Positions 1 to 64,000 of a stretch of DNA of 64,000 bases are shown here, one piece after another. Numbering within the stretch: the stretch's first letter is position 1; the number at the start of each line of letters is the position of its first letter. This stretch comes from Terriglobia bacterium (GTDB lineage: Bacteria; Acidobacteriota; Terriglobia; Terriglobales; Acidobacteriaceae): contig JAIQGE010000012.1 of the NCBI GenBank assembly GCA_020072815.1, positions 248,001 to 312,000 of the forward strand. The letters run 5' to 3'. A program made the position numbers and the translations under genes. The notes under the pieces are model-generated. The model had not been told where the DNA came from. It searched no databases and worked only from the letters and a program-made list of their open reading frames with translations.

Positions 1-335
1 CCTCACCTGGCACCGCGAAGGTGGATTGCACCGTTCCCGCCAACGTCGGCGCGAACAGCGCCTGCCTGATTGACGCCATTGTGGGCTGCAGCGACGCCGG
101 TCCGTGTCCGAAATCCGGCTACTCGTATTACATCACCGGCAACGCGCCCGCCAATCCGGGTCCGCTGCCCGACTACGCGATCACCGCAGCCGCCACCAAC
201 TGGGGAACCTCCGGTAACACCACGTTCTGCTCCATCACGGACGGCGTAGTGCGCCGCCTGGTCACACCGGTCCAGATCTCTGCCGCGGCATCGACCACGG
301 TTTGCGCTGGCGCCACTTACCAGGCTACTCAGTAA
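1..335 (+). CDS. Type IV pilin, C-terminal part (copy 1, cut by window edge)
   Basis: This is the globular C-terminal part of a major-pilin-like protein; the N-terminal helix lies outside the window. From position 3 the frame reads SPGTAKVDCTVPANV and runs to a TAA at 333-335. It keeps the paired-cysteine motif GCSDAGPCPKSGY and a C-terminal Cys region, which probably form disulphides on the pilus surface. It is almost identical to the copy at 872-1199. The first 7 visible bases match 847-853 and the rest matches from 872, so copy 1 lacks 18 bases present in copy 2. Whether the full gene is intact cannot be seen. A terminator follows at 394. Confidence 0.7.
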   Translation, partial: SPGTAKVDCTVPANVGANSACLIDAIVGCSDAGPCPKSGYSYYITGNAPANPGPLPDYAITAAATNWGTSGNTTFCSITDGVVRRLVTPVQISAAASTTVCAGATYQATQ

Positions 336-421
336 GCCTGCTTCAACTCGGAGTTTTTCGGCAAGTACCTGGGGGAGGGTATGAGCCAAAACGGAGGACA
401 TGGTGAAAGCCATGTCCTCTT
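8..421 (+). repeat. Tandem pilin repeat, unit 1
   Basis: Positions 8-421 match 872-1285 at a constant offset of 864 bases. About 15 substitutions were found by eye, half of them clustered near 48-57. The repeat covers the pilin C-terminal coding region, the stop codon and the terminator hairpin. Confidence 0.9.
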
Positions 422-426
422 TGTTT
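394..426 (+). terminator. Rho-independent terminator after pilin copy 1
   Basis: A perfect 10-bp stem (GAGGACATGG at 394-403 with CCATGTCCTC at 410-419) closes a 6-nt loop. It is followed by a short T-rich run. The same hairpin follows pilin copy 2. Confidence 0.8.
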
Positions 427-435
427 GCGAGAATA

Positions 436-461
436 TGTCAAACGTATGACATTATTTGTCA
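436..461. promoter_or_regulatory. Overlapping palindromes, possible operator
   Basis: TGTCAAACGTATGACA at 436-451 is an almost perfect palindrome. Its right half starts a second one, TGACA-N5-TGTCA, at 447-461. The TGTCA-N6-TGACA layout resembles Crp/Fnr-family half-sites. It lies about 220 bp before the pilin start at 680. No matching regulator is encoded in the window, so the role is inferred. Confidence 0.35.
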
Positions 462-620
462 TTAAAATCGCCCAAACTCACTGAAAGTCCCCTAATGCAT
501 AGTACTGACCTGGCTGCGAGTAAGTCTTTTTTTTGGCTGGACTTGAACCAGAAAAGGCACCGACTCCCCCGGCGGTGGCCCGTAAAGTGCACTATCCAGG
601 CTCGAAGGCACAAGTGGTCG

Positions 621-660
621 TCTCGCGCACAGCGGAGTTTTCATAAAGCCACGGCCTAGA
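621..660 (+). promoter_or_regulatory. Possible degenerate GEMM-I (c-di-GMP) riboswitch fragment
   Basis: Upstream of the pilin start at 680 the sequence has GCACAG (627-632) and, 12 nt later, AAAGCCACGG (645-654) followed by CCTA. Both resemble conserved parts of GEMM-I c-di-GMP riboswitches, which are known in Acidobacteriota and upstream of pilin genes elsewhere. The segment between them is much shorter than in a complete GEMM aptamer, so this is a shortened variant, a relic or chance. The ribosome binding site AGGAG lies just downstream. Confidence 0.3.
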
Positions 661-679
661 ATTTGTAGAGGAGATCTCC

Positions 680-1199
680 ATGCGTAAACAGAAAGGCTTT
701 TCATTGATCGAGCTGCTGATTGTGGTAGCGATCATTTTGATCATCGCCGCAATTGCAATTCCCAGCTTGCTCCGGTCGCGTATGGCAGCCAACGATTCCG
801 CTGCCGCCAGCACCGTCCGCACCGTCAACACTTCTGAGGTTGCTTACCTCACCATTGGCCAAACTTGGGCCTGGCACCGCGAAGGTGGATTGCACCGTTC
901 CCGCCAACGTTACGCAGGACAGCGCCTGCCTGATTGACGCCATTGTGGGCTGCAGCGACGCCGGTCCGTGTCCGAAATCCGGCTACTCGTATTACATCAC
1001 CGGCAACGCGCCTGCCAATCCGGGTCCGCTGCCCGACTACGCGGTCACCGCAGCCGCCACCAACTGGGGCACCTCCGGCAACACCGCGTTCTGCTCCATC
1101 ACCGACGGCGTAGTGCGCCGCCTGGTCACACCGGTCCAGATCTCTGCCGCGGCATCTACCACGGTCTGCGCTGGCGCCACTTACCAGGCTACTCAGTAA
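680..1199 (+). pseudogene. Type IV pilin copy 2, frameshifted
   Basis: The N-terminal half starts at ATG 680 after an AGGAG site (MRKQKGFSLIELLIVV). It has a type III leader cleaved before Phe and Glu at mature position 5. That frame stops at 937. The expected C-terminal half (LAKLGPGTAKVDCTV to the TAA at 1197-1199) continues in the +1 frame. Compared with the pilin at 1513, about 29 nt are missing between NTSEVAYLT and LAKLGPG. So the gene makes no normal pilin unless ribosomes shift frame or the assembly is wrong. The G1/F1 and E5 features and the disulphide cysteines are otherwise intact. A terminator follows at 1258. Confidence 0.75.
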
Positions 1200-1285
1200 G
1201 CCTGCTTCAACTCGGAGTTTTTCGGCAAGTACCTGGGGGAGGGTATGAGCCAAAACGGAGGACATGGTGAAAGCCATGTCCTCTT
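872..1285 (+). repeat. Tandem pilin repeat, unit 2
   Basis: Second copy of the 8-421 repeat. Directly upstream it holds 18 bases (854-871) absent from copy 1. Identity ends right after the terminator stem, where the two downstream sequences diverge completely. Confidence 0.9.
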
Positions 1286-1293
1286 ACTTTTAT
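1258..1293 (+). terminator. Rho-independent terminator after pilin copy 2
   Basis: The same 10-bp stem as at 394 (1258-1267 with 1274-1283), followed by TTACTTTTAT. The 227 bp from here to the next pilin hold no gene that I can support. Confidence 0.8.
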
Positions 1294-1512
1294 AGGATCA
1301 TGTGAAATTGCCGTTCATTCAGATAACATTTTTTGTCACTTCCGCGTCACGCGGGACCTCAAGTTCTGCATTTTCTTAAGCCAATCCACCTCCCGATATG
1401 TATGAAAATAAAGTTATTTATCAATGATCTTGCCATAGGTACTAAGGTGTGGCGAAAATGGCCCTAAAGATGCCTTTATAGAGGGGTTGTTTGAACTTTG
1501 AAGGGCACATCC

Positions 1513-2052
1513 GTGAAACCGATGAACAACAACAGGTTAGTAAAGGCCAGGGGCTTCTCGCTTATCGAGCTGTTGATTGTAGTTGCGATCATTTTGATCA
1601 TTGCCGCGATCGGCGTCCCCAGCTTGCTGCGCGCCCGCATGCTGGCCAACGAGACTGCCGCGGTGGCAGCAATGCGCAACATCCGTAATTCTGAGGCCAC
1701 CTACGTTACGGCTTACGCCACCGCGGGCTATGCCAACACGCTGGCCAAACTGGGACCGGGAAGTCCCTGCGACCAGAATGGCGCCTGCCTGGTGGATGAG
1801 CTCATCGGCTGCAAAACGGAGCCTTGCCCCAAGAGCGGATATACATTTTCCCTAAAGTCTGAGACCGCAGCAGCGCCCTATCTCGACTTTGCCGCAACCG
1901 CTACGCCCCTCGCCCTAGGAAGTTCGGGGCGGAACAATTACTGCGTTCCGGATGACGGAATTATCCGCCAGCAATTGAACCCGGTCGCCTCCATTGCTCC
2001 GGTAAGCAGGGCGACGTGTTCCGATGCTACGCAATTCACCGTGGTGCAATAG
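1513..2052 (+). CDS. Type IV pilin (intact)
   Basis: Major-pilin-like protein of about 179 residues. A short basic leader ends in KARG, followed by mature FSLIELLIVVAIILIIAAI with Glu at position 5, the signature of substrates of the PilD prepilin peptidase. The globular part has two cysteine pairs (GCKTEPCPKSGY and NYC...ATC) in the same arrangement as the two copies upstream. The GTG at 1513 has GAAGGG 7 nt upstream; the ATG at 1522 is the alternative. Subunits should assemble into a pilus through the PilB/PilC machinery encoded at 5603-8491. This is the only complete pilin gene in the window. It is clearly diverged from copies 1 and 2, so it is not part of the recent duplication. Confidence 0.85.
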   Translation: MKPMNNNRLVKARGFSLIELLIVVAIILIIAAIGVPSLLRARMLANETAAVAAMRNIRNSEATYVTAYATAGYANTLAKLGPGSPCDQNGACLVDELIGCKTEPCPKSGYTFSLKSETAAAPYLDFAATATPLALGSSGRNNYCVPDDGIIRQQLNPVASIAPVSRATCSDATQFTVVQ

Positions 2053-2118
2053 CCCGCGCGGTTTGAATGTGCCGCCAGGGCAGGTAAAATGAATGGCTTG
2101 GGTAGCCAACCACTGACT

Positions 2119-3063
2119 ATGCACGCCATCGAGATTCAGGGCCTTTCTAAAAACTACGCTGTCGGATTCTGGAAGAAACAGCTGCGTCCGGCATTGAAGT
2201 CACTGAGCCTGACGGTGGCATCCGGCGAGACCTTCGGGTTTCTCGGGCCGAATGGCGCGGGCAAAACCACCACACTGAAACTGCTGATGGGGATCATCTT
2301 CCCCAGCTCCGGCTCCGCCACTATTCTCGGCAAGAGCTTCCGCGATCCCGAGATCAAGAAGAAGACCGGCTTCCTTCCCGAGCAGCCATATTTCTACGAC
2401 TACCTCAGCGCACCCGAACTGCTGGACTATTACGCGCGGCTGTCCGGCGTCTCGCAAACGGTCAGAAAGCAGCGCATCTCCTCCCTGCTGGAGCGGGTAG
2501 GCCTGGGTGACGTAGGCAGCAAACAGCTGCGGAAGTTCTCCAAGGGCATGCTGCAGCGCGTCGGCATTGCGCAAGCCATCGTCCACGATCCTGAAGTCAT
2601 TTTCCTGGACGAGCCCATGTCCGGCCTGGACCCGCTGGGGCGGCATGAAGTCCGCGAACTGATTCAGGGTTTGAAGGACCAGGGCAAGACGATATTTTTT
2701 TCCACCCATATTCTTTCCGACGCGGAAGCCTTGTGCGACCGGGTCGCGGTGATTCACAAGGGCGAACTGCGCGGCGTTGGCGTGGTGAACGATCTGCGGT
2801 CCTCTGCCGGCGGCAAGAGTGAAGTGATCTGGGAGGGCACAGCGGCCCTGCCCGCGGTGGCCGGGTTGCTGGCTGAATCTCATGTTGCGGGCAACCTTGT
2901 GCGTGCCACGGTGACCCGGGAAAACCTGGATTCGCTTCTGGACAAGCTGCGCCAGCAACACGTCACGCTGATTTCCGTCACTCCCTTGCACGGAACGCTG
3001 GAGGAATACTTTCTGTCCAAGACCGCGGAGGAGACCAAAGAGACGGAGGACGTCACGGTATGA
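2119..3063 (+). CDS. ABC transporter ATP-binding protein (ABC-2 type)
   Basis: Nucleotide-binding subunit of an export-type ABC transporter of about 314 residues. The Walker A motif is GPNGAGKTTT, the signature motif is FSKGMLQRV in place of LSGGQ, and Walker B is VIFLDEPMSGLDP. A C-terminal extension of roughly 90 residues follows the H-loop, as in DRA-type (CcmA/NatA) ATPases. The ATG at 2119 gives the natural start MHAIEIQGLSKNY; an in-frame ATG at 2089 would add 10 residues. It overlaps the permease at 3060 by 4 nt (ATGA), so the two should form one complex. The substrate is unknown. Confidence 0.9.
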   Translation: MHAIEIQGLSKNYAVGFWKKQLRPALKSLSLTVASGETFGFLGPNGAGKTTTLKLLMGIIFPSSGSATILGKSFRDPEIKKKTGFLPEQPYFYDYLSAPELLDYYARLSGVSQTVRKQRISSLLERVGLGDVGSKQLRKFSKGMLQRVGIAQAIVHDPEVIFLDEPMSGLDPLGRHEVRELIQGLKDQGKTIFFSTHILSDAEALCDRVAVIHKGELRGVGVVNDLRSSAGGKSEVIWEGTAALPAVAGLLAESHVAGNLVRATVTRENLDSLLDKLRQQHVTLISVTPLHGTLEEYFLSKTAEETKETEDVTV

Positions 3064-3836
3064 CCTCCCGTCTTGCCGCCATCACGCTGAACACTTTCCG
3101 CGAAGCTGTTCGCGACCGCGTGCTTTACAACCTGATTGTGTTTGTTCTGCTGCTGGTGGCCAGCGCACCGCTGTTCGGCGCCATCTCCATTGACGTGGAG
3201 CGGCTGGTCCTGGTCAACGTGGGCTTAAGTTCCATTTCGCTGTTCGGGGTCATCATCGCCATCTTCATCGGCATAGGCCTGGTGTCCAAGGAGATTGAGA
3301 AGCGGACGTTGTACACCATCCTGAGCCGCCCGGTACGGCGCTGGGAATTCATCGCGGGCAAATATTGCGGTCTGATGATGACTCTGGTGGTCAACGCCGC
3401 GCTGATGACCGCGGGATTCTACCTGGCGCTGGCCATCACCTCGCGCGGGCTCGCGGCGCATGATGCCCAGCTCCTGGTGGCGGTCTATTTCACCGTGCTG
3501 CAGTTCTTGATCGTCACCGCCATCACGCTACTATTTTCGTCGTTCTCGACGCCTATTTTCTCCGCCATTTTCACCTTCGCGCTGTTTGCTATCGGGACTT
3601 ATTCTGACGACTTGAGCAGTTTTGCCGCGGCAGCTCAGGGAATCACCAAAATATTTGGGACGATCGCCGCTTACCTGGTGCCGCATCTGGCGTCGTTGAA
3701 CGTTATCGCCCAGGTGGCCCACGACCAGCCGGTCAGCGGCAGCCTTATTCTCTACAACACGCTCTACGCGCTGTTCTATTCTGCGGCGGTCACCTCGGCA
3801 GCGGTGTTGATCTTTGAACGGCGCAACCTGAAATGA
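3060..3836 (+). CDS. ABC-2 type transporter permease
   Basis: A 258-residue integral membrane protein with about six hydrophobic segments. The N-terminus RLAAITLNTFREAVRDRV is typical of the ABC-2 permease family (NosY/YhaP-like). A cytoplasmic loop with KEIEKRTLYTILSRPVRR, also typical, follows the second membrane segment. It pairs with the ATPase immediately upstream and its stop overlaps the start of the next gene by 4 nt. The three genes at 2119-4723 are therefore translationally coupled. What is exported cannot be told from sequence. Confidence 0.85.
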   Translation: MTSRLAAITLNTFREAVRDRVLYNLIVFVLLLVASAPLFGAISIDVERLVLVNVGLSSISLFGVIIAIFIGIGLVSKEIEKRTLYTILSRPVRRWEFIAGKYCGLMMTLVVNAALMTAGFYLALAITSRGLAAHDAQLLVAVYFTVLQFLIVTAITLLFSSFSTPIFSAIFTFALFAIGTYSDDLSSFAAAAQGITKIFGTIAAYLVPHLASLNVIAQVAHDQPVSGSLILYNTLYALFYSAAVTSAAVLIFERRNLK

Positions 3837-4723
3837 ACCATCACCGGCATACCACAATCATTGCCGCGGCGCTCCTGGTGGTGCTGTTCGCCGGGGCGGT
3901 GCTGTCGGTGCAGAAAGTGGACAGCTACCGTCAAGAAGCCACGCTGGAAGAAATTCTCTATCTGCCTTCAGGAAAAACGCTCAAGCACATGAGCCTGGGA
4001 TATTCCGGTCTGCTGGCGGACATCTACTGGACGCGCGCCGTCCAGTACTTCGGCAATAAGCACCTGAAGCACTCCGAACATTACGACCTCCTCTATCCCC
4101 TTCTGGATATCACCACGGACCTGGATCCGCAGCTGGTGGTGGCGTATCAGACGGGCTCCATTTTCCTTTGCCAGCGCCCGCCGGACGGGGCTGGGGACCC
4201 GGACAAAGCCATTGCGCTGCTGGAAAAAGGAGTCCGGGCCAATCCCACTTACTGGCGTATGTATTTCACCATGGGCTTTGTGCACTACCTGGAACGCCAT
4301 GACTATAAAGCCGCGGAAAAGGCCTTTCAGGCGGGATCAGAGGTTCCCGGCGCGCTTCCCTGGATGAAAGTCATGGCCGCAAGGATGGCGGAGCATGCTG
4401 AAGATACCAGCACAGCAATGCTTCTGTGGAGGGGGATTTACGAAAACTCCAGGGACAAGATGATTCGTGAAACCGCCCTCAAACATCTGCTTTCTCTCCA
4501 GGCGGAATCGGACATCGAACAACTGGGCCGGCGGGTTCAGGCGTATCGCGACCGCACCGGATCATTGCCGGCGAACTGGCTGGACATGGTCCGCCGCGGG
4601 CTGCTTCCAGGAATACCGCAAGACCCCACGGGACATCTTTACAAGCTGCAGCCGGACGGCGCCGTGGGAGTGGAAGATCCAAAGCAGTTTCCGTATTTGG
4701 GTCAAGGCCGGACGACAAAGTAA
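3833..4723 (+). CDS. TPR-like membrane-anchored protein of unknown function
   Basis: A 296-residue protein with an N-terminal hydrophobic anchor (residues 9-27) and an extracytoplasmic region of helical TPR-like repeats (for example DPDKAIALLEKGVRANP and DYKAAEKAFQAGSEVPG). The C-terminal segment SLPANWLDMVRRGLLPG followed by IPQDPTGHLYKL resembles the tail of type II secretion pseudopilins and of some pilus-associated TPR proteins. It overlaps the ABC permease by 4 nt and so may work with that exporter. It also lies between the pilins and the pilus motor operon. No function can be assigned. Confidence 0.7.
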   Translation: MNHHRHTTIIAAALLVVLFAGAVLSVQKVDSYRQEATLEEILYLPSGKTLKHMSLGYSGLLADIYWTRAVQYFGNKHLKHSEHYDLLYPLLDITTDLDPQLVVAYQTGSIFLCQRPPDGAGDPDKAIALLEKGVRANPTYWRMYFTMGFVHYLERHDYKAAEKAFQAGSEVPGALPWMKVMAARMAEHAEDTSTAMLLWRGIYENSRDKMIRETALKHLLSLQAESDIEQLGRRVQAYRDRTGSLPANWLDMVRRGLLPGIPQDPTGHLYKLQPDGAVGVEDPKQFPYLGQGRTTK

Positions 4724-4774
4724 GGTATCTCCAGACCACGCGTTGGAATCTAATCTTTCCGAAAGCCATTTTGC

Positions 4775-5443
4775 ATGCGAATTTTCTTTTTACGCGCGTA
4801 CGGCCTTGCCGGCCTGGCGATGATGCTCAGTCTGCCGGGCCTGGCCACAGACGTCACCGCCACTGCGCGCGCGGTGGACGAACACTACAACTCCCTGAAG
4901 AGTTTCAAGGCGGCCTTTACCGAGATCTATCAGGCGCCGGGGATTTCGCGGACGGAAAGCGGTACGGTGTGGCTCAAAAAGCCGGGACGCATGCGCTGGG
5001 AGTACTCGAATCCCAAGCAGAAGCTCTTCGTCATGGATTCGCAGAACGCGTACTTTTACGTTCTGGGGGAAGCGCAAGCCAGAAAGACATCGGTAAAGAA
5101 ACTGGATGACATTCGCTCACCCATGCGCTTCCTGCTGGGCAAGACCAAATTGGAAAAAGAGCTGGAAGGGCTTTCTCTGGCGCCGGACGTGCCGCCTCTG
5201 CAAGCCGGCAACGTGGTGCTGCGAGGCATACCCAAGGGGATGCAGGACCGAATTTCAGCCGTGCTGCTGGAAGTCTCCCCTGCGGCGCAACTGGTGCGCA
5301 TTGTGATTCAGGGGGCGGACGGCGCCACCACGGAGTTCCGCTTTGCCGCAATCCAAGAAAATGTTTCCGTGCAGGACGGCCTTTTCCGCTTCATTCCTCC
5401 CCCTGGAGTGGAGACAATTCAAGACGAACAGGTGACCCAGTAG
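4775..5443 (+). CDS. lolA: Outer-membrane lipoprotein carrier protein LolA
   Basis: A 222-residue periplasmic chaperone that would carry lipoproteins from the inner-membrane LolCDE complex to the outer membrane. It has a signal peptide (about residues 1-24). The LolA-type core includes SLKSFKAAFTEIYQ, SGTVWLKKPGRMRWEY and PKQKLFVMDSQNAYFY, and matches the usual length of about 200 residues. The conserved Arg and Trp of the PGRMRWEY segment fit the family. It follows the TPR gene with a 51-nt gap and may belong to the same transcript. LolA together with LptFG at 24505 indicates a classic diderm envelope. Confidence 0.85.
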   Translation: MRIFFLRAYGLAGLAMMLSLPGLATDVTATARAVDEHYNSLKSFKAAFTEIYQAPGISRTESGTVWLKKPGRMRWEYSNPKQKLFVMDSQNAYFYVLGEAQARKTSVKKLDDIRSPMRFLLGKTKLEKELEGLSLAPDVPPLQAGNVVLRGIPKGMQDRISAVLLEVSPAAQLVRIVIQGADGATTEFRFAAIQENVSVQDGLFRFIPPPGVETIQDEQVTQ

Positions 5444-5602
5444 TGAAGTCTTAACGTTACCTCCGATTACAGAAGAATTAGGGAAATTAATGGGAAATTC
5501 GCGCAATAATATAGAACTTCCCCCATTCTAGAAAGTGCGGCCCAGGTCCGCGAAATGCTAGACTTGAAGCAGGAGCAAGGCTTCCCTTAGGCGCAGAATC
5601 CC

Positions 5603-6817
5603 ATGGCAGAATTCATGGTCAAAATGGCTGACGAGCGCGGCCATGTGCTCGAACAGGTGGAGAACGGCGCCTCCGAACAGGAGGTCCGCGACCGCTTTGC
5701 CCAGCAAGGCTTCATGGTCTACTCGGTGAAGGGGAACAAAGGCCTGCTGTTACGGGCCCTGTTCGGTGAGCGCAAAAAGCGGCTGAAGACCAGCGCTTTC
5801 CTCATTTTTAACCAGCAGTTCCTCACCTTGATCAAGGCCGGGCTGCCGATCTTGCGTTCCTTGAACCTGCTGACCAAACGGCAAAAGAACCCCAATTTCC
5901 AGAACATGCTGCTCAACGTCCAGGAGCGGGTAAAGAGCGGTGAACTGCTCTCGGATGCCTTCGCCGCCCAGGGCGGCTCGGTGTCCAAGATCTACACCAC
6001 CACCCTGCTGGCCGGCGAGCGCAGCGGCAATCTGGAAGAGGTCTTGGCCCGCTACATCACGTTCCAGAAGATCACGGTCACGTTTCGGAAAAAACTGCTG
6101 GCCTCGCTCTGGTATCCCGGGCTGCTGATTTCCGCGCTCACGGTCATGCTTACGTTCCTGATGGGGTACGTGGTGCCGCAGTTTGCCGACCTGTACAAGA
6201 GCCTTAACGCTGACCTTCCGAGATTGACGCTGTTCATGCTCAGCATCGGAGAGGCCATCCAGCACCGTTATTATGTGATCCTGGCGGTGCTGGCGATCAT
6301 CGTAGTTGGGACCTTGCTGTGGGTGCGGTCAGAACGCGGGTCCAGGGCGCTGGACGCCCTGCGCTATCGCCTGCCCGTCCTGGGGCCCATCTGGATGAAG
6401 TACCAGGTGGCCATGTTCAGCCGCACGCTGTCCACGCTGCTGGCCGGCGGCCTGCCCCTGGTGCCGTCACTGGAAACGGCCAGCCAGTCCATCAACAGCT
6501 ACCAGATTGCCAGCAACGTGGAACACGCTTCCAAGCGCGTCCGTGAAGGCCAGGCCCTGGCCTACAGCCTGGAAGAAACCAAGTTTTTCCCCGACCTGGC
6601 CATTGAAATGGTGGAAGTGGGCGAGTCCACCGGCGCGCTGCCGACCATGCTGAACTCGGTGGCGGAGTTTTATGAAGAAGACGTGCAGAATTCCCTGACC
6701 GCGGCCATGCAGTTGATTGAGCCGGTCATTCTGATTTTCATGGGCGTCACCGTGGCTCTGGTCTTGTTGTCACTTTATCTGCCCATTTTTTCTCTCGGCG
6801 CACAGATACAACACTAG
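5603..6817 (+). CDS. pilC: Type IV pilus inner-membrane platform protein PilC (GspF family)
   Basis: A 404-residue polytopic platform protein that anchors pilus assembly. Two GspF domains are visible. The first (about 65-190) contains FNQQFLTLIKAGLPILRSL and the second (about 265-390) contains MFSRTLSTLLAGGLPLVPSL. Membrane helices end each domain and a third is central, as usual for the family. The start at 5603 follows a 160-bp gap after lolA that may hold the operon promoter. The next gene, pilB, starts 12 nt after the stop. It is first in a seven-gene run ending at 11971. Confidence 0.9.
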   Translation: MAEFMVKMADERGHVLEQVENGASEQEVRDRFAQQGFMVYSVKGNKGLLLRALFGERKKRLKTSAFLIFNQQFLTLIKAGLPILRSLNLLTKRQKNPNFQNMLLNVQERVKSGELLSDAFAAQGGSVSKIYTTTLLAGERSGNLEEVLARYITFQKITVTFRKKLLASLWYPGLLISALTVMLTFLMGYVVPQFADLYKSLNADLPRLTLFMLSIGEAIQHRYYVILAVLAIIVVGTLLWVRSERGSRALDALRYRLPVLGPIWMKYQVAMFSRTLSTLLAGGLPLVPSLETASQSINSYQIASNVEHASKRVREGQALAYSLEETKFFPDLAIEMVEVGESTGALPTMLNSVAEFYEEDVQNSLTAAMQLIEPVILIFMGVTVALVLLSLYLPIFSLGAQIQH

Positions 6818-6829
6818 GAAGTTGAAGGT

Positions 6830-8491
6830 ATGGAACAGAAAAACACCAGTATTACCATGGAAGACGGCGCACCGGGCATCGAGCAACCGGTGAATCCGGA
6901 GCAACGCGCCCGCGACCTGGCGGCACGCTACCGCTGCGAGTTTGTTGACCTGCGCGACTACCACCTGGATGCCGAGTTGTTCAAGACCGTCCCGGTGGAC
7001 CTGATGTTCCGCTACAACTTTGTCCCGCTGGAAAGCACCGAGGGGACGTTGTCCATCGCCATTGCCGATCCCAGCAAGCTGATGATGATTGACGAAATCG
7101 GCCTGCTGCTCAACCGCCGCATCAAGACCAAGGTCGCTACCCTTGTCCAGATCAATGAAATCCTGAAAAAGACCGAGCAGTCGCAGCGCGTTCTGGAAGA
7201 GGCCAGTGAAGGCTTCGTTTTAGACGTGGTGCGCGACGACGAGGGGTCGGGTGATGAAAACATCACCATTGACAAGATTACCGGGACCGCGGAAGCCGAC
7301 GTCAGCCCTATCATCCGCCTGGTGGACACCACCATTTTCACCGCGCTGCAAAAGCGCGCCAGTGACATCCACATTGAGACCGAGAGCGATTCGGTGGTGG
7401 TGAAGTACCGCATTGACGGCGTGCTGCAGCCGGCCATGCAGCCCATGGCCAAAGCCCACCACTCCACCATCATCACCCGCGTCAAGGTCATGAGCGAGCT
7501 GGACATCGCGGAAAAGCGCGTGCCCCAGGACGGCCGCTTCCGGGTCAAGTACAACGGCCGGCTCATTGATTTCCGCGTCTCCATCATGCCCACCATTCAC
7601 GGCGAGAACGCCGTGCTGCGCGTCCTGGACAAAGAGTCCATGAGCGAAAAATTCCGCAACCTGGTGCTGGACGTGGTGGGGTTCGATGAAGACGACCTGC
7701 GCAAGTTCCGCCACTACATTCTGGAACCCTACGGCATGGTGCTGGTGACCGGCCCCACGGGCAGCGGCAAGACGACTACGCTCTATGCCGCCCTGAATGA
7801 GATTAAGACCGACGAAGACAAGATCATCACTATTGAAGACCCGGTGGAGTATCAGATTCACGGCATCACCCAGATTCCGGTGAACGAAAAGAAGGGGCTG
7901 ACCTTCGCCCGCGGGCTGCGTTCCATTCTGCGCCATGACCCGGACAAGATCATGGTGGGCGAAATCCGCGACGCTGAAACTGCGCAGATCGCCATCCAGT
8001 CCGCCTTGACTGGCCACCTGGTCTTCACCACCGTCCACGCCAACAACGTGGTGGACGTGCTGGGCCGCTTCCTGAACATGGGCGTGGAACCCTACAACTT
8101 TGTTTCCGCCCTGAACTGCGTTCTGGCGCAGCGCCTGGTGCGCATCATCTGCCCGCATTGCAAGGCCCCGGCGCGGTACTCTGATCAGGAACTAGACAAC
8201 AACGGGCTGAATCCGAAAGAATGGCGCGACGTTCAGTTCTACGAAGGGACCGGATGCATTGAATGCGCGGGGACCGGCTACCACGGACGCACCGCCATCC
8301 ATGAACTGCTGGACTTGTCAGACCGCGTGCGCGAACTGATTCTGGAGAAGCGTCCGTCATCGGAAATTCGCCGGGCGGCGCACGACGAGGGCATGCGTTT
8401 CCTCCGCGAATCGGCCCTGGCAAAGGTCAAGGCGGGCATAACCAGTTTTAAGGAGATCAACAAGGTCACGTTTATTGAGACCACTCGTTAA
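6830..8491 (+). CDS. pilB: Type IV pilus assembly ATPase PilB (GspE family)
   Basis: A 553-residue hexameric ATPase that powers pilus extension. An N-terminal MshEN/T2SSE_N-like domain (about 25-130) is followed by the secretion ATPase core. That core has Walker A GPTGSGKTTT near residue 308, an Asp box region (IITIEDPVEYQI), Walker B (MVGEIRDAETA) and a His box (TGHLVFTTVHANN). A zinc-binding CPHC...CIEC pair near 441-478 is typical of GspE/PilB. The MshEN domain binds c-di-GMP in some homologues, so the HD-GYP enzyme at 37718 could affect it indirectly. No retraction ATPase (PilT) is encoded in the window. Confidence 0.92.
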   Translation: MEQKNTSITMEDGAPGIEQPVNPEQRARDLAARYRCEFVDLRDYHLDAELFKTVPVDLMFRYNFVPLESTEGTLSIAIADPSKLMMIDEIGLLLNRRIKTKVATLVQINEILKKTEQSQRVLEEASEGFVLDVVRDDEGSGDENITIDKITGTAEADVSPIIRLVDTTIFTALQKRASDIHIETESDSVVVKYRIDGVLQPAMQPMAKAHHSTIITRVKVMSELDIAEKRVPQDGRFRVKYNGRLIDFRVSIMPTIHGENAVLRVLDKESMSEKFRNLVLDVVGFDEDDLRKFRHYILEPYGMVLVTGPTGSGKTTTLYAALNEIKTDEDKIITIEDPVEYQIHGITQIPVNEKKGLTFARGLRSILRHDPDKIMVGEIRDAETAQIAIQSALTGHLVFTTVHANNVVDVLGRFLNMGVEPYNFVSALNCVLAQRLVRIICPHCKAPARYSDQELDNNGLNPKEWRDVQFYEGTGCIECAGTGYHGRTAIHELLDLSDRVRELILEKRPSSEIRRAAHDEGMRFLRESALAKVKAGITSFKEINKVTFIETTR

Positions 8492-8493
8492 GC

Positions 8494-9396
8494 ATGTCAA
8501 TCCTGAACCAAACCGCAAAGCGCCCGCGCTTGGCCTGTGAGATTACCCTGGACAGGGTGATCGCCGCGCGCGCCTCAGACCACATGCAGCGCCTGGACGC
8601 GTTTACCTCGCGCAAGCTGAATCCCGGTGTTGTGGCGCCGGGACTCAACGGCCCCAATGTGCTGGATGGCGATGCGTTGCGCGCAGCCATCAGCAGCGGC
8701 TTGGCCTCGGTGGCCGGCAAGTCGCGCGACCTGATCGTGATTCTGCCGGACGCCGCGGTGCGCGTGCTCCTGCTGGATTTCGATTCTCTGCCTTCCGGCA
8801 AACAGGAAACCGATCCGGTCATCCGTTTTCGCATGAAAAAATCTTTGCCGTTTGACGTGGACCAAGCCGCGCTTTCCTACGAAGTGCGGCGCAGCAACGG
8901 AAGCGTCCACGCGGTGGCGGCGGTCTCTCCGCGCAGCATCATGGATGAGTACGAGGCCGCCTTTCGCGACGCCGGATATACTCCGGGCGTGGTGGTGCCG
9001 TCTTCGCTCGCGGCCCTGGGACTGGTGCCGGGCGACAAGCCCACCCTGGTGCTCAAGGTGGACCCCTTGAACATCACCATTCTCGCGGCGGAGCGCCAGG
9101 AGCTTCGCCTGGTGCGCACGCTGGAAAACCCCCACGGCGCCGCCGTGACCGCGGCCGAACTGGCGGAAGCCGCGCTGCCCTCCATCGTGTTTTTTGAAGA
9201 TACCTTCGCCGCTCACGTGGAAGAGATTTACGTGGGCGGCATTGTTCCTGTTTCCGAAATCGGGCCGCTGCTGGAGCAGCAAACGCGCGCCAAGGTGCAT
9301 GCACTTGCGCCGCAGCTTTCGTCCGAACAGAACATCAGTGGTGAGACGGTGCAGCCATCCCTCATGGCCGGCATAGTGGGGGCTCTGCTCGGATAA
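8494..9396 (+). CDS. pilM: PilM-like pilus assembly protein
   Basis: A 300-residue cytoplasmic protein with the actin/FtsA-like pattern of PilM. It has an internal LIVILPDAAVRVLLLDFDSL strand-helix and the segment DPVIRFRMKKSLPFDVDQA, which matches the conserved PilM region before the alignment core. It would bind the PilN N-terminus and link the motor to the periplasmic ring. Divergence from proteobacterial PilM is high, so the call leans on position: 2 nt after pilB, and overlapping pilN by one base (TAATG). Confidence 0.8.
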   Translation: MSILNQTAKRPRLACEITLDRVIAARASDHMQRLDAFTSRKLNPGVVAPGLNGPNVLDGDALRAAISSGLASVAGKSRDLIVILPDAAVRVLLLDFDSLPSGKQETDPVIRFRMKKSLPFDVDQAALSYEVRRSNGSVHAVAAVSPRSIMDEYEAAFRDAGYTPGVVVPSSLAALGLVPGDKPTLVLKVDPLNITILAAERQELRLVRTLENPHGAAVTAAELAEAALPSIVFFEDTFAAHVEEIYVGGIVPVSEIGPLLEQQTRAKVHALAPQLSSEQNISGETVQPSLMAGIVGALLG

Positions 9397-10010
9397 TGCA
9401 TGTAAACATCAATCTCGCTTCGCAAAAGTATGAGGATGTCCGGCAATTTTTTGTGCGCTGGGGCACGGCCCTGGGCGTGGCCGGCATCTTGACGCTTCTG
9501 CTGGTCATTTTGGCCTGGCACAACCATTCCAAGTCCGCCAATCTGTCCACCCAGATCGCCGGCCAGAAACGGGAAATCGCCAGACTGCAAAAAGAGGAGT
9601 CGGACGCAGAACGCATTGAGAACCTGCCCGCGAACATTGACGTCACGCGGCAGAAGAACTTCTGGAACAGCCAGCTCATGCGCCGGCAGTTCTCCTGGAC
9701 GCAGCTTTTGAACGATCTGCAGAAGATCATGCCGCGGCGGGCCTACGTATCCACCGTCCATCCTGAAATCACGCTTGACCGCCGCATGAAGCTGACGCTG
9801 GTGATTGAAGGTGAAAAGCACGCTGACGCTGTCCAACTGGTGCAGAAACTGGAAAGCTCGGAACGCTTCAGCCAGGCGCACATCATCGATGAAAATACGC
9901 AGAAAGAGCAACGTCCAGGCGGTTTGCCTATCATCCGGTTCGGCATTGAAGCTTTCTACACGCCGCGCAGTGGCGCGCAGGCCAAAACCCCTGCCAAGGA
10001 GGGCCTGTAA
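9396..10010 (+). CDS. pilN: PilN-like pilus assembly protein
   Basis: A 204-residue bitopic protein. The N-terminus has the hallmark HVNINLASQKYEDVRQF, the strand that docks into PilM. A single membrane helix (about 27-45), a coiled-coil segment (about 48-75) and a periplasmic ferredoxin-like domain follow. The start codon overlaps the pilM stop. PilN and PilO form heterodimers in the inner-membrane alignment complex, and the next gene has the same architecture. Confidence 0.85.
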   Translation: MHVNINLASQKYEDVRQFFVRWGTALGVAGILTLLLVILAWHNHSKSANLSTQIAGQKREIARLQKEESDAERIENLPANIDVTRQKNFWNSQLMRRQFSWTQLLNDLQKIMPRRAYVSTVHPEITLDRRMKLTLVIEGEKHADAVQLVQKLESSERFSQAHIIDENTQKEQRPGGLPIIRFGIEAFYTPRSGAQAKTPAKEGL

Positions 10011-10562
10011 ATGAGGAACATGCCGCGCACCAGGCAGCGGTTCATCATCGCCCTGGCCATCATGGCAGTGGTGGACGTCGCGCTTCTGGCCTACCTGCTC
10101 TGGCCGGGGTCCAGCGCATCGGCCCTGGAAAACCAGCGGGCCAGCCTGCAGGACCAGATCAGCGTCTTGAAGAAAGAAGTGGCGCCCCTGGAACACATAG
10201 ACGTAAAGCTGGACCAGACCCGGACCAACCTCAAGGCCCTGTCCGAGCAAAAGGTCCCGCGCCATTCGTCGCAGATTTCGGTGCAGTTGGAGAAGCTCAC
10301 GCGGGAAACCGGGGTCTCCACGCAGTCCATCCGCTACTCTACACTCAAGCCGGAAAAAGGCGATTTGGCTGAGGTGCAGCGGATCAGCATTGAGACCATC
10401 GTGGTGGGCGACTACGCCAAGGTCGCGCGCTTTATCAATGCCCTGGAACAGAGCGAGCTGTTGTTTATCATTGACCAGATCTCCCTGAGCAGCGTGGGCA
10501 AAGAAGGCGGCGGGGTTTCCTTGTCTATCAAGTTTGAAACTTTTTTGAAAGAAACGGCGTAG
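10011..10562 (+). CDS. pilO: PilO-like pilus assembly protein
   Basis: A 183-residue protein with one membrane helix (about 13-31), then a coiled coil (about 38-75) and a periplasmic ferredoxin-like domain whose core includes LAEVQRISIETIVVGDYAKV. This is the canonical PilO layout, and the gene starts directly after the pilN stop. It should pair with PilN. The sequence ends TFLKETA. Confidence 0.85.
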   Translation: MRNMPRTRQRFIIALAIMAVVDVALLAYLLWPGSSASALENQRASLQDQISVLKKEVAPLEHIDVKLDQTRTNLKALSEQKVPRHSSQISVQLEKLTRETGVSTQSIRYSTLKPEKGDLAEVQRISIETIVVGDYAKVARFINALEQSELLFIIDQISLSSVGKEGGGVSLSIKFETFLKETA

Positions 10563-10594
10563 GGATCTCGCGCGCTTAACAGAGGAACTAACGA

Positions 10595-11173
10595 GTGAAG
10601 ATTGGAGCCGAAAACAAGAAGGAAATGGTCATCATGGCCTGCTTGCTGGCCGTGGCCGTTCCGCTGGTCGTCTACACCGTTTATCGCTACTCGGGGAGCG
10701 GGGCCAGCGCGGCGGAGCCGGCAGCGGCGCAAGGCGCGCGCCCGCAGGCCAAATCCGGCACGCAGACCATGGCCCAGAGCGATCTGGATCCCACGTTGCG
10801 CCTGGACGTTTTAGAAAACAGCCGCAAGGTAAAGTACGAAGCCGGGGGCCGCAACATTTTCATCATGGAAGCGGAGGTGATTCAGCCTCCAATTGCGCCG
10901 GTTGTCGTCACCGCGCCCCCCACGCCGTTCGTCCCAACGCCAACGCCCATCCCGCCGATTCCGCTCAAGTTCTTTGGCTCGGAGAACAAGCCGGGCGAGC
11001 CCCGGAGAGTGTTCCTCTCGGAAGGCGATGGCGCGGCGGCCACGGTCTTCGTCGCCAAACAGGGTGACATTGTTGACCGCCGTTACAAGGTGGTCCAGAT
11101 TGCCAATACCTACGTGGTCATCGAAGATCTATTGACCAACAACAAGCAGCAAATCCAGCTGACGCCCCGGTAA
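10595..11173 (+). CDS. PilP-like periplasmic pilus protein
   Basis: A 192-residue protein with a GTG start after AGAGGAAC. It has an N-terminal membrane anchor (residues 12-29), a Pro/Thr-rich linker (PPTPFVPTPTPIPPIPLKF, about 108-126) and a small C-terminal beta domain (FFGSENKPGEPRRVFLSEGD...YKVVQIANTYVVIEDL). The C-terminal part resembles the PilP/GspC homology region, which links the inner-membrane complex to the secretin. PilP is normally a lipoprotein, but here the anchor looks uncleaved and GspC-like. Position after pilMNO supports the role. Confidence 0.7.
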   Translation: MKIGAENKKEMVIMACLLAVAVPLVVYTVYRYSGSGASAAEPAAAQGARPQAKSGTQTMAQSDLDPTLRLDVLENSRKVKYEAGGRNIFIMEAEVIQPPIAPVVVTAPPTPFVPTPTPIPPIPLKFFGSENKPGEPRRVFLSEGDGAAATVFVAKQGDIVDRRYKVVQIANTYVVIEDLLTNNKQQIQLTPR

Positions 11174-11215
11174 ATCCAGGGCAAGGCGGGCGCGCTGCGC
11201 GCAGGAAGTTGCCGA

Positions 11216-11971
11216 ATGAAAGTCAGGAAGTCTCAAGCCGGCGAAAAAGGCTACGTGCTGGTCTCCGTGATGCTGCTGATCACGGTGATGATCATCGCCA
11301 TGAGCATGCAGATCAACAGCATCGTCCAGCAAATCAAGCGCGATCGAGAAGAAGAGCTGGTCTATCGCGGCAAGGATTACGCCCGGGCCGTCAAGCGCTT
11401 CTACCACAAGCAGGGAGTCTATCCGAGTTCAGTGGACCAGCTGTTGAACACCAACAACCTGCGTTTCTTGCGCAAGAAATACAAAGACCCCATCACCGGC
11501 GAGGAGGAATGGCATCTGGTGCGTCTGGGTGAAGCACAAGTCAAAATCCCGGCCCCCAATCCCAATATGCCGAACACCTTGACTCCGAGCCCGCTCCCCG
11601 GACAGGCCAACGCTCCAGGCACGGGATCAATCGTACCCGCGACTTCCGGCGGACAAGCGGCGGGGACGCCGGCCCAGTTAGGCGGCGGCACACCGGGCCA
11701 GATGGGAACGCTGAAGACCAGCAACATCGGCAGCGGACAATCACTGGGCGGAGCGCCCATCATCGGCGTGGCCAGCAACAGCAAGGGCGAAGGTATCAAG
11801 GCCTTTAACGAGAAGACCCATTACAACGAGTGGCTGATTGTTTACGACCCGCGCCTGGAACAGGCCGGCGGCGATGGGATCACCGTGGCCGAACCCAGCG
11901 GAGCCGGAGCTTTACCGCCGGGCAGCCTGGGAACTGCGCCTGGAGTGACCCAGCCGCCTGCGCCGCGATAA
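11216..11971 (+). CDS. Pseudopilin-like (GspG-like) protein with Pro/Gly-rich tail
   Basis: A 251-residue protein. The N-terminus GEKGYVLVSVMLLITVMI looks like a type III leader and pilin helix, but position 5 after the putative Gly is Ser, not the usual Glu. The segment DREEELVYRGKDYARAVKRF followed by HKQGVYPSSVDQLL resembles GspG-type pseudopilins. After about residue 105 comes a low-complexity Pro/Gly/Thr linker and then a short folded end (KGEGIKAFNEKTHYNEWLIV). It closes the pil operon; a minor pilin or an assembly primer is likely. A terminator follows at 11986. Confidence 0.7.
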   Translation: MKVRKSQAGEKGYVLVSVMLLITVMIIAMSMQINSIVQQIKRDREEELVYRGKDYARAVKRFYHKQGVYPSSVDQLLNTNNLRFLRKKYKDPITGEEEWHLVRLGEAQVKIPAPNPNMPNTLTPSPLPGQANAPGTGSIVPATSGGQAAGTPAQLGGGTPGQMGTLKTSNIGSGQSLGGAPIIGVASNSKGEGIKAFNEKTHYNEWLIVYDPRLEQAGGDGITVAEPSGAGALPPGSLGTAPGVTQPPAPR

Positions 11972-11985
11972 GACCATCAACAGAA

Positions 11986-12010
11986 AAGCCCCGCCAATCC
12001 GGCGAGGCTT
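11986..12010. terminator. Bidirectional terminator between convergent genes
   Basis: A 10-bp stem with one mismatch (AAGCCCCGCC with GGCGAGGCTT, 5-nt loop) lies between the pseudopilin stop (11971) and the stop of the minus-strand ErpA-type gene (12037). Confidence 0.65.
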
Positions 12011-12036
12011 CCATTCACAAAAACTGATCTCAGGGT

Positions 12037-12408
12037 TTAGACGTTGAACGAAGAACCGCAACCGCAGGTGCTCTTCACGTTGGGATTCTCAAACTTGAAG
12101 CCGGCGGCTTCCAGGGTCTCAACGTAGTCCACGGTGCAGCCGTTCAGGTACATGGCGGACGTTGCGTCCACAAAAACCTTCAGCCCGTCAAAAGTGTAGG
12201 TCTTGTCCATCATTCCGGGCGCGTGCTCAAACGACATGGAATAAGAGAAGCCGGAGCAGCCGCCGCCCACCACGCCGATGCGCAGCCCTTCAGGTACTGG
12301 ACTCTGCTGCGTCATGATCTCCTTGACTTTGGAAATCGCCGTCGGCGTCAAGTTGACCGGCACGTTGGGGGTAGTGGTCTCAACGTTGGGTGTGGATGTG
12401 GTGGCCAT
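12037..12408 (-). CDS. erpA: Iron-sulphur cluster insertion protein (ErpA/HesB family)
   Basis: A 123-residue A-type Fe-S carrier. The three conserved cysteines are present in GGGCSGFSY and STCGCGSSF (Cys-x(n)-Cys-Gly-Cys near the C-terminus). The family core PVNLTPTAISKVKEIM starts about 18 residues in, after a Thr/Pro-rich extension. It would deliver clusters to apo-proteins; succinate dehydrogenase in this window is one possible client. The start ATG has AAGGAGAC 5 nt upstream. It is transcribed alone. Confidence 0.88.
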   Translation of the reverse strand: MATTSTPNVETTTPNVPVNLTPTAISKVKEIMTQQSPVPEGLRIGVVGGGCSGFSYSMSFEHAPGMMDKTYTFDGLKVFVDATSAMYLNGCTVDYVETLEAAGFKFENPNVKSTCGCGSSFNV

Positions 12409-12449
12409 TGATGTCTCCTTGGAAATACGTTCTGTAATAATACAAGACC

Positions 12450-12455
12450 ATTATA
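12450..12455 (-). promoter_or_regulatory. -10 box for the ErpA-type gene
   Basis: On the minus strand TATAAT lies about 40 nt upstream of the start at 12408. No clear -35 box is seen at the right spacing. Confidence 0.3.
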
Positions 12456-12683
12456 GTACAGATTCGGTCGCTGATTCCATTGGCCTTAAGTTGATACATT
12501 TTTGGCGCCCGCGTCGCCGGCATGCCGCGGGCTGGTTTCGGGAACGAAAAAAATCCCTGCCTTGACCGGGGAAAAGCAGGTCTATAATGCGATTGAAGGT
12601 TCCACCTTACCCTCCTCTGCTGGGACCGTGACGGCGCGGGGCCAGGCGGGACTGCTTCCAAACTGAGTCTCAGGTGGTGTCAG

Positions 12684-12953
12684 ATGAGTCAGATGATGCT
12701 AGGACTGCTTATCGTGTGGGGCGGTTTGACGGCGATTCTGGTGGTTCTGCTGATTTACCGCGGCACGCTCACCATGCATGAAGACGACCAGCTTTTCCTG
12801 GACAGTGCTGAAGACCACATGCAGAAAGAACAGCAAGAGCTGATCGCCAAAGTGAATAAGATCAATCCCTGGGTGCGTATCTTGGGCACGTGTTCGGCGT
12901 TGCTGATTGTGGTGATCGCGGGCACTTACTTTTACACCCACCTGACCCGGTAA
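12684..12953 (+). CDS. Small two-helix membrane protein
   Basis: An 89-residue protein with a hydrophobic helix at residues 4-23, a charged middle (EDDQLFLDSAEDHMQKEQ) and a second helix at about 66-84. This layout is common in small envelope proteins of Acidobacteriota, but I do not recognise a named family. An AGGTGG site precedes the ATG. It stands alone, 167 bp before the tRNA gene. It is intact and has normal composition, so it is likely a real gene of unknown function. Confidence 0.7.
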   Translation: MSQMMLGLLIVWGGLTAILVVLLIYRGTLTMHEDDQLFLDSAEDHMQKEQQELIAKVNKINPWVRILGTCSALLIVVIAGTYFYTHLTR

Positions 12954-13093
12954 ACCTCAGGCCGGTTTTGCCCAGACGAGCTTTGGGGCAACTTGCGTCA
13001 ATCGGGCGAGCCTTGGGGACGTCAGGCGTCCATGACGCCAAGTTTCTTCCCGTGGCGCGAGTTCCCACTGAGTCGCACCAGCCCATCAACCCT

Positions 13094-13102
13094 TGCTATC
13101 AT
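13094..13102 (+). promoter_or_regulatory. Extended -10 promoter of tRNA-Leu
   Basis: TGCTATCAT fits the extended -10 form TGnTAnnAT, and sits 18 nt before the tRNA 5' end. No good -35 box is visible. The same pattern precedes several other genes here. Confidence 0.45.
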
Positions 13103-13120
13103 TTCATTGACGACACTTCT

Positions 13121-13205
13121 GCGAAAGTGGCGGAATTGGCAGACGCACCAGACTTAGGATCTGGCGGGTAAAACCGTGGGGGTTCGAGTCCCCCCTTTCG
13201 CACCA
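13121..13205 (+). tRNA. tRNA-Leu (UAG anticodon)
   Basis: An 85-nt class II tRNA. The acceptor stem GCGAAAG pairs with CTTTCGC, and CCA is encoded. The anticodon stem-loop is CCAGA-CTTAGGA-TCTGG with anticodon TAG, which reads CUN leucine codons. A long variable arm and a TTCGAGT T-loop are present. The 3' 54 bases recur at 13297-13350. Confidence 0.95.
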
Positions 13206-13296
13206 TCCTCTTTTGGGATCCTTCGACTCCCCTTCGGCAAGCCTCAGTGTCGCTCAGGATTTCGCCTGCGGGCTCAGACGCCCGCATATCGGCTCA

Positions 13297-13350
13297 ACTT
13301 AGGATCTGGCGGGTAAAACCGTGGGGGTTCGAGTCCCCCCTTTCGCACCA
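13297..13350 (+). repeat. Duplicated tRNA-Leu 3' end (possible att remnant)
   Basis: These 54 bases are identical to 13152-13205, from the anticodon loop through the T-arm and CCA. The 5' half of the tRNA is missing, so it is not a functional tRNA. Direct repeats of tRNA 3' ends are the usual mark left by tRNA-targeting integrases. Only 91 bp separate the copies and no integrase is nearby, so any element is gone or the repeat arose by slippage. Confidence 0.85.
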
Positions 13351-13710
13351 TTATTCGCGACAACCGCTGGCGCGCATGGCAATCGCAAAGCGCAACGATG
13401 CGCCTGAAACAGCGGGCTCGGCGCGCAAGTAGGCGTCCCACCCCACGACGCGAAGCGCGTGCGTGGGGGCCCCGGCCTCGCCCTTAATCATGACAAACCG
13501 CCGGCCGGCACTCTTCTCGCACTGCCCCATCATTGACAAACCGCCGGCCGGCAGGGGCACTTCCGCGCCCTTAGCCGCGGCATCGGTAGTCGAAGGTCGC
13601 GATCCAACCTGCCGGGCCCCCTCTCGTCCTGTCGCGGACCAGGTACATGCACTTTCAGCTTTCTTTTCCCAAGGTTCTTCTTTGTCCAGCAGCCTAAAAT
13701 GTGGTTAAAT
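13351..13710. other. Gene-free stretch
   Basis: No reading frame here has a believable start, composition or family. The stretch holds a GC-rich direct repeat (13491-13553). The first half looks like decayed repeat sequence; the last part turns AT-richer into the promoter of the next gene. Confidence 0.6.
13491..13553. repeat. 20-bp direct repeat
   Basis: TGACAAACCGCCGGCCGGCA occurs at 13491-13510 and at 13534-13553, 43 bp apart. It contains the palindrome CCGGCCGG. No function can be assigned. Confidence 0.75.
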
Positions 13711-13738
13711 TTGATACACCCACTAGGTAATTTATACT
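13711..13738 (+). promoter_or_regulatory. Sigma-70-type promoter for the TPR/beta-barrel gene
   Basis: TTGATA (13711-13716), a 16-bp spacer and TATACT (13733-13738) each differ from consensus at one position. The next gene starts at 13852, which gives a leader of about 105 nt. Confidence 0.5.
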
Positions 13739-13851
13739 CATTTTTGGTGTCTAAGAGGGCTCCAAGTGCTTTGTTGTTCGGCATCTATCGCTTTTGGCTC
13801 ATCGATTGCCTGCCTTAGCTGGTAACCCTCTGACCATCCTGAGAGATTCTT

Positions 13852-15423
13852 ATGATGAGAGTTGTCTCCAAAGCGATTACGGCTGTGCTGTTGCTGGCTG
13901 CGGCAGCGTGGTCGTGTGCTCAGGAGATTCCCCCGCCTCCGCGGTCCGCGGCGATCGGTTCGCAAAGCCAACAAGGTTCGCACGTGCCGGCTGTACAAAG
14001 CCCGGCCTCTGAAGTCGAGCAGATCGTGGTGCAAAGCCAGCAGGCCCTGGACCAGCACGATGCCAAGAAAGCCACTGCACTGGTCGAAGAAGGGCTGGGC
14101 CGCTTCCCCAATCATGAAGCGTTGCAGGTCCAGCGCGCGCGCATACACGTCTATCAGAAGCAGGACAAGCAAGCGATCTCGCTGTTGCACGCAGTGCTAT
14201 TGGCCAATCCCGGTAGCCGCAACGCCAAGCTGCTGCTGGCGCAAATCTACGGTTATCGCGAGGACTACCGTCAGTCTGACCGCATCTACCAGGAACTGCT
14301 GGCGGCCAACGCCAAGGACGAAACCGCCGCGCTGGGTCTGGTCCACAACCTGATCCTGGAAGGCAAACGGGACCAGGCCCAGCAACTGGCGAAGCAGACC
14401 TTGGAGAAGGTCCCCAACAGTTTGGGCCTGGAGCAGTACAGCGACTATCTTTCCTCGAGTAACCCAGCTTCAGGCAACCCATCCTCCAGCAACCCAGCTT
14501 CAAGCAATCCAGGTTCAGGACGACGGTCGTCAAACGCACCGGCGGAAACCGCGCCGCAGTACATGCATCGCGTGCAGGCCGGCGAAACGTTCTTCTCAGA
14601 TACCTCGGGAAACAAATCCGTCAGCTCTTCGCAGGGGTTCGTTTACCAATTCAACAAGAACTTGACCAGCCGGACGCGCCTCGAAGAAACCCAATTGTGG
14701 AAGACGGGCTCAGCCAAAGCCGCCATGGTCTCCGGCACGGACGAAGGCCGGTATCGTGTCAACAAGTATGTGGCGGTGCGCGCCGGCGTAGGCGCGGTAA
14801 GGTTCGATGACACCAGCAGCCGCACGCTGTACTCCGGCGACCTGGAACTCTATCCGATCAAGAGCCTGTACCTCTCAGGCGGCTACGGACGCGCGCCCGT
14901 GGCTCCCACTTTTGACGCAGCGCAGTTTGACCTGCTGGCGCATGGATGGCACACCCGCATGGAGTACCGCATGAAGGGCTTTTCCGTGGCCGCGAGCGCT
15001 TCTTTCAACCACTATTCTGACGGCAACCACGCCGAGCGCGAGTGGGGTGAAGTGATGAAGTGGTTCGGCTTTCGCGACAACACCGTCAGCCTGGGCGGTG
15101 GCTACGCCTTCCGCCATCTGCACTTCGCCAAGGACCTGAGCCACGGCTACTTCGCGCCGGGCGAATACCGTAGCCATCTGGGCGCGGCCGGGGTGCGTTT
15201 CCGCTGGCGCAAATGGTATCGCGGAGAAATCCTGGGCTATGGCGGCGGCGAGTTGCTGCAGGACTTTGGAAGCTATTCACCGGCGGGTGAAGTCCTGGTG
15301 CGCAATGATCTTTTATTCGGACAGTTCATACTCACCGCCGACTACTCCCATTTTCACCTGATCCAGACCACGGGCGCTTTCCGGGCCGACGCCGTAAGCG
15401 CAACCTTCGGCTACAAGTTCTAA
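13852..15423 (+). CDS. TPR protein fused to an outer-membrane beta-barrel
   Basis: A 523-residue exported protein. It has a signal peptide (about 1-23), TPR-like helical repeats (about 55-190), a low-complexity linker of NPAS/NPSS repeats (about 200-225) and a C-terminal half of amphipathic strands ending in SATFGYKF, the terminal-Phe signature of outer-membrane barrels. The TPR-plus-barrel layout recalls exopolysaccharide export proteins such as PgaA, but I see no specific match. The gene leads a run that continues with a sigma-54 activator 35 nt downstream, a CHASE2 kinase and a FecR protein. That suggests the barrel is regulated by them or is sensed by them. Confidence 0.75.
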   Translation: MMRVVSKAITAVLLLAAAAWSCAQEIPPPPRSAAIGSQSQQGSHVPAVQSPASEVEQIVVQSQQALDQHDAKKATALVEEGLGRFPNHEALQVQRARIHVYQKQDKQAISLLHAVLLANPGSRNAKLLLAQIYGYREDYRQSDRIYQELLAANAKDETAALGLVHNLILEGKRDQAQQLAKQTLEKVPNSLGLEQYSDYLSSSNPASGNPSSSNPASSNPGSGRRSSNAPAETAPQYMHRVQAGETFFSDTSGNKSVSSSQGFVYQFNKNLTSRTRLEETQLWKTGSAKAAMVSGTDEGRYRVNKYVAVRAGVGAVRFDDTSSRTLYSGDLELYPIKSLYLSGGYGRAPVAPTFDAAQFDLLAHGWHTRMEYRMKGFSVAASASFNHYSDGNHAEREWGEVMKWFGFRDNTVSLGGGYAFRHLHFAKDLSHGYFAPGEYRSHLGAAGVRFRWRKWYRGEILGYGGGELLQDFGSYSPAGEVLVRNDLLFGQFILTADYSHFHLIQTTGAFRADAVSATFGYKF

Positions 15424-15458
15424 ACCACGGTCAACACGACTGTAGAAAGGCAATTCGG

Positions 15459-16820
15459 ATGGCGGGCAGTAAATCAAAACAGAGCTTCCGGATCCTGATT
15501 GTGGATGACGACGACTCCACGCGCAACCTGCTGGCGTCCGTGCTGACGGCGGAAGGCTATCCCTGCCTCACCGCCAACAACGTGGATTCGGCGGAGGTGA
15601 TTCTCCGCCAGCAAGCCGTGCAGATGGCATTTGTTGACCTGTATTTGGGCACGGGAAACGGGCTCAACGTGCTGGACCTGATCAAAATGCTGCAGCCGCA
15701 GTGCGCCTGCGCCATAATGACCGCGCATACCAGCGTGGAAACCGTGGCCAAGTCGCTGGGATCGGGCGCGGTCGAATATCTGGGCAAGCCGCTGCTGATT
15801 GATGATCTGCTGGCCGTGGTGCGTAAGGTGCAGGACAGCCGCAATGCATCGCCCGCAGCGGCCGGCGACAGCGACGAAGGGCCGGAAACGTCCATCATCG
15901 GGCGCACTCCGCCGATGCTGGAAGTCTACCGGGCGATTGCCCGCGTCGCGCCCACCGACGTTAGTGTGCTCATCCAGGGCGCCAGCGGAACCGGAAAAGA
16001 ACTGGTGGCCCGGGCCATCCACGATCACAGTTCACGCGCCAAGATGCCGTTTGTTCCCGTGAACTGCGGCGCGCTGCCGGAAAACATTCTGGAAAGCGAA
16101 CTCTTCGGCCACGAAAAAGGCGCTTACACCGGCGCCGACAACGCCCGCCCTGGACTGTTTGAAGCGGCCAACGGCGGCACGCTCTTTCTAGACGAGATTT
16201 CAGAAACCAAACCCAGCTTTCAGGTGAACCTGCTGCGCGCGGTACAGGAGCACCAGATTCGCCGGGTGGGTTCGCATAAGTACACGCCGGTGGACGTGAG
16301 GATCCTGGCGGCCAGCAATCGCGAGTTGACCAAACTGATGGCGGCCAACCAGTTTCGTGAAGACCTCTACTACCGGCTGAGCGTGGTGGTGATCACGCTG
16401 CCTAACCTGGAAGAACGCCGCGCGGACATTCCTCTGCTGGTGCAGCACTTCTTGAAGCGGTCCAACCTGAAGAACGGGCGCACGGTAAAGATCACCGATG
16501 CGGCGACGCAGTTCCTGTCCAATTCCTCGTGGCCGGGCAACGTGCGCGAACTGGAGAACCTGGTGGAACGCCTGGCCATCTTCTGCACGTCGGGGGAGAT
16601 CGGCGTGGCGGACGTGGAGAACGAACGCCGGCAGGTGCACGGCAACGGCGCAACCGTGGAGAACCCCACCACCCTGGAAGACATGGAGCGGCAACACATC
16701 GTCAGGGTGTTGCAGGAACATGCCGGCAACAAATCAAAAGCAGCGCGGGCCCTGGGGATTGAGCGTAAGACGCTGTACCAGAAGGCGCGCCGGTTAGGGA
16801 TTGACCTGCTGGTGGGATAA
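15459..16820 (+). CDS. Sigma-54-dependent response regulator (NtrC family)
   Basis: A 453-residue transcription activator. The receiver domain (about 8-125) has the acidic pocket VDDDDS and the phospho-acceptor Asp in FVDLYLGTG. The AAA+ domain (about 148-380) has Walker A GASGTGKE, the sigma-54 contact loop GAYTGA (Tyr variant of GAFTGA), Walker B GGTLFLDEIS and an R-finger region. A Fis-type helix-turn-helix (NKSKAARALGIERKTLYQKA) ends it. The histidine kinase starts 3 nt downstream, so they are a cognate pair. A near-consensus sigma-54 promoter at 20300 is a natural target candidate. Confidence 0.93.
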   Translation: MAGSKSKQSFRILIVDDDDSTRNLLASVLTAEGYPCLTANNVDSAEVILRQQAVQMAFVDLYLGTGNGLNVLDLIKMLQPQCACAIMTAHTSVETVAKSLGSGAVEYLGKPLLIDDLLAVVRKVQDSRNASPAAAGDSDEGPETSIIGRTPPMLEVYRAIARVAPTDVSVLIQGASGTGKELVARAIHDHSSRAKMPFVPVNCGALPENILESELFGHEKGAYTGADNARPGLFEAANGGTLFLDEISETKPSFQVNLLRAVQEHQIRRVGSHKYTPVDVRILAASNRELTKLMAANQFREDLYYRLSVVVITLPNLEERRADIPLLVQHFLKRSNLKNGRTVKITDAATQFLSNSSWPGNVRELENLVERLAIFCTSGEIGVADVENERRQVHGNGATVENPTTLEDMERQHIVRVLQEHAGNKSKAARALGIERKTLYQKARRLGIDLLVG

Positions 16821-16823
16821 CGA

Positions 16824-19172
16824 ATGAAGTTTCTTCCCAACCCGAGTAACGCGCGCCCCATCAAATTGGGCCGCTGGCTGCGTCTGAACGGCGTGCTGCT
16901 GGGACTGGTGTTGCTGGTGAGCTTGAGCTTCCCGGTGTCCACGCTGAGCTTGAAGCTGAACGATTTCTACTTCCAACTGCGCGGGCCGCAACCAACGTCG
17001 CAACAAGTGGCCCTGGTGCTGATTGACGATGCGTCGCTGGACCATTACGGGCGATGGCCGTGGCATCGCACACAGTTGGCCCGCCTGATCAACGCGGTGA
17101 GCGCGCAGAATCCCAAGGCCATCGGCCTGGACGTTTTGCTGTCCGAACCGGAAGACGAGCCGAATGACGCGGCGCTTACGCAGGCTATCCAGTCGGCGCC
17201 AAACCTGGTGTTGGGCTCCAAGATTTCCAGCTCGCCGGATACGCGGCTGTGGATGGATCCTCTGCCGCGCTTTGCCCAGGCCGCCAAGGGCGTGGGCCAC
17301 GTGCAGGCAATCACCGACTTTGACGGCTTGTGCCGCAGCGTCCCCCTGGAAGAGCCCAGCGCGGACGGGCTGCGCACGGCGTTTTCACTGAAGCTGGCGG
17401 GCCTGGTGAAACCGCAACTCAAAGCCCTGGAACGATCGCTCGATACGCGCGGCAGCGGCTTGGAAAAAATCTCGTCACGCACGCAACTGATTGACTATCG
17501 CCAGCAATTTGAGCCCGGCGCTGATCCGGCGCCTTTCGTCACGGTTTCCGCCGGCGACCTGCTGGCCGGCAAGAACACCGGACAACTGAGCGGCAAAGCG
17601 GTGCTGATCGGCTTTGGCAGCATTGAAGTAAGCGACCGTCTATTCACCCCGGTGAGCGACCAGCTCCCCATGCCCGGCGTGGAGATCAACGCCAATGTCC
17701 TGGACATGCTGCTCTCCGGCCGGTCTCTGCAACACGTGAGCGTTGCGTGGCAGTTGCTGGCCTTGGTCTTGCTAAGCATGACCGCCATCTGGCTGGTGGT
17801 GCGCGAACCCGGCGTGCGCGGCCTGGTGCTTCTGGCCGCCATGATCATTGCCGGCTATTTCGGAGCATATTTCCTGTTCCTGCGTTTTCATCTTCTGATT
17901 TCCTATGGTCCGTTGCTGGCGGCAGGCTTGCTGGCTGCGCCCATCGCGCAACTGGAGAACCTGCTGCTGGTGAATCGCGAAGTAACTTCCCGGTTGCAGC
18001 AACTGCGCCGGACGATCGCGCCCGCATCTGACGCGCGTCCACTCGGGGCGCAAGCCGAAGTTGCGGCCGGCGCGGCGCCGGCAGGTTTGCACTGGAAACT
18101 GGAAGCGCTCAAACATCTGCAGGCGGACCTCTCTTCGCTCTACACCTTCCGCCAGACGTTGTTGGAGACCATGCGTGAAGGTCTGGCGGTGTACGGCGCG
18201 GACGGCGCGTTGCTCTTCAGCAACGGCACCTGGAAAAAATTCTGTGAGCGCCACCGCACGCGCTTGGGCAACCTGGCGGGCGTCGCCGAGATGGCCGGCG
18301 GCTGGCCGGAAATCCAGAACCTGGCGCCGGATGGCAGCTCCTGGGCGGAGAATGAAGTTTCGCTCGAAGAAGAGCTCTGGCTGTTCCGCGCCGTGCGTCT
18401 GCCCTGGACTTCCTTCGCGGAAGCGGGAGCCTTGCTGGTGATGGCCGAAGACATTACCGCCCGCCGCCAGAGGGACCAGGCGCGGTCAGAAGCGCTCAGC
18501 TTTGTGACCCATGAACTGCGGACGCCGCTAGTCTCCATCCAGGGATTTTCCGAGCTGCTGATGCGCTACCCGAATTCGGCGGCCAGCAGTGAAGCACCCG
18601 CCACCATTTTCCGCGAGACTAACCGGCTGGTGGCGATGATCAACACCTACCTGGAAGTGCTGCGCTTGGACGCCGGCGCGCGGCCTCTGCGCCGCACCCG
18701 GGCCAACGTGCGCGATATGGTGGCGCACGTGGAGAAAGTTGTGCGTCCGCTGGCCGCGGCGGCGCACGTGCCGGTGCGGGTGGAAGTGGATTCCGAAGAT
18801 GAGTTTGTCCTGTGCGATGAAACGCTGATCTCCGGCGCGCTCTTGAACCTGGTCAGCAATGCGATCAAGTACGGCGCACGCGACTCCGCGGTGGTGCTCC
18901 GCGTCACGTCCGGCGAACACGACATCGAATTTGAAGTGCACAACGCCGGGCCGGCCATCCCCGCCGCCGATCTGGAACACATTTTTGAGCGTTTTTATCG
19001 TCCGCAACGCAGCGAGTCCATCCCCGGATGGGGACTGGGCTTGAGTTTTGTGCGGCGCATCTGCCAGCAACATGGCGGAAGAGTGCAAGTCAGCAGTCAT
19101 GAAATTTCAGGCACCTCGTTCCTGTTCACCTTACCGCGAGGGGCCATGGAAGTAACCGAGGTGGCACCATGA
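16824..19172 (+). CDS. CHASE2-domain sensor histidine kinase
   Basis: A 782-residue kinase. An N-terminal membrane helix is followed by a large extracytoplasmic CHASE2 domain (about 40-300), with VALVLIDDASLDHYGRWPW and KAIGLDVLLSEP typical of the family. Three membrane helices (about 305-385), a PAS-like domain (about 440-545), HisKA with SFVTHELRTP (His about 563) and an ATPase domain with NLVSNAIKYG and GWGLGLSFV complete it. It should phosphorylate the sigma-54 activator encoded 3 nt upstream. Its stop overlaps the FecR gene start by 4 nt, which suggests that the FecR protein and CHASE2 domain act together outside the membrane. Confidence 0.92.
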   Translation: MKFLPNPSNARPIKLGRWLRLNGVLLGLVLLVSLSFPVSTLSLKLNDFYFQLRGPQPTSQQVALVLIDDASLDHYGRWPWHRTQLARLINAVSAQNPKAIGLDVLLSEPEDEPNDAALTQAIQSAPNLVLGSKISSSPDTRLWMDPLPRFAQAAKGVGHVQAITDFDGLCRSVPLEEPSADGLRTAFSLKLAGLVKPQLKALERSLDTRGSGLEKISSRTQLIDYRQQFEPGADPAPFVTVSAGDLLAGKNTGQLSGKAVLIGFGSIEVSDRLFTPVSDQLPMPGVEINANVLDMLLSGRSLQHVSVAWQLLALVLLSMTAIWLVVREPGVRGLVLLAAMIIAGYFGAYFLFLRFHLLISYGPLLAAGLLAAPIAQLENLLLVNREVTSRLQQLRRTIAPASDARPLGAQAEVAAGAAPAGLHWKLEALKHLQADLSSLYTFRQTLLETMREGLAVYGADGALLFSNGTWKKFCERHRTRLGNLAGVAEMAGGWPEIQNLAPDGSSWAENEVSLEEELWLFRAVRLPWTSFAEAGALLVMAEDITARRQRDQARSEALSFVTHELRTPLVSIQGFSELLMRYPNSAASSEAPATIFRETNRLVAMINTYLEVLRLDAGARPLRRTRANVRDMVAHVEKVVRPLAAAAHVPVRVEVDSEDEFVLCDETLISGALLNLVSNAIKYGARDSAVVLRVTSGEHDIEFEVHNAGPAIPAADLEHIFERFYRPQRSESIPGWGLGLSFVRRICQQHGGRVQVSSHEISGTSFLFTLPRGAMEVTEVAP

Positions 19173-20050
19173 AACATACAATCCGTTTGACCATTTTCAG
19201 CGTTTTGCTCAGTTGCGCAGTGGCCCTGGCGCAAGAGCCCGTCAAGGCGCCGCTCGCCGGCGCGACCATCGCCGACTTCAAGGGCAAAGTCAGCATCCAG
19301 CTTCCCCATCAGGCATTCGCCGCTCCGGCCCGGGGAGAAGTCCTGCCGCCGGAAACAGAGGTCAACACCAACGACGGCACCATGCTGCTGCGCCTGACCG
19401 ACGGCAGCGAGGTGCTGGTGCGGGCCCACACGCGCCTGGTGATCAAGGAGCCGGAGACCAGCGGCTGGCGCTACCTGCAACTGGTGCTGGGACGGATTCG
19501 CGCGCAGGTGCAGAAGCATCTGGGCGGCTCGCCGGGATTTCAGATCGGTACGCCCAGCGCAGTGATCTCCGTCCGCGGCACCCGGTTTGACGTGGAAGTG
19601 GACCGGCGCGGCATCACGGAAGTGGACGTGGAAGAAGGCGTGGTGGAACTGGATGCCCTGGGAGGACGCGGCGGCTCAGTGCTGATCACCGCCGGCTTCT
19701 CCAGCCGGGTAGGCGCGGAATCGGCGCCGGAAGTTCCCCGCCCAACGCACGATCTGCGTCCTGAAGTGGACCGTCCAGGCGGCCACGGCAAAGACTCCGG
19801 TGGCGATGACGATCCCATCAAGAAACTTGAAGCCCGTGACCGCGAGCATCGTGATCGCGACTCCGGCGACCACGGCAGCGGCAGCGCTGGCAGCGGCGGC
19901 GGAAGTGACAGTGGCGGCTCCGGTTCCGGCGGAGGCGGGCAATCCGGCTCCGATGGCGGTGGTGGCGACAAGTCCGGTTCGAGTTCAGATGGCGGAGATC
20001 GCGACGGAGGCGACAAGCACGGTGGGGGCAAGCCGCCGGCAACGAGCTGA
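19169..20050 (+). CDS. FecR-domain secreted protein with Gly/Ser/Asp-rich tail
   Basis: A 293-residue protein. A signal peptide (about 1-22) is followed by a FecR domain (about 55-180) with NTNDGTMLLRLTDGSEVLV and GTPSAVISVRGTRFDVEVD, the conserved core of the family. The last 90 residues are low complexity: a charged stretch (DRDSGDHGSG) and then GSGGGSDSGG-type repeats. There is no sigma-factor partner, unlike classical FecR; the gene is instead coupled (ATGA overlap) to the CHASE2 kinase. Stand-alone FecR proteins next to CHASE2 sensors are known in several phyla. The protein may bind the cell wall or present a ligand to the CHASE2 domain. Confidence 0.85.
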   Translation: MKHTIRLTIFSVLLSCAVALAQEPVKAPLAGATIADFKGKVSIQLPHQAFAAPARGEVLPPETEVNTNDGTMLLRLTDGSEVLVRAHTRLVIKEPETSGWRYLQLVLGRIRAQVQKHLGGSPGFQIGTPSAVISVRGTRFDVEVDRRGITEVDVEEGVVELDALGGRGGSVLITAGFSSRVGAESAPEVPRPTHDLRPEVDRPGGHGKDSGGDDDPIKKLEARDREHRDRDSGDHGSGSAGSGGGSDSGGSGSGGGGQSGSDGGGGDKSGSSSDGGDRDGGDKHGGGKPPATS

Positions 20051-20089
20051 GCGCCAACGGACGGCCATTCTCTAAATACGTTTGGAAAC

Positions 20090-20128
20090 ATGCGGCGGTG
20101 TTCGATGCGGACTCCGCCGCATTCGTTT
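20090..20128 (+). terminator. Hairpin after the FecR operon
   Basis: ATGCGGCGG (20090-20098) pairs perfectly with CCGCCGCAT (20114-20122) across a 15-nt loop, followed by TCGTTTT. It lies 40 nt after the FecR stop and fits a terminator. Confidence 0.55.
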
Positions 20129-20629
20129 TGGCGACAGCATTGGGCCGCATTTGCACCAAAATCGCAGCGGTCTGAAAGGCAAACTTTGGCCCGTGTGTAC
20201 TGTGTTCCTGCGACACACTTCTGGGTCGTTTTTCCCCATTCAGATGCCAGACTCGAAGCCTTGGCTACTGAAAACAAAGCTCTTAACCGGATCTTGCTCT
20301 GGCACGCAACCTGCACTATGTAACCACGCTCCCCCGGGAAGGCCGAAGCTCTAAGTTCTTCGAGTGCTCGCGACCCGCTCTGTGGGAGGCGCGGCAAGAA
20401 AGTGAACTCTGAAGATCGGCCATCCAGAATCCATTCTCCTGCCGCACGGTCAGCCAAACTAGAAAGTTGAATTTCCGTCCGGAAGTGCGCTATCGCCGGA
20501 CAACTTCGGGCATGTACGAGAGAGCGGATGCGGTCTGCTCCAAATGCACGAACCAAGTAGTACCCTAATAGAACCAAGTCGCCACTCGATCGGATACCTA
20601 CTAGTAAAAAAATCTCTTTTGGAGGCCCA
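20129..20629. other. Long gene-free stretch with a sigma-54 promoter
   Basis: About 500 bp without a supportable protein gene on either strand. It contains the sigma-54-type promoter at 20300. From the expected transcription start near 20326, about 300 nt of transcript would precede the lipoprotein start at 20630. That region could be a long regulated leader or contain a small RNA. I found no named RNA family in it. Confidence 0.5.
20300..20315 (+). promoter_or_regulatory. Sigma-54 (-24/-12) promoter
   Basis: TGGCACG-CAAC-CTGCA differs from the consensus TGGCACG-N4-TTGCA at one position only. The invariant GG (20301-20302) and GC (20313-20314) have the required 10-nt spacing. It faces the lipoprotein gene at 20630 and lies in the first gap downstream of the sigma-54 activator operon. 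Confidence 0.65.
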
Positions 20630-21967
20630 ATGAAAAGGGTTCTTTTGATCGCTTTTGTAAGTATTGTGTTTGCTCTTGTAGTCGGCTGCGGCGGCAGCTC
20701 CAGCACACCTCCGTTCCAGGCGACCGGGACATCAACAACAGTTCAATTCGGTGATGCTCTGGATTCCAGAGTGGTCAAGTTTGAAATGACCATTTCGGCA
20801 ATCACGCTGACTGGCGTCAGCCCCACGGCAACCACCGGCAACCTGCTGGCCAGACCGGCGGAGTTTGAATTTGTGCACACCGCCGGCACCATGGAGCCGC
20901 TTACCCTGGCCAACGTTCCCCCGGGGACCTACAACGGCGCCACCATCACAGTCGGCGCCAACGCTGAACTGGTGGTCGTCAACGGCACCACGCCGACCAA
21001 GGTGCCGGCGCCGGTCTCGCCTACAAATGTGAGCGTAACTTTCGCTAACATCACTGTCGGCACCACGCCGCTGTTCATCAATTTTGATCTGGACCTGGCG
21101 GGTTCGCTCACCCTGACTGGCTCACCCAACATCACCGCGGCCACCGTCAGTCCGAAGTTCAGCGTAACTTCCTCCACGACTCCTCCGGCTGGTGGCGAAG
21201 GCAATGAAGACGACAACAACGGCGAAATCGAAGACGTCCATGGCAAAGTATCCGCCATCACAGCTCCGAACTTCACCATTGACACCGGCAGCACCAGCAT
21301 CGTCTTCGCGACAGACTCCAACACGAAGTTCAAAGACGGCATCACGCAACTTTCTGATCTGAAGGTTGGGGACATCGTGGAAGTGGACGGCGTCACCAAG
21401 TCCGATGGCACCAAGCTGGCGACTAAAGTTGAACGCGAGGGCAGCAGCAGCGGCAAGGAAGCTGATGGTGTTATCTCCGCAGTGACCGGCAGCCCGGCTA
21501 CGGCGATCACCATTGTGCACCAGCACGATTCTGACGATGCGGCCGGTGCGCCCACCACGGTGGACATCACCATCAACTCCAGCACCGTTTTCAGCGTGCG
21601 CTCTGACAAGCTCAGCGTGACTGGCACCTTTGATGCGACTCACATCGGCAAAGGACAGCGCGTGGAAGCAGACGCCAGCGCCAACGCCACGCCTCTGGTG
21701 GCCACCAAGCTGAAGCTGCGTGAGCAGGGCATTGTGGGCACAGTTGCCTCCAGCCCGGCGCCCACGGCCTCGGCCTTCACACTCACGATTGATCCGGCGT
21801 CAGCGTTCGGCAAGCTCAGTGGCGCGACGTCCGTAGCGGTGACTGTCCCCAGCGGTGCAACGCTGAAGACGGCGCCCACGTCCGGTGCAACGCTCCTGGT
21901 GCGTGGACTGGTGTTCGTCAACGGCACCACCTACACCATGACCGCCACCCGCGGAGACCACAACTAG
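20630..21967 (+). CDS. Lipoprotein with DUF4382-like and DUF5666-like domains
   Basis: A 445-residue lipoprotein. The signal peptide ends in the lipobox LVVGC (Cys about 21). The first part (about 30-190) has TVQFGDALDSRVVKFEMTI and VPPGTYNGATITVG, as in DUF4382-type beta-sandwich proteins. After an acidic linker (EGNEDDNNGEIEDVHG) come two or three repeats of a beta-rich module (GKVSAITAPNFTIDT and LKVGDIVEVDG; HIGKGQRVEAD) that resembles DUF5666. Composition is Thr/Ser/Ala-rich with almost no Cys. Such proteins are common in soil Acidobacteriota and their role is unknown. A GGAGG site precedes the ATG and a strong terminator follows. Confidence 0.8.
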   Translation: MKRVLLIAFVSIVFALVVGCGGSSSTPPFQATGTSTTVQFGDALDSRVVKFEMTISAITLTGVSPTATTGNLLARPAEFEFVHTAGTMEPLTLANVPPGTYNGATITVGANAELVVVNGTTPTKVPAPVSPTNVSVTFANITVGTTPLFINFDLDLAGSLTLTGSPNITAATVSPKFSVTSSTTPPAGGEGNEDDNNGEIEDVHGKVSAITAPNFTIDTGSTSIVFATDSNTKFKDGITQLSDLKVGDIVEVDGVTKSDGTKLATKVEREGSSSGKEADGVISAVTGSPATAITIVHQHDSDDAAGAPTTVDITINSSTVFSVRSDKLSVTGTFDATHIGKGQRVEADASANATPLVATKLKLREQGIVGTVASSPAPTASAFTLTIDPASAFGKLSGATSVAVTVPSGATLKTAPTSGATLLVRGLVFVNGTTYTMTATRGDHN

Positions 21968-21996
21968 CTTCTTCCTCTGACCAATTGAACCCTAGA

Positions 21997-22022
21997 GGGC
22001 CCGCTTCGGCGGGCCCTTTTTC
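21997..22022 (+). terminator. Strong rho-independent terminator
   Basis: GGGCCCGC-TTCG-GCGGGCCC forms a perfect 8-bp stem with a stable UUCG loop, followed by six bases of which five are T. Confidence 0.92.
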
Positions 22023-22155
22023 TAATACCTAACTTGATGCCCGGACAATCAGCAATTGCCGGGGTTTACTGCCTGTTTTACAGTCTTTTCTGAGTTAATT
22101 TTCGGCTGCTCTCCGGTTTTATTGGACTGCAGCCTGAACTCAGGGGGGACTCCAA

Positions 22156-22212
22156 GTGAAAAGATTCGTGATCTGCGCTCTCGTCTTCTTCTTGCTGTGC
22201 ATTACGGGCTGA
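22156..22212 (+). CDS. Possible 18-residue hydrophobic peptide or decayed lipoprotein leader
   Basis: GTG at 22156 follows AGGGGGGA at a good distance and encodes MKRFVICALVFFLLCITG, then TGA. The sequence looks like a lipoprotein signal peptide that stops where the lipobox Cys would be. Read through, the frame gives only ten more residues. It overlaps nothing until the GH57 stop at 22230. It may be a decayed lipoprotein gene, a leader peptide, or chance. Confidence 0.25.
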   Translation: MKRFVICALVFFLLCITG

Positions 22213-22229
22213 GCGCGCAACCATAAGCT

Positions 22230-24446
22230 CTACGGCTTCGCATAAGCTTCCGCGATCAATTCCGTTTCCGGGACCACGCGCACTTCAATCGCGCCTTCCT
22301 GGGGCAGCGCGTCCAGAGGCAGGTGATCGCGCCACAGGGAGAAGCGAACGCGCAACGCGGCGCCCTGGGCCGCGTGCAAGGAAGCCAGCGGCATCTGGCA
22401 CTCAAAGATGTTTTTCATCCGTACATAGACGCCGGGTACGGAGCTCTCGCCGTGTCCGCTTTCGCCGAAGGTCCAGCCGCCCAGTTCGGCGCCGGTGATG
22501 CCGGCCTCCAGGCGATACGCCAGGCGAGGTGCGTCCGCCGCGGGAGGAATGGTTTCCACGGTAACCGCCAGACGCGTTTCCTCCGCCGCCCAGTCCGCCG
22601 GCGGTTCCATGAAGTCCACGCGGCAGTAGAGGTTGGTTTCGTCAACACCGGCGTAACCGGTATCCAGCAGAAACAGTTTGCCGTGCATGGCGGACGTGCG
22701 CCGGTCCGCCACGTGCGTCGCAGCGCCCAGCCAGTCAAAGTATCCAAATCTCTTTCCATCAATCCTGGGATGGATGTATGCCGTCTGTGGCGTGTATTGC
22801 ACCACGCCGCGCCGGGCAGCGATGGGCTGTGACAACGCATCCGGCGCCGCGGCGCCCAGCGCGTGATAGACGTTCGACAAGTGTTTACGATAGAGATCGT
22901 CAAAGTCGTTGTCGTTGACTGAGTGGTGCTCGGGGCCGTACCACCAATTCCAGTCGCTGCCTTCAGCGATCAGCAGCTCTTCATACGCCAGGTTCCTCTG
23001 CGGAGCAGGAACTTTCTCCGCGCGCTCATTGAAGAAGTCACGGGCCGCGGAAAGATGGTCCCAGGCCAGGTTGTCTTCCGGCGCGCCGATCCACACGTCA
23101 AAGTTGGCGTTGATCCAGGAGCCGGGGAAGATGGAGCCAAGCGTCTGCGGCGCGGCACAGCGGTCCACGGCTTCGCTTACGGTGAGCGCTTGGAACACCG
23201 GATCCCTCTGAATGCCGTCATACAATCGGCGCAAAAATTCGCGGCCCGATTGGGGAAAACTTTCCCAGGCATTTTCGCCGTCCAGAATGATGGAAACCAC
23301 GGCGTCTTTCCCGCTTTTCAGCACCGGTTCCGCCGACTCCTTCACGCGGCGAATGAAATCTTCCGCGGCATCTTTTGCGGGAACGCCGGAATATACAAAT
23401 CCGATCAAGTCGGAGAGCGAGTGGTCGCGAAACACCATGTGCACGCGGGCGTCGTCCTTTTCCCAGCGAAATACCTGGTAGAGTTTGGCCGCGCCCGCCT
23501 CATCCAGCCGTCCGTTGCCGTCGCGCAGAAAGGATGTGCCATCGGAGCGTCCCAGGACGCCTTCATCGCTGGCTACCCAGTTGAGTCCGGCGCGGTGGGC
23601 AATGGCCAGCGCGTCATTCGATACGCTGCCTTCTGACGGCCACATGCCTCGGGGACGCACTCCGAAAACCTGCGTATGCAGCGCCACGCCGCGCACCACC
23701 TGCTCCTGCGCATCTTCTGGATGACGAAAACGGGTGCGCGGCAGCGGCAAGCCGTTGTGCGATTCGGCGCCAGCTTCGGTATCGCACACCAGAGGCAGGA
23801 TCGGATGATAGTACGGCGACGTGGAAATCTCAATCGCGCCGCGCTGAGCCGCCGCGGCGTACGCCGGCAGAACTTGCGCCAGGAATTCTTTCTGCTTGCG
23901 CACCATCATCTGCTGGTCGTCCAGAGAAAAACCGCGGCCCTTCGTGACCAGTTCGCGGATATCGGGGTCTTCCAGGAAGAACTCGTCCATCCATGCCAAT
24001 TGGGAGAGGACTTGCAGGTCCGTCAAGTCGTTATTGGAAAGCCGGGGCACCAGCCGCGCGGCTTCTTCCGGACGCCCGCGGTACTGCTGCCACAACTCGC
24101 GGTAGCGCGGATAGCGCCCGATCATAGTTTCCGCATTGGCTTGGAACAGATATTGCAGCGCGAAGATCCGCTCGCCAAAGTCGAGTTCGAGGGCAGGCTT
24201 TGAGGCAATAGCCAGAAAGGGGTCGCGGGCCGCGCCGGAAACGTAATCCTGCAACTGCGCGATCAGGCACGGCACCAGGTTGAACGTTTGGTGCAGGCCG
24301 GGAAACTCGTCCAGCAGCTTCACCATGCCGTAATAATCCTTGAGCGCATGCAGCCGGACCCAGGGCAGGCGGTACTCCCCCGTCACCAGGTCTTTGTAAT
24401 AGGGCTGGTGCATGTGCCAAAGAAACAGCAGGCGAATGGCTGGCAT
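22230..24446 (-). CDS. Glycoside hydrolase family 57 protein
   Basis: A 738-residue cytoplasmic enzyme. It opens with IRLLFLWHMHQPYYKD, the conserved GH57 motif 1 (HxHQP), and later has ISTSPYYHPILPL and GMWPSEGSVSNDALAIAHRAG, which match motifs 2 and 3. The last includes the nucleophile region (here WPSEG). SIILDGENAWE fits motif 4, with the catalytic Asp. A C-terminal beta domain of about 200 residues follows. Family members act on alpha-glucans (amylopullulanase, 4-alpha-glucanotransferase, branching enzyme); the exact substrate cannot be told. It is divergent from lptFG with 58 bp between. Confidence 0.88.
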   Translation of the reverse strand: MPAIRLLFLWHMHQPYYKDLVTGEYRLPWVRLHALKDYYGMVKLLDEFPGLHQTFNLVPCLIAQLQDYVSGAARDPFLAIASKPALELDFGERIFALQYLFQANAETMIGRYPRYRELWQQYRGRPEEAARLVPRLSNNDLTDLQVLSQLAWMDEFFLEDPDIRELVTKGRGFSLDDQQMMVRKQKEFLAQVLPAYAAAAQRGAIEISTSPYYHPILPLVCDTEAGAESHNGLPLPRTRFRHPEDAQEQVVRGVALHTQVFGVRPRGMWPSEGSVSNDALAIAHRAGLNWVASDEGVLGRSDGTSFLRDGNGRLDEAGAAKLYQVFRWEKDDARVHMVFRDHSLSDLIGFVYSGVPAKDAAEDFIRRVKESAEPVLKSGKDAVVSIILDGENAWESFPQSGREFLRRLYDGIQRDPVFQALTVSEAVDRCAAPQTLGSIFPGSWINANFDVWIGAPEDNLAWDHLSAARDFFNERAEKVPAPQRNLAYEELLIAEGSDWNWWYGPEHHSVNDNDFDDLYRKHLSNVYHALGAAAPDALSQPIAARRGVVQYTPQTAYIHPRIDGKRFGYFDWLGAATHVADRRTSAMHGKLFLLDTGYAGVDETNLYCRVDFMEPPADWAAEETRLAVTVETIPPAADAPRLAYRLEAGITGAELGGWTFGESGHGESSVPGVYVRMKNIFECQMPLASLHAAQGAALRVRFSLWRDHLPLDALPQEGAIEVRVVPETELIAEAYAKP

Positions 24447-24504
24447 AATCTGAGATATCCATTAATAACACAAGCGGGCATCTGCTAGACTCATAATCAC
24501 GCGC

Positions 24505-26850
24505 GTGCGGATTTTCACTCGTTACATCCTGAAGGAAGTGCTGGCGTATGCATTGATCGGTACGTCAGTGTTTACGTTCGTCGTGTTCATGCGCGACGTA
24601 AGCCGGCTTCTGGAGTGGGTGGTCCGCAACAGCGCACCCGTCCCCAGCGTGGCCGAACTGGTTTTCCTCCTTCTGCCCGGCGCGCTCAAGATCACCATCC
24701 CTATCGGCGTGCTGGTGGGCGTGCTGATCGGGTTGAGCCGCATGGCCGCCGACAGTGAAGTCACCGCCATGCGCGCCTCCGGCGTCAGCGTCCGCACGTT
24801 TTTGAAGATCGTCTCCATCTTCGGCGTCGCTGCCTGGCTGCTGGCCCTGCTCAATACGGTGGTGATTGAACCCCGTTCGGCATCCGCGCTGGCCCGACTG
24901 GAGAAGAGCATGATCTCTTCCCAGATCTCTTTTGAAGTGCAGCCGCGCGTCTTCTACGAAGAATTCAAAAACTATGTGCTCTACGTGGAAGACGTAAGTT
25001 CCGCCAACGGGGCCGCAGTGTGGAAGAACGTTTTCCTGGCCGACATCAGCACGCCCGGCGCCCCGAAAATCACCACGGCAAAAGAAGCCACCGTGGGACG
25101 CGGCGAAAAAGACAGCATCCGCCCGCACTTGCACAACGCTGAAGAGCAGGAGATGAACAAGCCCAACAGCGTGCAAACCTACCTGCTGCAGGAGATGGAC
25201 CGCGAGCTGCCTTTTCTGGAAAAGCCCAAGCCCGCGCAGGAAACCATTCCCGCACAGCAGATGAAGACGCCGGAGCTGATGCGGCAAGCTTCCCTGGCGA
25301 ACAAAGATGTGGCCCGCGGGTATTGGATCGAATTCAACCGCCGCTTCGCCCTGCCCACTGCGTGCCTCGTCCTGGTGCTGATCGGCATCCCTCTGGGCCT
25401 TTCCGCGCGCAAAGGCGGCAAAGGCGCCGGCTTTGTTCTGAGCATCGTCCTGGTTTTTGTTTACTACTTCCTGTTTATCTCCGGCCTGTCGCTGGCCAAA
25501 AGCGGCCGCGTCCCGCCCGCCGTGGGCGTATGGATGGCCAACGTGGTCTTCGGCATTGTGGGCGCGCTGCTGCTGTGGCGGACCGACAAAATGCCCATCG
25601 AACTCGGCATGGGACAGGCGGTGGTCAATTGGTTCAAGAACTGGACCCAGGCCCGCAGCCAGGGCCGCGGCGAAAGCCGCGCTAACGGCTCGCGCCGCCC
25701 GCAGTTCAACCCGCGCTTCCCCCTCATTCTGGATGACTACGTCCTGCGCACCTTCACCGGCCATCTGCTGCTGATCCTCTCCAGCTTCCTGGTGCTTACG
25801 CTTATCTTTACGTTCTTTGAACTGCTCACTGACATTGTCCGCAACAAAGTTCCCATGTCCATGGTCGGCGAGTACCTGCTTAACGTGATTCCTTCCCTGC
25901 TCTATCTGGTCACGCCGCTGAGCGTGCTGCTGGCGGTGCTGGTCACGTTCGGACTGATGCAGAAGTCGAATGAAATTACTGCCATGAAGGCCACGGGCAT
26001 CAGCATCTACCGCACCGTGGTGCCGATCCTGTTCATCGCCCTGGCGCTGGCCGGCGGGCTGTTTCTGCTCGATCAGTTCTATCTGCCCTACGCCAACAAG
26101 CGCGTGGAAACCCTCAAGAACCAGATCAAAGGCAAGCCGGCGCAGACGTATCTGCGTCCGGACCGCAAATGGATCTTTGGCGAAAACAAACACAAGAACG
26201 GCGTGGCCGACCCCAATCGCAAAATTTATTACTACGAGTTCTACGACGCTGACCGCAACCAGTTCGGCAGCATTTCGTCGTTTCAACTGGACCCCCGCAC
26301 CTTCCAGATCGCCAAACGCATATACGCCGCGCGCGCCCAGTGGTCAGACATGCAGCAGCAATGGGTGTTCGAAAAAGGCTGGGTGCGTTCCTGGACGTAC
26401 CCTCCCGGCGGCGATCCCCATGAGGAACTGCAGCAATTCGACGTGAGCACTTTTCCCGAGCTGACCGAACCGCCCAGCTACTTCAAGAAGGAAGTGCGCC
26501 AGTCGCAGGAGATGAATTACGACGAACTGCGCAACTACATCCGCGACCTGCAGCAAAGCGGCTTTGACGTGGTGCGGCTGCGCGTGCAGTTACAAAAGAA
26601 GATCGCCTTCCCCCTGATTACCCTGGTCATGGCCGTGCTGGCCGTGCCCTTTGCCCTTTCCGCCGGACGCCGCGGCGCGCTCACCGGGATCGCCGTGGCG
26701 CTGATCATCGCCGTGGCGTATTACGTGACGTCCGGACTGTTCGAGGCCATGGGCAACGTCAGCCAGTTGCCGCCGCTGGTGGCCGCCTGGTCTCCGGATA
26801 TTATTTTTGGACTGGCGGGAGGATACTTGATACTGAAGACGCCGTCGTGA
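24505..26850 (+). CDS. Fused LptF-LptG lipopolysaccharide transport permease
   Basis: A 781-residue protein made of two complete YjgP/YjgQ permeases in series. The first (about 1-365) starts MRIFTRYILKEVLAYALIG and the second (about 405-780) starts LILDDYVLRTFTGHLLLIL. Each has three N-terminal and three C-terminal membrane helices around a periplasmic beta-jellyroll. The join is a charged linker (RSQGRGESRANGSRRP). In most diderms LptF and LptG are separate proteins that form the LptB2FG extractor. Here both halves of the heterodimer are one chain. The start is GTG without a clear ribosome binding site. No lptB or lptC is nearby. Confidence 0.9.
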   Translation: MRIFTRYILKEVLAYALIGTSVFTFVVFMRDVSRLLEWVVRNSAPVPSVAELVFLLLPGALKITIPIGVLVGVLIGLSRMAADSEVTAMRASGVSVRTFLKIVSIFGVAAWLLALLNTVVIEPRSASALARLEKSMISSQISFEVQPRVFYEEFKNYVLYVEDVSSANGAAVWKNVFLADISTPGAPKITTAKEATVGRGEKDSIRPHLHNAEEQEMNKPNSVQTYLLQEMDRELPFLEKPKPAQETIPAQQMKTPELMRQASLANKDVARGYWIEFNRRFALPTACLVLVLIGIPLGLSARKGGKGAGFVLSIVLVFVYYFLFISGLSLAKSGRVPPAVGVWMANVVFGIVGALLLWRTDKMPIELGMGQAVVNWFKNWTQARSQGRGESRANGSRRPQFNPRFPLILDDYVLRTFTGHLLLILSSFLVLTLIFTFFELLTDIVRNKVPMSMVGEYLLNVIPSLLYLVTPLSVLLAVLVTFGLMQKSNEITAMKATGISIYRTVVPILFIALALAGGLFLLDQFYLPYANKRVETLKNQIKGKPAQTYLRPDRKWIFGENKHKNGVADPNRKIYYYEFYDADRNQFGSISSFQLDPRTFQIAKRIYAARAQWSDMQQQWVFEKGWVRSWTYPPGGDPHEELQQFDVSTFPELTEPPSYFKKEVRQSQEMNYDELRNYIRDLQQSGFDVVRLRVQLQKKIAFPLITLVMAVLAVPFALSAGRRGALTGIAVALIIAVAYYVTSGLFEAMGNVSQLPPLVAAWSPDIIFGLAGGYLILKTPS

Positions 26851-26868
26851 GTCCCCATGGCTCGTGTG

Positions 26869-26890
26869 GCACAGGCACTCTTGCCTGTGC
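26869..26890. repeat. Perfect 9-bp hairpin next to the transposon
   Basis: GCACAGGCA-CTCT-TGCCTGTGC. It looks like a dispersed intergenic palindrome; there is no T-tract, so a terminator role for lptFG is uncertain. It lies 54 bp before the left inverted repeat of the mobile element. Confidence 0.6.
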
Positions 26891-26943
26891 GCGATTGAAC
26901 CGGGGGGCAGCGATCTTCGCGACCCCCAAAGTACCCTACCCTC

Positions 26944-26968
26944 GGTAATTATCCCTTGACATCAAGTA
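26944..26968 (+). repeat. Left terminal inverted repeat
   Basis: GGTAATTATCCC-TTGAC-ATCAAGTA. Its 12-bp outer and 8-bp inner blocks match the right end exactly in inverse orientation. The transposase -35 box lies inside it. Confidence 0.8.
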
Positions 26969-26984
26969 GAATATATGGCACAAT
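26956..26984 (+). promoter_or_regulatory. Transposase promoter overlapping the inverted repeat
   Basis: TTGACA (26956-26961), a 17-bp spacer and CACAAT (26979-26984). The start codon at 26994 would be only a few bases after the transcription start, and no ribosome binding site is visible, so the mRNA is probably leaderless or nearly so. Confidence 0.55.
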
Positions 26985-26993
26985 GTTCTTGTT

Positions 26994-27935
26994 ATGAACC
27001 GCAGACAAACAATCCCAAAAGAACTCCGGTTTACCATCCAGCAATTTCAAGAGAGATTCCCCGATGACAACGCTTGCCTTGAATATCTGAAAGAGCAACG
27101 CTATCCCGGCGGCTTGGCGCATTGTGAGAAGTGCGGAGTTGAACGCAAGCATCACCGCGTTACAGGCCGTCCAGCTTACGCCTGTGACTACTGCGGAAGC
27201 ATGATCTCTCCGATGGCCGGAACGATCTTTGAAAAGTCCAGCACCTCTTTGAAAACTTGGTTCTACGCCATGTACCTCATGGGTTCCACCCGCTGCGGAA
27301 TCTCCGCAAAGCAGATTCAGCGCGAAACCGGAGTGACCTACAAAACCGCATGGCGTATCTTTCGTCAAATCCGAACCCTGATGTCGGAGGATATCAGACT
27401 GGAGGGTTCAACGGTGGAAGTTGACGAAATGTATGTCGGCGGGAAAAGTGTTCGCCTTGGTGCTACCGCAAAGCCTAAGACCCCGGTTGTTGGAGTTGTC
27501 CACCGCAAGAGTGGCCGCGTCATTGCACGGGTTAAAGCCGATACCACCAAGCCCACTTTGCACGGGTTCATCAAAGAGTTCGTACTTCCGGGCAGCACCG
27601 TATTCACAGATGATTACCCGTCATACAAGGGAATCAATGTTCGCGGGTATCAGCATTTCCGTGTGAAGCACACTGCCAAGGTCTATGTGGCCGGGTCGAG
27701 GGGACAGATTCACACTCAGACAATTGATGGGTTCTGGAGTTTGGTTAAGAACGGGTTGCGCGGCGTGTACCACTCTGTCGGCAAGAATTATCTTCAGAGC
27801 TACTTGAACGAATATTCTTTCAGGTACAACCGCCGCGAATCTGGGAACCTTATTTTTGGGGCGATCTTGGGCCGGGTTTGTGAGCTGGCGGGTGAACAGC
27901 ACGCCGCACAAGCCCCTCAAATTCAGACCACGTAA
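26994..27935 (+). CDS. IS1595-family transposase (ISXO2-like)
   Basis: A 313-residue DDE-type transposase. An N-terminal zinc ribbon (CEKCG...CDYCG, about 42-62) and a helix-turn-helix (SAKQIQRETGVTYKTAWRI) are followed by the ISXO2-like catalytic domain. First acid in STVEVDEMYVGGK, second in STVFTDDYPSYKG, third in QTIDGFWSLVK, where many relatives have IEGFWS. The closing segment GVYHSVGKNYLQSYLNEYSF is typical of the family. The gene is full length, with no frameshift, so the element may still be active. Confidence 0.92.
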   Translation: MNRRQTIPKELRFTIQQFQERFPDDNACLEYLKEQRYPGGLAHCEKCGVERKHHRVTGRPAYACDYCGSMISPMAGTIFEKSSTSLKTWFYAMYLMGSTRCGISAKQIQRETGVTYKTAWRIFRQIRTLMSEDIRLEGSTVEVDEMYVGGKSVRLGATAKPKTPVVGVVHRKSGRVIARVKADTTKPTLHGFIKEFVLPGSTVFTDDYPSYKGINVRGYQHFRVKHTAKVYVAGSRGQIHTQTIDGFWSLVKNGLRGVYHSVGKNYLQSYLNEYSFRYNRRESGNLIFGAILGRVCELAGEQHAAQAPQIQTT

Positions 27936-28085
27936 AAGGGCGATCTTCTTTTTTGCGCGTGTCACCCTTGTCATTCTTGGCGGAAGGCTTAGGGTGATTT
28001 CGCATAAATCTTCTTCGAGGCGAACCTCAGAAGTGAGGTTACCGCCGTGGTGTGCGAAAGTCAATCCGGAATCTCCGCAATCGAA

Positions 28086-28853
28086 ATGTCTCGCACACTT
28101 CGCACGGAGGCGAAAGGGCATTTTCTTGTGCTCACGGCATTTCTAGATGAAAGCTATGACAAAGAGATTTTCGTCGTCGCTGGCTTCTTCTCGTATGAGG
28201 ATGACTGGCGACGGTTAGAGAAAAGATGGAAAGCAACTTTGCGAGAAAATCGGATCAAGCGATTTCATGCAGCCGACTGCAATAGTGGATTCGGGGAATT
28301 CAGTGGATGGACAGCTAAACGGCGAACTGGGCTGATGAAAAGATTACTTCGATTCATCGTAGAACAGGAAATGTACGGCATATATTCTGGAGTTGTGCAG
28401 CCCGCCTTTCGGGCTGAATTTAGGATAAGAACAGATGACGAAGCATATCCACTGTGTCTCCAGCATTGTCTAGAGATCATTGGAGAAAAAACCGTCCGTC
28501 TCCCGGCCACAGAGAAAGTCAAAATCATCGTGGATTCATCCAGGTTCGCGTCGAAAGGCGCGGATGTGTTCCACTTTATGAAAACAAAACGCGGTTGGCA
28601 GCATGGGACGCGTTTGCACAGCATTACGTTTTCCAGTTGGCGGGAGTTTATTCCTTTGCAGTGCGCGGATCTCATGGCCTATGAGACATTCAAGATGTTA
28701 AGACGCACTGAAGTCGAGCCACATCGGTCAGAACGCAAGTCATTCTCCGTTCTTGCTCGCCTGCCCATTTTTGGAGGTCATTTCGATCAAACAGCGATGC
28801 GGCAACTCAAAGATGCCCTGTCAGCCGAAGAATCAAAATACAAGGAGGGTTAA
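28086..28853 (+). CDS. DUF3800-like protein (transposon passenger)
   Basis: About 255 residues. The N-terminus has TAFLDESYDKEIFVVAGFF, matching the FxDES opening of DUF3800. A second acidic strand KIIVDSSRF and the closing FIPLQCADLMAYETFK match the other family landmarks. These acids suggest an RNase H-like metal-binding site, but activity is unproven for the family. ATG 28086 is the more natural start; GTG 28047 would add 13 residues. AAGGAGG near its 3' end serves the next gene, 5 nt downstream, so the two are coupled. DUF3800 genes often occur in mobile elements and defence islands. Confidence 0.75.
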   Translation: MSRTLRTEAKGHFLVLTAFLDESYDKEIFVVAGFFSYEDDWRRLEKRWKATLRENRIKRFHAADCNSGFGEFSGWTAKRRTGLMKRLLRFIVEQEMYGIYSGVVQPAFRAEFRIRTDDEAYPLCLQHCLEIIGEKTVRLPATEKVKIIVDSSRFASKGADVFHFMKTKRGWQHGTRLHSITFSSWREFIPLQCADLMAYETFKMLRRTEVEPHRSERKSFSVLARLPIFGGHFDQTAMRQLKDALSAEESKYKEG

Positions 28854-28858
28854 ATCAA

Positions 28859-29431
28859 ATGTCTGCTGTCGCGGCGGAAAGGAAGCCAAGGTTACCGAAT
28901 GATCTGTCCACGGGTGATGTTAAAGAATTGCTCAAGCCCATTACGAACCATGATGTCATCGCAGAACTCTACTCATTTGGGTCAACGCTTCTCATTGACA
29001 TCAAAGAACGCAACAGTCAGATAGAAGCCAAGGCAGCGGTGGTTATCGGATGGTCAACAGGCATTGCGGCTTTCCTGTTTACCCAAATTAAGGCCGAAGT
29101 TTGGGGGGTTGTCGTAATGCCCGCCATAATCGCTTCGATTTTTGCGGTGATATCTGCCTACCGCGTCATAAAGACGCGGCCCGACTGGCGCGATCCAAGC
29201 GATAAGGACTGGTTCCGCGAATCAGCGTTGAAAGACGCGGATGATCTGCGTATCTTTCATGTCCGGTCTATGCATGACATTAGACAAAATCAATCAGACA
29301 TCGCCGGAGAAAAAGCTGAGTTTTTGCTACGGGCAGAAAGATGGCTGATTGCCTCAGCCACGTTGCTTGCTCTAGGAATCGCAGCGAGACTTAGCGTTTT
29401 TCTTTATCCTTATTTTCATCGGTTTTTCTGA
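28859..29431 (+). CDS. Membrane protein resembling Pycsar/SLATT-type effectors (transposon passenger)
   Basis: A 190-residue protein. A soluble N-terminal helix region is followed by IEAKAAVVIGWSTGIAAFLF, a second membrane helix (about 78-100), a charged cytoplasmic segment (about 105-155) and then GEKAEFLLRAERWLIASATL leading into a third helix. The pairing of a KA-x-helix motif with a late EKAxxLxxAxxL helix recalls PycTM-type and SLATT-type effectors, which damage the membrane of infected cells. This is a layout similarity read by eye, not a search hit. It is coupled to the DUF3800-like gene by the strong AAGGAGG at 28842-28848. Confidence 0.65.
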   Translation: MSAVAAERKPRLPNDLSTGDVKELLKPITNHDVIAELYSFGSTLLIDIKERNSQIEAKAAVVIGWSTGIAAFLFTQIKAEVWGVVVMPAIIASIFAVISAYRVIKTRPDWRDPSDKDWFRESALKDADDLRIFHVRSMHDIRQNQSDIAGEKAEFLLRAERWLIASATLLALGIAARLSVFLYPYFHRFF

Positions 29432-29558
29432 CCACGTTAGGACTTGTGTCTTCGCTGCGATGTTTGTTTGGTTGAATATCCTCATCGCGCCCACCGCCGC
29501 GTTCAACGGGTGCGGGCGTTGTCGGCGTTGGCGCTTGATCTTTATCGTTGTCGGCCAT
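29391..29558 (-). CDS. Small charged protein of 55 residues (transposon passenger)
   Basis: ATG at 29558 follows GGAGGAACA, the best ribosome binding site in the element. The product (MADNDKDQAPTPTTPAPV...ENKDKEKR) is hydrophilic, rich in Asp, Lys, Pro and Thr, and probably disordered. Its 3' end overlaps the membrane protein gene by 41 bp in convergent orientation, and it lies inside the right inverted repeat. The family is unknown. Possible roles are an antitoxin-like or immunity peptide for the neighbour, or none. Support is the binding site and the clean 55-codon frame. Confidence 0.5.
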   Translation of the reverse strand: MADNDKDQAPTPTTPAPVERGGGRDEDIQPNKHRSEDTSPNVVRKTDENKDKEKR

Positions 29559-29646
29559 TGTTCCTCCAAGTGGAATAACTGGCTGTGGGCCGGGTCAGTT
29601 TGGCGCTGATCCGGCCCAATCTGAGAAAAGTCTATCATTCGCCAGA

Positions 29647-29671
29647 TACTTGATGATAGGGGATAATTACC
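29647..29671 (-). repeat. Right terminal inverted repeat
   Basis: Read inward on the minus strand: GGTAATTATCCC-CTATC-ATCAAGTA. It matches the left end at 26944-26968 except for the 5-base centre. Confidence 0.8.
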
Positions 29672-29909
29672 CCAATCGGATTCCTTCCCGAAAGACACGG
29701 TTTTCGGTTGTCAAAGACCATTTTTCCAGCCACCTGGGCGGCCTGGGGCTCAAAAGCCAAATACCAATAACCAAGTACTAACTACCGTCTTTGGGCATTT
29801 TACCGTCTTTTATTCGCTATATCCAGCGCGAACTAGTTCAACGCTGCGCACGCTTGTCAAGTGTCCTGAAGGTCAGTCACGATGAAGAAAAAAGGAGATT
29901 GGAAGAAAG
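29672..29909. other. Gene-free stretch right of the transposon
   Basis: No supportable gene on either strand; together with 29559-29646 it makes about 325 bp without coding sequence between the small ORF and the DUF2442 gene. It is moderately AT-rich and may be flanking DNA of the insertion. Confidence 0.5.
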
Positions 29910-30176
29910 TCAGTTCGTCTTCGGACGCGGAGCGGGCGCTCCGCGCAGCAAGCCTTCGGTGCTCAAGTCTTCGTCGAGGTCCGGCCAGTGGATGCCGTAG
30001 CCACCGCCAGAAACTTTCCAGTTGTCTCTTTGTTCCGCGGTGGCCTGGAGCAGGCGCGGATACCAAGTCAGAGGCACGGTAATGGTCCGCCCGTCTTTCA
30101 GCGTAACGCTTAGGGCGTCGCCGCTAAATGCCACTTCGGCGACGCGCTCATCCGCGCCCAGTGCCAAAATACCCAT
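29910..30176 (-). CDS. DUF2442 domain protein
   Basis: An 88-residue protein. VAEVAFSGDALSVTLKDGRT, then ITVPLTWYPRLLQATAEQR and IHWPDLDEDLSTEGLLRG are the conserved parts of DUF2442. GGAGG lies 6 nt before the ATG. Its start overlaps the end of the DUF4160 gene by 29 nt. DUF4160/DUF2442 pairs are a recurrent two-gene cassette, widespread in bacteria and sometimes listed among putative toxin-antitoxin-like modules; no function is proven. Confidence 0.85.
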   Translation of the reverse strand: MGILALGADERVAEVAFSGDALSVTLKDGRTITVPLTWYPRLLQATAEQRDNWKVSGGGYGIHWPDLDEDLSTEGLLRGAPAPRPKTN

Positions 30177-30393
30177 GCCAAGCCTCCAACAACTGTTCCC
30201 GATTAGTCTCTACAATCTTCTGCAGCAGACCAAGCTCTCTTGCATTAAAACCAAAATTGCTGGCCAAAGCAACCGGATTCAGCCAGAATTTCGCGGAAAG
30301 GTCGTCCCGGTCAACATGCACGTGAGGCGGCTCGTTGGGTTCGTGGCTATAGAAGTAGAAGCGATACGGACCTGATCGGAGCACTGTCGGCAT
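30148..30393 (-). CDS. DUF4160 domain protein
   Basis: About 81 residues, starting MPTVLRSGPYRFYFYSHEP. NEPPHVHVDRDDLSAKFWL and the closing ELGLLQKIVETNREQLLEAW match DUF4160. It is the upstream member of the cassette with DUF2442. An extended -10 box (TGCTACAAT) ends only 9 nt before the ATG, so the mRNA is probably nearly leaderless; upstream in-frame ATG codons are less likely as starts. The cassette sits about 240 bp from the transposon. Confidence 0.8.
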   Translation of the reverse strand: MPTVLRSGPYRFYFYSHEPNEPPHVHVDRDDLSAKFWLNPVALASNFGFNARELGLLQKIVETNREQLLEAWHGYFGTGRG

Positions 30394-30402
30394 GCGCAGG
30401 CC

Positions 30403-30411
30403 ATTGTAGCA
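30403..30411 (-). promoter_or_regulatory. Extended -10 box before DUF4160
   Basis: On the minus strand TGCTACAAT, matching TGnTAnnAT. It is very close to the start codon at 30393. Confidence 0.45.
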
Positions 30412-30479
30412 ACCTCGACGACCACCTCCCACTCATTCCTTTCGCCGACTCCGCTTTGGGCCCTCCGCTCCTTCGTCCC

Positions 30480-30488
30480 TGCTAAAAT
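30480..30488 (+). promoter_or_regulatory. Extended -10 box before the MsbA-like gene
   Basis: TGCTAAAAT, 15 nt before the ATG at 30504. No ribosome binding site lies between them. Confidence 0.45.
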
Positions 30489-30503
30489 CATCCAATAGTC
30501 TTC

Positions 30504-32291
30504 ATGTTCAAGAATCTCCAGCCGCTTTTCCCGTACCTGAAAAAGTATCGCCTTACTCTGTTCTGGGGAGCGATGACCGTTCTGTTCAACAACGGCATCT
30601 GGGTGCTGTTTCCGCAGGTCCTGCGCCGCGCCATTGACGACCTGAACCACACCGCCACGCGCCAGAAGTTTCTCATCTATTCCTTGCTCCTGCTGGCTAT
30701 CGCGCTGAGCAAGGGCGTGTTCCAGTTCCTCACTCGCTGGCTGATGATCGGCGTCTCGCGCGAGATTGAATACGACCTTCGCAATGACATGTTTGCCCAC
30801 CTGGAGCGGCTCCCTTACGCCTACTTCCAGAAGAACCGCACCGGCGACATCATGGCCCGTGCCACCAACGACCTGAACGCCGTGCGCATGCTGCTGGGAC
30901 CGGCCATCATGTACACCGCCAACACCCTCGTGTTCACCCTGGCCGCGCTGGCTTTCATGTGGAGGACCAGCCCTAAGCTAACGATTTACGCCTTCCTGCC
31001 TTTGCCGCTGGCCAGCGTGATCATCCAGTATTTTGGGCGGCGCATCCACGAGCGCTTTGAGCGAATCCAGGCGCAGTTTTCTGAAATCTCCGCGCGCGCC
31101 CAGGAAAACTTTTCCGGAGCGCGCCTCATCCGCGCGTACGCCCAGGAAGACGCCGAGATCGCGCTGTTTGAACGCTCCAACCTGGAATATGTGGCGCGCA
31201 GCCTGCCGCTGGCGCGGCTGATGGGCATGCTGTGGCCGGCGCTGGAGCTGCTGTTGGGACTGGCCATCGCCCTGGTGCTGTGGCTGGGTCCGCGTGAAGT
31301 CCTGCAACAGCACATTACGCTCGGCGGCTTCGTGGCTTTTCTCACTTACATTGTCATGCTCACCTGGCCGGTGATCGCTCTGGGCTGGGTCATCAATATT
31401 TTTCAGCGGGGCCTGGCGTCCATGGGACGCATCAATGAAATCCTGGTGGCCCAGCCGGACATCAATGACGCGGCCGTTGCCGACGACTTGAAGCACGGCA
31501 AGTCCATCCGCGGCGCGCTGGAATTTCGCCATCTCAATTTCAGTTACAACGGCACGCAGGTGTTGAAGGACATCAACCTTGAAGTTCCCGCGGGCAGCAG
31601 CCTGGCGATCGTCGGACCCACGGGCGCAGGCAAGACCACGCTGGTCAGCCTGATCCCGCGAATATTCGACGTGGCCAACGATGCAAAAGGCGGGGAGGCC
31701 TATACTCCCGCCGCTTCTGGACAACTTCTGCTCGATGGCCGTCCGCTGCGCGAATACCCGCTGGAAGTGGTCCGCCGCAACATCGGTTTTGTTCCGCAGG
31801 AGACGTTTCTCTTCAGTGACACAGTGCGCGAGAACATCGCCTTCGGCGTGGAGAGCGCCACCGACGAGCAGGTCCGCGCCGCCGCCGAAGCCGCCAGCAT
31901 CGCCACCGACATTGAAGCCTTCCCTGACCAGTACCAGACCATGGTGGGCGAACGCGGCATCACTCTTTCCGGCGGGCAGAAGCAGCGCACGGCCATCGCC
32001 CGCGCCATCATTCGCGACCCGCGCATTCTGGTGCTGGACGACGCGCTGGCCAGCGTGGACACCTACACGGAAGAAAAAATCCTGAATCACCTGCGCGAAG
32101 TCATGCAGGACCGCACCACCATCTTTATCTCGCACCGCGTCTCCACCGTGCGCAACGCGGACCGCATCGCCGTGCTGCATGAGGGACGCATCGTGGAACT
32201 GGGCACGCATGAAGAGCTGCTGGCGCGTAACGGCTACTACACTGAGCTTTACAACAAACAGCTGCTGGAAGAGGAACTGGCGCAGGTTTAA
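30504..32291 (+). CDS. MsbA-like ABC exporter (half transporter)
   Basis: A 595-residue half-transporter: six membrane helices (about 15-320) fused to a nucleotide-binding domain with Walker A IVGPTGAGKTT, signature ITLSGGQKQR, Walker B RILVLDDALASVDT and the His switch TIFISHRVS. The NBD has a short insertion (NDAKGGEAYTPAASGQ) after Walker A. It belongs to the MsbA/MdlB/LmrA-type multidrug and lipid exporters. The following methyltransferase starts 52 nt downstream, so a lipid-like product is a reasonable but unproven substrate. Confidence 0.9.
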   Translation: MFKNLQPLFPYLKKYRLTLFWGAMTVLFNNGIWVLFPQVLRRAIDDLNHTATRQKFLIYSLLLLAIALSKGVFQFLTRWLMIGVSREIEYDLRNDMFAHLERLPYAYFQKNRTGDIMARATNDLNAVRMLLGPAIMYTANTLVFTLAALAFMWRTSPKLTIYAFLPLPLASVIIQYFGRRIHERFERIQAQFSEISARAQENFSGARLIRAYAQEDAEIALFERSNLEYVARSLPLARLMGMLWPALELLLGLAIALVLWLGPREVLQQHITLGGFVAFLTYIVMLTWPVIALGWVINIFQRGLASMGRINEILVAQPDINDAAVADDLKHGKSIRGALEFRHLNFSYNGTQVLKDINLEVPAGSSLAIVGPTGAGKTTLVSLIPRIFDVANDAKGGEAYTPAASGQLLLDGRPLREYPLEVVRRNIGFVPQETFLFSDTVRENIAFGVESATDEQVRAAAEAASIATDIEAFPDQYQTMVGERGITLSGGQKQRTAIARAIIRDPRILVLDDALASVDTYTEEKILNHLREVMQDRTTIFISHRVSTVRNADRIAVLHEGRIVELGTHEELLARNGYYTELYNKQLLEEELAQV

Positions 32292-32342
32292 CCAGGAAAT
32301 AAACCTAGCCGGAAAAAAGTCTGGCCAGAAAAAGGTCTAACG

Positions 32343-33005
32343 ATGAAACGCGTGGTGGTGGCCGAACTCCTGGACAGCGACGCCGGCACGCCGCGTGAAA
32401 TCGCCGCCAACCTGGCCGATCTGTGCACCATCAACCGCCGCCTGGGCGGAGTGCGGGCAATGAGTCGAATGCTGGCAGCAGTCGCCGCGGCACGCGGTAT
32501 CAAAGAGCTAAGCTGGCTGGACGTTGGCGGCGCGACAGGTGATATGGCGAGTGAAGTGCAGAAGTCGCTGGCGAGATTCGGCATTTCACTTCGTCCTGTG
32601 GTCCTGGACCGCGCAGCCGGCCACCTTGGCGCAACATTGCCCAGCGTCTGCGGCAACGCTCTGGCCCTTCCCTTCCGCGACGCAAGCTTTGACGTGGTTG
32701 GCTCTTCTCTCTTTGCTCATCACCTGGAGCCGGAAGAGTTGCTTTTATTCGCAGCGGAAGGTCTTCGCGTGGCTCGACATGCTTTCCTGCTGGATGACCT
32801 GGTCCGCAACGCGCTGCACTTTGCTCTGGCCGTTGCCGGACGGCCCATCTATCGCAGCCGCCTCACCCGGCACGACGCGCCGGTCTCCGTGCGCCGCGCT
32901 TACACGGTGGACGAAATCCGCGGCATCCTGCAGCCCGCCGGCGCGGCAAAAATCGAAATCAAGACTTCATTCCTTTTTCGCATGGGAGTGATTGCATGGA
33001 AGTAG
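32343..33005 (+). CDS. SAM-dependent methyltransferase
   Basis: A 220-residue class I methyltransferase. The SAM loop is LSWLDVGGATGDMA, motif II lies near VVLDRAAGH, and the post-core segment reads DASFDVVGSSLFAHHLEPEE. The short N-terminal helical region (NLADLCTINRRLGGVRAM) is typical of methyltransferases found with FAD oxidoreductases and type III polyketide synthases in phenolic-lipid clusters. The stop overlaps the start of the FAD oxidoreductase by 10 nt, so the two enzymes are probably made together. The polyketide synthase itself is absent. Confidence 0.82.
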   Translation: MKRVVVAELLDSDAGTPREIAANLADLCTINRRLGGVRAMSRMLAAVAAARGIKELSWLDVGGATGDMASEVQKSLARFGISLRPVVLDRAAGHLGATLPSVCGNALALPFRDASFDVVGSSLFAHHLEPEELLLFAAEGLRVARHAFLLDDLVRNALHFALAVAGRPIYRSRLTRHDAPVSVRRAYTVDEIRGILQPAGAAKIEIKTSFLFRMGVIAWK

Positions 33006-34093
33006 CCGCGGCCCCGTACGATCTGATCGTTGCCGGCGCAGGCCCGGCCGGCTCTGCGTGCGCCATCACCGCGGCCCGCGCGGGGGCCCGCGTGTTGCTT
33101 CTGGATAAAGACCGCTTTCCTCGCCACAAAGTTTGTGGAGAATTTGTGTCAGCGGAATCGTTGCGACTGCTGGAGTCTTTGCTGCAGGAGAGCCTGTTTG
33201 GTTCACGCCTGGAAATCGGATCTTCGCGTATCTTCCTTGACGGCAAAACGGTCCGCCTGCCGGTTGCGCCCGCGGCGCTGAGCATTCCCCGCTATGATTT
33301 GGACGCGGCCCTTTTGCAGGCGGCACGGCGGGCCGGCGTGCAGGCGGAAGAAGGCGTGGCGGTGCGCGACGTACAAATGCCGGCTGTCGCCGATGATCTG
33401 TTTCACGTGGCCACTTCGGAAACAACTTTCACCGCGCGCGCCGTGGTCAACGCCAGTGGGCGCTGGTCGCAACTGACGAAGTATGATGCGGGCGGCCAGG
33501 CGAAATGGCTCGGCCTGAAGGCGCATTATCGCGAATCCTCGGCGCCAACTTCCGTTGATCTCTACTTCTTCCCCGGAGGCTACTGCGGCGTAACGCCTTT
33601 GGGTCCGGACTCGGTGAATGCCTGCGCCATGGTCCGCGCGGACGCGGCAACCACGCTGGACCGGGTTCTTGCCGCGCATCCGGAGCTTCTGGCCCGCAGC
33701 CGGAATTGGGAGCCGCTGTTCGCCGCGATTACCACCTCGCCGCTGTACTTCCGCACGCCAGTCACCGAAACCAATGGCATGATCTGCGCGGGCGACGCCG
33801 CCGGATTCATTGATCCCTTCGCCGGCGACGGCATCTCACTGGCTTTGCACAGCGGCACTCTGGCGGCGGAGTCGCTGGTTCCTTTCCTGCAGGGAAAATG
33901 TTCGCTGGCTCAGGCCCGCGCGCAATACAGCGCCGCTTACGCCCGGCGTTTTACGCCGGCGTTTCGCAATGCAGCGTGGCTGCGCCGCGGCCTTTCCGCG
34001 CCCAAGTGGATCAGATCGCTCGGCCTAAGTTTGATGGGGACGCGCCCGGTGGCGAAGTTGATTGTGAGGAAGACGAGAGCGCGGATGCGGTGA
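32996..34093 (+). CDS. FAD-dependent oxidoreductase (geranylgeranyl-reductase-like)
   Basis: A 365-residue flavoprotein monooxygenase/reductase. Its FAD-binding Rossmann motif is DLIVAGAGPAGSACAI, followed by the RFPRHKVCGEFVS segment typical of GGR-type and halogenase-like enzymes. A second FAD contact is MICAGDAAGFIDPFAGDGIS. It overlaps the methyltransferase gene. In related bacteria this gene pair tailors type III polyketide or isoprenoid lipids. The substrate is unknown here. Confidence 0.85.
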   Translation: MEVAAAPYDLIVAGAGPAGSACAITAARAGARVLLLDKDRFPRHKVCGEFVSAESLRLLESLLQESLFGSRLEIGSSRIFLDGKTVRLPVAPAALSIPRYDLDAALLQAARRAGVQAEEGVAVRDVQMPAVADDLFHVATSETTFTARAVVNASGRWSQLTKYDAGGQAKWLGLKAHYRESSAPTSVDLYFFPGGYCGVTPLGPDSVNACAMVRADAATTLDRVLAAHPELLARSRNWEPLFAAITTSPLYFRTPVTETNGMICAGDAAGFIDPFAGDGISLALHSGTLAAESLVPFLQGKCSLAQARAQYSAAYARRFTPAFRNAAWLRRGLSAPKWIRSLGLSLMGTRPVAKLIVRKTRARMR

Positions 34094-34108
34094 TACGGCG
34101 CGCGTGGC

Positions 34109-37100
34109 CTATCGCGTCGCCGCCAGTTTTTGCCGACGCATCACGCGCCGCGCCACGGCCAGCAAGTCGGCGACTTCAAATGGCTTCACCAGACAGAAGA
34201 TCTGGGTGGCGTCCACAAAGGCCCGCACGCCGGCGTCAGAGACGTTGGAAAGCACCAGCACGGTCTTGGGTACCAGGGCCGGCAGGTCCTTTTCGATCAA
34301 CCGGAAAACGCGCTCGCTGGACCACTCGCCGGGGATCTTGCTGTCCAGGAAGACGGCGTCAAACTCCTGGCGGCGAAGTTTCTCGGCCGCCTCTTTGCCC
34401 GTGGTCGCGGTGACCACCATCAAGCCCGCGGCGCTGAGCACTTCGGCTTCCAGGTCGAGCACCGCCTCTTCGTCATCCACCAGCAGCACGCAGCCTTCCA
34501 GGCGGGATTCACGGCGGGCCACAATGCGGTCGCGTTCGGTGACCGGCTTTTCGCCTACGGCCACGGGGAGCCGGACTTGCACCAGCGCGCCGCCATCGGG
34601 ATGGTTCTGGGCGGAGATTTCTCCGCCGTGCTCCTTCACGATGCCGTAGCAGATGCTCAGTCCCAGGCCCGTGCCCTTGCCCACGCCTTTGGTGGTGTAG
34701 AAAGGATCAAACACGTGCTTGGGATCGCGGATGCCGTGGCCGGAATCGTGGAATTCGCTCACCACGTGCCCGTTCTCGGCGAAGATCTTGATGGCCAGCC
34801 TGCCGCCCTGGGGAGATTCCATCATGGCGTCGGCCGCGTTGTTGATGATGTTCAAGTACACCTGCTCCAACTGGTGCGGGTCCGCCACCACCGAGGGCAG
34901 GAGCGGATCAAATTCGCGGTGTACTTCAATGTTGTTGACCTTCAGGTCATAGTCGCGCAGGGCGATGGTATCTTCCGCCACGCTGCGCAGATCCACGTGG
35001 ACGCGTTTGGGTTTGTGCTGCCGCGCAAACGACAGCAGGTTCTGCACAATCTTTTGCGTCCGCTGCGCCTGCTTGTGCAACTTGAGAACAAAATCCTGTA
35101 CCCGTGGATCCAGGGTTTCACTCTCCAGCAATTGCGCGTAACCCAGGATGGCCGTCAGCGGGTTGTTCAGTTCGTGGGCCACGCCGGAGATCAACTGTCC
35201 CACGGCCGACATCTTTTCGCTTTGCAGCAGCTGTTCCTGCGTGCGCCGCAGGTCTTCATACGCCTGCTTGGTTTCCTGATAGAGCTGGATCTTTTCAATG
35301 GTGGTGGCTAGTTGCCGGCCCACGGCAACCATCACGCTGACTTCTGAGTTGTTGAACTGGCGGAAGGTGCGGCTGCTGGTGGCCAGCACGCCAAGCATTT
35401 TTTCTTTGCGCCACAGCACCACCCACATCCAGGACTTCAGGCCTTCGGCTTCCACGATCTTATGCAAAATCTCCGGCAACTGCGGCAGGTGGTCGTGATC
35501 AATCATTTCGGTGTGGTTGGCGCGCAGGGCCGCCACGAAGTCAGCGGGCAGCGGGAGAGACGCTCGGGCGTCCATGAACGTGCTGCGGTAGCCGTACGCC
35601 GCTTTCTTCATCATGGAAGAGGTTTCTTCGTCAAATAGGTAAACAGAAGAAGTGTCGGTCCCCAGCAACTCCACGATCTGCAGCATGATCAGCTGCAGGA
35701 TCTCGTCCAATTCAAACGACTGGTTGAAGGTGACGGCAATGGTGTTGAGGACGTAGAGTTCGCGATTACGCCGCCGGATTTCGTCCTCAGCGCGCTTCAT
35801 TTCCGTTACATCCATCAGCACGCCCTGGTAGCGTTCCACTTTGCCGCTGGCGTCGCGCGTGGCAAAGCTGCTTTCGATGGCGTGGATTTCCTTGCCATCC
35901 TTGCGCCGCAAACGATTTTCAAAATTTCTCACGTAGCCGTGCTGGCTGATCTCCCGCAGGAATTTTGCGCGGTCCTCCACGTTCATGTAGATGGACTCCA
36001 CCACATTCAGCCTGAGGATTTCCTCTTTGCTGGAGTATCCCAGCATGTGCACAAAGGCCTCATTGCAGTCCAGGAGTTTGCCGTCCGGAGTGGACGCGAA
36101 CACGCCTTCATGCATGTGGTTGAACAAGGATGCATAGCGCTCATCCGCGGCCCGGGCTTCGGTGATGTCCTTGATCACGTGCACGGTGCCACCGCGGGAG
36201 ACGTCTTCTCCGGCGTAGGGCGAAGTGGACACCACGGAATAGCCGCCCAGGCTGGGGTCTTCCTCGCCGGAGCATTCGGCGTGGGCGCAGTAGGGACATC
36301 CTTGCCAGTTGATGCCGGCGCCGGGCATCACCGCTTCGCACAGTTGTTCCAGCACCTCATCGCGGCCGCGGCCCAGGCGGGTAAGCAGGGCCTGGTTCGC
36401 CCGCAGGATGCGGTATTCCGGATCGTGGACCAAAATGCAGTCCGGAATGGAGTCAAAGGTCTGCGCCCACTCGTTGCGCGACCGGATGACCTGTTCCACC
36501 AATTGGCGATTTTCCGCTCCCAGCCCCAGTTGCTTGGCCACTGCCTTGAGAAAATTCTTTTCGCCTTGGGTGTAAGCGCGAAAGTGCGGCATGCCCAGCA
36601 CCAGGATCCCGATACGCGCGTGCTTGCCTTCCACCGGAACCAGCACCATGTGGTGCATGCCGTCGCGCTTGAGCACCTGGCCGACTTCCGGAAGCGCTTC
36701 TGCCGCGCGCATTACGTAGATTTCGCTCTCACGCAAAGCAAAGCCGCTGACGCTGCGGCTGGCTTCAATACTTTTGGCCTGGGCGACAAAGGCCCGGGAG
36801 AGCCCGCGATGCTCGGCGATCACCAGTTTGTCGCCTTCCAGCACGCGGAACCAGGCGGCGCGGGCCCGGGAGATCCGCTTCAATTCTTCCAAGGCGGTGC
36901 CCACCGCGGGATCAAAATCGGCAGAGTCAGAGATTTGGTTGGTCAGCTTATTGAGCACGTCCAGCCGCTCGATCTGCACTCGCGAGTCGTCCAGCACCAG
37001 GATGAGCATGCCCACGCCCAGCAGCAGGTCCACAATTGTGTCGTGGGGCATGAAGGCATTCGGGTTATGCCGCAAGGGAAGATGGAGGAAAAAGAACATG

Positions 37101-37567
37101 ACCGCCAGCAGCCAGCGTCCTGGCGCTATCCGGCCCCAGGCAGCCCGCACCATCTGCACGGTGGCCACCAGCAGGACCGCTCGCCAGCTCAGGTACACCG
37201 CGCTGCTCAGAACACCGGACTGGGGCAGCCACAGGGAGCGCACCACCGAGAGAACCAACGCCCCGGAGAGAATGACGCCTGCCGGCCATAGCAGCCGCCG
37301 TTCGGAGACGTACATGAATACGGCTGCCGCCAAAAGGAATACCGCCACCAGAAAGGAAACGGTTGCCGCCGCCGGCCAAAACCGGGAAACTCCTTGCGTC
37401 GCGTTCAGCGCGATGAACAGTTTGCAAATGCCATAGACCGACCAGCCGGCAATCCAGGGCAGCAGGTACTTCTCGCGAAAAATGCGATAAAGCAGGATCG
37501 CCCCTGCCAGCAAGATCAGCAGGGTGGAGGCTTCGGCCAAGATGGCTGATTGCAGCGCCAAATCCAT
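34109..37567 (-). CDS. Hybrid sensor histidine kinase with GAF and PAS domains
   Basis: An 1152-residue kinase. Six or seven N-terminal membrane helices (about 1-215) are followed by a GAF-like domain, a PAS with a CPYC-type cysteine pair (about 430-470), a second PAS (LFNHMHEGVFASTPDGKLL) and a second GAF. HisKA has SGVAHELNNPLTAILGY, the ATPase domain has YLNIINNAADAM and GTGLGLSICYG, and a C-terminal receiver starts VLLVDDEEAVLDLEAEV with phospho-acceptor AVFLDSKIPG. Hybrid kinases pass the phosphate on through an Hpt or a response regulator. It is divergent from the HD-GYP regulator at 37718, with 150 bp between, which is its most likely partner. Confidence 0.92.
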   Translation of the reverse strand: MDLALQSAILAEASTLLILLAGAILLYRIFREKYLLPWIAGWSVYGICKLFIALNATQGVSRFWPAAATVSFLVAVFLLAAAVFMYVSERRLLWPAGVILSGALVLSVVRSLWLPQSGVLSSAVYLSWRAVLLVATVQMVRAAWGRIAPGRWLLAVMFFFLHLPLRHNPNAFMPHDTIVDLLLGVGMLILVLDDSRVQIERLDVLNKLTNQISDSADFDPAVGTALEELKRISRARAAWFRVLEGDKLVIAEHRGLSRAFVAQAKSIEASRSVSGFALRESEIYVMRAAEALPEVGQVLKRDGMHHMVLVPVEGKHARIGILVLGMPHFRAYTQGEKNFLKAVAKQLGLGAENRQLVEQVIRSRNEWAQTFDSIPDCILVHDPEYRILRANQALLTRLGRGRDEVLEQLCEAVMPGAGINWQGCPYCAHAECSGEEDPSLGGYSVVSTSPYAGEDVSRGGTVHVIKDITEARAADERYASLFNHMHEGVFASTPDGKLLDCNEAFVHMLGYSSKEEILRLNVVESIYMNVEDRAKFLREISQHGYVRNFENRLRRKDGKEIHAIESSFATRDASGKVERYQGVLMDVTEMKRAEDEIRRRNRELYVLNTIAVTFNQSFELDEILQLIMLQIVELLGTDTSSVYLFDEETSSMMKKAAYGYRSTFMDARASLPLPADFVAALRANHTEMIDHDHLPQLPEILHKIVEAEGLKSWMWVVLWRKEKMLGVLATSSRTFRQFNNSEVSVMVAVGRQLATTIEKIQLYQETKQAYEDLRRTQEQLLQSEKMSAVGQLISGVAHELNNPLTAILGYAQLLESETLDPRVQDFVLKLHKQAQRTQKIVQNLLSFARQHKPKRVHVDLRSVAEDTIALRDYDLKVNNIEVHREFDPLLPSVVADPHQLEQVYLNIINNAADAMMESPQGGRLAIKIFAENGHVVSEFHDSGHGIRDPKHVFDPFYTTKGVGKGTGLGLSICYGIVKEHGGEISAQNHPDGGALVQVRLPVAVGEKPVTERDRIVARRESRLEGCVLLVDDEEAVLDLEAEVLSAAGLMVVTATTGKEAAEKLRRQEFDAVFLDSKIPGEWSSERVFRLIEKDLPALVPKTVLVLSNVSDAGVRAFVDATQIFCLVKPFEVADLLAVARRVMRRQKLAATR

Positions 37568-37717
37568 GGTTTATCGGTTCAAACGGCTATCTTAATCGAG
37601 TGGAAACTTATATATCATAGATTACTATCGGCATCGGGGTTTATACCCTTTGGTCATTGTATTTCCGGTTAACCTGGGATACATTAAAAATCCTCCCAAA
37701 AAGGTTAGATTTACCCA

Positions 37718-38824
37718 ATGGATGCAGAGCGAATCCTGGTCGTGGACGACGAAGAGCCCATTCGGGAGATCATCTCGTCTATGCTGAGCGCCGCTGGTTA
37801 CAAAACCAGGCAGGCCTGCTCGGGCATGGAAGCCTTGGCCATTCTGAACAGCACGGGCGAATTTGAGCTGATGCTGTCTGACCTGATGATGGCCGAAATG
37901 GACGGCATCGCCCTGCTGGACCGCTCCAAAGAAAAGTATCCGGACATGCCGGTGATCATGGTCACCGCCCAGCATGATATTTCCATCGCTTTGGCCACCA
38001 TCCGCAACGGCGCTTACGACTACCTGCTGAAGCCGTTTGAGCGCGAACAGCTCCTCAACATTGTGGCCCGGGCCCTGGAGCACCGCCGCCTGAAGCTGGA
38101 TAACCGCGCCTACCAGTCCAACCTGGAGTCTCTGGTGGCGGCCCGGACCGAGCAACTTCGCCAGGCCATGACCGACCTGGAGCGCTCGTACGACATCACG
38201 CTGGAAGCCCTGGGCGATGCGCTCGACCTGAAAGACGCTGAGACTGAAGGCCACTCCAAGCGAGTCACCGCCTTCACCATCGCCATCGCCCGCGCCATGG
38301 GGCTGTCGGGAGAGAAAATACGGGTCATCGCCCGCGGCGCTTTCCTCCATGACATTGGAAAAATGGCCATTCCTGACGCCATTTTGCGCAAACCCGGCGC
38401 CCTGACTCAGGAAGAAACCAGAATCATGCGGGAGCATTGCTTCCGTGGCTACCAGATGCTGAAAAAGATCCCCTTTCTCTCCGAGGCTGCGGAAATCGTC
38501 TACGCGCACCAGGAGCGTTATGACGGAACCGGCTATCCGCGCGGCTTGCACAGCAATGAAATCCCGGTAGGGGCGCGCATCTTCTCCGTGGCCGATACCT
38601 TGGACGCCATCACCTCTGACCGCCCGTATCGTGCCGCCCAGGGCATCAGCGTGGCCCGCGACGAAGTGGAGCGCTACGCCGGCACCCAGTTTGATCCCGA
38701 AGTTGCCCGCGTTTTTCTGGAAATGCCGGACACCATCTGGGAAGACCTCCGCAAAGAGATCAATTCGCAGATCTACAAATTCACTTATCCTCTGACCAAA
38801 TCGCTCGAACTCCAGCCGAAATAG
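37718..38824 (+). CDS. Response regulator with HD-GYP c-di-GMP phosphodiesterase domain
   Basis: A 368-residue two-domain protein. The receiver (about 5-120) has VVDDEEP and the acceptor Asp in LMLSDLMMAEMDG. A short coiled coil (about 125-165) leads to the HD-GYP domain with GAFLHDIGKMAIPD and the full HQERYDGTGYPRGL motif, so hydrolysis of c-di-GMP to GMP is expected. It shares a 150-bp divergent region with the hybrid kinase. Removal of c-di-GMP fits the pilus genes and the possible GEMM element at 621. AAAAGG precedes the ATG. Confidence 0.93.
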   Translation: MDAERILVVDDEEPIREIISSMLSAAGYKTRQACSGMEALAILNSTGEFELMLSDLMMAEMDGIALLDRSKEKYPDMPVIMVTAQHDISIALATIRNGAYDYLLKPFEREQLLNIVARALEHRRLKLDNRAYQSNLESLVAARTEQLRQAMTDLERSYDITLEALGDALDLKDAETEGHSKRVTAFTIAIARAMGLSGEKIRVIARGAFLHDIGKMAIPDAILRKPGALTQEETRIMREHCFRGYQMLKKIPFLSEAAEIVYAHQERYDGTGYPRGLHSNEIPVGARIFSVADTLDAITSDRPYRAAQGISVARDEVERYAGTQFDPEVARVFLEMPDTIWEDLRKEINSQIYKFTYPLTKSLELQPK

Positions 38825-38909
38825 CACCCTGTTCACTCACCTCTTATGACCCTTCCAGCGATACAATGATCCCTTCGGATTTTGATTCGTTTCGCAGAGA
38901 GGTGTGCGT

Positions 38910-39191
38910 ATGGCTGTCCTCACGGATGCAGAAATCCAGCAGGCCCTGGGCAAACTTCCCGGCTGGGGGCGCAACGGCATCGCCATCCAGCGCGTGTTCG
39001 AGTTTCCTGATTTCAAGGCGGCCATGGCCTTCGTGAATAAAATCGCCGACGCCGCGGAGCAGGCCAACCATCACCCGGACATAGACATCCGCTACAACAA
39101 AGTCACCATGGCATTGGTATCGCACGATTCAGGCGGGATCACAGGAAGAGACGTGCGGATGGCGGAGAAGATCAACCAGTTGGCCGGCTAA
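38910..39191 (+). CDS. Pterin-4a-carbinolamine dehydratase
   Basis: A 93-residue protein of the PCD/DCoH family, which recycles the pterin cofactor of aromatic amino acid hydroxylases. The signature is EQANHHPDIDIRYNKV followed by ALVSHDSGGITGRD, with the catalytic His pair in place. ATG 38910 gives the usual N-terminus MAVLTDAEIQQAL and has AGAGAGG 7 nt upstream; a GTG at 38904 is less likely. A -10-like TACAAT lies at 38862. No hydroxylase is encoded nearby. Confidence 0.9.
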   Translation: MAVLTDAEIQQALGKLPGWGRNGIAIQRVFEFPDFKAAMAFVNKIADAAEQANHHPDIDIRYNKVTMALVSHDSGGITGRDVRMAEKINQLAG

Positions 39192-39194
39192 AGG

Positions 39195-39416
39195 CTAGGC
39201 TTTCTGCTGTTCCAGCGCTTCCGCCAGATGGTCAAGAGCCGACTGGATGGCTTCCAGTTGCTCGTCATAAAACCTGCTGAATTCACCCAACGAGTCGGCG
39301 CCATCGGCAAGTTGTTCAACCCAGCCCAGCATCCGTCCGCGAGCGCGTTCGCTGGCAAAAAGCAATCCTAAACCGCTCAACCCCAGCAACGCCGCAGGCA
39401 CAAACCAGTTCTTCAT
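39195..39416 (-). CDS. Small membrane-anchored protein (YtxH-like layout)
   Basis: About 73 residues starting MKNWFVPAALLGLSGLGLLF, a single N-terminal helix, followed by a charged helical tail (GRMLGWVEQLADGADSL, EQLEAIQSALDHLAEAL). This is the layout of YtxH-like stress proteins, but the match is only general. GGGGAC lies upstream of ATG 39416; longer in-frame starts up to 39509 lack support. The stop is 3 nt from the convergent pterin dehydratase gene. Confidence 0.6.
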   Translation of the reverse strand: MKNWFVPAALLGLSGLGLLFASERARGRMLGWVEQLADGADSLGEFSRFYDEQLEAIQSALDHLAEALEQQKA

Positions 39417-39699
39417 ACGCGTGGTCCCCAGTATTGAAATCGTCCCTTGCTCGGATCTTTTGTGCATGACCATTGGACAGCCGTAGACAGCTTTAGGATG
39501 TTCAATCATCGGACTTTTGTACAGTTACTCAGGTAATGCTCTTACGACGCCGACCAACCACTCCAAAAGACGGGCCGGCACGACTCCTGCGGTATGCGCG
39601 ATTTGTTGCGCTCGACAATCGCCCGCGCCACGCTTGGGCGCGTCCCTTGCATTGCCTTGATTGGAGGTGTCCAATGGTGCTAGCGGAAGGTACACGAAA

Positions 39700-39867
39700 A
39701 TGGCGAAAGTTGCAGGAACTCCGGGGGCCCGCTTCGCTTTGTCCTTTTTGGTCCTGGTCATTTTGCTGGTGATTCTGCTGGTCATCGCCGCCAGGCATTG
39801 GGAAAAAAGGCCTGCGACTCCGCTGGAACATCGCGGCGCGGTCATATCTCAATATTCTGTTTCGTAA
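39700..39867 (+). CDS. Small single-helix membrane protein
   Basis: A 55-residue ORF starting at ATG 39700 with GGAAGG about 10 nt upstream. MAKVAGTPGARFALSFLVLV runs into one long hydrophobic helix, then a basic tail. The family is unknown. Composition and the binding site make it plausible; a longer form from 39661 is possible. Confidence 0.45.
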   Translation: MAKVAGTPGARFALSFLVLVILLVILLVIAARHWEKRPATPLEHRGAVISQYSVS

Positions 39868-39941
39868 TTGCCCTTTGATCGCTCGCCAGCTAAACTCACC
39901 TGTTTTATCGAATCCCGTCTAATTCTTCCGTGGAGTTAAGA

Positions 39942-41519
39942 ATGATGCTACAGCGTGCCCTGACTTTGTCCTTCTCCGTCCTACTGCTGTTTGCTCTTAG
40001 CGCAACCGCCCAGCAACGTAACCGTGAAGGCCGGCCTCCGGGCTCGGCGCCGGCGGCCAGCCCGGCAGCCGACCAAGCCGCCAAACCTGCGGCCGAAGCC
40101 AAGAAAGAACCGGCCGAGCAGCCTCCCGTGGTCACTCACCATGAAATCCACGTTGGCGGCAAGACGCTGCATTACACCGCCACAGCCGGCATGATGCCAC
40201 TGAAGAACACTGACACCGGCGAGGTGGAAGCCAACGTCTTCTACATGGCTTACACCATGGACGGCCAGCAAGCCGAGCGTCGCCCGCTCACGTTCTCATT
40301 CAACGGCGGCCCCGGCTCGGCATCCGTGTGGCTGCACCTCGGGGCCATCGGCCCCAAGCGTGTGAAGATGCAGGCTGACGGCATGATGCCCGCGCCTCCT
40401 TACCAACTGGTGGACAACGAGCATACCTGGCTCGACCAGACTGACTTGGTGTTCATTGATCCCGTGGGCACGGGATACAGCCGCGCCGTCAAGCGCGACC
40501 AAACGCGCAAATTCCTGGGCCTGCGCGGCGACATCGAGTCCGTGGGCGAATTCATCCGCCTGTATCTGGGACGCAACGAGCGCTGGGCGTCGCCGCTGTT
40601 TATGGTCGGCGAAAGTTACGGCACCACGCGCGCCGCCGGGCTCTCCGGATATCTGGTGGAACACGGCATCGCCTTCAACGGCATCATGCTGATCTCCAGC
40701 ATCCTGAACTTTGAGACCACAGACGGCGCTCCCGGCAACGATCTGCCTTACGTCCTTTTCCTGCCGACTTTTGCCACCACCGCCTGGTACCACAAGAAAC
40801 TTGGTCCCGACATGCAGGACTTCAACAAACTGCGCGCTGACGTGGAAGACTGGGCGCTCAATGGCTACGCCGACGCTCTGGCCAAAGGCGACCGGCTCAC
40901 CCCGCAGGAACGCAGCGCCGTCGCCGACCGGCTGGCCAAGTTCACCGGATTGAGCAAGTCCTACGTCGAGAACAGTGATCTGCGCGTGGACGAGCCGCAC
41001 TTTGTAAAAGAACTGCTGCGCGACCAGCGCAAGACCGTGGGCCGCCTGGACAGCCGCTTCACCGGCAGCGACCGCTCGGGCATCGCCGAGACCGCGGGGT
41101 TCGATCCCAGCATGAGCGCCATCCGTCCGCCGTACACCGCCATGTTCAACCAGTACGTGCGCACTGAGCTCGGCTACAAGTCAGACCTGGAGTATTACAT
41201 CCTGGGCGGAGGCTTCCGCTTTGACGAGTGGGACTGGGGCGTCCAGCGCGGCGGCTTCCCTGACACGGCGCGCGCCCTAAAAGACGCTTTCGACAAGAAC
41301 CCTTACATGAAGCTGTTCATCGGCTCGGGATATTACGATCTGGCCACGCCCTATTACGCCACGCAATACACCATCAACCACATGGGCCTGGACAACGCGC
41401 AGCACTCGCGCATCACCCTGGGCTACTACGGCGCCGGCCACATGATGTACATCCAGGACAGCTCGCTGGGTGAGTTGAAGAATGACGTGGGGAGGTTCAT
41501 TGCGAACGCGCTGAAGTAA
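39942..41519 (+). CDS. Exported serine carboxypeptidase-like protein (peptidase S10)
   Basis: About 525 residues. A signal peptide (about 1-24) is followed by an Ala/Pro/Lys-rich linker (about 25-60) and the S10 fold. The oxyanion segment is FSFNGGPGSASVWLHLGA, the nucleophile lies in MVGESYGTTR, the catalytic Asp in GYYDLATPYYATQY and the catalytic His in GYYGAGHMMY. It should act outside the cytoplasmic membrane as an acid carboxypeptidase. ATG 39942 has GGAG at a suitable distance; GTG 39930 is the alternative. It stands alone. Confidence 0.88.
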   Translation: MMLQRALTLSFSVLLLFALSATAQQRNREGRPPGSAPAASPAADQAAKPAAEAKKEPAEQPPVVTHHEIHVGGKTLHYTATAGMMPLKNTDTGEVEANVFYMAYTMDGQQAERRPLTFSFNGGPGSASVWLHLGAIGPKRVKMQADGMMPAPPYQLVDNEHTWLDQTDLVFIDPVGTGYSRAVKRDQTRKFLGLRGDIESVGEFIRLYLGRNERWASPLFMVGESYGTTRAAGLSGYLVEHGIAFNGIMLISSILNFETTDGAPGNDLPYVLFLPTFATTAWYHKKLGPDMQDFNKLRADVEDWALNGYADALAKGDRLTPQERSAVADRLAKFTGLSKSYVENSDLRVDEPHFVKELLRDQRKTVGRLDSRFTGSDRSGIAETAGFDPSMSAIRPPYTAMFNQYVRTELGYKSDLEYYILGGGFRFDEWDWGVQRGGFPDTARALKDAFDKNPYMKLFIGSGYYDLATPYYATQYTINHMGLDNAQHSRITLGYYGAGHMMYIQDSSLGELKNDVGRFIANALK

Positions 41520-41520
41520 G

Positions 41521-41585
41521 GCAATCGCCGTAATCGCACGGAATCGCGCGTGATCGCCGTGATCGCGCGTAATCGCCGTGATCGG
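41521..41585. repeat. Short-unit repeat, left of the four-helix gene
   Basis: Alternating ATCGCCGT and ATCGCGCG units over 65 bp. Positions 41552-41585 are inversely repeated at 42011-42044 with two or three differences. A related stretch is at 59351-59395. Confidence 0.8.
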
Positions 41586-41605
41586 GGCTCAGACAACGGG
41601 AGCGA

Positions 41606-41962
41606 ATGAACTCAGAAAAGCATCAGGAGTTAAGAACGCGAACCAAGGCCTTTGCTCTGCGCGTGATTCGCATGTCTCAAGCCCTGCCCCGAAGCCGCGA
41701 GGCAAACGTAATCCTTCAGCAAGTTCTTAGATCTGCAACTGGCATGGCGGCCAACTATCGCGCCGCTGGTCGATCAAGGTCAAAGGCTGAGTTCATCGCG
41801 AAGATCGGTGTTGTTGTGGAAGAGGCAGATGAAACCGTGTTTTGGCTTGAGATGCTCGGAGATAGCGGTATTGTGCGTCCTGTGAAATTGCAAAGTTTGC
41901 TCACTGAGGCAACTCAGCTCGTAGCAATCTTCACTGCATCCCGGAAAACCGCCAGAACTTGA
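41606..41962 (+). CDS. Four-helix-bundle protein (23S rRNA intervening-sequence protein family)
   Basis: A 118-residue, all-helical protein. TRTKAFALRVIRMSQALPRS, then QQVLRSATGMAANYRAAGRS, RSKAEFIAKIGVVVEEADET and VFWLEMLGDSGIV are the conserved parts of the family first seen in 23S rRNA intervening sequences. Such genes are also widespread as stand-alone chromosomal genes of unknown function. GGGAG precedes the ATG. It is enclosed by inverted copies of the ATCGCCGT repeat, which suggests a small mobile unit. Confidence 0.85.
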   Translation: MNSEKHQELRTRTKAFALRVIRMSQALPRSREANVILQQVLRSATGMAANYRAAGRSRSKAEFIAKIGVVVEEADETVFWLEMLGDSGIVRPVKLQSLLTEATQLVAIFTASRKTART

Positions 41963-42006
41963 GGGGCGAGAGCGGCTGGAAAAGACACTTGGCTTCTTTT
42001 CCGATT

Positions 42007-42044
42007 CCGCGCGATTACGGCGATTTCGCGCGATCACGGCGATC
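42007..42044. repeat. Short-unit repeat, right of the four-helix gene
   Basis: Inverse copy of 41552-41585. It ends one base before the stop codon of the M24 peptidase gene at 42045. Confidence 0.8.
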
Positions 42045-43343
42045 CTAAGAGCTTTTCCCAAACGGCTCTTCCAAACTCGGACTTTGCGGCGTGAACAACT
42101 CCGCACCGTTCTCCGTGATGTGCATGTCGTCTTCCAGGCGGACGCCGAATTCCCCGCGAATGTAAATCCCCGGCTCGTCGCTGAAGCACATGCGCGGCGC
42201 GAGCGGCAAAGTGTTGCCGCGAACCAGGTACGGCCACTCGTGGCCGTCCATGCCGATGCCGTGGCCCACGCGGTGGCCAAAATGTTTGTAGTCGGGGCCG
42301 AAGCCGGCGTCGTCAATCACCTTGCGTGCCGCGGCATCCACGGCCTGGCACTGCACGCCGGGTTTGGCGGCGGCCAGCGCGGCGGACTGCGCGCGATGCA
42401 CGATCTCAAAGACCTTCTTCATCTTGTCCGTCGGTTTGCCCAGTACGACCGTGCGGCTGATGTCAGAGTCATAGCCTTCCACGTTGCAGCCGCCGTCCAT
42501 CAGCAGAATGGTGCCTTCGCGGATGACCTGCGGCTTGGCCGAGCCGTGCGGTAACGCGGAAGACTCCGCCACTTGGACCCCGGCCCCGCCCTGGAAGCCC
42601 TGCTGCGCGTGCGCCGCCGAGACCATCTGCGCGAAGTCCCGCTGCGTCATGCCTTCTTTGGTGGAAAGGTACGCGGCTTCATAGGCGGCCAGTGTGACCT
42701 GGTTGGCCAGGGTCATCAGTTGCAGCTCGTGGTCGCTCTTGATCATGCGGCAGCCGGCGGTGACCGGAGTGGCGCTCAGGATCTGCGCCGCTGGCGCGGC
42801 CTTGCCCACACCCGAACTGAAAACGTAATGGACCGTCTCTTCCATGCCGATCTTTCCGGCGGCGATGCCGCGTTCCTTCATGCCGTCGGCTATGCGCTGG
42901 TAAGGGCTTTCATCTTCCTGCCATATGCGGACGTCGGCTTTGGAGTCGCCCATGCCCATGACGATCTGTTCGCGCGCGCGGTCCTCTTCAAACGCCGGGC
43001 AAACGTAAAACGGATTGCCCTTCGCCGGCACGATCATCGCGAACAACCGCTCGCTCAGCCACCAGCGGATGCCGGTGAAGTACACCAGGCTCGTTCCGCC
43101 GATCATCATGATGGCGTCAAGTTTGCTCTCCGCCATCAAACGCCGCGCGCGTTCCAGGCGTTGCTGGCGTTCTTCAATCGTGATGGGCTTGGCTTCGTCC
43201 TTGCGCGACTTCAGTTTGGCGATGGGCTGGGGCACAAATTTGGACGGGCCCTCCTGCTCGGCGAAGAGCGCTCCCCGTGGGACAAGCGCGGCAGACGTGG
43301 CAATTCCGGCATTCTGCAGAAAACGGCGGCGAGAAGAGTTCAT
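42045..43343 (-). CDS. M24 metallopeptidase (Xaa-Pro aminopeptidase-like), Tat-exported
   Basis: About 432 residues. The N-terminus MNSSRRRFLQNAGIATSAAL is a twin-arginine signal. The creatinase-like N-terminal domain is followed by the pita-bread fold with metal ligands in LMDGGCNVEGYDSDISRT, GHRVGHGIGMDGHE, FSDEPGIYI and GVRLEDDMHI. It should cleave N-terminal residues before proline, and needs folding before export. AAGGAG lies 5 nt before ATG 43343; an upstream in-frame extension to 43505 runs through a repeat and is rejected. It sits downstream of the M28 peptidase on the same strand, with a palindromic repeat between. Confidence 0.88.
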   Translation of the reverse strand: MNSSRRRFLQNAGIATSAALVPRGALFAEQEGPSKFVPQPIAKLKSRKDEAKPITIEERQQRLERARRLMAESKLDAIMMIGGTSLVYFTGIRWWLSERLFAMIVPAKGNPFYVCPAFEEDRAREQIVMGMGDSKADVRIWQEDESPYQRIADGMKERGIAAGKIGMEETVHYVFSSGVGKAAPAAQILSATPVTAGCRMIKSDHELQLMTLANQVTLAAYEAAYLSTKEGMTQRDFAQMVSAAHAQQGFQGGAGVQVAESSALPHGSAKPQVIREGTILLMDGGCNVEGYDSDISRTVVLGKPTDKMKKVFEIVHRAQSAALAAAKPGVQCQAVDAAARKVIDDAGFGPDYKHFGHRVGHGIGMDGHEWPYLVRGNTLPLAPRMCFSDEPGIYIRGEFGVRLEDDMHITENGAELFTPQSPSLEEPFGKSS

Positions 43344-43403
43344 TGGGGCTCCTTGGAGGAATGGATAGAGTAACACCGCTGAGATTGGTGATCGAAAATG
43401 CCA

Positions 43404-43595
43404 AACCCAAAACCTTGAAACACAGAGGAACGGAGGAAGCGGAGGATTTTGGGAATTGTCAGGATTGCCGAATTGCCAAGATTGCCAAGATTGCCAAAAC
43501 TGCAATCAGCCGCTACCCAGCTTTGGCAACTACCGATTCTTCGTCCCTCATTCCTCCGTGTCCTCCTTTCCTCCGTGTTTCAAAGATTTTGGGTT
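43404..43595. repeat. Palindromic repeat element between two peptidase genes
   Basis: Arms of about 36 bp (43404-43440 and 43558-43595) are imperfect inverse copies built on AAACACGGAGGAA-like units. The centre holds tandem ATTGCCAAG units. It resembles the elements at 47280 and 49178. Confidence 0.75.
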
Positions 43596-43600
43596 TCGTC

Positions 43601-45271
43601 TTAAGGCTTCGCGCCCGCCGTTCCAGGTTTTGCCGGCTGGGTTGCAGGACCATTGGGCACGGTCGGTGTTGTGACCGGTCCCGGCTCCGGCTTGGGCGGC
43701 ATTTCGGCTTTGCTGAAGCGCGGCAGCATCTCATCGCGCATGGCCAGTTGGTATACGCTGGCTGCGGCAACCATCGCGGCTTTCTTCACGTCGTCTTCAA
43801 TGATCCGCTCGTAGGTGTCCAGGTTGGTGTGCCATGTGTCAGCGAAGTATTCAATCGGGTCCTGCGCCATGCCGATTCCCGGCAGCCCCGCCTGGGAAAA
43901 TGAAGTTGAGTCCGTGCCGCCTGCCCGGCGGTTCTTGTTGGAAATCACCCCGGCCACGCCCAGGTCAGCAAACGGAGTGACAATCTGGCGCAGGATGTCG
44001 GCATCTTCCGGCGGACCAAACACCCCCAGGCCGCGGACGCGTCCGGTGCCGGAGTCAATGTTGAAGTAGCCGCCGAATTTGGCGTACTCCGGCTTGGGAT
44101 CTTCAAACGAGCCGAAGTGTTCCTTCACGTACGCCTGCGATCCCAGTAAGCCTTGCTCTTCGCCGCTCCACAGCGCCACGCGGATGGTGCGCCGCGGCTT
44201 CACTCCCAAGGCTTTCAAAATGCGCGCAGCTTCCATCATGATGGCGCAGCCGATGGCGTTGTCGGTGGCGCCGGTGGCGGAGTGCCAGGAATCCAAATGC
44301 CCGCCCAGCATGATGACTTCGTCTTTTTTGTCCGTGCCGGGAATTTCCGCGACGGTGTTGTACGTAGTTTTCCCTTCCGGAAAAACTTTGTTCTGGATGT
44401 TGAATTCCAACTGCACAGGCAAGCCGTCGGCCAGAATGCGTACGATGCGCCCGAAATCTTCATTGCGTAGGACGACCGTCGGCACCACCTTGGCGGGATC
44501 GTAGGTGCGGTTCTGGAAGGCGCGGATGTGCCCGTTGGTCATGTGCGCATCATTCAGCCGCATGGCGGCGCCGTTGGCCAGCAGAAACTGGTCAGTCTGT
44601 TCGTTGATCTGCGCCGGCGTCAGCACGCCCGGCTCCGGCGGCGTTGGCGGCTGCCCCGGACGCGGGCCAAATTGCCCCGCATTGGGATTCTTGGGGTCAA
44701 AACGCTCGGCGACCGTTTTGTCCTCCAGCCGTCGCGGAGGAACTTCAATCACCACCGGCACGGCGTCCCCTTTGCCCACCAGCACCATCTTGCCTTTCAC
44801 TTGGTCCTTGACGATCGCGAAATAAGCTGTCAGGTCCTCTTGCTTGGGCTTTTCGGGAATGACCATCTGGAAGACTTGCGCGGTGATCGTCCCCTTGGTG
44901 CTCGGCGTCCAGGCCCAGACTTTGAACGTAAGCTGGTCTTTGACGGGAGCAACGATGTAGCCGCTGGCACGCTCGTTCATCCAACCGGGATGGCCAAAGT
45001 CCCACGGCTCCAGGTGGCCGTTTTCAAATCCCCACTCTTTCATTTGCTTCAGGGCCCAGTCCGCCGCGGCTTTGTGGTTGGGCGAACCGGTCAGGCGCGG
45101 GCCGTAAATGTCGGCAAGAAAATGCATGGTGTGCATGATCTGCGAGTGGCTGGCTTCCTCGTCGCGAATCTTCTTGTTGATGTCAGGATCAACGGCGGTC
45201 TGCGCCGCCAGGGGAAGCTGCAAGAGACCGAGACAGACGACCAGGGGAAAGAGACGATTCCGCAATGACAT
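43601..45271 (-). CDS. Secreted M28 family zinc peptidase
   Basis: A 556-residue exported aminopeptidase. A signal peptide (about 1-23) and a PA-like inserted region (about 110-290, including GKMVLVGKGDAVPVVIEV) precede the catalytic domain. Zinc ligands lie in MLGGHLDSWHS, GATDNAIGCAIM, WSGEEQGLLGS, GGYFNIDSGTG and TWHTNLDTYE, so the site is complete. The tail is Pro/Thr-rich. The family includes glutamate carboxypeptidase-like and leucyl aminopeptidase-like enzymes. It is on the same strand as the M24 gene; together they point to peptide scavenging. Confidence 0.9.
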   Translation of the reverse strand: MSLRNRLFPLVVCLGLLQLPLAAQTAVDPDINKKIRDEEASHSQIMHTMHFLADIYGPRLTGSPNHKAAADWALKQMKEWGFENGHLEPWDFGHPGWMNERASGYIVAPVKDQLTFKVWAWTPSTKGTITAQVFQMVIPEKPKQEDLTAYFAIVKDQVKGKMVLVGKGDAVPVVIEVPPRRLEDKTVAERFDPKNPNAGQFGPRPGQPPTPPEPGVLTPAQINEQTDQFLLANGAAMRLNDAHMTNGHIRAFQNRTYDPAKVVPTVVLRNEDFGRIVRILADGLPVQLEFNIQNKVFPEGKTTYNTVAEIPGTDKKDEVIMLGGHLDSWHSATGATDNAIGCAIMMEAARILKALGVKPRRTIRVALWSGEEQGLLGSQAYVKEHFGSFEDPKPEYAKFGGYFNIDSGTGRVRGLGVFGPPEDADILRQIVTPFADLGVAGVISNKNRRAGGTDSTSFSQAGLPGIGMAQDPIEYFADTWHTNLDTYERIIEDDVKKAAMVAAASVYQLAMRDEMLPRFSKAEMPPKPEPGPVTTPTVPNGPATQPAKPGTAGAKP

Positions 45272-45448
45272 TCAGGTTCTCCGGTGGATAAAGATAAAGG
45301 TTGGCCGCACCAATGTCCATCTTGAGGAATGCCGGCAATCCGGTAACCATGCGGGCACCGCGCCATGTGCTTTACTCGCGCGCAAAGGTCATGACGTATA
45401 ATGGCCAGTCAAATCCATCCCCCGGATTCCAAAAAACAGGAGAATCAC

Positions 45449-46219
45449 ATGTCCACGACACCAACAGGTGGTCCGCAAACGCCGGGCGCTATGCCTCCGG
45501 CCAAGAAATCTAACGCGCTTCTTTGGGTTCTGGGCGGGTGCGGGACGCTGATCGTCATCGTCATCCTGTGCTTTGTCGGCTTGTATTACTACGGCATGCA
45601 TAAGTTGGAGAAGGCCGGCATTAGTCGTGAGCAGATGCAAAAGAACCCTGCCCTGTCCGCAGCCAAGCTCGCCGTAACCGTGAATCCGGACACAGAAATC
45701 GTGTCCAGCGACGACAACGCCGGGACCATGGTGGTGCGCGACAAGAAGACCGGCAAAACCACCAAGATGAAGTTTGATCCCCAGAAGAGGACCATGGTGA
45801 TCACTGACGAGAAGGGCAAAGAAACCACCTTCTCCGCCGACTCGGAGAAGGGCAATCTAGAAATCAAGAGCGACGACGGCACCATGAAGATCGGCGCCAA
45901 CGCGGACAAGCCGCCGGACTGGGTGCCGGTGTATCCCGGCTCCTCGCCCAAGAACACATACTCGCTTAGCGATGCCAAGGAACAAAACGGCAGCTACGTC
46001 TTCACCACTTCCGACGCCAGCGACAAAGTCATGAATTACTATGACCAGCAGCTCAGGTCTGGAGGCTTGGAGGTCTCCAGCACCACTCATATCTCCGAGG
46101 GCAAGGTCTCTGGCATGGTCAACGGGGAAAGCAAGGACAAAAAACGCACGGTGATTGTAACCGTCGGGGCGGAAGGCGACGGCACCAGCGTCAGCGTGGT
46201 GTTCACCAGCAAAAAATAA
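45449..46219 (+). CDS. Membrane-anchored protein of unknown function
   Basis: About 256 residues. A Pro-rich start (TPTGGPQTPGAMPPAKKS) is followed by one membrane helix (about 24-47). The outside part has beta-rich repeats (KTGKTTKMKFDPQKRTMVI, KGKETTFSADSEKGNLEIKS) and a C-terminal domain beginning with PDWVPVYPGS that resembles exported proteins of Acidobacteriota. AGGAG is well placed before ATG 45449. A TATAAT at 45397-45402 is a possible -10 box. I recognise no named family. Confidence 0.7.
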   Translation: MSTTPTGGPQTPGAMPPAKKSNALLWVLGGCGTLIVIVILCFVGLYYYGMHKLEKAGISREQMQKNPALSAAKLAVTVNPDTEIVSSDDNAGTMVVRDKKTGKTTKMKFDPQKRTMVITDEKGKETTFSADSEKGNLEIKSDDGTMKIGANADKPPDWVPVYPGSSPKNTYSLSDAKEQNGSYVFTTSDASDKVMNYYDQQLRSGGLEVSSTTHISEGKVSGMVNGESKDKKRTVIVTVGAEGDGTSVSVVFTSKK

Positions 46220-46273
46220 GCGGATTGCAGGCGGACGGCAGCCGAAAACACCGGGCCGCCGAGCCAGATCCAG

Positions 46274-46313
46274 CGGCGCAATAGGTGGTTGCCTGTTGCG
46301 CCGTTTCACTTTT
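46274..46313 (+). terminator. Terminator-like hairpin
   Basis: CGGCGCAA (46274-46281) pairs with TTGCGCCG (46296-46303), followed by TTTCACTTTT. It lies 55 nt after the preceding stop. The rest of the 316-bp gap up to the sdh operon holds no supportable gene. Confidence 0.5.
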
Positions 46314-46535
46314 GGCGGCGCGCGCTTCGCGTGACGAGGTGGCTCCCGGTGATTTTGGCCGTCAGCCTGGGCCGGTGTGACGCAGATCATGGCGCCGTCC
46401 GCAGCATCAGGTACGATTTGCGTCTGGCGGCAATGCAGACGGCGGCTCTTCACGTTTGACGCCGCTTACCGCAGAGTTTCATAATGAAAGGTTTGCTCTT
46501 GCAGACGGACCCGAATAAGGAGCGCACAATACAGC

Positions 46536-47273
46536 ATGGCTAGCGCCGTCTCGCCTCATAACGTTGCCAAAGGTGTTCCGCCGTTGCGCGCCGGCCAGGG
46601 CGGTTCCTTCCTCTGGCGCAGGCTGCATTCCTTAAGCGGCATCATCCCAGTGGGCGCGTTTCTGGTGGAACATTTTATTTCCAACGCCTTTGCCACCAAC
46701 GGGCCGCGCGCTTATGCCGACCAAGTAAAGTTCTTGAGCGGTCTGCCGTTTGTCCCGGTGCTGGAGTGGGTTGGCATATATATCCCGCTGGCCTATCACG
46801 CGCTTTACGGCTTTTACATCTGGATCCGCGGGCAATCCAACGTGAGCGACTATCCCTGGGCCGGCAACTTCATGTACGCGGCGCAGCGCTGGACCGGAGG
46901 CATCGCCTTCCTGTACATCGGATGGCACGTATACACCATGCGCATCGCGCCCGTCCACCTCATGGATAACCCGCAGGCGGCCTTCCACAAAGTACAGATG
47001 GAATTACAGCACCCTTGGGCGATCGCGTTTTACATCATCGGCATCGTCGCGGCGTCATGGCACTTCTCGTATGGTTTGTACCTGTTCGCCGCCAAATGGG
47101 GCATCACGGTGAGCGAGCGGTCGCGCAAAGGCTTTGGCCTGGTGTGCACGGGCATCGCCGTCGCGTTTATCGCGGTCGGCCTGGCGACCATGGGGGCGTT
47201 CTTCCGGACACAGTGGTTGAACACTCCGGAGAAGCTGCCGGCGGCGCAACAAGTCGTGGAGAACGGACATTGA
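46536..47273 (+). CDS. sdhC: Succinate dehydrogenase cytochrome b subunit (type B)
   Basis: A 245-residue membrane subunit with five helices, the single-polypeptide di-haem type used with menaquinone. WRRLHSLSGIIPVGAFLVEH, LAYHALYGFYIW, YIGWHVYTMRI and IVAASWHFSYGLYLF carry the haem-ligand histidines. It anchors SdhA and SdhB to the inside of the membrane and passes electrons to quinone. AAGGAG lies 14 nt upstream, slightly far. It is followed by a palindromic repeat and sdhA. Confidence 0.9.
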   Translation: MASAVSPHNVAKGVPPLRAGQGGSFLWRRLHSLSGIIPVGAFLVEHFISNAFATNGPRAYADQVKFLSGLPFVPVLEWVGIYIPLAYHALYGFYIWIRGQSNVSDYPWAGNFMYAAQRWTGGIAFLYIGWHVYTMRIAPVHLMDNPQAAFHKVQMELQHPWAIAFYIIGIVAASWHFSYGLYLFAAKWGITVSERSRKGFGLVCTGIAVAFIAVGLATMGAFFRTQWLNTPEKLPAAQQVVENGH

Positions 47274-47279
47274 GAAATT

Positions 47280-47370
47280 AACCACAAAGGACACGAAGGA
47301 ACACAAAGGAGCTAGCAGAAAGAATAGTCCGGGCCTTTCCTTTGTGATCCTTTGTGCCCTTCGTGGTTAA
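47280..47370. repeat. Palindromic repeat element inside the sdh operon (sdhC-sdhA gap)
   Basis: Arms AACCACAAAGGACACGAAGG (left) and the inverse TCCTTTGTG...CTTCGTGGTT (right). The right end runs into TTAAAAGG, which lies 8 nt before the sdhA start and can act as its ribosome binding site. Confidence 0.8.
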
Positions 47371-47382
47371 AAGGTTTCAAAA

Positions 47383-49170
47383 ATGGCGAATCCCAAAATC
47401 ATCGTAGTTGGCGGCGGGCTGGCGGGGCTGGCAGCGGTCATCAAAATTGCCGAGGCCGGCGGCAACGTGGACCTGTTTTCCATTGTCCCGGTCAAGCGCT
47501 CGCATTCCGTCTGCGCGCAAGGCGGCATCAACGCGGCCAAGAACCTGAAGGGTGAAGGCGACACCACTTGGCAGCACCTGGACGACACCATCTACGGCGG
47601 CGACTTTCTGGCCAACCAGCCTCCGGTCAAAGCCATGTGTGACGCCGCGCCGGGGATCATTGACCTGCTGGACCGCATGGGCGTCCCCTTCAACCGCACG
47701 CCGGAAGGGCTGCTCGACTTCCGCCGCTTTGGCGGCACGCTGTTCAACCGCACCGCGTTCGCCGGCGCCACCACCGGCCAGCAATTGCTCTACGCGCTGG
47801 ATGAACAAGTCCGCCGCTATGAAGCCGAAGGCCGCGTCACAAAATACGAACACTGGGAATTCCTGAGCGCCGTGCTCGACGGCCAGCGTACCTGCCGCGG
47901 CATCTGCGCCATGGACCTGCGCACCATGGAAGTTCGCACATTCCCCGGCGAGGCGCTCATCGTGGCCACGGGCGGCATCGGCGCTATCTTCGGCAAGAGC
48001 ACCAACTCCGTGGTCTGCACCGGATCAGCGCAGTCGGCGCTCTATCAGCAAGGCTGCTACTACGCCAACGGCGAGTTCATCCAGGTGCATCCCACGTCCA
48101 TTCCGGGCGAAGACAAACTGCGTTTGATGTCGGAATCGGCGCGCGGCGAAGGTGGTCGCGTTTGGGTGCCGAAAAACAAAGGCGACAAGCGCGACTGGAA
48201 GAGCATCCCAGCCTCTGACCGCTTTTATTTCCTGGAAGAGTGGTATCCCAAGTACGGCAACCTGGTGCCGCGCGACGTGGCCACGCGCGCCATCCACAAG
48301 ATTGTTTACGAAGAAGATCTGGGCATTGACGGCCAGCCCATGGTGTATCTCGACCTGACGCACATTGATCGCGCCACGCTGGACCGCAAGCTGGAAGGCA
48401 TCCTGGAAATCTACGAAAAGTTCGTGGGCGACGATCCGCGTGACGTGCCCATGAAGATTTTCCCCGGCATGCACTACACCATGGGCGGGTTGTGGGTGGA
48501 TTTCAAGCAGGCTACCAACATCCCCGGCATCTTTGCCGCCGGCGAGTGCGAATACAGCTACCACGGCGCCAATCGTCTGGGCGCAAATTCGCTGGTGTCG
48601 TGCATATGGGGCGGCTTCGTGGCCGGGCCGCAAGCGGTGCAGTACGCCAAGAACAATGCAAAATCCGCGGCCGCAGTGCCCAGCAGCGTTTATGACTCGG
48701 AGAAGAAGCGCCAGGAAGACGCCAACGGCAAGCTGATGTCGGCCAACGGCACGGAGAACCCCTTCCGCCTGTGGCGCGAACTGGGCGAGTTGATGACCAA
48801 GAACTGCACGGTCATACGCTACAACAAAAATCTCAAAGAGACTGACGCCAAGCTGGTGGAATTGCTGGACCGCTTCAGCCACGTCAACATGGGCGACAAG
48901 AGCATGTGGGCCAACACCTCCTTCGCCTTCACGCGGCAGCTGTACAACATGCTGCAGCTCTCGCGGGTGATCGCCCAGGGAGCGGGCATGAGGGACGAAT
49001 CGCGCGGCGCGCACTACAAGCCGGACTTCCCCGACCGCGACGACAAGAACTGGCTGAAGACAACCAAAGCTTATTTCGCGCCGGACGCCGACGAGCCCAA
49101 GTTTGAATTTGAGCCGGTGGATGTTTCGCTGATTCCTCCGAGGCCGCGTCGCTATGATATGGCGAAATAG
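47383..49170 (+). CDS. sdhA: Succinate dehydrogenase flavoprotein subunit
   Basis: A 595-residue subunit that oxidises succinate to fumarate. The FAD-binding motif is IIVVGGGLAGLAAVIKIAEA. The segment RSHSVCAQGGINAAK carries the His that binds FAD covalently. Substrate-site residues lie in GMHYTMGGLWVDF and the cap closes with YHGANRLGANSLVSC. The C-terminal helical domain (RLWRELGELMTKNCTVIRYN) is complete. It matches the type B enzymes of the Bacillus and Wolinella group. Order sdhC, sdhA, small ORF, sdhB. Confidence 0.95.
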   Translation: MANPKIIVVGGGLAGLAAVIKIAEAGGNVDLFSIVPVKRSHSVCAQGGINAAKNLKGEGDTTWQHLDDTIYGGDFLANQPPVKAMCDAAPGIIDLLDRMGVPFNRTPEGLLDFRRFGGTLFNRTAFAGATTGQQLLYALDEQVRRYEAEGRVTKYEHWEFLSAVLDGQRTCRGICAMDLRTMEVRTFPGEALIVATGGIGAIFGKSTNSVVCTGSAQSALYQQGCYYANGEFIQVHPTSIPGEDKLRLMSESARGEGGRVWVPKNKGDKRDWKSIPASDRFYFLEEWYPKYGNLVPRDVATRAIHKIVYEEDLGIDGQPMVYLDLTHIDRATLDRKLEGILEIYEKFVGDDPRDVPMKIFPGMHYTMGGLWVDFKQATNIPGIFAAGECEYSYHGANRLGANSLVSCIWGGFVAGPQAVQYAKNNAKSAAAVPSSVYDSEKKRQEDANGKLMSANGTENPFRLWRELGELMTKNCTVIRYNKNLKETDAKLVELLDRFSHVNMGDKSMWANTSFAFTRQLYNMLQLSRVIAQGAGMRDESRGAHYKPDFPDRDDKNWLKTTKAYFAPDADEPKFEFEPVDVSLIPPRPRRYDMAK

Positions 49171-49177
49171 GCAAGCA

Positions 49178-49313
49178 AACCACAAAGGACACGAAGGAAC
49201 ACAAAGGTTGAGAGGACATCGAGAACGGTGAGTGACACTAGAGCTCGACGACCGTAGCCACCAGGAGCGTACGAGGCAACATCCTTCGTGATCCTTCGTG
49301 TCCTTTGTGGTTA
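49178..49313. repeat. Palindromic repeat element inside the sdh operon (after sdhA)
   Basis: Same family as 47280-47370, with arms at 49178-49208 and 49283-49312 and a longer centre. It again ends in TTAAAAGG, 5 nt before the next start at 49324. Confidence 0.8.
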
Positions 49314-49323
49314 AAAGGTTTTT

Positions 49324-49521
49324 ATGGAACAACAACGCGCCGGCGCTTCGCCGATTTGGTACCGCAACACCGCGATCCTGTTCTTTGCCATTGCAGGCGC
49401 GCTGGTGTGGGCGGGGATCACCAAGCATGACTGGATCTACTGGGCTTTTGCCGGCATCACGTTGCTGAACGCCATCATGACCACGCTGAAGTTCATCGCC
49501 GTAAGGGAGACAGGACGATAA
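49324..49521 (+). CDS. Small two-helix membrane protein of the sdh operon
   Basis: A 65-residue protein: YRNTAILFFAIAGALVWAGI and WIYWAFAGITLLNAIMTTL form two membrane helices with a short loop. It lies between sdhA and sdhB, and its stop overlaps the sdhB start by one base (TAATG), so the two are coupled. I know of no standard subunit of this type in type B enzymes. It may be an accessory or assembly factor. Confidence 0.7.
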   Translation: MEQQRAGASPIWYRNTAILFFAIAGALVWAGITKHDWIYWAFAGITLLNAIMTTLKFIAVRETGR

Positions 49522-50267
49522 TGGCCAAGACCGTCGTTATAAAGATCAAGCGGCAGGAAAATCCCGGCGCCAGTCCGCATTGGGAAGAGTTTGAACTGAC
49601 GTGGAAGTCCGGCATGAACGTGATCTCCGCGATGATGGAGATTGCCGCCAACCCCGTCACCCGCTCCGGCAAGACGACCACGCCCATCGCCTACGATTCC
49701 AACTGTCTGGAAGAAGTCTGCGGCTCCTGCGCCATGCTGATCAACGGCCGCGCGCGCATGGCTTGCTCCGCCCTGGTGGACAAACTCAAGCAGCCCATTA
49801 CCCTGGAGCCCTTCAGCAAGTTTCCCGTGGTGCGTGACCTGCAAGTGGACCGCAGCGTGATCTTTGAAAACCTCAAGCGCGTGAAGGCCTGGGTGCCGGT
49901 GGACGGAACCTACGATCTGGGCGCCGGCCCGCGCATGTCGCCCACAGAGCAGGAGCAAAACTACCCGGTTTCGCGCTGCATCTCCTGCTGCTGCTGCATG
50001 GAAGCCTGCCCGCAGTTCAACGAAAGCACGGGGTTCGTGGGCGCAGCCACCATCGCGCAAGTGCGCTTGTTCAACCAGCATCCCACGGGCAAAGCGCTCA
50101 AGCACGAACGGCTGCAGGCCCTGATGGGCGATGGCGGCATTCAGGAATGCGGATTCGCGCAGAACTGCGTGGAAGTCTGCCCCAAGGACATCCCACTGAC
50201 CAAAGCCATCTCTGATACCGGGCGCGAAGTCATGAAGCAGGCGATCAAAGACTTCTTCCGCGGATAA
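49521..50267 (+). CDS. sdhB: Succinate dehydrogenase iron-sulphur subunit
   Basis: A 248-residue subunit that passes electrons from FAD to haem. The [2Fe-2S] ligands lie in SNCLEEVCGSCAMLINGRAR plus a following Cys (ARMAC). The [4Fe-4S] and [3Fe-4S] ligands lie in CISCCCCMEACPQF and CGFAQNCVEVCPKDIP. All are intact. It overlaps the small membrane ORF. The product completes the complex with SdhA and SdhC. Confidence 0.95.
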   Translation: MAKTVVIKIKRQENPGASPHWEEFELTWKSGMNVISAMMEIAANPVTRSGKTTTPIAYDSNCLEEVCGSCAMLINGRARMACSALVDKLKQPITLEPFSKFPVVRDLQVDRSVIFENLKRVKAWVPVDGTYDLGAGPRMSPTEQEQNYPVSRCISCCCCMEACPQFNESTGFVGAATIAQVRLFNQHPTGKALKHERLQALMGDGGIQECGFAQNCVEVCPKDIPLTKAISDTGREVMKQAIKDFFRG

Positions 50268-50629
50268 GGGGGCGCCGCGCAGCAAATTCTCTGGCCAGTC
50301 AGCCTGCCTCCCTGACCCCTTCGGGGGAGCGGCTCGGGATATGCGCATTCAACCCCAGACGAGCCCTAACGCAACCATCCTGGGCGACCCGTGTTTATTA
50401 AAGGGGCTTCATGATCGCCCCCTCAAGGCGGCCAATAGCAAATAAAACAGGAAAATGACAAAGATTGTCATAGTTCACAAGTTATTGATTGCCAAAGGCA
50501 ACGCTTAGTCCCCGGGCGGGTACTAAAGTTTGGGCAATCTCAGGCGATTAACTTACTGGAAACAGTATGGATGCTGGGGTAGAATCTGGCATCAAATCAA
50601 CACCAGGCATTACAGGACCAACGTACCCG
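50268..50629. other. Gene-free stretch with a 15-bp palindrome
   Basis: No supportable gene. A short CCCC-TTCG-GGGG hairpin lies at 50316-50327, without a T-tract. TGACAA-AGA-TTGTCA at 50456-50470 is a perfect palindrome and resembles the TGTCA/TGACA site before the pilin; it could be an operator. Confidence 0.4.
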
Positions 50630-51325
50630 ATGGGCGCCAGAAACACACTGATAGCTTCGTCTCTACTTTTGTTGGCTGCGACGGTCGCCACCGCGCTGCC
50701 AGCCACCAGCGTGCACACCACGACCCGTCGCCGTGCGCATGCGCGGCGCGTGGTTTGGAATCCCGTGTTAAAGGGCTCCCACGATTCCCAGTTGCGGCAG
50801 AACGAAGAGATTGACCGCCTGCAGCTGCCCCGCATCGCTGACGACCAGCAATTGATCGAGCTGGAGCGCACCCAGGAATTGATACCCATCGCGGAGAACC
50901 GCGCTCTGAAAGTGAGTCCGGCCATCAAGCCGGAAAAGCGCTATGCCCGGCCCTGGGTCAACTATTTCCTGCAGGACATGAGCGCCGCCTATTTCACTGA
51001 ATTTCGCACGCCGTTGCAGGTGACCTCCGCGGTGCGGACCATGGAACAGCAGCACACGCTGCGCCGCCGCAACCGCAATGCCGCGCCGGAGACCGGCGAA
51101 AACGGCTCGTCCCACCTGGCGGGCATCACCGTGGACTTGGCCAAACGCGGCCTCACCCGCACGCAGCACGCGTGGATTGAGAATTACCTGAAGAACCTGC
51201 GGGACCAGAACCTGGTGGAAGTGGCGGAAGAGCGCCGCCAGGCTTGTTTCCACGTGATGGTGTCGGATCGTTACACAGAATGGCGCGAGGCGAACCAGTC
51301 GGCTGATAAAATTGCTCGTGAATGA
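50630..51325 (+). CDS. Secreted DUF5715-like protein
   Basis: About 231 residues. ATG 50630 puts the signal peptide (ARNTLIASSLLLLAATVATALP) at the N-terminus; ATG 50567 would add 21 residues. The C-terminal part has SSHLAGITVDLAKRGLTR and QACFHVMVSDRYTEW, which recall the SxHxxGxAxDL and HxE elements of M15-type peptidoglycan peptidases and fit DUF5715. Its stop overlaps the dipeptidase start by 4 nt. A role in cell-wall or peptide turnover is inferred. Confidence 0.65.
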   Translation: MGARNTLIASSLLLLAATVATALPATSVHTTTRRRAHARRVVWNPVLKGSHDSQLRQNEEIDRLQLPRIADDQQLIELERTQELIPIAENRALKVSPAIKPEKRYARPWVNYFLQDMSAAYFTEFRTPLQVTSAVRTMEQQHTLRRRNRNAAPETGENGSSHLAGITVDLAKRGLTRTQHAWIENYLKNLRDQNLVEVAEERRQACFHVMVSDRYTEWREANQSADKIARE

Positions 51326-52812
51326 AGCCGACATATATCGTCCTTAGCCTCTTTCTGCTTTCCATCGTAGCTCTGCCCCAATCCAAGCCGTCGCACAAGT
51401 CTGCCCCGCAGAAGAAAGCGTCTGGTCAGGGCAAAGCCAAGCCTGCGCTCAAAGTTGATCCGGCAATGGCCATCCACGAGTCCGCGTTGATCATTGACAC
51501 TCACGCTGACACGCCGCAACGCTTTCTCGATGAACATTTTGATCTGGGCGAGAACACTCCCGTCTCTGACGGCCACATGGACCTGGGCAAGATCAAGAAA
51601 GGCAACCTGGGCGCGGAATTCTTCTCCATTTGGGTTGAGCCCGACTTCAAAGGCCACTACGCCAAGCGCGCCATGGACCTGATTGACAGCGTGTATCAGC
51701 AGGCGGCGCGGCATCCTGACCAGATGACCATGGCATTTACGGCGGACGACATTGTCCGCGCCCACCAGCAGCACAAGTTCGCCGCACTGCTGGGCATTGA
51801 GGGCGGCCACGCGATAGAAAACGACGTCCGCCTGCTGCGCGACTTCCACCGCCTGGGCGTGCGGTACATGACGCTGACCTGGTCCAATACCAACGAGTGG
51901 GCGGATTCCTCCGGCGACATCAAAGACCCCAACGTCAAGCACTACAACGGCATGACCGATTTCGGCAAAGACGTGGTGCGGGAGATGAACCGCCTGGGCA
52001 TGATCATAGATATTTCGCACGTGTCCGACGCCACGTTCTACCAGGCGCTGCTGATCAGCCAGGCGCCGATCATCGCGTCGCATTCATCTTCACGCGCGCT
52101 CACCAACCATCCGCGCAACATGACCGATGACATGCTGCGCGCCGTGGCCCTCAACAACGGCGTGGTCATGGTGAATTTCTTTTCCGCGTTCATTGACGAA
52201 GACTTCCGCAAAGCCTTCTTCGATCCCGAGAAAATGAAGCAACGCGACGCTGAAGTTGCGGCGTTCACCAAAGAACACGCCCATGCTGACGGCAGTCCGG
52301 TGGGGTACAACGAGGTGGTGGAGCTGGAAAAGAAATGGGCGGCGCAGTTTCCGCGGCCGCCGCTGAAATCGCTGATTGACCACATTGACCACGTCGCCAA
52401 AGTGGCGGGCGTGGACCACGTGGGCCTGGGCTCAGATTTTGATGGCGTCACGTCACTGCCTCAGGGAATTGATTCCGTCGCCGACCTGCCCAAGATCACT
52501 GAGGCGCTTTACCAGCGCGGTTACTCGCGGGAAGATCTCCTAAAGATCCTGGGCGGCAACTTCATGCGCGTCATGCGTGACGTGGAAGCCACGGCCAAGC
52601 GACTCCAGGCGGAGCACAAGGAATCCGACCCGCTTACCTATGATCAAGTGCTGCTCATGCTGGGGAACCGCGTGACCAGCGCTCATCTCATCGATCTTGT
52701 TCACGAGCACGGCGTGAATTTTGACCTGACGCCGGAGCGTCGCGAGGCCATGAAGGCCCTGAAAGCCGACGACGCAGCGCTGGACGCGATTGCGAAAAGC
52801 AAGAAGAAGTAG
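51322..52812 (+). CDS. Secreted membrane-dipeptidase-like protein (peptidase M19)
   Basis: A 496-residue exported enzyme. A signal peptide is followed by a basic linker and the M19 barrel. Zinc ligands and active site: LIIDTHADTPQ (HxD), LLGIEGGHAIEND, IDISHVSDATF, APIIASHSSSRAL and GLGSDFDGV. It should split dipeptides, including some D-residue peptides. The start overlaps the DUF5715-like gene stop (ATGA), so both are in one operon. A perfect hairpin terminator follows. Confidence 0.9.
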   Translation: MKPTYIVLSLFLLSIVALPQSKPSHKSAPQKKASGQGKAKPALKVDPAMAIHESALIIDTHADTPQRFLDEHFDLGENTPVSDGHMDLGKIKKGNLGAEFFSIWVEPDFKGHYAKRAMDLIDSVYQQAARHPDQMTMAFTADDIVRAHQQHKFAALLGIEGGHAIENDVRLLRDFHRLGVRYMTLTWSNTNEWADSSGDIKDPNVKHYNGMTDFGKDVVREMNRLGMIIDISHVSDATFYQALLISQAPIIASHSSSRALTNHPRNMTDDMLRAVALNNGVVMVNFFSAFIDEDFRKAFFDPEKMKQRDAEVAAFTKEHAHADGSPVGYNEVVELEKKWAAQFPRPPLKSLIDHIDHVAKVAGVDHVGLGSDFDGVTSLPQGIDSVADLPKITEALYQRGYSREDLLKILGGNFMRVMRDVEATAKRLQAEHKESDPLTYDQVLLMLGNRVTSAHLIDLVHEHGVNFDLTPERREAMKALKADDAALDAIAKSKKK

Positions 52813-52826
52813 TTAATCGGAATGAA

Positions 52827-52866
52827 AATCCGGATTGCCCGAGGAGAGAAATGGGCAATCCGGATT
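52827..52866. terminator. Bidirectional terminator with a perfect 14-bp stem
   Basis: AATCCGGATTGCCC (52827-52840) pairs with GGGCAATCCGGATT (52853-52866) around a 12-nt loop. It separates the convergent dipeptidase and DUF4097 genes. Confidence 0.85.
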
Positions 52867-52875
52867 AGCTGCACG

Positions 52876-53757
52876 CTACTTGTTTCCAGCCTTGCGGATG
52901 TAGATATTGCCGTTGAAGTTTTTGAACTGGACTTCCGGCCCGCCGCCGTTGATGGTCCCCCGGACGGTCTTGTCCACTTTCACCCGGTACTTGCCGCCCT
53001 GGCTGGTGCGATTGTCCTCCACCGTCTGCTGCGGCGTGGTAGTGGTCAGCGCCACGTCAAAGTCGCTGTACACCTCGCCGTTGTCGGTGCGCATGCTGAC
53101 GTTGGCTTTGAATCCGGCGGGGAAGGTAACGTCAATATTGCCGTTGAGCGAACTGAAAGCCATGGGCTTGGCGTCCGCTCGAATGAACGTCACCAGTACC
53201 CGCCCGTTCAGGGCGTGGGCCACCGCGCTGCCGGAAATGTCTTTCAGCGTGACCGCGCCGTTCACGTTATTTGCATCCAGTTCCCCATCCACCCCGGTGA
53301 CTGAAATGTTGCCGCCGTTGACGGTATGCAGTGACGCCGAGGTGTGCACCGGGACGGTGATAATCAGGTCTGAGCTGCGATTGATGGAGTCCGTGCTGAC
53401 CCGGACCTGGTTGTTCTCTGATTCAATGTTGAGGCCGCTGGAGGTCATGGGAATCCGCTTCATGCCTTCACTGCGGTCGCTATCGCGGCGGCGTTCTCTG
53501 CGGCCTTCGGAATCGTCACCGTCGCCATCGTCGCGCGACTTGGCTTCCACGATGACTTCTTTCACGTCCGCCCCTTTCACGGTAATGCTGCCGTTCAGCA
53601 GGTGGACGCGGAGCTGGATGGGCCGTGACGGATCGGCAATGGGCACCGTCACGCGGTTGTTGTTGTTCTGGGCCAGCAGCGGCTGCAAGCCCGCGGACGT
53701 TAGGATGACGATGAGAGCGATAAACAGTTTATGAAGTTGGGTCATTGATTTAGTCAT
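52876..53757 (-). CDS. Secreted DUF4097-family beta-helix-like protein (second copy)
   Basis: A 293-residue exported protein. A signal peptide is followed by DUF4097-type repeats, each with a glycine-turn motif: HLLNGSITVKG, LHTVNGGNISVTG, ANNVNGAVTLKD, SLNGNIDVTF and NFNGNIYIRKAGNK at the C-terminus. A charged insert (DDGDGDDSEGRRERRRD) lies at about 75-95. The repeats should form a stack of short strands. It starts 5 nt after the preceding paralogue. In relatives such proteins follow ECF sigma/anti-sigma pairs, as here. Function is unknown; an envelope role is inferred. Confidence 0.82.
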   Translation of the reverse strand: MTKSMTQLHKLFIALIVILTSAGLQPLLAQNNNNRVTVPIADPSRPIQLRVHLLNGSITVKGADVKEVIVEAKSRDDGDGDDSEGRRERRRDSDRSEGMKRIPMTSSGLNIESENNQVRVSTDSINRSSDLIITVPVHTSASLHTVNGGNISVTGVDGELDANNVNGAVTLKDISGSAVAHALNGRVLVTFIRADAKPMAFSSLNGNIDVTFPAGFKANVSMRTDNGEVYSDFDVALTTTTPQQTVEDNRTSQGGKYRVKVDKTVRGTINGGGPEVQFKNFNGNIYIRKAGNK

Positions 53758-53762
53758 AGGTT

Positions 53763-54872
53763 TTACTCGTGGCGCTCAAGAACGCGAATGTTGCCGTTCA
53801 GGTTTTCTGCTTTGATTTCCGGCCCGCCGGAGCCGATGCGGCCTCCCGTAAAGCGGTCGGAGCGAAAAACAAATTTGCCGTTGTGCTGCTCCGCGCTCGC
53901 GTTGTGCGCCGGCAGCGAAGTCATTTCAAAATCGCTGTACACGTTCCCGTTAAAGGTCTTGAAGCGGAAGTCCGCGGAGAGGCCTTTGACGAAATGCAGG
54001 TCCACGTTGCCGTTGATGGTGGCAAAGTCCGAGTTCTCTTTCGGGTTCTCGCGGAACGTGACCTTCACCCCGCCGTTCACGGTATGCGCGCGGCCAGAGC
54101 CCGCGATGTCCTGCATTTCAATGCGGCCATTCACGTTGTTCACGGAAAACTTCCCTGTCACATTGCGGACGTCCACGTGGCCGCCGTTGACGGTCTTCAG
54201 CTTGATGTCAATATTGCGCGGTACTTGCAGCTGGAAATCCATGGTCACGTTATACCCGCGGTCGCCGTGCCAGCCGCGGCAGCCGTCGGAACCCCCGTCG
54301 CAGTTACAACGGAAAGGCCCGTTCACGTAGAACTTAAGCAGGTCCGGCTGGTCGGTGATGTCCAGCGTAACTTCCTTCTTGGCGGCTTCCATGCGGTCCT
54401 TGGATTCCGCCCGGACGGTCTTCTTGACGACCAGTTGCACCTGGTCACCCTGTCCGCCGACGACTTCGACGGAGCCGTTGATGTTGTCCACGTCCAGCAG
54501 GCGATGGCTTCCACCGAGATTGAAGGTCTTGGTGATGGTCTCCTGCTCGCGCAGCGTGTAGTCGGAGTCGCGGCCGTGATCTGACTCTCCGTCCATGTCC
54601 TGGTCTACTTCCGCGTCAACGTCGGGATCTACGTCCACGTTGACGTCTTCCGCGTCAACATCGATGTCGCCGATCTCGACATCGGGCTCGACGTCAACAT
54701 CAACATCAACGTCATTGTCGTCCTCAGCGTCGGTGTCCGCGACGGGAGCGGCGCCTTGGTTTGCGGCAAAGTGAAAACCCGCGGCCTGGTGTTTGCCTTT
54801 GCCGGCCGATGCGTAAGTGATGGCAAAGGCGCCGGTGACTAACAGTGCGAGGATGATTTTGGCTCTCAGCAT
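53763..54872 (-). CDS. Secreted DUF4097-family protein with acidic DV-repeat segment
   Basis: A 369-residue exported protein. After a signal peptide comes a very acidic stretch (about 45-105) of DVDVDVDV-type repeats (for example EDDNDVDVDVDVEPDVEIGD). It is followed by DUF4097 repeats (LLDVDNINGSVEVVGG, VKTVNGGHVDVRNVTG, VNNVNGRIEMQDI, ATINGNVDLHF) and the end ENLNGNIRVLERHE. The acidic part may bind cations or act as a spacer. It is the first DUF4097 gene after the sigma/anti-sigma pair, separated by 186 bp. The downstream paralogue lacks the DV segment. Confidence 0.82.
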   Translation of the reverse strand: MLRAKIILALLVTGAFAITYASAGKGKHQAAGFHFAANQGAAPVADTDAEDDNDVDVDVDVEPDVEIGDIDVDAEDVNVDVDPDVDAEVDQDMDGESDHGRDSDYTLREQETITKTFNLGGSHRLLDVDNINGSVEVVGGQGDQVQLVVKKTVRAESKDRMEAAKKEVTLDITDQPDLLKFYVNGPFRCNCDGGSDGCRGWHGDRGYNVTMDFQLQVPRNIDIKLKTVNGGHVDVRNVTGKFSVNNVNGRIEMQDIAGSGRAHTVNGGVKVTFRENPKENSDFATINGNVDLHFVKGLSADFRFKTFNGNVYSDFEMTSLPAHNASAEQHNGKFVFRSDRFTGGRIGSGGPEIKAENLNGNIRVLERHE

Positions 54873-54949
54873 AAGTGCTTTCCTTTTCGAGATTCAGGTG
54901 TCGCCCCCCCAGGGCTCGGATTCTTGTTATCCCCTACCCAGGCCTGCCG

Positions 54950-55020
54950 GCCTGGGCTAACTCATTTCGCGCCTCCGGCGCTTGTGTTCCTTTACGACAC
55001 GACTAAAGTCGTGCCCTGAC
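54950..55020. repeat. Acidobacterial-type dispersed intergenic repeat
   Basis: GCGCCTCCGGCGC followed by CACGAC-TAAA-GTCGTG (54998-55013). These short palindromes in series look like a dispersed repeat. They fill most of the 186-bp gap between the DUF4097 and anti-sigma genes. Confidence 0.5.
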
Positions 55021-55058
55021 ACTTGTCTCGCATGCCAACGCGTGCTTTCCTGTGCCAG

Positions 55059-55895
55059 CTAGCTCAGCTGCGTGACTCCCCAATCGGCCCGCTTGCGGAC
55101 TGAAGGATCAAGCTTGGGGTTCTCTTGCAATTTCTTGAGCTGCTGGACCGCGCCGGGATCGTGCATGTCCACCAGGGCATCAATCAGCGCCACCTGCACC
55201 AGGGGCGACTGCTGGCCTTCCAGCGCGTCCATCAGGCCTTTGCGGACGTCCGGACGGCTGCCGTAACGGGTGAGCGCGTCCAGCGCGGCCAGGCGTACGT
55301 CCACGCTCTGGTCATACTGCAGTGTGTGCAGCAGGGCGGAGAGAACTTTGGGATCAGGGGCCGTGCGCGGCCCACTCCAATCTCGGCTGTAGCTGACGGC
55401 CTGCAGGCGCCCACTGGCCGACTGCTGCTGCAGCATGGTGAGAACCACCAGCTGCCGCATGTCCGTAAGCTCTTCATGAATCTGTGCAACTTGCGGGTCG
55501 GGTGAGGTCTTGCCGCGGTCCATATATCTGCCGCCCAGAAACGCCGCAATCACCAGCACTGCGGCCCAGGCTGCGCTCATGGAAGGCCGGCGCACCCAGT
55601 TGAACAGGTGGCCCAGGTCGTGGAACTTGTTACGTTCGGAAGTCAGGTTGGCTTTCTCCCAGCGGCCTTCCTGGTACGTCTCCAGCATGGATTCAAAGCG
55701 CGAACGCAGCATGGGGCTGGGCTGGACGTCCGGCATTGCGCCCAATTTGTGCCACAGCGCCGCTTCGTCGCCACACTGCGCACATTGGGCGACGTGGGCT
55801 TCCACCTGCTTCATACGGACGTCATCCAGGCTGCCCTGCAGGTAATCCGGCAACAATTCCGATGCTTTGTCACAGTTCATGGCTTCGTTGTTCAT
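55059..55895 (-). CDS. Anti-sigma factor with zinc finger and HEAT-like repeats
   Basis: About 278 residues. The N-terminal zinc-finger anti-sigma motif is CDKASELLPDYLQGSLDD with VEAHVAQCAQC. One membrane helix (about 107-125) separates it from an outside part with HEAT-like repeats (SVDVRLAALDALTRYGSRPD, SPLVQVALIDALVDMHDPGA). ATG 55895 overlaps the sigma-factor stop (ATGA) and has GGGGAG 7 nt upstream, so the pair is coupled. The HEAT repeats would sense an extracytoplasmic partner or scaffold one; the DUF4097 products are candidates. Confidence 0.85.
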   Translation of the reverse strand: MNNEAMNCDKASELLPDYLQGSLDDVRMKQVEAHVAQCAQCGDEAALWHKLGAMPDVQPSPMLRSRFESMLETYQEGRWEKANLTSERNKFHDLGHLFNWVRRPSMSAAWAAVLVIAAFLGGRYMDRGKTSPDPQVAQIHEELTDMRQLVVLTMLQQQSASGRLQAVSYSRDWSGPRTAPDPKVLSALLHTLQYDQSVDVRLAALDALTRYGSRPDVRKGLMDALEGQQSPLVQVALIDALVDMHDPGAVQQLKKLQENPKLDPSVRKRADWGVTQLS

Positions 55896-56482
55896 TGCAA
55901 ACTCCCCGGACCGGTCCACGAACCGGCCCTTCTCTGGCCCGCCTTGCGGACCAGCTTGCCGCTCTCCAGACCGCGGAAGATTTCCCGCAGGTCCTGTAGC
56001 GCGCGATGGACGCGCACCTTCACCGTGTTCACCTCGCAGCCCATCATCTGCGCGATGTCCTCGTACTTCAGGTCCTGGAAGCGGCTCAGGACCAGCACTT
56101 CGCGCTTGTCTTCCGTCAGCTCCATCAGCGCCTGGTGGAGCAGCGCCGTCTCCTGCTTTTGCTGCGCTGGATCATCCGGCGTGATCGCCGGCGACATCTC
56201 CGGCTCCCAACTGGCCTCCGGACGCCTCTTGCGCAGGTAGTCCACGCGGGCGTTGCGGGCGATCTGGTACATCCACGCGCGGAACGGCGTCTCCGGCTTG
56301 TAACTGTGGCGATATTTCAGAATCCGGAAAAACACTTCCTGCACCAGGTCCTCACTCAGGGCACGCTCGCACGTGAGCTTGTAATAAAAGTTGAACAGCG
56401 CCAGGTGATAGCGCTCAAACAAGACGCCCAGCAACTCGCCCACCCCGCTGCGCACCTGGGCCATCAGCTCTTCGTCGGACAT
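55892..56482 (-). CDS. ECF sigma factor
   Basis: A 196-residue group 4 sigma factor. Region 2 has ALSEDLVQEVFFRILKYRHS and FRAWMYQIARNARVDYLRKR; region 4 has LTEDKREVLVLSRFQDLKYE with the helix-turn-helix IAQMMGCEVNTVKVRVHRAL. No C-terminal extension beyond the normal short tail. The anti-sigma gene overlaps its stop by 4 nt. An ECF-type promoter lies upstream, so it probably controls its own operon. Confidence 0.92.
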   Translation of the reverse strand: MSDEELMAQVRSGVGELLGVLFERYHLALFNFYYKLTCERALSEDLVQEVFFRILKYRHSYKPETPFRAWMYQIARNARVDYLRKRRPEASWEPEMSPAITPDDPAQQKQETALLHQALMELTEDKREVLVLSRFQDLKYEDIAQMMGCEVNTVKVRVHRALQDLREIFRGLESGKLVRKAGQRRAGSWTGPGSLQ

Positions 56483-56532
56483 CGCATTGGGCGTTGGAAC
56501 TTTCAGGGGCGTTTTGTCCTTTCACCGGATGA

Positions 56533-56558
56533 TTACCGGGGTCCAGTAAAAAGGTTAC
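56533..56558 (-). promoter_or_regulatory. Candidate ECF-type autoregulatory promoter
   Basis: On the minus strand TGTAACC (GTAAC at 56558-56554) and GGTAA (56537-56533) are 16 nt apart, the usual ECF spacing. The expected start of transcription is about 40 nt before the sigma-factor ATG. Confidence 0.45.
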
Positions 56559-56674
56559 ATGGAACAGCTCCCCCGCCGGTATAGGGGATGGTAAGCTGGT
56601 AGCAACGCTGGCTTTACTTCTTTTCCCGATGCATTTTTAATAGGAACCCGATACCTCTTCTTCAGGAGCAACGA

Positions 56675-57340
56675 ATGGTGCGTAAACTGATGTTGGCCGT
56701 AATGGCCCTGTGTCTGCCGGCCGCGGCGGCAACCCCCGGTCCCAATTCCAATTCCGCGTCGGATGACAAGGCGAAAGCGAGCAACAATCCGGTAGCCATC
56801 TTCCACACCACGGCGGGCGACCTCAAGTGCGAACTGTTTCCCTCTAAGGCCCCCAAGACGGTGGAGAACTTTGTTGGCCTGGCCAGCGGAACCAAGCAAT
56901 GGACCAGCCCCGTGAACGGGCAGAAGCAGACCAAGCCCCTCTACGACGGCACCATCTTCCACCGGGTGATTCCCAACTTCATGATTCAGGGCGGCGACCC
57001 CCTGGGCCAAGGCTTCGGCGGGCCGGGCTACGCGTTTGAAGATGAGTTTGACGCCAGCCTCACGTTTGATCGTCCCGGCAGGCTGGCCATGGCGAATTCC
57101 GGACCCAATACTAACGGTTCGCAATTCTTTATCACGGAAGTTCCCACCACGCATCTGAACGGCAAGCACACCATCTTCGGCCAGTGCGATGCCAAGTCGG
57201 TTGAACTGGTGATAAAAATCGCGCGCATGCCTGCAGGCCCCATGAACCGTCCGGCAGACCCGGTGAAGATCAACCACATTGAGATCGTCAATCCCAACGC
57301 CGAACCGGCCAAGTCGGACTCGCCGGCCAAAGCGCAATGA
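56675..57340 (+). CDS. Exported cyclophilin-type peptidyl-prolyl isomerase (1 of 3)
   Basis: A 221-residue periplasmic isomerase. The signal peptide (about 1-21) is followed by the cyclophilin fold: [40 protein letters not shown] with the catalytic Arg, and [25 protein letters not shown] precedes the ATG. The stop overlaps the next isomerase gene (ATGA). It should help fold exported proteins. It is divergent from the ECF sigma gene. Confidence 0.9.
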
Positions 57341-58170
57341 CCCATCGCGGAGCCATGAGAAAAATGACTGCATTGACTCGTCAAACCCGCACCTTGAGTC
57401 TTATCGCCGCAATGCTTGTGCTTGGCAGCTTCGCGCTGTCCGCTCAGACTGCTACCGAGAAGCTGCCAGCCAAGTCCACTTCATCGGCCAAAACCAAGAA
57501 ACCAGTCCCGGCGGCAAATCCGGTCGCCATCCTGCACACTACGGCCGGCGATTTGAAGTGTGAGCTGTTCCCCACCCAAGCGCCCAAGGCGGTCGCCAAC
57601 TTCATTGGTCTGGCCAAGGGCACCAAGGATTGGAAGGAACCGTTGACCGGAAAGATCGTCCACGGCAAGCCACTCTATGACGGCGTGATCTTCCATCGAA
57701 CGATTCCTGAATTCATGATCCAGGGCGGCGACCCCTCCGGGACAGGCTCCGGCGACGTGGGCTTTACCTTTCAAGACGAGCTGCACGCCGATCTGCTGTT
57801 CGACAAACCCGGCCGCCTGGCGATGGCCAACCGCGGGCCCAACACCAACAGCTCGCAATTCTTCATCACGGAAAAAGAAGTGCCTTTTCTGAATCCCTGC
57901 CTGGATCCCAATGGCTGCATGGGCGGGCGCCGCCCACCCAACAGCGGCTACACGCTCTTTGGCCAGTGCGATGACGCGTCCGTGGATCTGGTGAAAAGGA
58001 TCGCGCGCATGCCTTGCAGCGGAGGCGTAACGTGCTCCAACAACAACAGCCGTCCGTTGGAGCCGGTGAAGATCAAGCACGTGGAGATTGCCGGACACGG
58101 TCCGGCCGCTCCGTCGCCGGCCAAGAAGAAAAGCACAACGCCCAAGCCTGCGCCGTCACCCAAACCCTAG
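57337..58170 (+). CDS. Exported cyclophilin-type peptidyl-prolyl isomerase (2 of 3)
   Basis: About 277 residues. A signal peptide (about 7-33) is followed by [40 protein letters not shown] and [20 protein letters not shown]. It has a 20-residue insert around [19 protein letters not shown] and two further cysteines (MPCSGGVTC), probably disulphide-bonded in the periplasm. The C-terminal tail is Lys/Pro-rich. It overlaps the first isomerase gene; a start at 57355 is also possible. Confidence 0.9.
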
Positions 58171-58200
58171 CATCTCAACCTTGAGCGAAAGAGGAAAAAT

Positions 58201-58731
58201 ATGGCCCGTCAGCCCGGAACCTACGCGATCTTTGACACCACCGAAGGCAAAATCGTTTGCCGGCTGTTTGAGAAAGAAGCGCCCATCACCACCAAGAACT
58301 TCATGGACCTGGCGGAAGGCAAGCGCAGTTGGAGTGACGCGGTGAGCAAGAAAAAGGGCGACGGCCCGCTCTACAGCGGCACCATTTTCCATCGCGTGAT
58401 TCCCGACTTCATGATCCAGGGCGGCGACCCCAGCGGCACCGGCATGGGCGGGCCGGGCTACCGCTTTGAGGACGAAACCAAAGGCTCGCCCCACAGCTTT
58501 GACAAGCCGGGCAAGCTGGCCATGGCCAACGCGGGCCCCAACACCAACGGCTCACAGTTTTTTATCACCGTGGCCGCCACCGACTGGCTCACCGGCAAGC
58601 ACACCATCTTTGGCGAGGTGGTGGAAGGCCAGGACGTCGCCAACAAGATATCCACGGTCAAGAAGGGCGCGCAGGACCGTCCGCTGAAGGACGTGGTGAT
58701 CAACTCCATCACCATCGAGCGGACCACGTAG
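58201..58731 (+). CDS. Cyclophilin-type peptidyl-prolyl isomerase, cytoplasmic (3 of 3)
   Basis: A 176-residue isomerase without a signal peptide: [40 protein letters not shown] and [20 protein letters not shown]. The lack of a signal places it in the cytoplasm, unlike its two upstream paralogues. The 30-nt gap makes a common operon likely. All three copies keep the catalytic FHRxIPxFMxQGGD core. Confidence 0.92.
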   Translation: MARQPGTYAIFDTTEGKIVCRLFEKEAPITTKNFMDLAEGKRSWSDAVSKKKGDGPLYSGTIFHRVIPDFMIQGGDPSGTGMGGPGYRFEDETKGSPHSFDKPGKLAMANAGPNTNGSQFFITVAATDWLTGKHTIFGEVVEGQDVANKISTVKKGAQDRPLKDVVINSITIERTT

Positions 58732-58745
58732 GCGGAGCACTCTCT

Positions 58746-59342
58746 GTGGAGCCAGTCAAGATTCTGATCTACGTCGCGGTGTTCGTCCTGCTGCTCGTCA
58801 TAGCGCGGGCGCTGGCCAGGTCCTCAGAGATTCGCGGGGGAATGCCCACTGGGATGTCCTCGGTGGCGGAAAGTCATCTTGTGGATGCGCCCGTGCCCGA
58901 ACCAGAGCTGCTGGACGATGGAAAGAAAAAGCCGGCAGCCATCGGGAAAGAAATTGGCTTCCCCATCCGACTTCCCGCGATTACTCGCGACAGCGATGGA
59001 AAATTCAACCGCCCAGAATTCTTGAACTACTATTTCAGCAAGACTGATCTGGTCACTGGACCGCCTGATCCCGACAGCTTCTTTGACGAACTTTACCTGC
59101 AGGCGCGGGACCCCGCGAGCGGACACACATGGACCTACGAGTACACCGTGGCCAGCCCTGCGGGACTGAGCGAAATTATGCGGACGGAGCGCTTCGAGTC
59201 ACTTTACTTTGAGGCGCCGGTGCTGATCGTTGCCCGCTGGGACTTGAAGGTGATTCTGCAAACCGTGTCCGAGGAAATCATGAAGGGGTATGGGAAAGCT
59301 GGCGCGGAAGAAAGCACCGCAAGCATTCCTGCGATGGAATGA
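58746..59342 (+). CDS. Membrane-anchored protein of unknown function
   Basis: A 198-residue protein with a GTG start, one N-terminal helix (about 5-23) and a cytoplasmic or periplasmic domain with FLNYYFSKTDLVTGPPDPDS, SGHTWTYEYTVASPAGLSEI and VLIVARWDLKVILQTVSEEI. I recognise no family. It begins 14 nt after the third cyclophilin and may be cotranscribed with it. Short repeats of the ATCGCCGT family follow. Confidence 0.65.
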   Translation: MEPVKILIYVAVFVLLLVIARALARSSEIRGGMPTGMSSVAESHLVDAPVPEPELLDDGKKKPAAIGKEIGFPIRLPAITRDSDGKFNRPEFLNYYFSKTDLVTGPPDPDSFFDELYLQARDPASGHTWTYEYTVASPAGLSEIMRTERFESLYFEAPVLIVARWDLKVILQTVSEEIMKGYGKAGAEESTASIPAME

Positions 59343-59350
59343 GTGCTTGG

Positions 59351-59395
59351 AGATCGCCGGAATCGCCGTCATCGCGCGACATCGCCGGGATCGGA
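59351..59395. repeat. ATCGCCGG/ATCGCGCG repeat
   Basis: Same unit family as the repeats at 41521 and 42007, here without a gene between. A weaker ATTGCCAAG-like stretch follows at about 59465-59510. Confidence 0.7.
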
Positions 59396-59507
59396 AAGAC
59401 ATTCCTACTTCAAATCAACTGCAGATGCCAAGTCGCCAAAACTCAAGCAAAATCTAATTTCAAATTTCGGCGATCTTGGCAATCTTTGGCAATTCCGGCG
59501 ATCTTTC

Positions 59508-60434
59508 TTACACTCCAATCACCTTCACCAGTTCCGTCACCGCGTCTGCGCTCTTCTGCAAGGCGGCTTGCTCTTCCGGAGTCAGTTTGATTTCGATGAT
59601 CTGCTCCAGCCCGTTCGCGCCCAGCTTGCACGGCACGCCCACGAATAGGTCCTTGATCCCGTACTCGCCCTGGAGATAGACGGCGCACGGCAGGATTTTT
59701 TTCTTGTCCTTAAGAATCGCCTCGACCATTTCTGTCGCCGAGGCCGAAGGCGCGTAGTATGCGCTGCCGGTCTTCAAATACTTGACGATCTCCGCGCCGC
59801 CGTCGCGCGTGCGCTGCACGATGGCGTCCAGGCGGTCTTTGGGAATCAGCTCGGTGATGGGAATCCCCGCCACCGTGGAGTAGCGCGGCAGCGGGACCAT
59901 GGTGTCACCGTGGCCGCCCAGCACAAAGGCGGTCACGTTCTCCACGCTCACGTTGAGTTCCTGGGCGATGAAGGTGCGGAAACGCGAAGAATCCAGCACG
60001 CCGGCCATGCCCAGCACACGGTTGCGATTGAACTTGCTCAGCTTGTAAGCCGCCTGGGACATGGCATCCAGCGGGTTGGAGACGACAATCAAAATTGAGT
60101 TGGGCGAGTTGGCAACGACCTTGGCCACCACGTCCTGCATGATTTTGAAGTTGGTGTTGAGCAGGTCGTCGCGGCTCATGCCCGGTTTGCGCGCGATGCC
60201 GGCGGTGATCACTACAATGTCCGAATTCGCGGTGTCAGCGTAGTCGTTGGTGCCCAGCACATAGGAATCGCGCTTCTCCACCGGCATGGCTTCCAGCAGG
60301 TCCAGGGCCTTGCCCTGGGGAACGCCTTCCAGCACGTCAATCAGGACAACGTTGGCCAGCTCCTTGGAAGCGATCCAGTGGGCCGCAGTGGCGCCTACGT
60401 TCCCTGCCCCGACGATAGTCACTTTCTTGCGCAT
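59508..60434 (-). CDS. mdh: Malate dehydrogenase (LDH-like)
   Basis: A 308-residue NAD-dependent enzyme that converts malate to oxaloacetate. The Rossmann motif is [17 protein letters not shown]; the substrate-binding Arg pair and loop lie in [17 protein letters not shown]; the catalytic His is in [15 protein letters not shown]. It is of the LDH-like bacterial type. It lies 29 nt downstream of icd on the same strand, so two consecutive TCA steps around the same operon are expressed together. The segment SNPLDAM matches the family. Confidence 0.93.
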
Positions 60435-60463
60435 GAAAATATCTCTCCTGAAAACCTGCTGGG

Positions 60464-61885
60464 TTAGATTTTTGCCAGTTGGCCCGCCATGTTGTTGATC
60501 ATCTGCGTGGCGAATTCGCTGGTCTTCACCTTGGTTGATCCGGGCATCTGGCGCTCAAAGTCATAGGTCACCATCTTCTTCTGGATGGTGGCTTCCATGG
60601 CGTTTTCAATCAGCCGCGCGGCCTCATTCCAGCCCATGAAATCGAACATCATGACGCCGGACAGGATCACCGAACCGGGGTTGATCACGTCTTTGTCCGC
60701 GTACTTGGGCGCGGTGCCGTGCGTGGCTTCAAAGATGGCATGCTGGTCGCCGATGTTGGCGCCCGGCGCGATTCCCAGCCCGCCCACCTGCGCGGCGCTG
60801 GCGTCAGAGAGGTAATCGCCGTTGAGGTTGGGCGTGGCCAGAATGTCATACTCGGCGGGACGGATGATGATCTGCTGGAAGATGGAGTCGGCAATGCGAT
60901 CATTGATCATGATCTTCTTCTTCCACGCGCCGTTGCCGTGCGACTTGCCGATGGAATCCAGGCACTTCTTCACTTCCGCGTAGACTTCCTGCTTGAAGCT
61001 CTCGGCGGCGAATTCCATTCCCGGCTCAACCAGGGCCGCATTCTGCTCGATGGAAATGTTCGGATTATTGTCCTTGTTGTCCAGGATCCAGCTTTCGCGC
61101 TCGGTAACGATCTGGTCGCGGAACTCATCGCATGCCAGTTCGTAACCCCACTCGCGGAAGGCGCCTTCCGTGAATTTCTGGATGTTGCCTTTATGCACCA
61201 GGGTGACCTTCTTCCGCTTTTCCTTGATAGCGTGTTGGATGGCCATGCGCACCAGGCGCTTGGTGCCGAAGATGGAAATCGGCTTGATGCCTACGCCGGA
61301 ATCTTCGCGGATGTGCTTGTTGGTCCCGGCCAGCATGGTGTTGTTGAGGAAATCAATCAGCTTCTTTACTTCCGGCGTTCCCTGCTTCCACTCAATGCCG
61401 ATGTACACGTCTTCCGTGTTTTCGCGGAAGATGACGATGTCCACCTGCTCCGGATGCTTCACCGGCGAAGGCACACCCTGGTAGTACTTCACCGGGCGGA
61501 CGCAGCCATAGAGGTCGAGAATCTGGCGCAGCGCCACGTTCAGCGAACGGATGCCGCCGCCCACCGGAGTGGTCAGCGGGCCTTTGATGGAGATGTGGAG
61601 GTCGCGGATGGCGTCAATGGTTTCCTGCGGCAGCCAGTTGCCGAACTTGGTAAAGGCCTTCTCGCCGGCGAAAGTCTCAAACCAGTGGATCTTGCGCTTG
61701 CCTTCGTAGGCATGCTCCACGGCGGCGTCAAACACGCGGACCGAGGCGGCCCAAATGTCGCGGCCGGTGCCGTCGCCTTCAATGTACGGGATGATGGGGT
61801 TGTCAGGAATTTGCAGCTTGCCGCCGCTGAAAGTGATAGCCTTGCCGCCTGCTGGAAGCGGTACACCGTTATATGAAGACGCCAT
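60464..61885 (-). CDS. icd: Isocitrate dehydrogenase (NADP type)
   Basis: A 473-residue enzyme that turns isocitrate into 2-oxoglutarate. [34 protein letters not shown] (the Ser that is phosphorylated in Escherichia coli) and [16 protein letters not shown] mark the E. coli type. The metal-binding acids lie in [20 protein letters not shown] 61885 has GGAGGAACC just upstream; a longer frame to 61915 is rejected. It is the first gene of the icd-mdh operon and divergent from the gene at 62027. Confidence 0.93.
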
Positions 61886-62026
61886 TGGTTCCTCCACGGA
61901 TGGAAATCCGTTCACAATCCAAACTTATTAAGTTAACATCCGCTGCGGACACGGCGCAATCGCCTGGAACGCGCAGAGCATTGTGAACGGTTCCTCCAAG
62001 TCTAGTTTTTCGGGAAAAAACCACCT

Positions 62027-62773
62027 ATGACGAAGATCACACTGGTTCGGTTGGTGATTGTGCTGGGCATTTGCGGGGCGACTTTTGGCTGCCCTGCGGC
62101 CCTGGCGGCGGATACGCCTTATCTTTACAAAGTCAGCCTGGTGCAGGCCGCGCCGGGCAAGCTGCCGGAGCTGATTGACCTGTACAAAGCTCGCGCCGCG
62201 GGATTGAAGGAAGCCGGGGATGAGGCTCCGCTGTGGATGCGGCACAGCCAGGGTGACCACTGGGACTTGATGATCCTGGCGCCGATGGGAAGCTACGCGG
62301 ATTTCTACAAGCCAGAGCGCGTCGCCAAGCGCCAGCAGGCGGCCCAGGCAATCGCGACCAAGATCGCGGAGAACATCGCCTGGCAGGAAGACTTGTTTGT
62401 ATATGGTCCGCCGTTGGCTGATCTGCGGAAAGCCTTTGCCGCGGGAGCATTCTTCCACGTGGAAATGTTCATCGCGCTGCCAGGCAAATTCGCCGACCTG
62501 TACAAAGAACGCGAAATGGAAAACGTCTACGCCAAAGCAATCAAAGAGCCGGAGAATTTCATCTTCGTCCGCGACCAGGGGGCCGCGTGGGACATCTTCA
62601 CCATCGGCGTGTTCCGCGATTTGAAACATTACGCCGAAAGCGCCGACGTCCCGGCGAAAGACCAGGAGGCCGCCGCCAAAGCCGCCGGCTTCGAAGCTCC
62701 CAGCCAGATCGGGCCGTATTTGCGGCGATTCATCCGCGAGCACCATGACACGCTGGCGGTGGCGGTGAAGTGA
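62027..62773 (+). CDS. Secreted protein, two ABM-like repeats
   Basis: A 248-residue exported protein with a signal peptide (about 1-27). Two similar halves, YLYKVSLVQAAPGKLPELID...HSQGDHWDLMILAP and FFHVEMFIALPGKFADLYKE...DQGAAWDIFTIGVF, look like a tandem pair of ferredoxin-like (ABM or NIPSNAP-type) domains. This fold commonly binds small molecules. I do not recognise a specific function. It is divergent from icd with about 140 bp between. Confidence 0.7.
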   Translation: MTKITLVRLVIVLGICGATFGCPAALAADTPYLYKVSLVQAAPGKLPELIDLYKARAAGLKEAGDEAPLWMRHSQGDHWDLMILAPMGSYADFYKPERVAKRQQAAQAIATKIAENIAWQEDLFVYGPPLADLRKAFAAGAFFHVEMFIALPGKFADLYKEREMENVYAKAIKEPENFIFVRDQGAAWDIFTIGVFRDLKHYAESADVPAKDQEAAAKAAGFEAPSQIGPYLRRFIREHHDTLAVAVK

Positions 62774-62954
62774 CGGCCAAGGGCAACGCGGCATGATGAG
62801 GGCGCCCTGAAGCTGCATGGGTGACTGAATCATCTTCGGGATGTTTCGACTACGCCTTCACCCGCGACGCGGGCTTGGCCTTCGCTCAACATGACAGGGT
62901 TGGAGAGCTTCGATTGGAAAAACTTTCAATCGCCTGCGTCGAGGGCTAAGGTTG
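62774..62954. other. Gene-free stretch with dispersed repeat
   Basis: No gene. It includes TTTCGACTACGCC and CTTCGCTCAACATGACAG, a type of dispersed repeat seen also near 13206-13260 (TTCGACTCCCCTTCGGC). Confidence 0.5.
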
Positions 62955-64000
62955 CTACTTCTTCATCGCCTGCTCCACTTCGTCGGCGGTGCGGGGCAGG
63001 CCTTTGCTCAGCATGACCAGCTTGCCGTCCGAATCAACGTAAAACACGTCTTCAATACGCACGCCGAGCTTCTCTTCCGGAATGTAAATCCCCGGCTCCA
63101 GGGTAAACACCATGCCTTTGTTGAGCGGCGCGGGGTCGTTGAGGTCATGGACGTTGAGGCCCACGTGATGGCCCAGGCCGTGGATGAAATATTTCCCCAG
63201 GGGCCCGCCGTGCAGGTCTTTGCCGTGGGTGTTGATGTAATCGAAGGCGACCTTGTAGAGCGAATCTGCGCCCGTGCCGCGTTCCAGCCGCGACATTCCC
63301 AGATGGAAGGCCTGGATGGCCGCTTCCTGCGCGCCGAGAACAATGTTGTAGATCTCGCGCTGGCGCGCGGTGAACTTGCCGTTGACCGGCGCGGTACGGG
63401 TGATGTCCGAGGCGTACATGGAATACTCGCCCGCTACGTCCATCACCACCACGTCACCGTCTTTCATGATCTTGTCGTCATCCGAGTAATGCAGCACGGT
63501 GGAATAGAAACCGGAGCCGACGATGGGCGAATACGCGGGGCGCTCGCAGCCGCGCTTGCCGAATTCATATTGCATCAGCGCGGAGATTTCGCGTTCTGAA
63601 ACGCCCGGGTGGATGGCCTTGAGCGCCGCGCGGTGGGCCGCGGCGGAAGCGTCGGTGGCATGCGTGATGAGCTGGGCTTCGCCCGCGTCCTTGATCATGC
63701 GCAAGCGCCCGAAGAGCTGGTGGGCATCACGGAACGCGACGTAGTTAGGAAACGAGTTGCCGCGCCGCAACCATTCCATGGGGCCGGTGGAGGCCGTGGT
63801 CTGCCCGTTGCTGCCCAGGTCGGCATAAACCAGCGCGCGCGGCTGCGGCAGGACCTTCAGCAGTTCGTCATGCATTTTGTCCAGGCTGGCGACTTTGTCA
63901 AAGCCGGTGATTTTGGCGGCATCCGGGCTGTCCGGGCCGAGCTTGGGACCGGTCCACTTCTCCTGCGTCAGGTTGTGCTCAGGAAGAAAAAGAATTTCTG
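62955..64000 (-). CDS. pepP: Xaa-Pro aminopeptidase (peptidase M24B), N-terminus cut by window edge
   Basis: At least 348 residues; the open frame continues past the window end. The visible start, ILFLPEHNLTQEKWTGPKLG, belongs to the aminopeptidase P N-terminal domain. The catalytic domain has metal ligands in VVMDVAGEYSMYASDITRT, HGLGHHVGLNVHD, FTLEPGIYIP and GVRIEDVFYV. It removes N-terminal residues before proline. An internal Met at 63875 is not the true start, because the AMP_N motif lies upstream of it. It is the second M24 enzyme in the window, distinct from the Tat-exported one at 42045. Confidence 0.88.
   Translation of the reverse strand, partial: EILFLPEHNLTQEKWTGPKLGPDSPDAAKITGFDKVASLDKMHDELLKVLPQPRALVYADLGSNGQTTASTGPMEWLRRGNSFPNYVAFRDAHQLFGRLRMIKDAGEAQLITHATDASAAAHRAALKAIHPGVSEREISALMQYEFGKRGCERPAYSPIVGSGFYSTVLHYSDDDKIMKDGDVVVMDVAGEYSMYASDITRTAPVNGKFTARQREIYNIVLGAQEAAIQAFHLGMSRLERGTGADSLYKVAFDYINTHGKDLHGGPLGKYFIHGLGHHVGLNVHDLNDPAPLNKGMVFTLEPGIYIPEEKLGVRIEDVFYVDSDGKLVMLSKGLPRTADEVEQAMKK

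What the first reader, a model, noticed from the sequence alone, without database searches (positions are those of the whole stretch)
41521..42044. Four-helix-bundle gene enclosed by inverted ATCGCCGT repeats
Seen: 41552-41585 and 42011-42044 are inverse copies and bracket only this 118-codon gene; a related repeat without a gene is at 59351. Known: this protein family was found first in rRNA intervening sequences and is scattered in genomes. Inference: a very small non-autonomous mobile unit.
Basis: partly seen in the sequence, partly recalled or inferred. Interest (0 to 1): 0.52.

Follow-up and report, generated by a model that had tools for sequence, protein, structure and literature searches.

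The report
Gene-in-hairpin elements with period-locked repeats
A small protein gene found in many bacteria usually sits inside a matching pair of inverted arrays of 7- to 10-letter repeats whose length, not wording, follows the protein's family, so it looks like a tiny mobile element that may help explain why such repeats litter bacterial genomes.

Summary
The 118-codon gene (TIGR02436/PF05635, 'S23' four-helix bundle) lies between 33-nt inverted arms. In this genome and 40 relatives 82 of 92 such genes examined have inverted arms, against 15 of 433 control ORFs and 40 of 736 swapped flanks; among loci named from other phyla it is 49 of 59. Arms are arrays of short units whose letters differ between elements but whose period follows the protein clade: 7 bp in 46 of 49 clade-A genes, 8-10 bp in 24 of 31 clade-B genes (the window's clade). 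Gene-less arrays of the same style occur in sampled stretches of genomes with the gene (20 period-7, 4 period-8 in 600 kb) and not in those without (0 in 480 kb). Two copies in a congener share 77% identity over gene plus arms only; the nuoD/nuoE junction is empty here and in one congener, occupied in four. The protein is under purifying selection (dN/dS 0.03-0.04). Best reading: a mobile hairpin element whose protein acts on the repeat arrays, in cis and in trans. It is not RAYT/REP, not a DGR, and not in rRNA. Binding, copying chemistry and recent movement are unproven.

The parts
41523..41585 (+). left inverted array, units ATCGCCGTN / ATCGCGCGN (alternating 9 and 10 bp)
41606..41962 (+). 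four-helix-bundle gene (TIGR02436/PF05635, clade B), 118 codons
42002..42044 (-). right inverted array, same units on the other strand
59351..59396 (+). left arm of a gene-less inverted pair of the same unit family
59466..59504 (-). right arm of the gene-less pair (mixed ATCGCCGG / ATTGCCAA units); best paired part 59488-59504
43455..43495 (+). ATTGCCA-type 9-bp array, a unit family that encloses another four-helix gene of this genome (L003)

Best explanation
The finding is one member of a large class of small mobile elements: a gene for a four-helix-bundle protein sits in the loop of a hairpin whose arms are inverted arrays of about 4-5 short units. The unit's letters drift, but its length goes with the protein clade (7 bp for clade A; mostly 8-10 bp for clade B, as here). 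Proposed working: the protein, whose solved relatives form rings of five, binds the array as single strand or hairpin (RNA or DNA) and chaperones its copying into new, mostly intergenic, sites, with host enzymes doing the chemistry. The same protein acts in trans on gene-less hairpins, which therefore outnumber it. Shown: gene and arms form one unit, are present or absent together at a site, period and clade go together, gene-less arrays go with the gene in the genomes sampled, the protein is under purifying selection. Inferred: binding, one unit per protomer, copying by host enzymes, action in trans.
For: Inverted arms in 82 of 92 genes against 40 of 736 swapped flanks, 7 of 312 random intervals and 15 of 433 control ORFs; in species-genome loci 20 of 21 acidobacterial and 49 of 59 others, viral contigs 4 of 5. 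Clade-period coupling 46/49 and 24/31. Among pairs without shared flanks, protein similarity predicts unit similarity inside each clade: rho 0.28 and 0.34, 0 of 999 permutations each. Period-7/8 arrays 20+4 in 600 kb of 8 genomes with the gene, 0+0 in 480 kb of 9 without. One explicit unit: hits in 11 of 57 gene-bearing genomes of a phylum draw against 1 of 62. Gene-less arrays resemble arms of their own genome more than arms elsewhere (65 arrays, 11.2 against 8.3, p 6e-5). Two copies in G001: 77% identity over 483 bp, gene plus arms only. nuoD/nuoE junction bare in G000 and G005, filled in G001-G004. dN/dS 0.03-0.04.
Against: No catalytic domain was found in the protein and no movement was observed. 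No near-identical copies were seen (best pair compared, 77%), so recent activity is unproven. No target-site duplication could be read. 10 of 92 genes fall below the arm threshold. 6 of 31 clade-B genes have period 7, and the two clades are one deep split, so the period rule is not many independent events. The ATCGCCG pattern itself does not separate carriers from non-carriers outside the genus. G008 has 162 ATCGCCG hits but its one gene found has a 7-bp unit. G011, G012 and G022 hold many CAGCAYTC arrays, yet none of their genes examined has that unit. In 6 of the 11 gene-bearing phylum genomes with the explicit unit there are only 1-5 hits; at 10 or more it is 5 of 57 against 0 of 62 (p 0.02). 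Only 18 of 65 gene-less arrays beat 95% of other-genome draws. 280 of the 480 kb without arrays come from one genus.
Confidence: 0.6

Rival explanations
1. The gene is a passenger that inserts into loops of pre-existing repeat hairpins, as intervening sequences sit in rRNA helices; the hairpins are made by something else.
For: Gene-less arrays are more numerous than gene-bearing ones; at the nuoD/nuoE site G025 has a hairpin without gene; in G002 the gene is turned round between the arms at the window's site.
Against: Period follows the protein clade; in congeners gene and arms appear together where G000 and G005 have neither; the copies in G001 share arms as well as gene; the gene-free genomes sampled lack the arrays.
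Confidence: 0.2
2. The arms arise in place by replication slippage or palindrome correction, and the gene is a host gene that tolerates or uses the stem for its own regulation.
For: Heptamers were earlier put down to polymerase slippage (a proposal cited in PMC4679880, passages read); the arms are predicted to pair in RNA (window z -2.9).
Against: Inverted orientation in 82 of 92 against direct in 5 of 92; dispersed gene-less copies; different sites in relatives. The second RNA fold is weak (z -1.5).
Confidence: 0.12
3. A RAYT (Y1 transposase) or a reverse transcriptase elsewhere in the genome moves these units in trans.
For: Y1_Tnp matches are common in these genomes (34 of 41); PF05635 resembles the DGR accessory protein Avd.
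Against: Ten gene-bearing genomes at least 90% complete show no RVT_1 match; G025 and G031 (98% and 96% complete) carry the gene and show no Y1_Tnp match. The one RAYT-like gene looked at has its own, non-periodic flanks.
Confidence: 0.06

Closest known systems
23S rRNA intervening sequences (IVS) with S23p ORF
   Same: Same protein family inside a stem. The Coxiella IVS paper reports tandem heptameric repeats just before its S23p ORF, two or three by strain (PMC4990558, passages read).
   Different: The window element lies between two protein genes, not in rRNA. In the passages read the heptamers are not generalised or tied to the protein. Whether IVSs have inverted heptamer arms was not tested here.
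REP/REPIN with RAYT (Y1 transposase)
   Same: Small gene bracketed by short inverted repeats that are also dispersed without the gene (definition of RAYT recalled).
   Different: Unrelated protein without a Y1 domain; repeats share a period, not a sequence.
Avd of diversity-generating retroelements
   Same: Similar fold (4DWL, TM 0.69-0.75, Foldseek E 0.03); 5 of 27 family members also match bAvd.
   Different: No RT needed in carriers; BPP-1 avd, one control, scores 11.0 for inverted flanks, just under the threshold of 12, and 79.0 for its direct template/variable repeats.
Bacterial heptameric repeats (GGGAATC of Xanthomonas, GGGGA(C/T)T of Nostoc, TAACTGA of Beggiatoaceae; cyanobacterial STRR)
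   Same: Period 7, mostly intergenic; about 70-75 Xanthomonas sites per genome come in convergent pairs (PMC4692102, passages read).
   Different: No helix-bundle or S23 gene is mentioned in those two papers (term counts 0). STRR is recalled and seen only in a listing.

Membership tests
TIGR02436/PF05635 four-helix bundle | profile score over curated cut-off and four-helix fold | tested here: met
   69.7 bits against 24; 46.8 against 33.8; AF2 model pLDDT 95.7, best PDB match 2RLD
23S rRNA intervening sequence | lies inside a 23S rRNA gene | tested here: not met
   flanked by S10 and M24 peptidase genes; no Rfam match with E up to 1 in 41300-42200
23S rRNA intervening sequence | stem formed by the ends with the ORF in the loop | tested here: met
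   arms pair in the predicted fold of the window element; prediction only
23S rRNA intervening sequence | excision by RNase III | not testable with these tools
   reported for Coxiella in PMC4990558 (passages)
REP/RAYT system | Y1 transposase gene bracketed by the repeats | tested here: not met
   the bracketed gene matches PF05635 only
REP/RAYT system | dispersed gene-less palindromes | tested here: met
   38 of 72 arrays have an inverted partner within 450 bp; far control 4 of 72
Diversity-generating retroelement | reverse transcriptase present | tested here: not met
   no RVT_1 match in ten gene-bearing genomes at least 90% complete; the window's own genome has one, on another contig (C28)
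Insertion sequence / MITE | terminal inverted repeats of one conserved sequence across copies | tested here: not met
   arms differ in sequence between elements of one genome
Insertion sequence / MITE | target-site duplication | tested here: inconclusive
   junctions at nuoD/nuoE too diverged to tell

The most novel reading that the evidence does not exclude
The four-helix-bundle ring is a period reader and repeat maker: each protomer of the pentamer holds one unit, which fixes unit length by protein clade and array size at 4-5 units while leaving most letters free. It is then a missing cause of the heptanucleotide repeats reported as the most abundant long simple repeats in many bacterial genomes, and 23S rRNA intervening sequences, free-standing elements and gene-less heptamer hairpins are one family of genetic elements.
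Probability: 0.35. Interest if true: 0.93.

Novelty: categorically new. Interest (0 to 1): 0.82.

Why it matters
It links three loose ends: a widespread protein family of unknown function (S23p/IVP, PDB 2GSC and 2RLD), the sporadic intervening sequences of 23S rRNA, and the unexplained abundance of heptameric repeats in bacteria, and makes each testable with one protein and one set of oligonucleotides. An element defined by repeat period rather than sequence would be a new principle, and sequence-based repeat surveys would tend to miss it. The separate parts are known; the coupling was not seen in the listings nor in the passages read. The library is open-licence PMC only, so papers elsewhere may hold it.

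Tried and rejected
RT in trans and Y1 transposase in trans as an obligate need: rejected. Known RNA family in the element: none at E up to 1. Target-site duplication: not readable. Concerted evolution of the two arms in the four orthologous window elements: not supported; right arms resemble each other across species (22-40) at least as much as the two arms within an element do (15-33). Counting state changes on the protein tree failed: the script stopped with an error after printing the tree, so only the contingency count and the permutation test are given. The empty/filled test at the window's own site is not clean: G005 and G006 hold other inserts there, G001 and G003 have other sequence next to the S10 gene, and G008 has a lone array and another gene next to the M24 gene. 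The ATCGCCG pattern count by genome is a poor discriminator: all 41 genomes have hits, 13-76 outside the genus (122 in G039), non-carriers included, reversed control 0-17. Of six plasmid loci four have inverted arms, but in three of the six (L277, L279, L280) the direct score is higher than the inverted one.

Full report
1. The observation. The window gene 41606-41962 codes 118 residues and belongs to PF05635 and TIGR02436, 'four helix bundle protein'. It stands between two convergent genes, an S10 serine-carboxypeptidase-like gene (39930-41519) and an M24 metallopeptidase gene. Inverted arms of 33 nt (94% complementary) and an outer pair of 24 nt (96%) enclose it. The pattern ATCGCCGTNATCGC with up to one mismatch occurs 256 times in the 5.29-Mb genome, against 2 for the reversed pattern, so the repeat is dispersed and mostly gene-less. 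The copy at 59351 is itself an inverted pair.

2. It is a rule, not a curiosity. The genome has seven TIGR02436 genes. For six the repeat finder shows inverted arms around the gene; the seventh (L002) has weaker arms found by alignment, score 14.0. The arms are written in different letters: ATCGCCGT (two genes), TCAGCACTCAGCA, CTAGCTCCTGGC, ATTGCCAAA, ATCGGGTC and GGTAATTT. In G000 and 40 relatives, 31 of 41 genomes carry the family with 101 match rows; I examined 92 places (three genes split over two rows were merged, six fragment rows were not fetched and are left out). Left flank against reverse-complemented right flank (220 bp each) scores 12 or more in 82 of 92. Controls: 5 of 92 in direct orientation, 40 of 736 swapped flanks, 7 of 312 random intervals of the same loci, and 15 of 433 ordinary ORFs (5 of 130 under 200 codons) in unselected stretches. 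Of these 85 loci 73 score 12 or more, with 24 of 680 swapped flanks and 22 of 85 in direct orientation. By record title: 20 of 21 acidobacterial, 49 of 59 others (Proteobacteria, Planctomycetota, Bacteroidota, Chloroflexota, Nitrospirota, Bacillota, candidate phyla and more), 4 of 5 viral. L200 and L210 are from a genome already in the first set, L240 and L241 give the same arms, and the one cyanobacterial locus (L191, only 124 bp of left flank) scores 9.0. Of 24 plasmid hits six were fetched; four score at least 16, but in three of the six the direct score is higher than the inverted one.

3. Period follows protein clade. A protein tree splits the family in two with SH-aLRT 99 (quick method, few columns, long branches meet, so caution). 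Called by protein motif alone, clade A (N[ILM]AE) has period 7 in 46 of 49, period 8 in 2 and weak in 1; clade B ([AG]ANY, the window's clade) has period 8-10 in 24 of 31, period 7 in 6 and weak in 1; two of the 82 matched neither motif, both period 7. The deep split means these are not independent events. But after dropping 184 of 3321 pairs that share outer-flank similarity, protein similarity predicts unit similarity inside each clade (rho 0.28 over 1115 pairs and 0.34 over 357; 0 of 999 permutations reach either). Arms hold a median of 4.4, 4.5, 3.8 and 4.3 units for periods 7, 8, 9 and the alternating 9/10 (108, 36, 4 and 12 arms), so arm length grows with period. On the inward-reading strand AG outnumbers CT in 49 of 80 elements and CT outnumbers AG in 18: a loose letter preference beside the period.

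4. Gene-less arrays go with the gene. In 20-kb stretches placed without looking, arrays with at least 70% lag match over 35 bp were counted. Eight genomes with the gene (600 kb): 20 of period 7 and 4 of period 8, in 7 of the 8 genomes. Nine genomes without it (480 kb, 280 kb of it from one genus): 0 and 0. Periods 6, 9 and 12, expected from coding sequence, were 2, 2, 6 against 2, 3, 4. At a 63% threshold periods 7 and 8 give 33 and 6 against 2 and 1. Of 72 looser arrays in the gene-bearing stretches and the window, 38 have an inverted partner within 450 bp, mostly less than 80 nt away, against 4 of 72 in a far control (the two arms of one hairpin can count as two arrays). A written-out unit, CAGCAYTCAGCAYTCAGC with one mismatch, gives 609 (partly overlapping) hits in 17 of 31 gene-bearing relatives and 1 hit in 1 of 10 without the gene (Fisher p 0.025). 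In a phylum draw of 119 genomes hits occur in 11 of 57 with and 1 of 62 without (p 0.0015), but six of the 11 have only 1-5 hits; at 10 or more it is 5 of 57 against 0 of 62 (p 0.02). Gene-less arrays of five genomes resemble their own genome's arms more than arms of other genomes (65 arrays, mean 11.2 against 8.3, Wilcoxon p 6e-5), though only 18 of 65 individually beat 95% of draws and partner arms are not independent.

5. It moves as a unit. Two genes of G001 on different contigs are 77% identical over 483 bp, L134 1901-2369 and L135 1945-2426, with no other match between the two loci at E 1e-10; the arms lie at L134 1901-1927 and 2341-2367 and at L135 1940-1969 and 2397-2426, so homology stops within 0-5 nt of their outer ends. 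In the nuo operon (NuoD, NuoE, NuoF by NCBIfam) the nuoD/nuoE junction of G000 and G005 is the bare overlapping stop/start TAATG; G001, G002, G003 and G004 carry a four-helix gene with arms between a TAG stop and the ATG, in operon sense; G025 has a gene-less AGTGGCT hairpin there, the unit that also flanks its own gene L041; G026 and G027 have neither (G006 gave no match). At the window's own site G004 and G007 keep gene and arms, G002 keeps arms with the gene turned round, G006 keeps arms with what looks by eye like a gene remnant and foreign sequence, G005 has neither; G001, G003 and G008 are rearranged. The site of L005 holds hairpins of other unit families in G004 and G005 and further repeats in G001: some sites are hot spots.

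6. The protein. Window orthologues have dN/dS 0.03 and 0.04 in the two pairs with unsaturated synonymous change; the other eight pairs tried are saturated, pN/pS 0.10-0.20. So it works as a protein. The model (pLDDT 95.7) is four helices. By sequence the relatives with solved structures are 2RLD and 2GSC, five chains each; by fold 2RLD, 2GSC and, at weak E-values (0.03) but TM about 0.7, Avd 4DWL. PMC4990558 describes 2GSC's protein as a toroidal homopentamer (passages read). Pfam and NCBIfam show no nuclease or polymerase domain. Reverse transcriptase is not required: G003, G009, G012, G013, G016, G018, G019, G025, G039 and G040 are at least 90% complete, carry the gene and show no RVT_1 match. 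Y1 transposase is not required either: G025 and G031.

7. How it most likely works. The arms would put the gene in the loop of a stem (window RNA fold z -2.9; the nuo element only -1.5). I propose that the ring binds the array, near one unit per protomer, and chaperones copying of the hairpin into new places by host enzymes; gene-less hairpins ride along. Binding, stoichiometry and copying are inferred. That arrays hold about 4-5 units at each period, and that period tracks clade, are the two facts that point to the ring.

8. Known and new. The Coxiella IVS paper reports three (in some strains two) tandem heptamers ahead of the S23p ORF, and cites older ideas that IVSs were transposition remnants or mobile elements (passages). 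Heptamers are noted as over-represented in bacteria and ascribed to slippage or left open (passages of PMC4679880 and PMC4692102; 'helix bundle' and 'S23' occur 0 times in either). Eight paper searches listed no paper that links the two (listings only). I rate the class categorically new because each known kind tested fails at a defining feature, while granting that it works like REP/RAYT and probably includes the IVSs; a stricter reader could call it a new variant of the IVS kind.

Noticed in passing
L101 (G002:C363) against window 41521-42044: At the orthologous site the four-helix gene is inverted between conserved arms.
   Followed up: partly
L111 / L317 (G004:C47): One nuo operon carries two four-helix elements with different units (ATTGCCA at nuoE/nuoF, AATTT-rich at nuoD/nuoE).
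   Followed up: partly
L279 and L280 (cyanobacterial plasmids), L277: Four-helix genes sit between or beside CRISPR genes (cas1, cas2, csx2) and between DISARM drmD and a restriction gene on plasmids (annotation).
   Followed up: no
L272 9750-10191 (G009:C3): A Y1 transposase (RAYT-like) gene is bracketed by long inverted sequences that are not period-7 arrays: a separate REP-type system in the same genome.
   Followed up: partly
window 42045-43505 (-): The longest reading of the M24 peptidase ORF starts in an ATTGCCA array (WQSWQSWQF); relatives align only from residues 37-58 on, so the true start is probably further in.
   Followed up: no
L266 (G014:C23:50001-70000): A 20-kb stretch unusually dense in heptamer hairpins, several with gaps under 20 nt between the arms.
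   Followed up: no
G008: 162 ATCGCCG-type hits although the one four-helix gene found has a 7-bp unit; either lost, missed in an 89% complete assembly, or served by another protein.
   Followed up: no
L044 (G031:C31) and L205: A few four-helix genes have long direct instead of inverted flanking repeats (scores 80 and 67.5).
   Followed up: no
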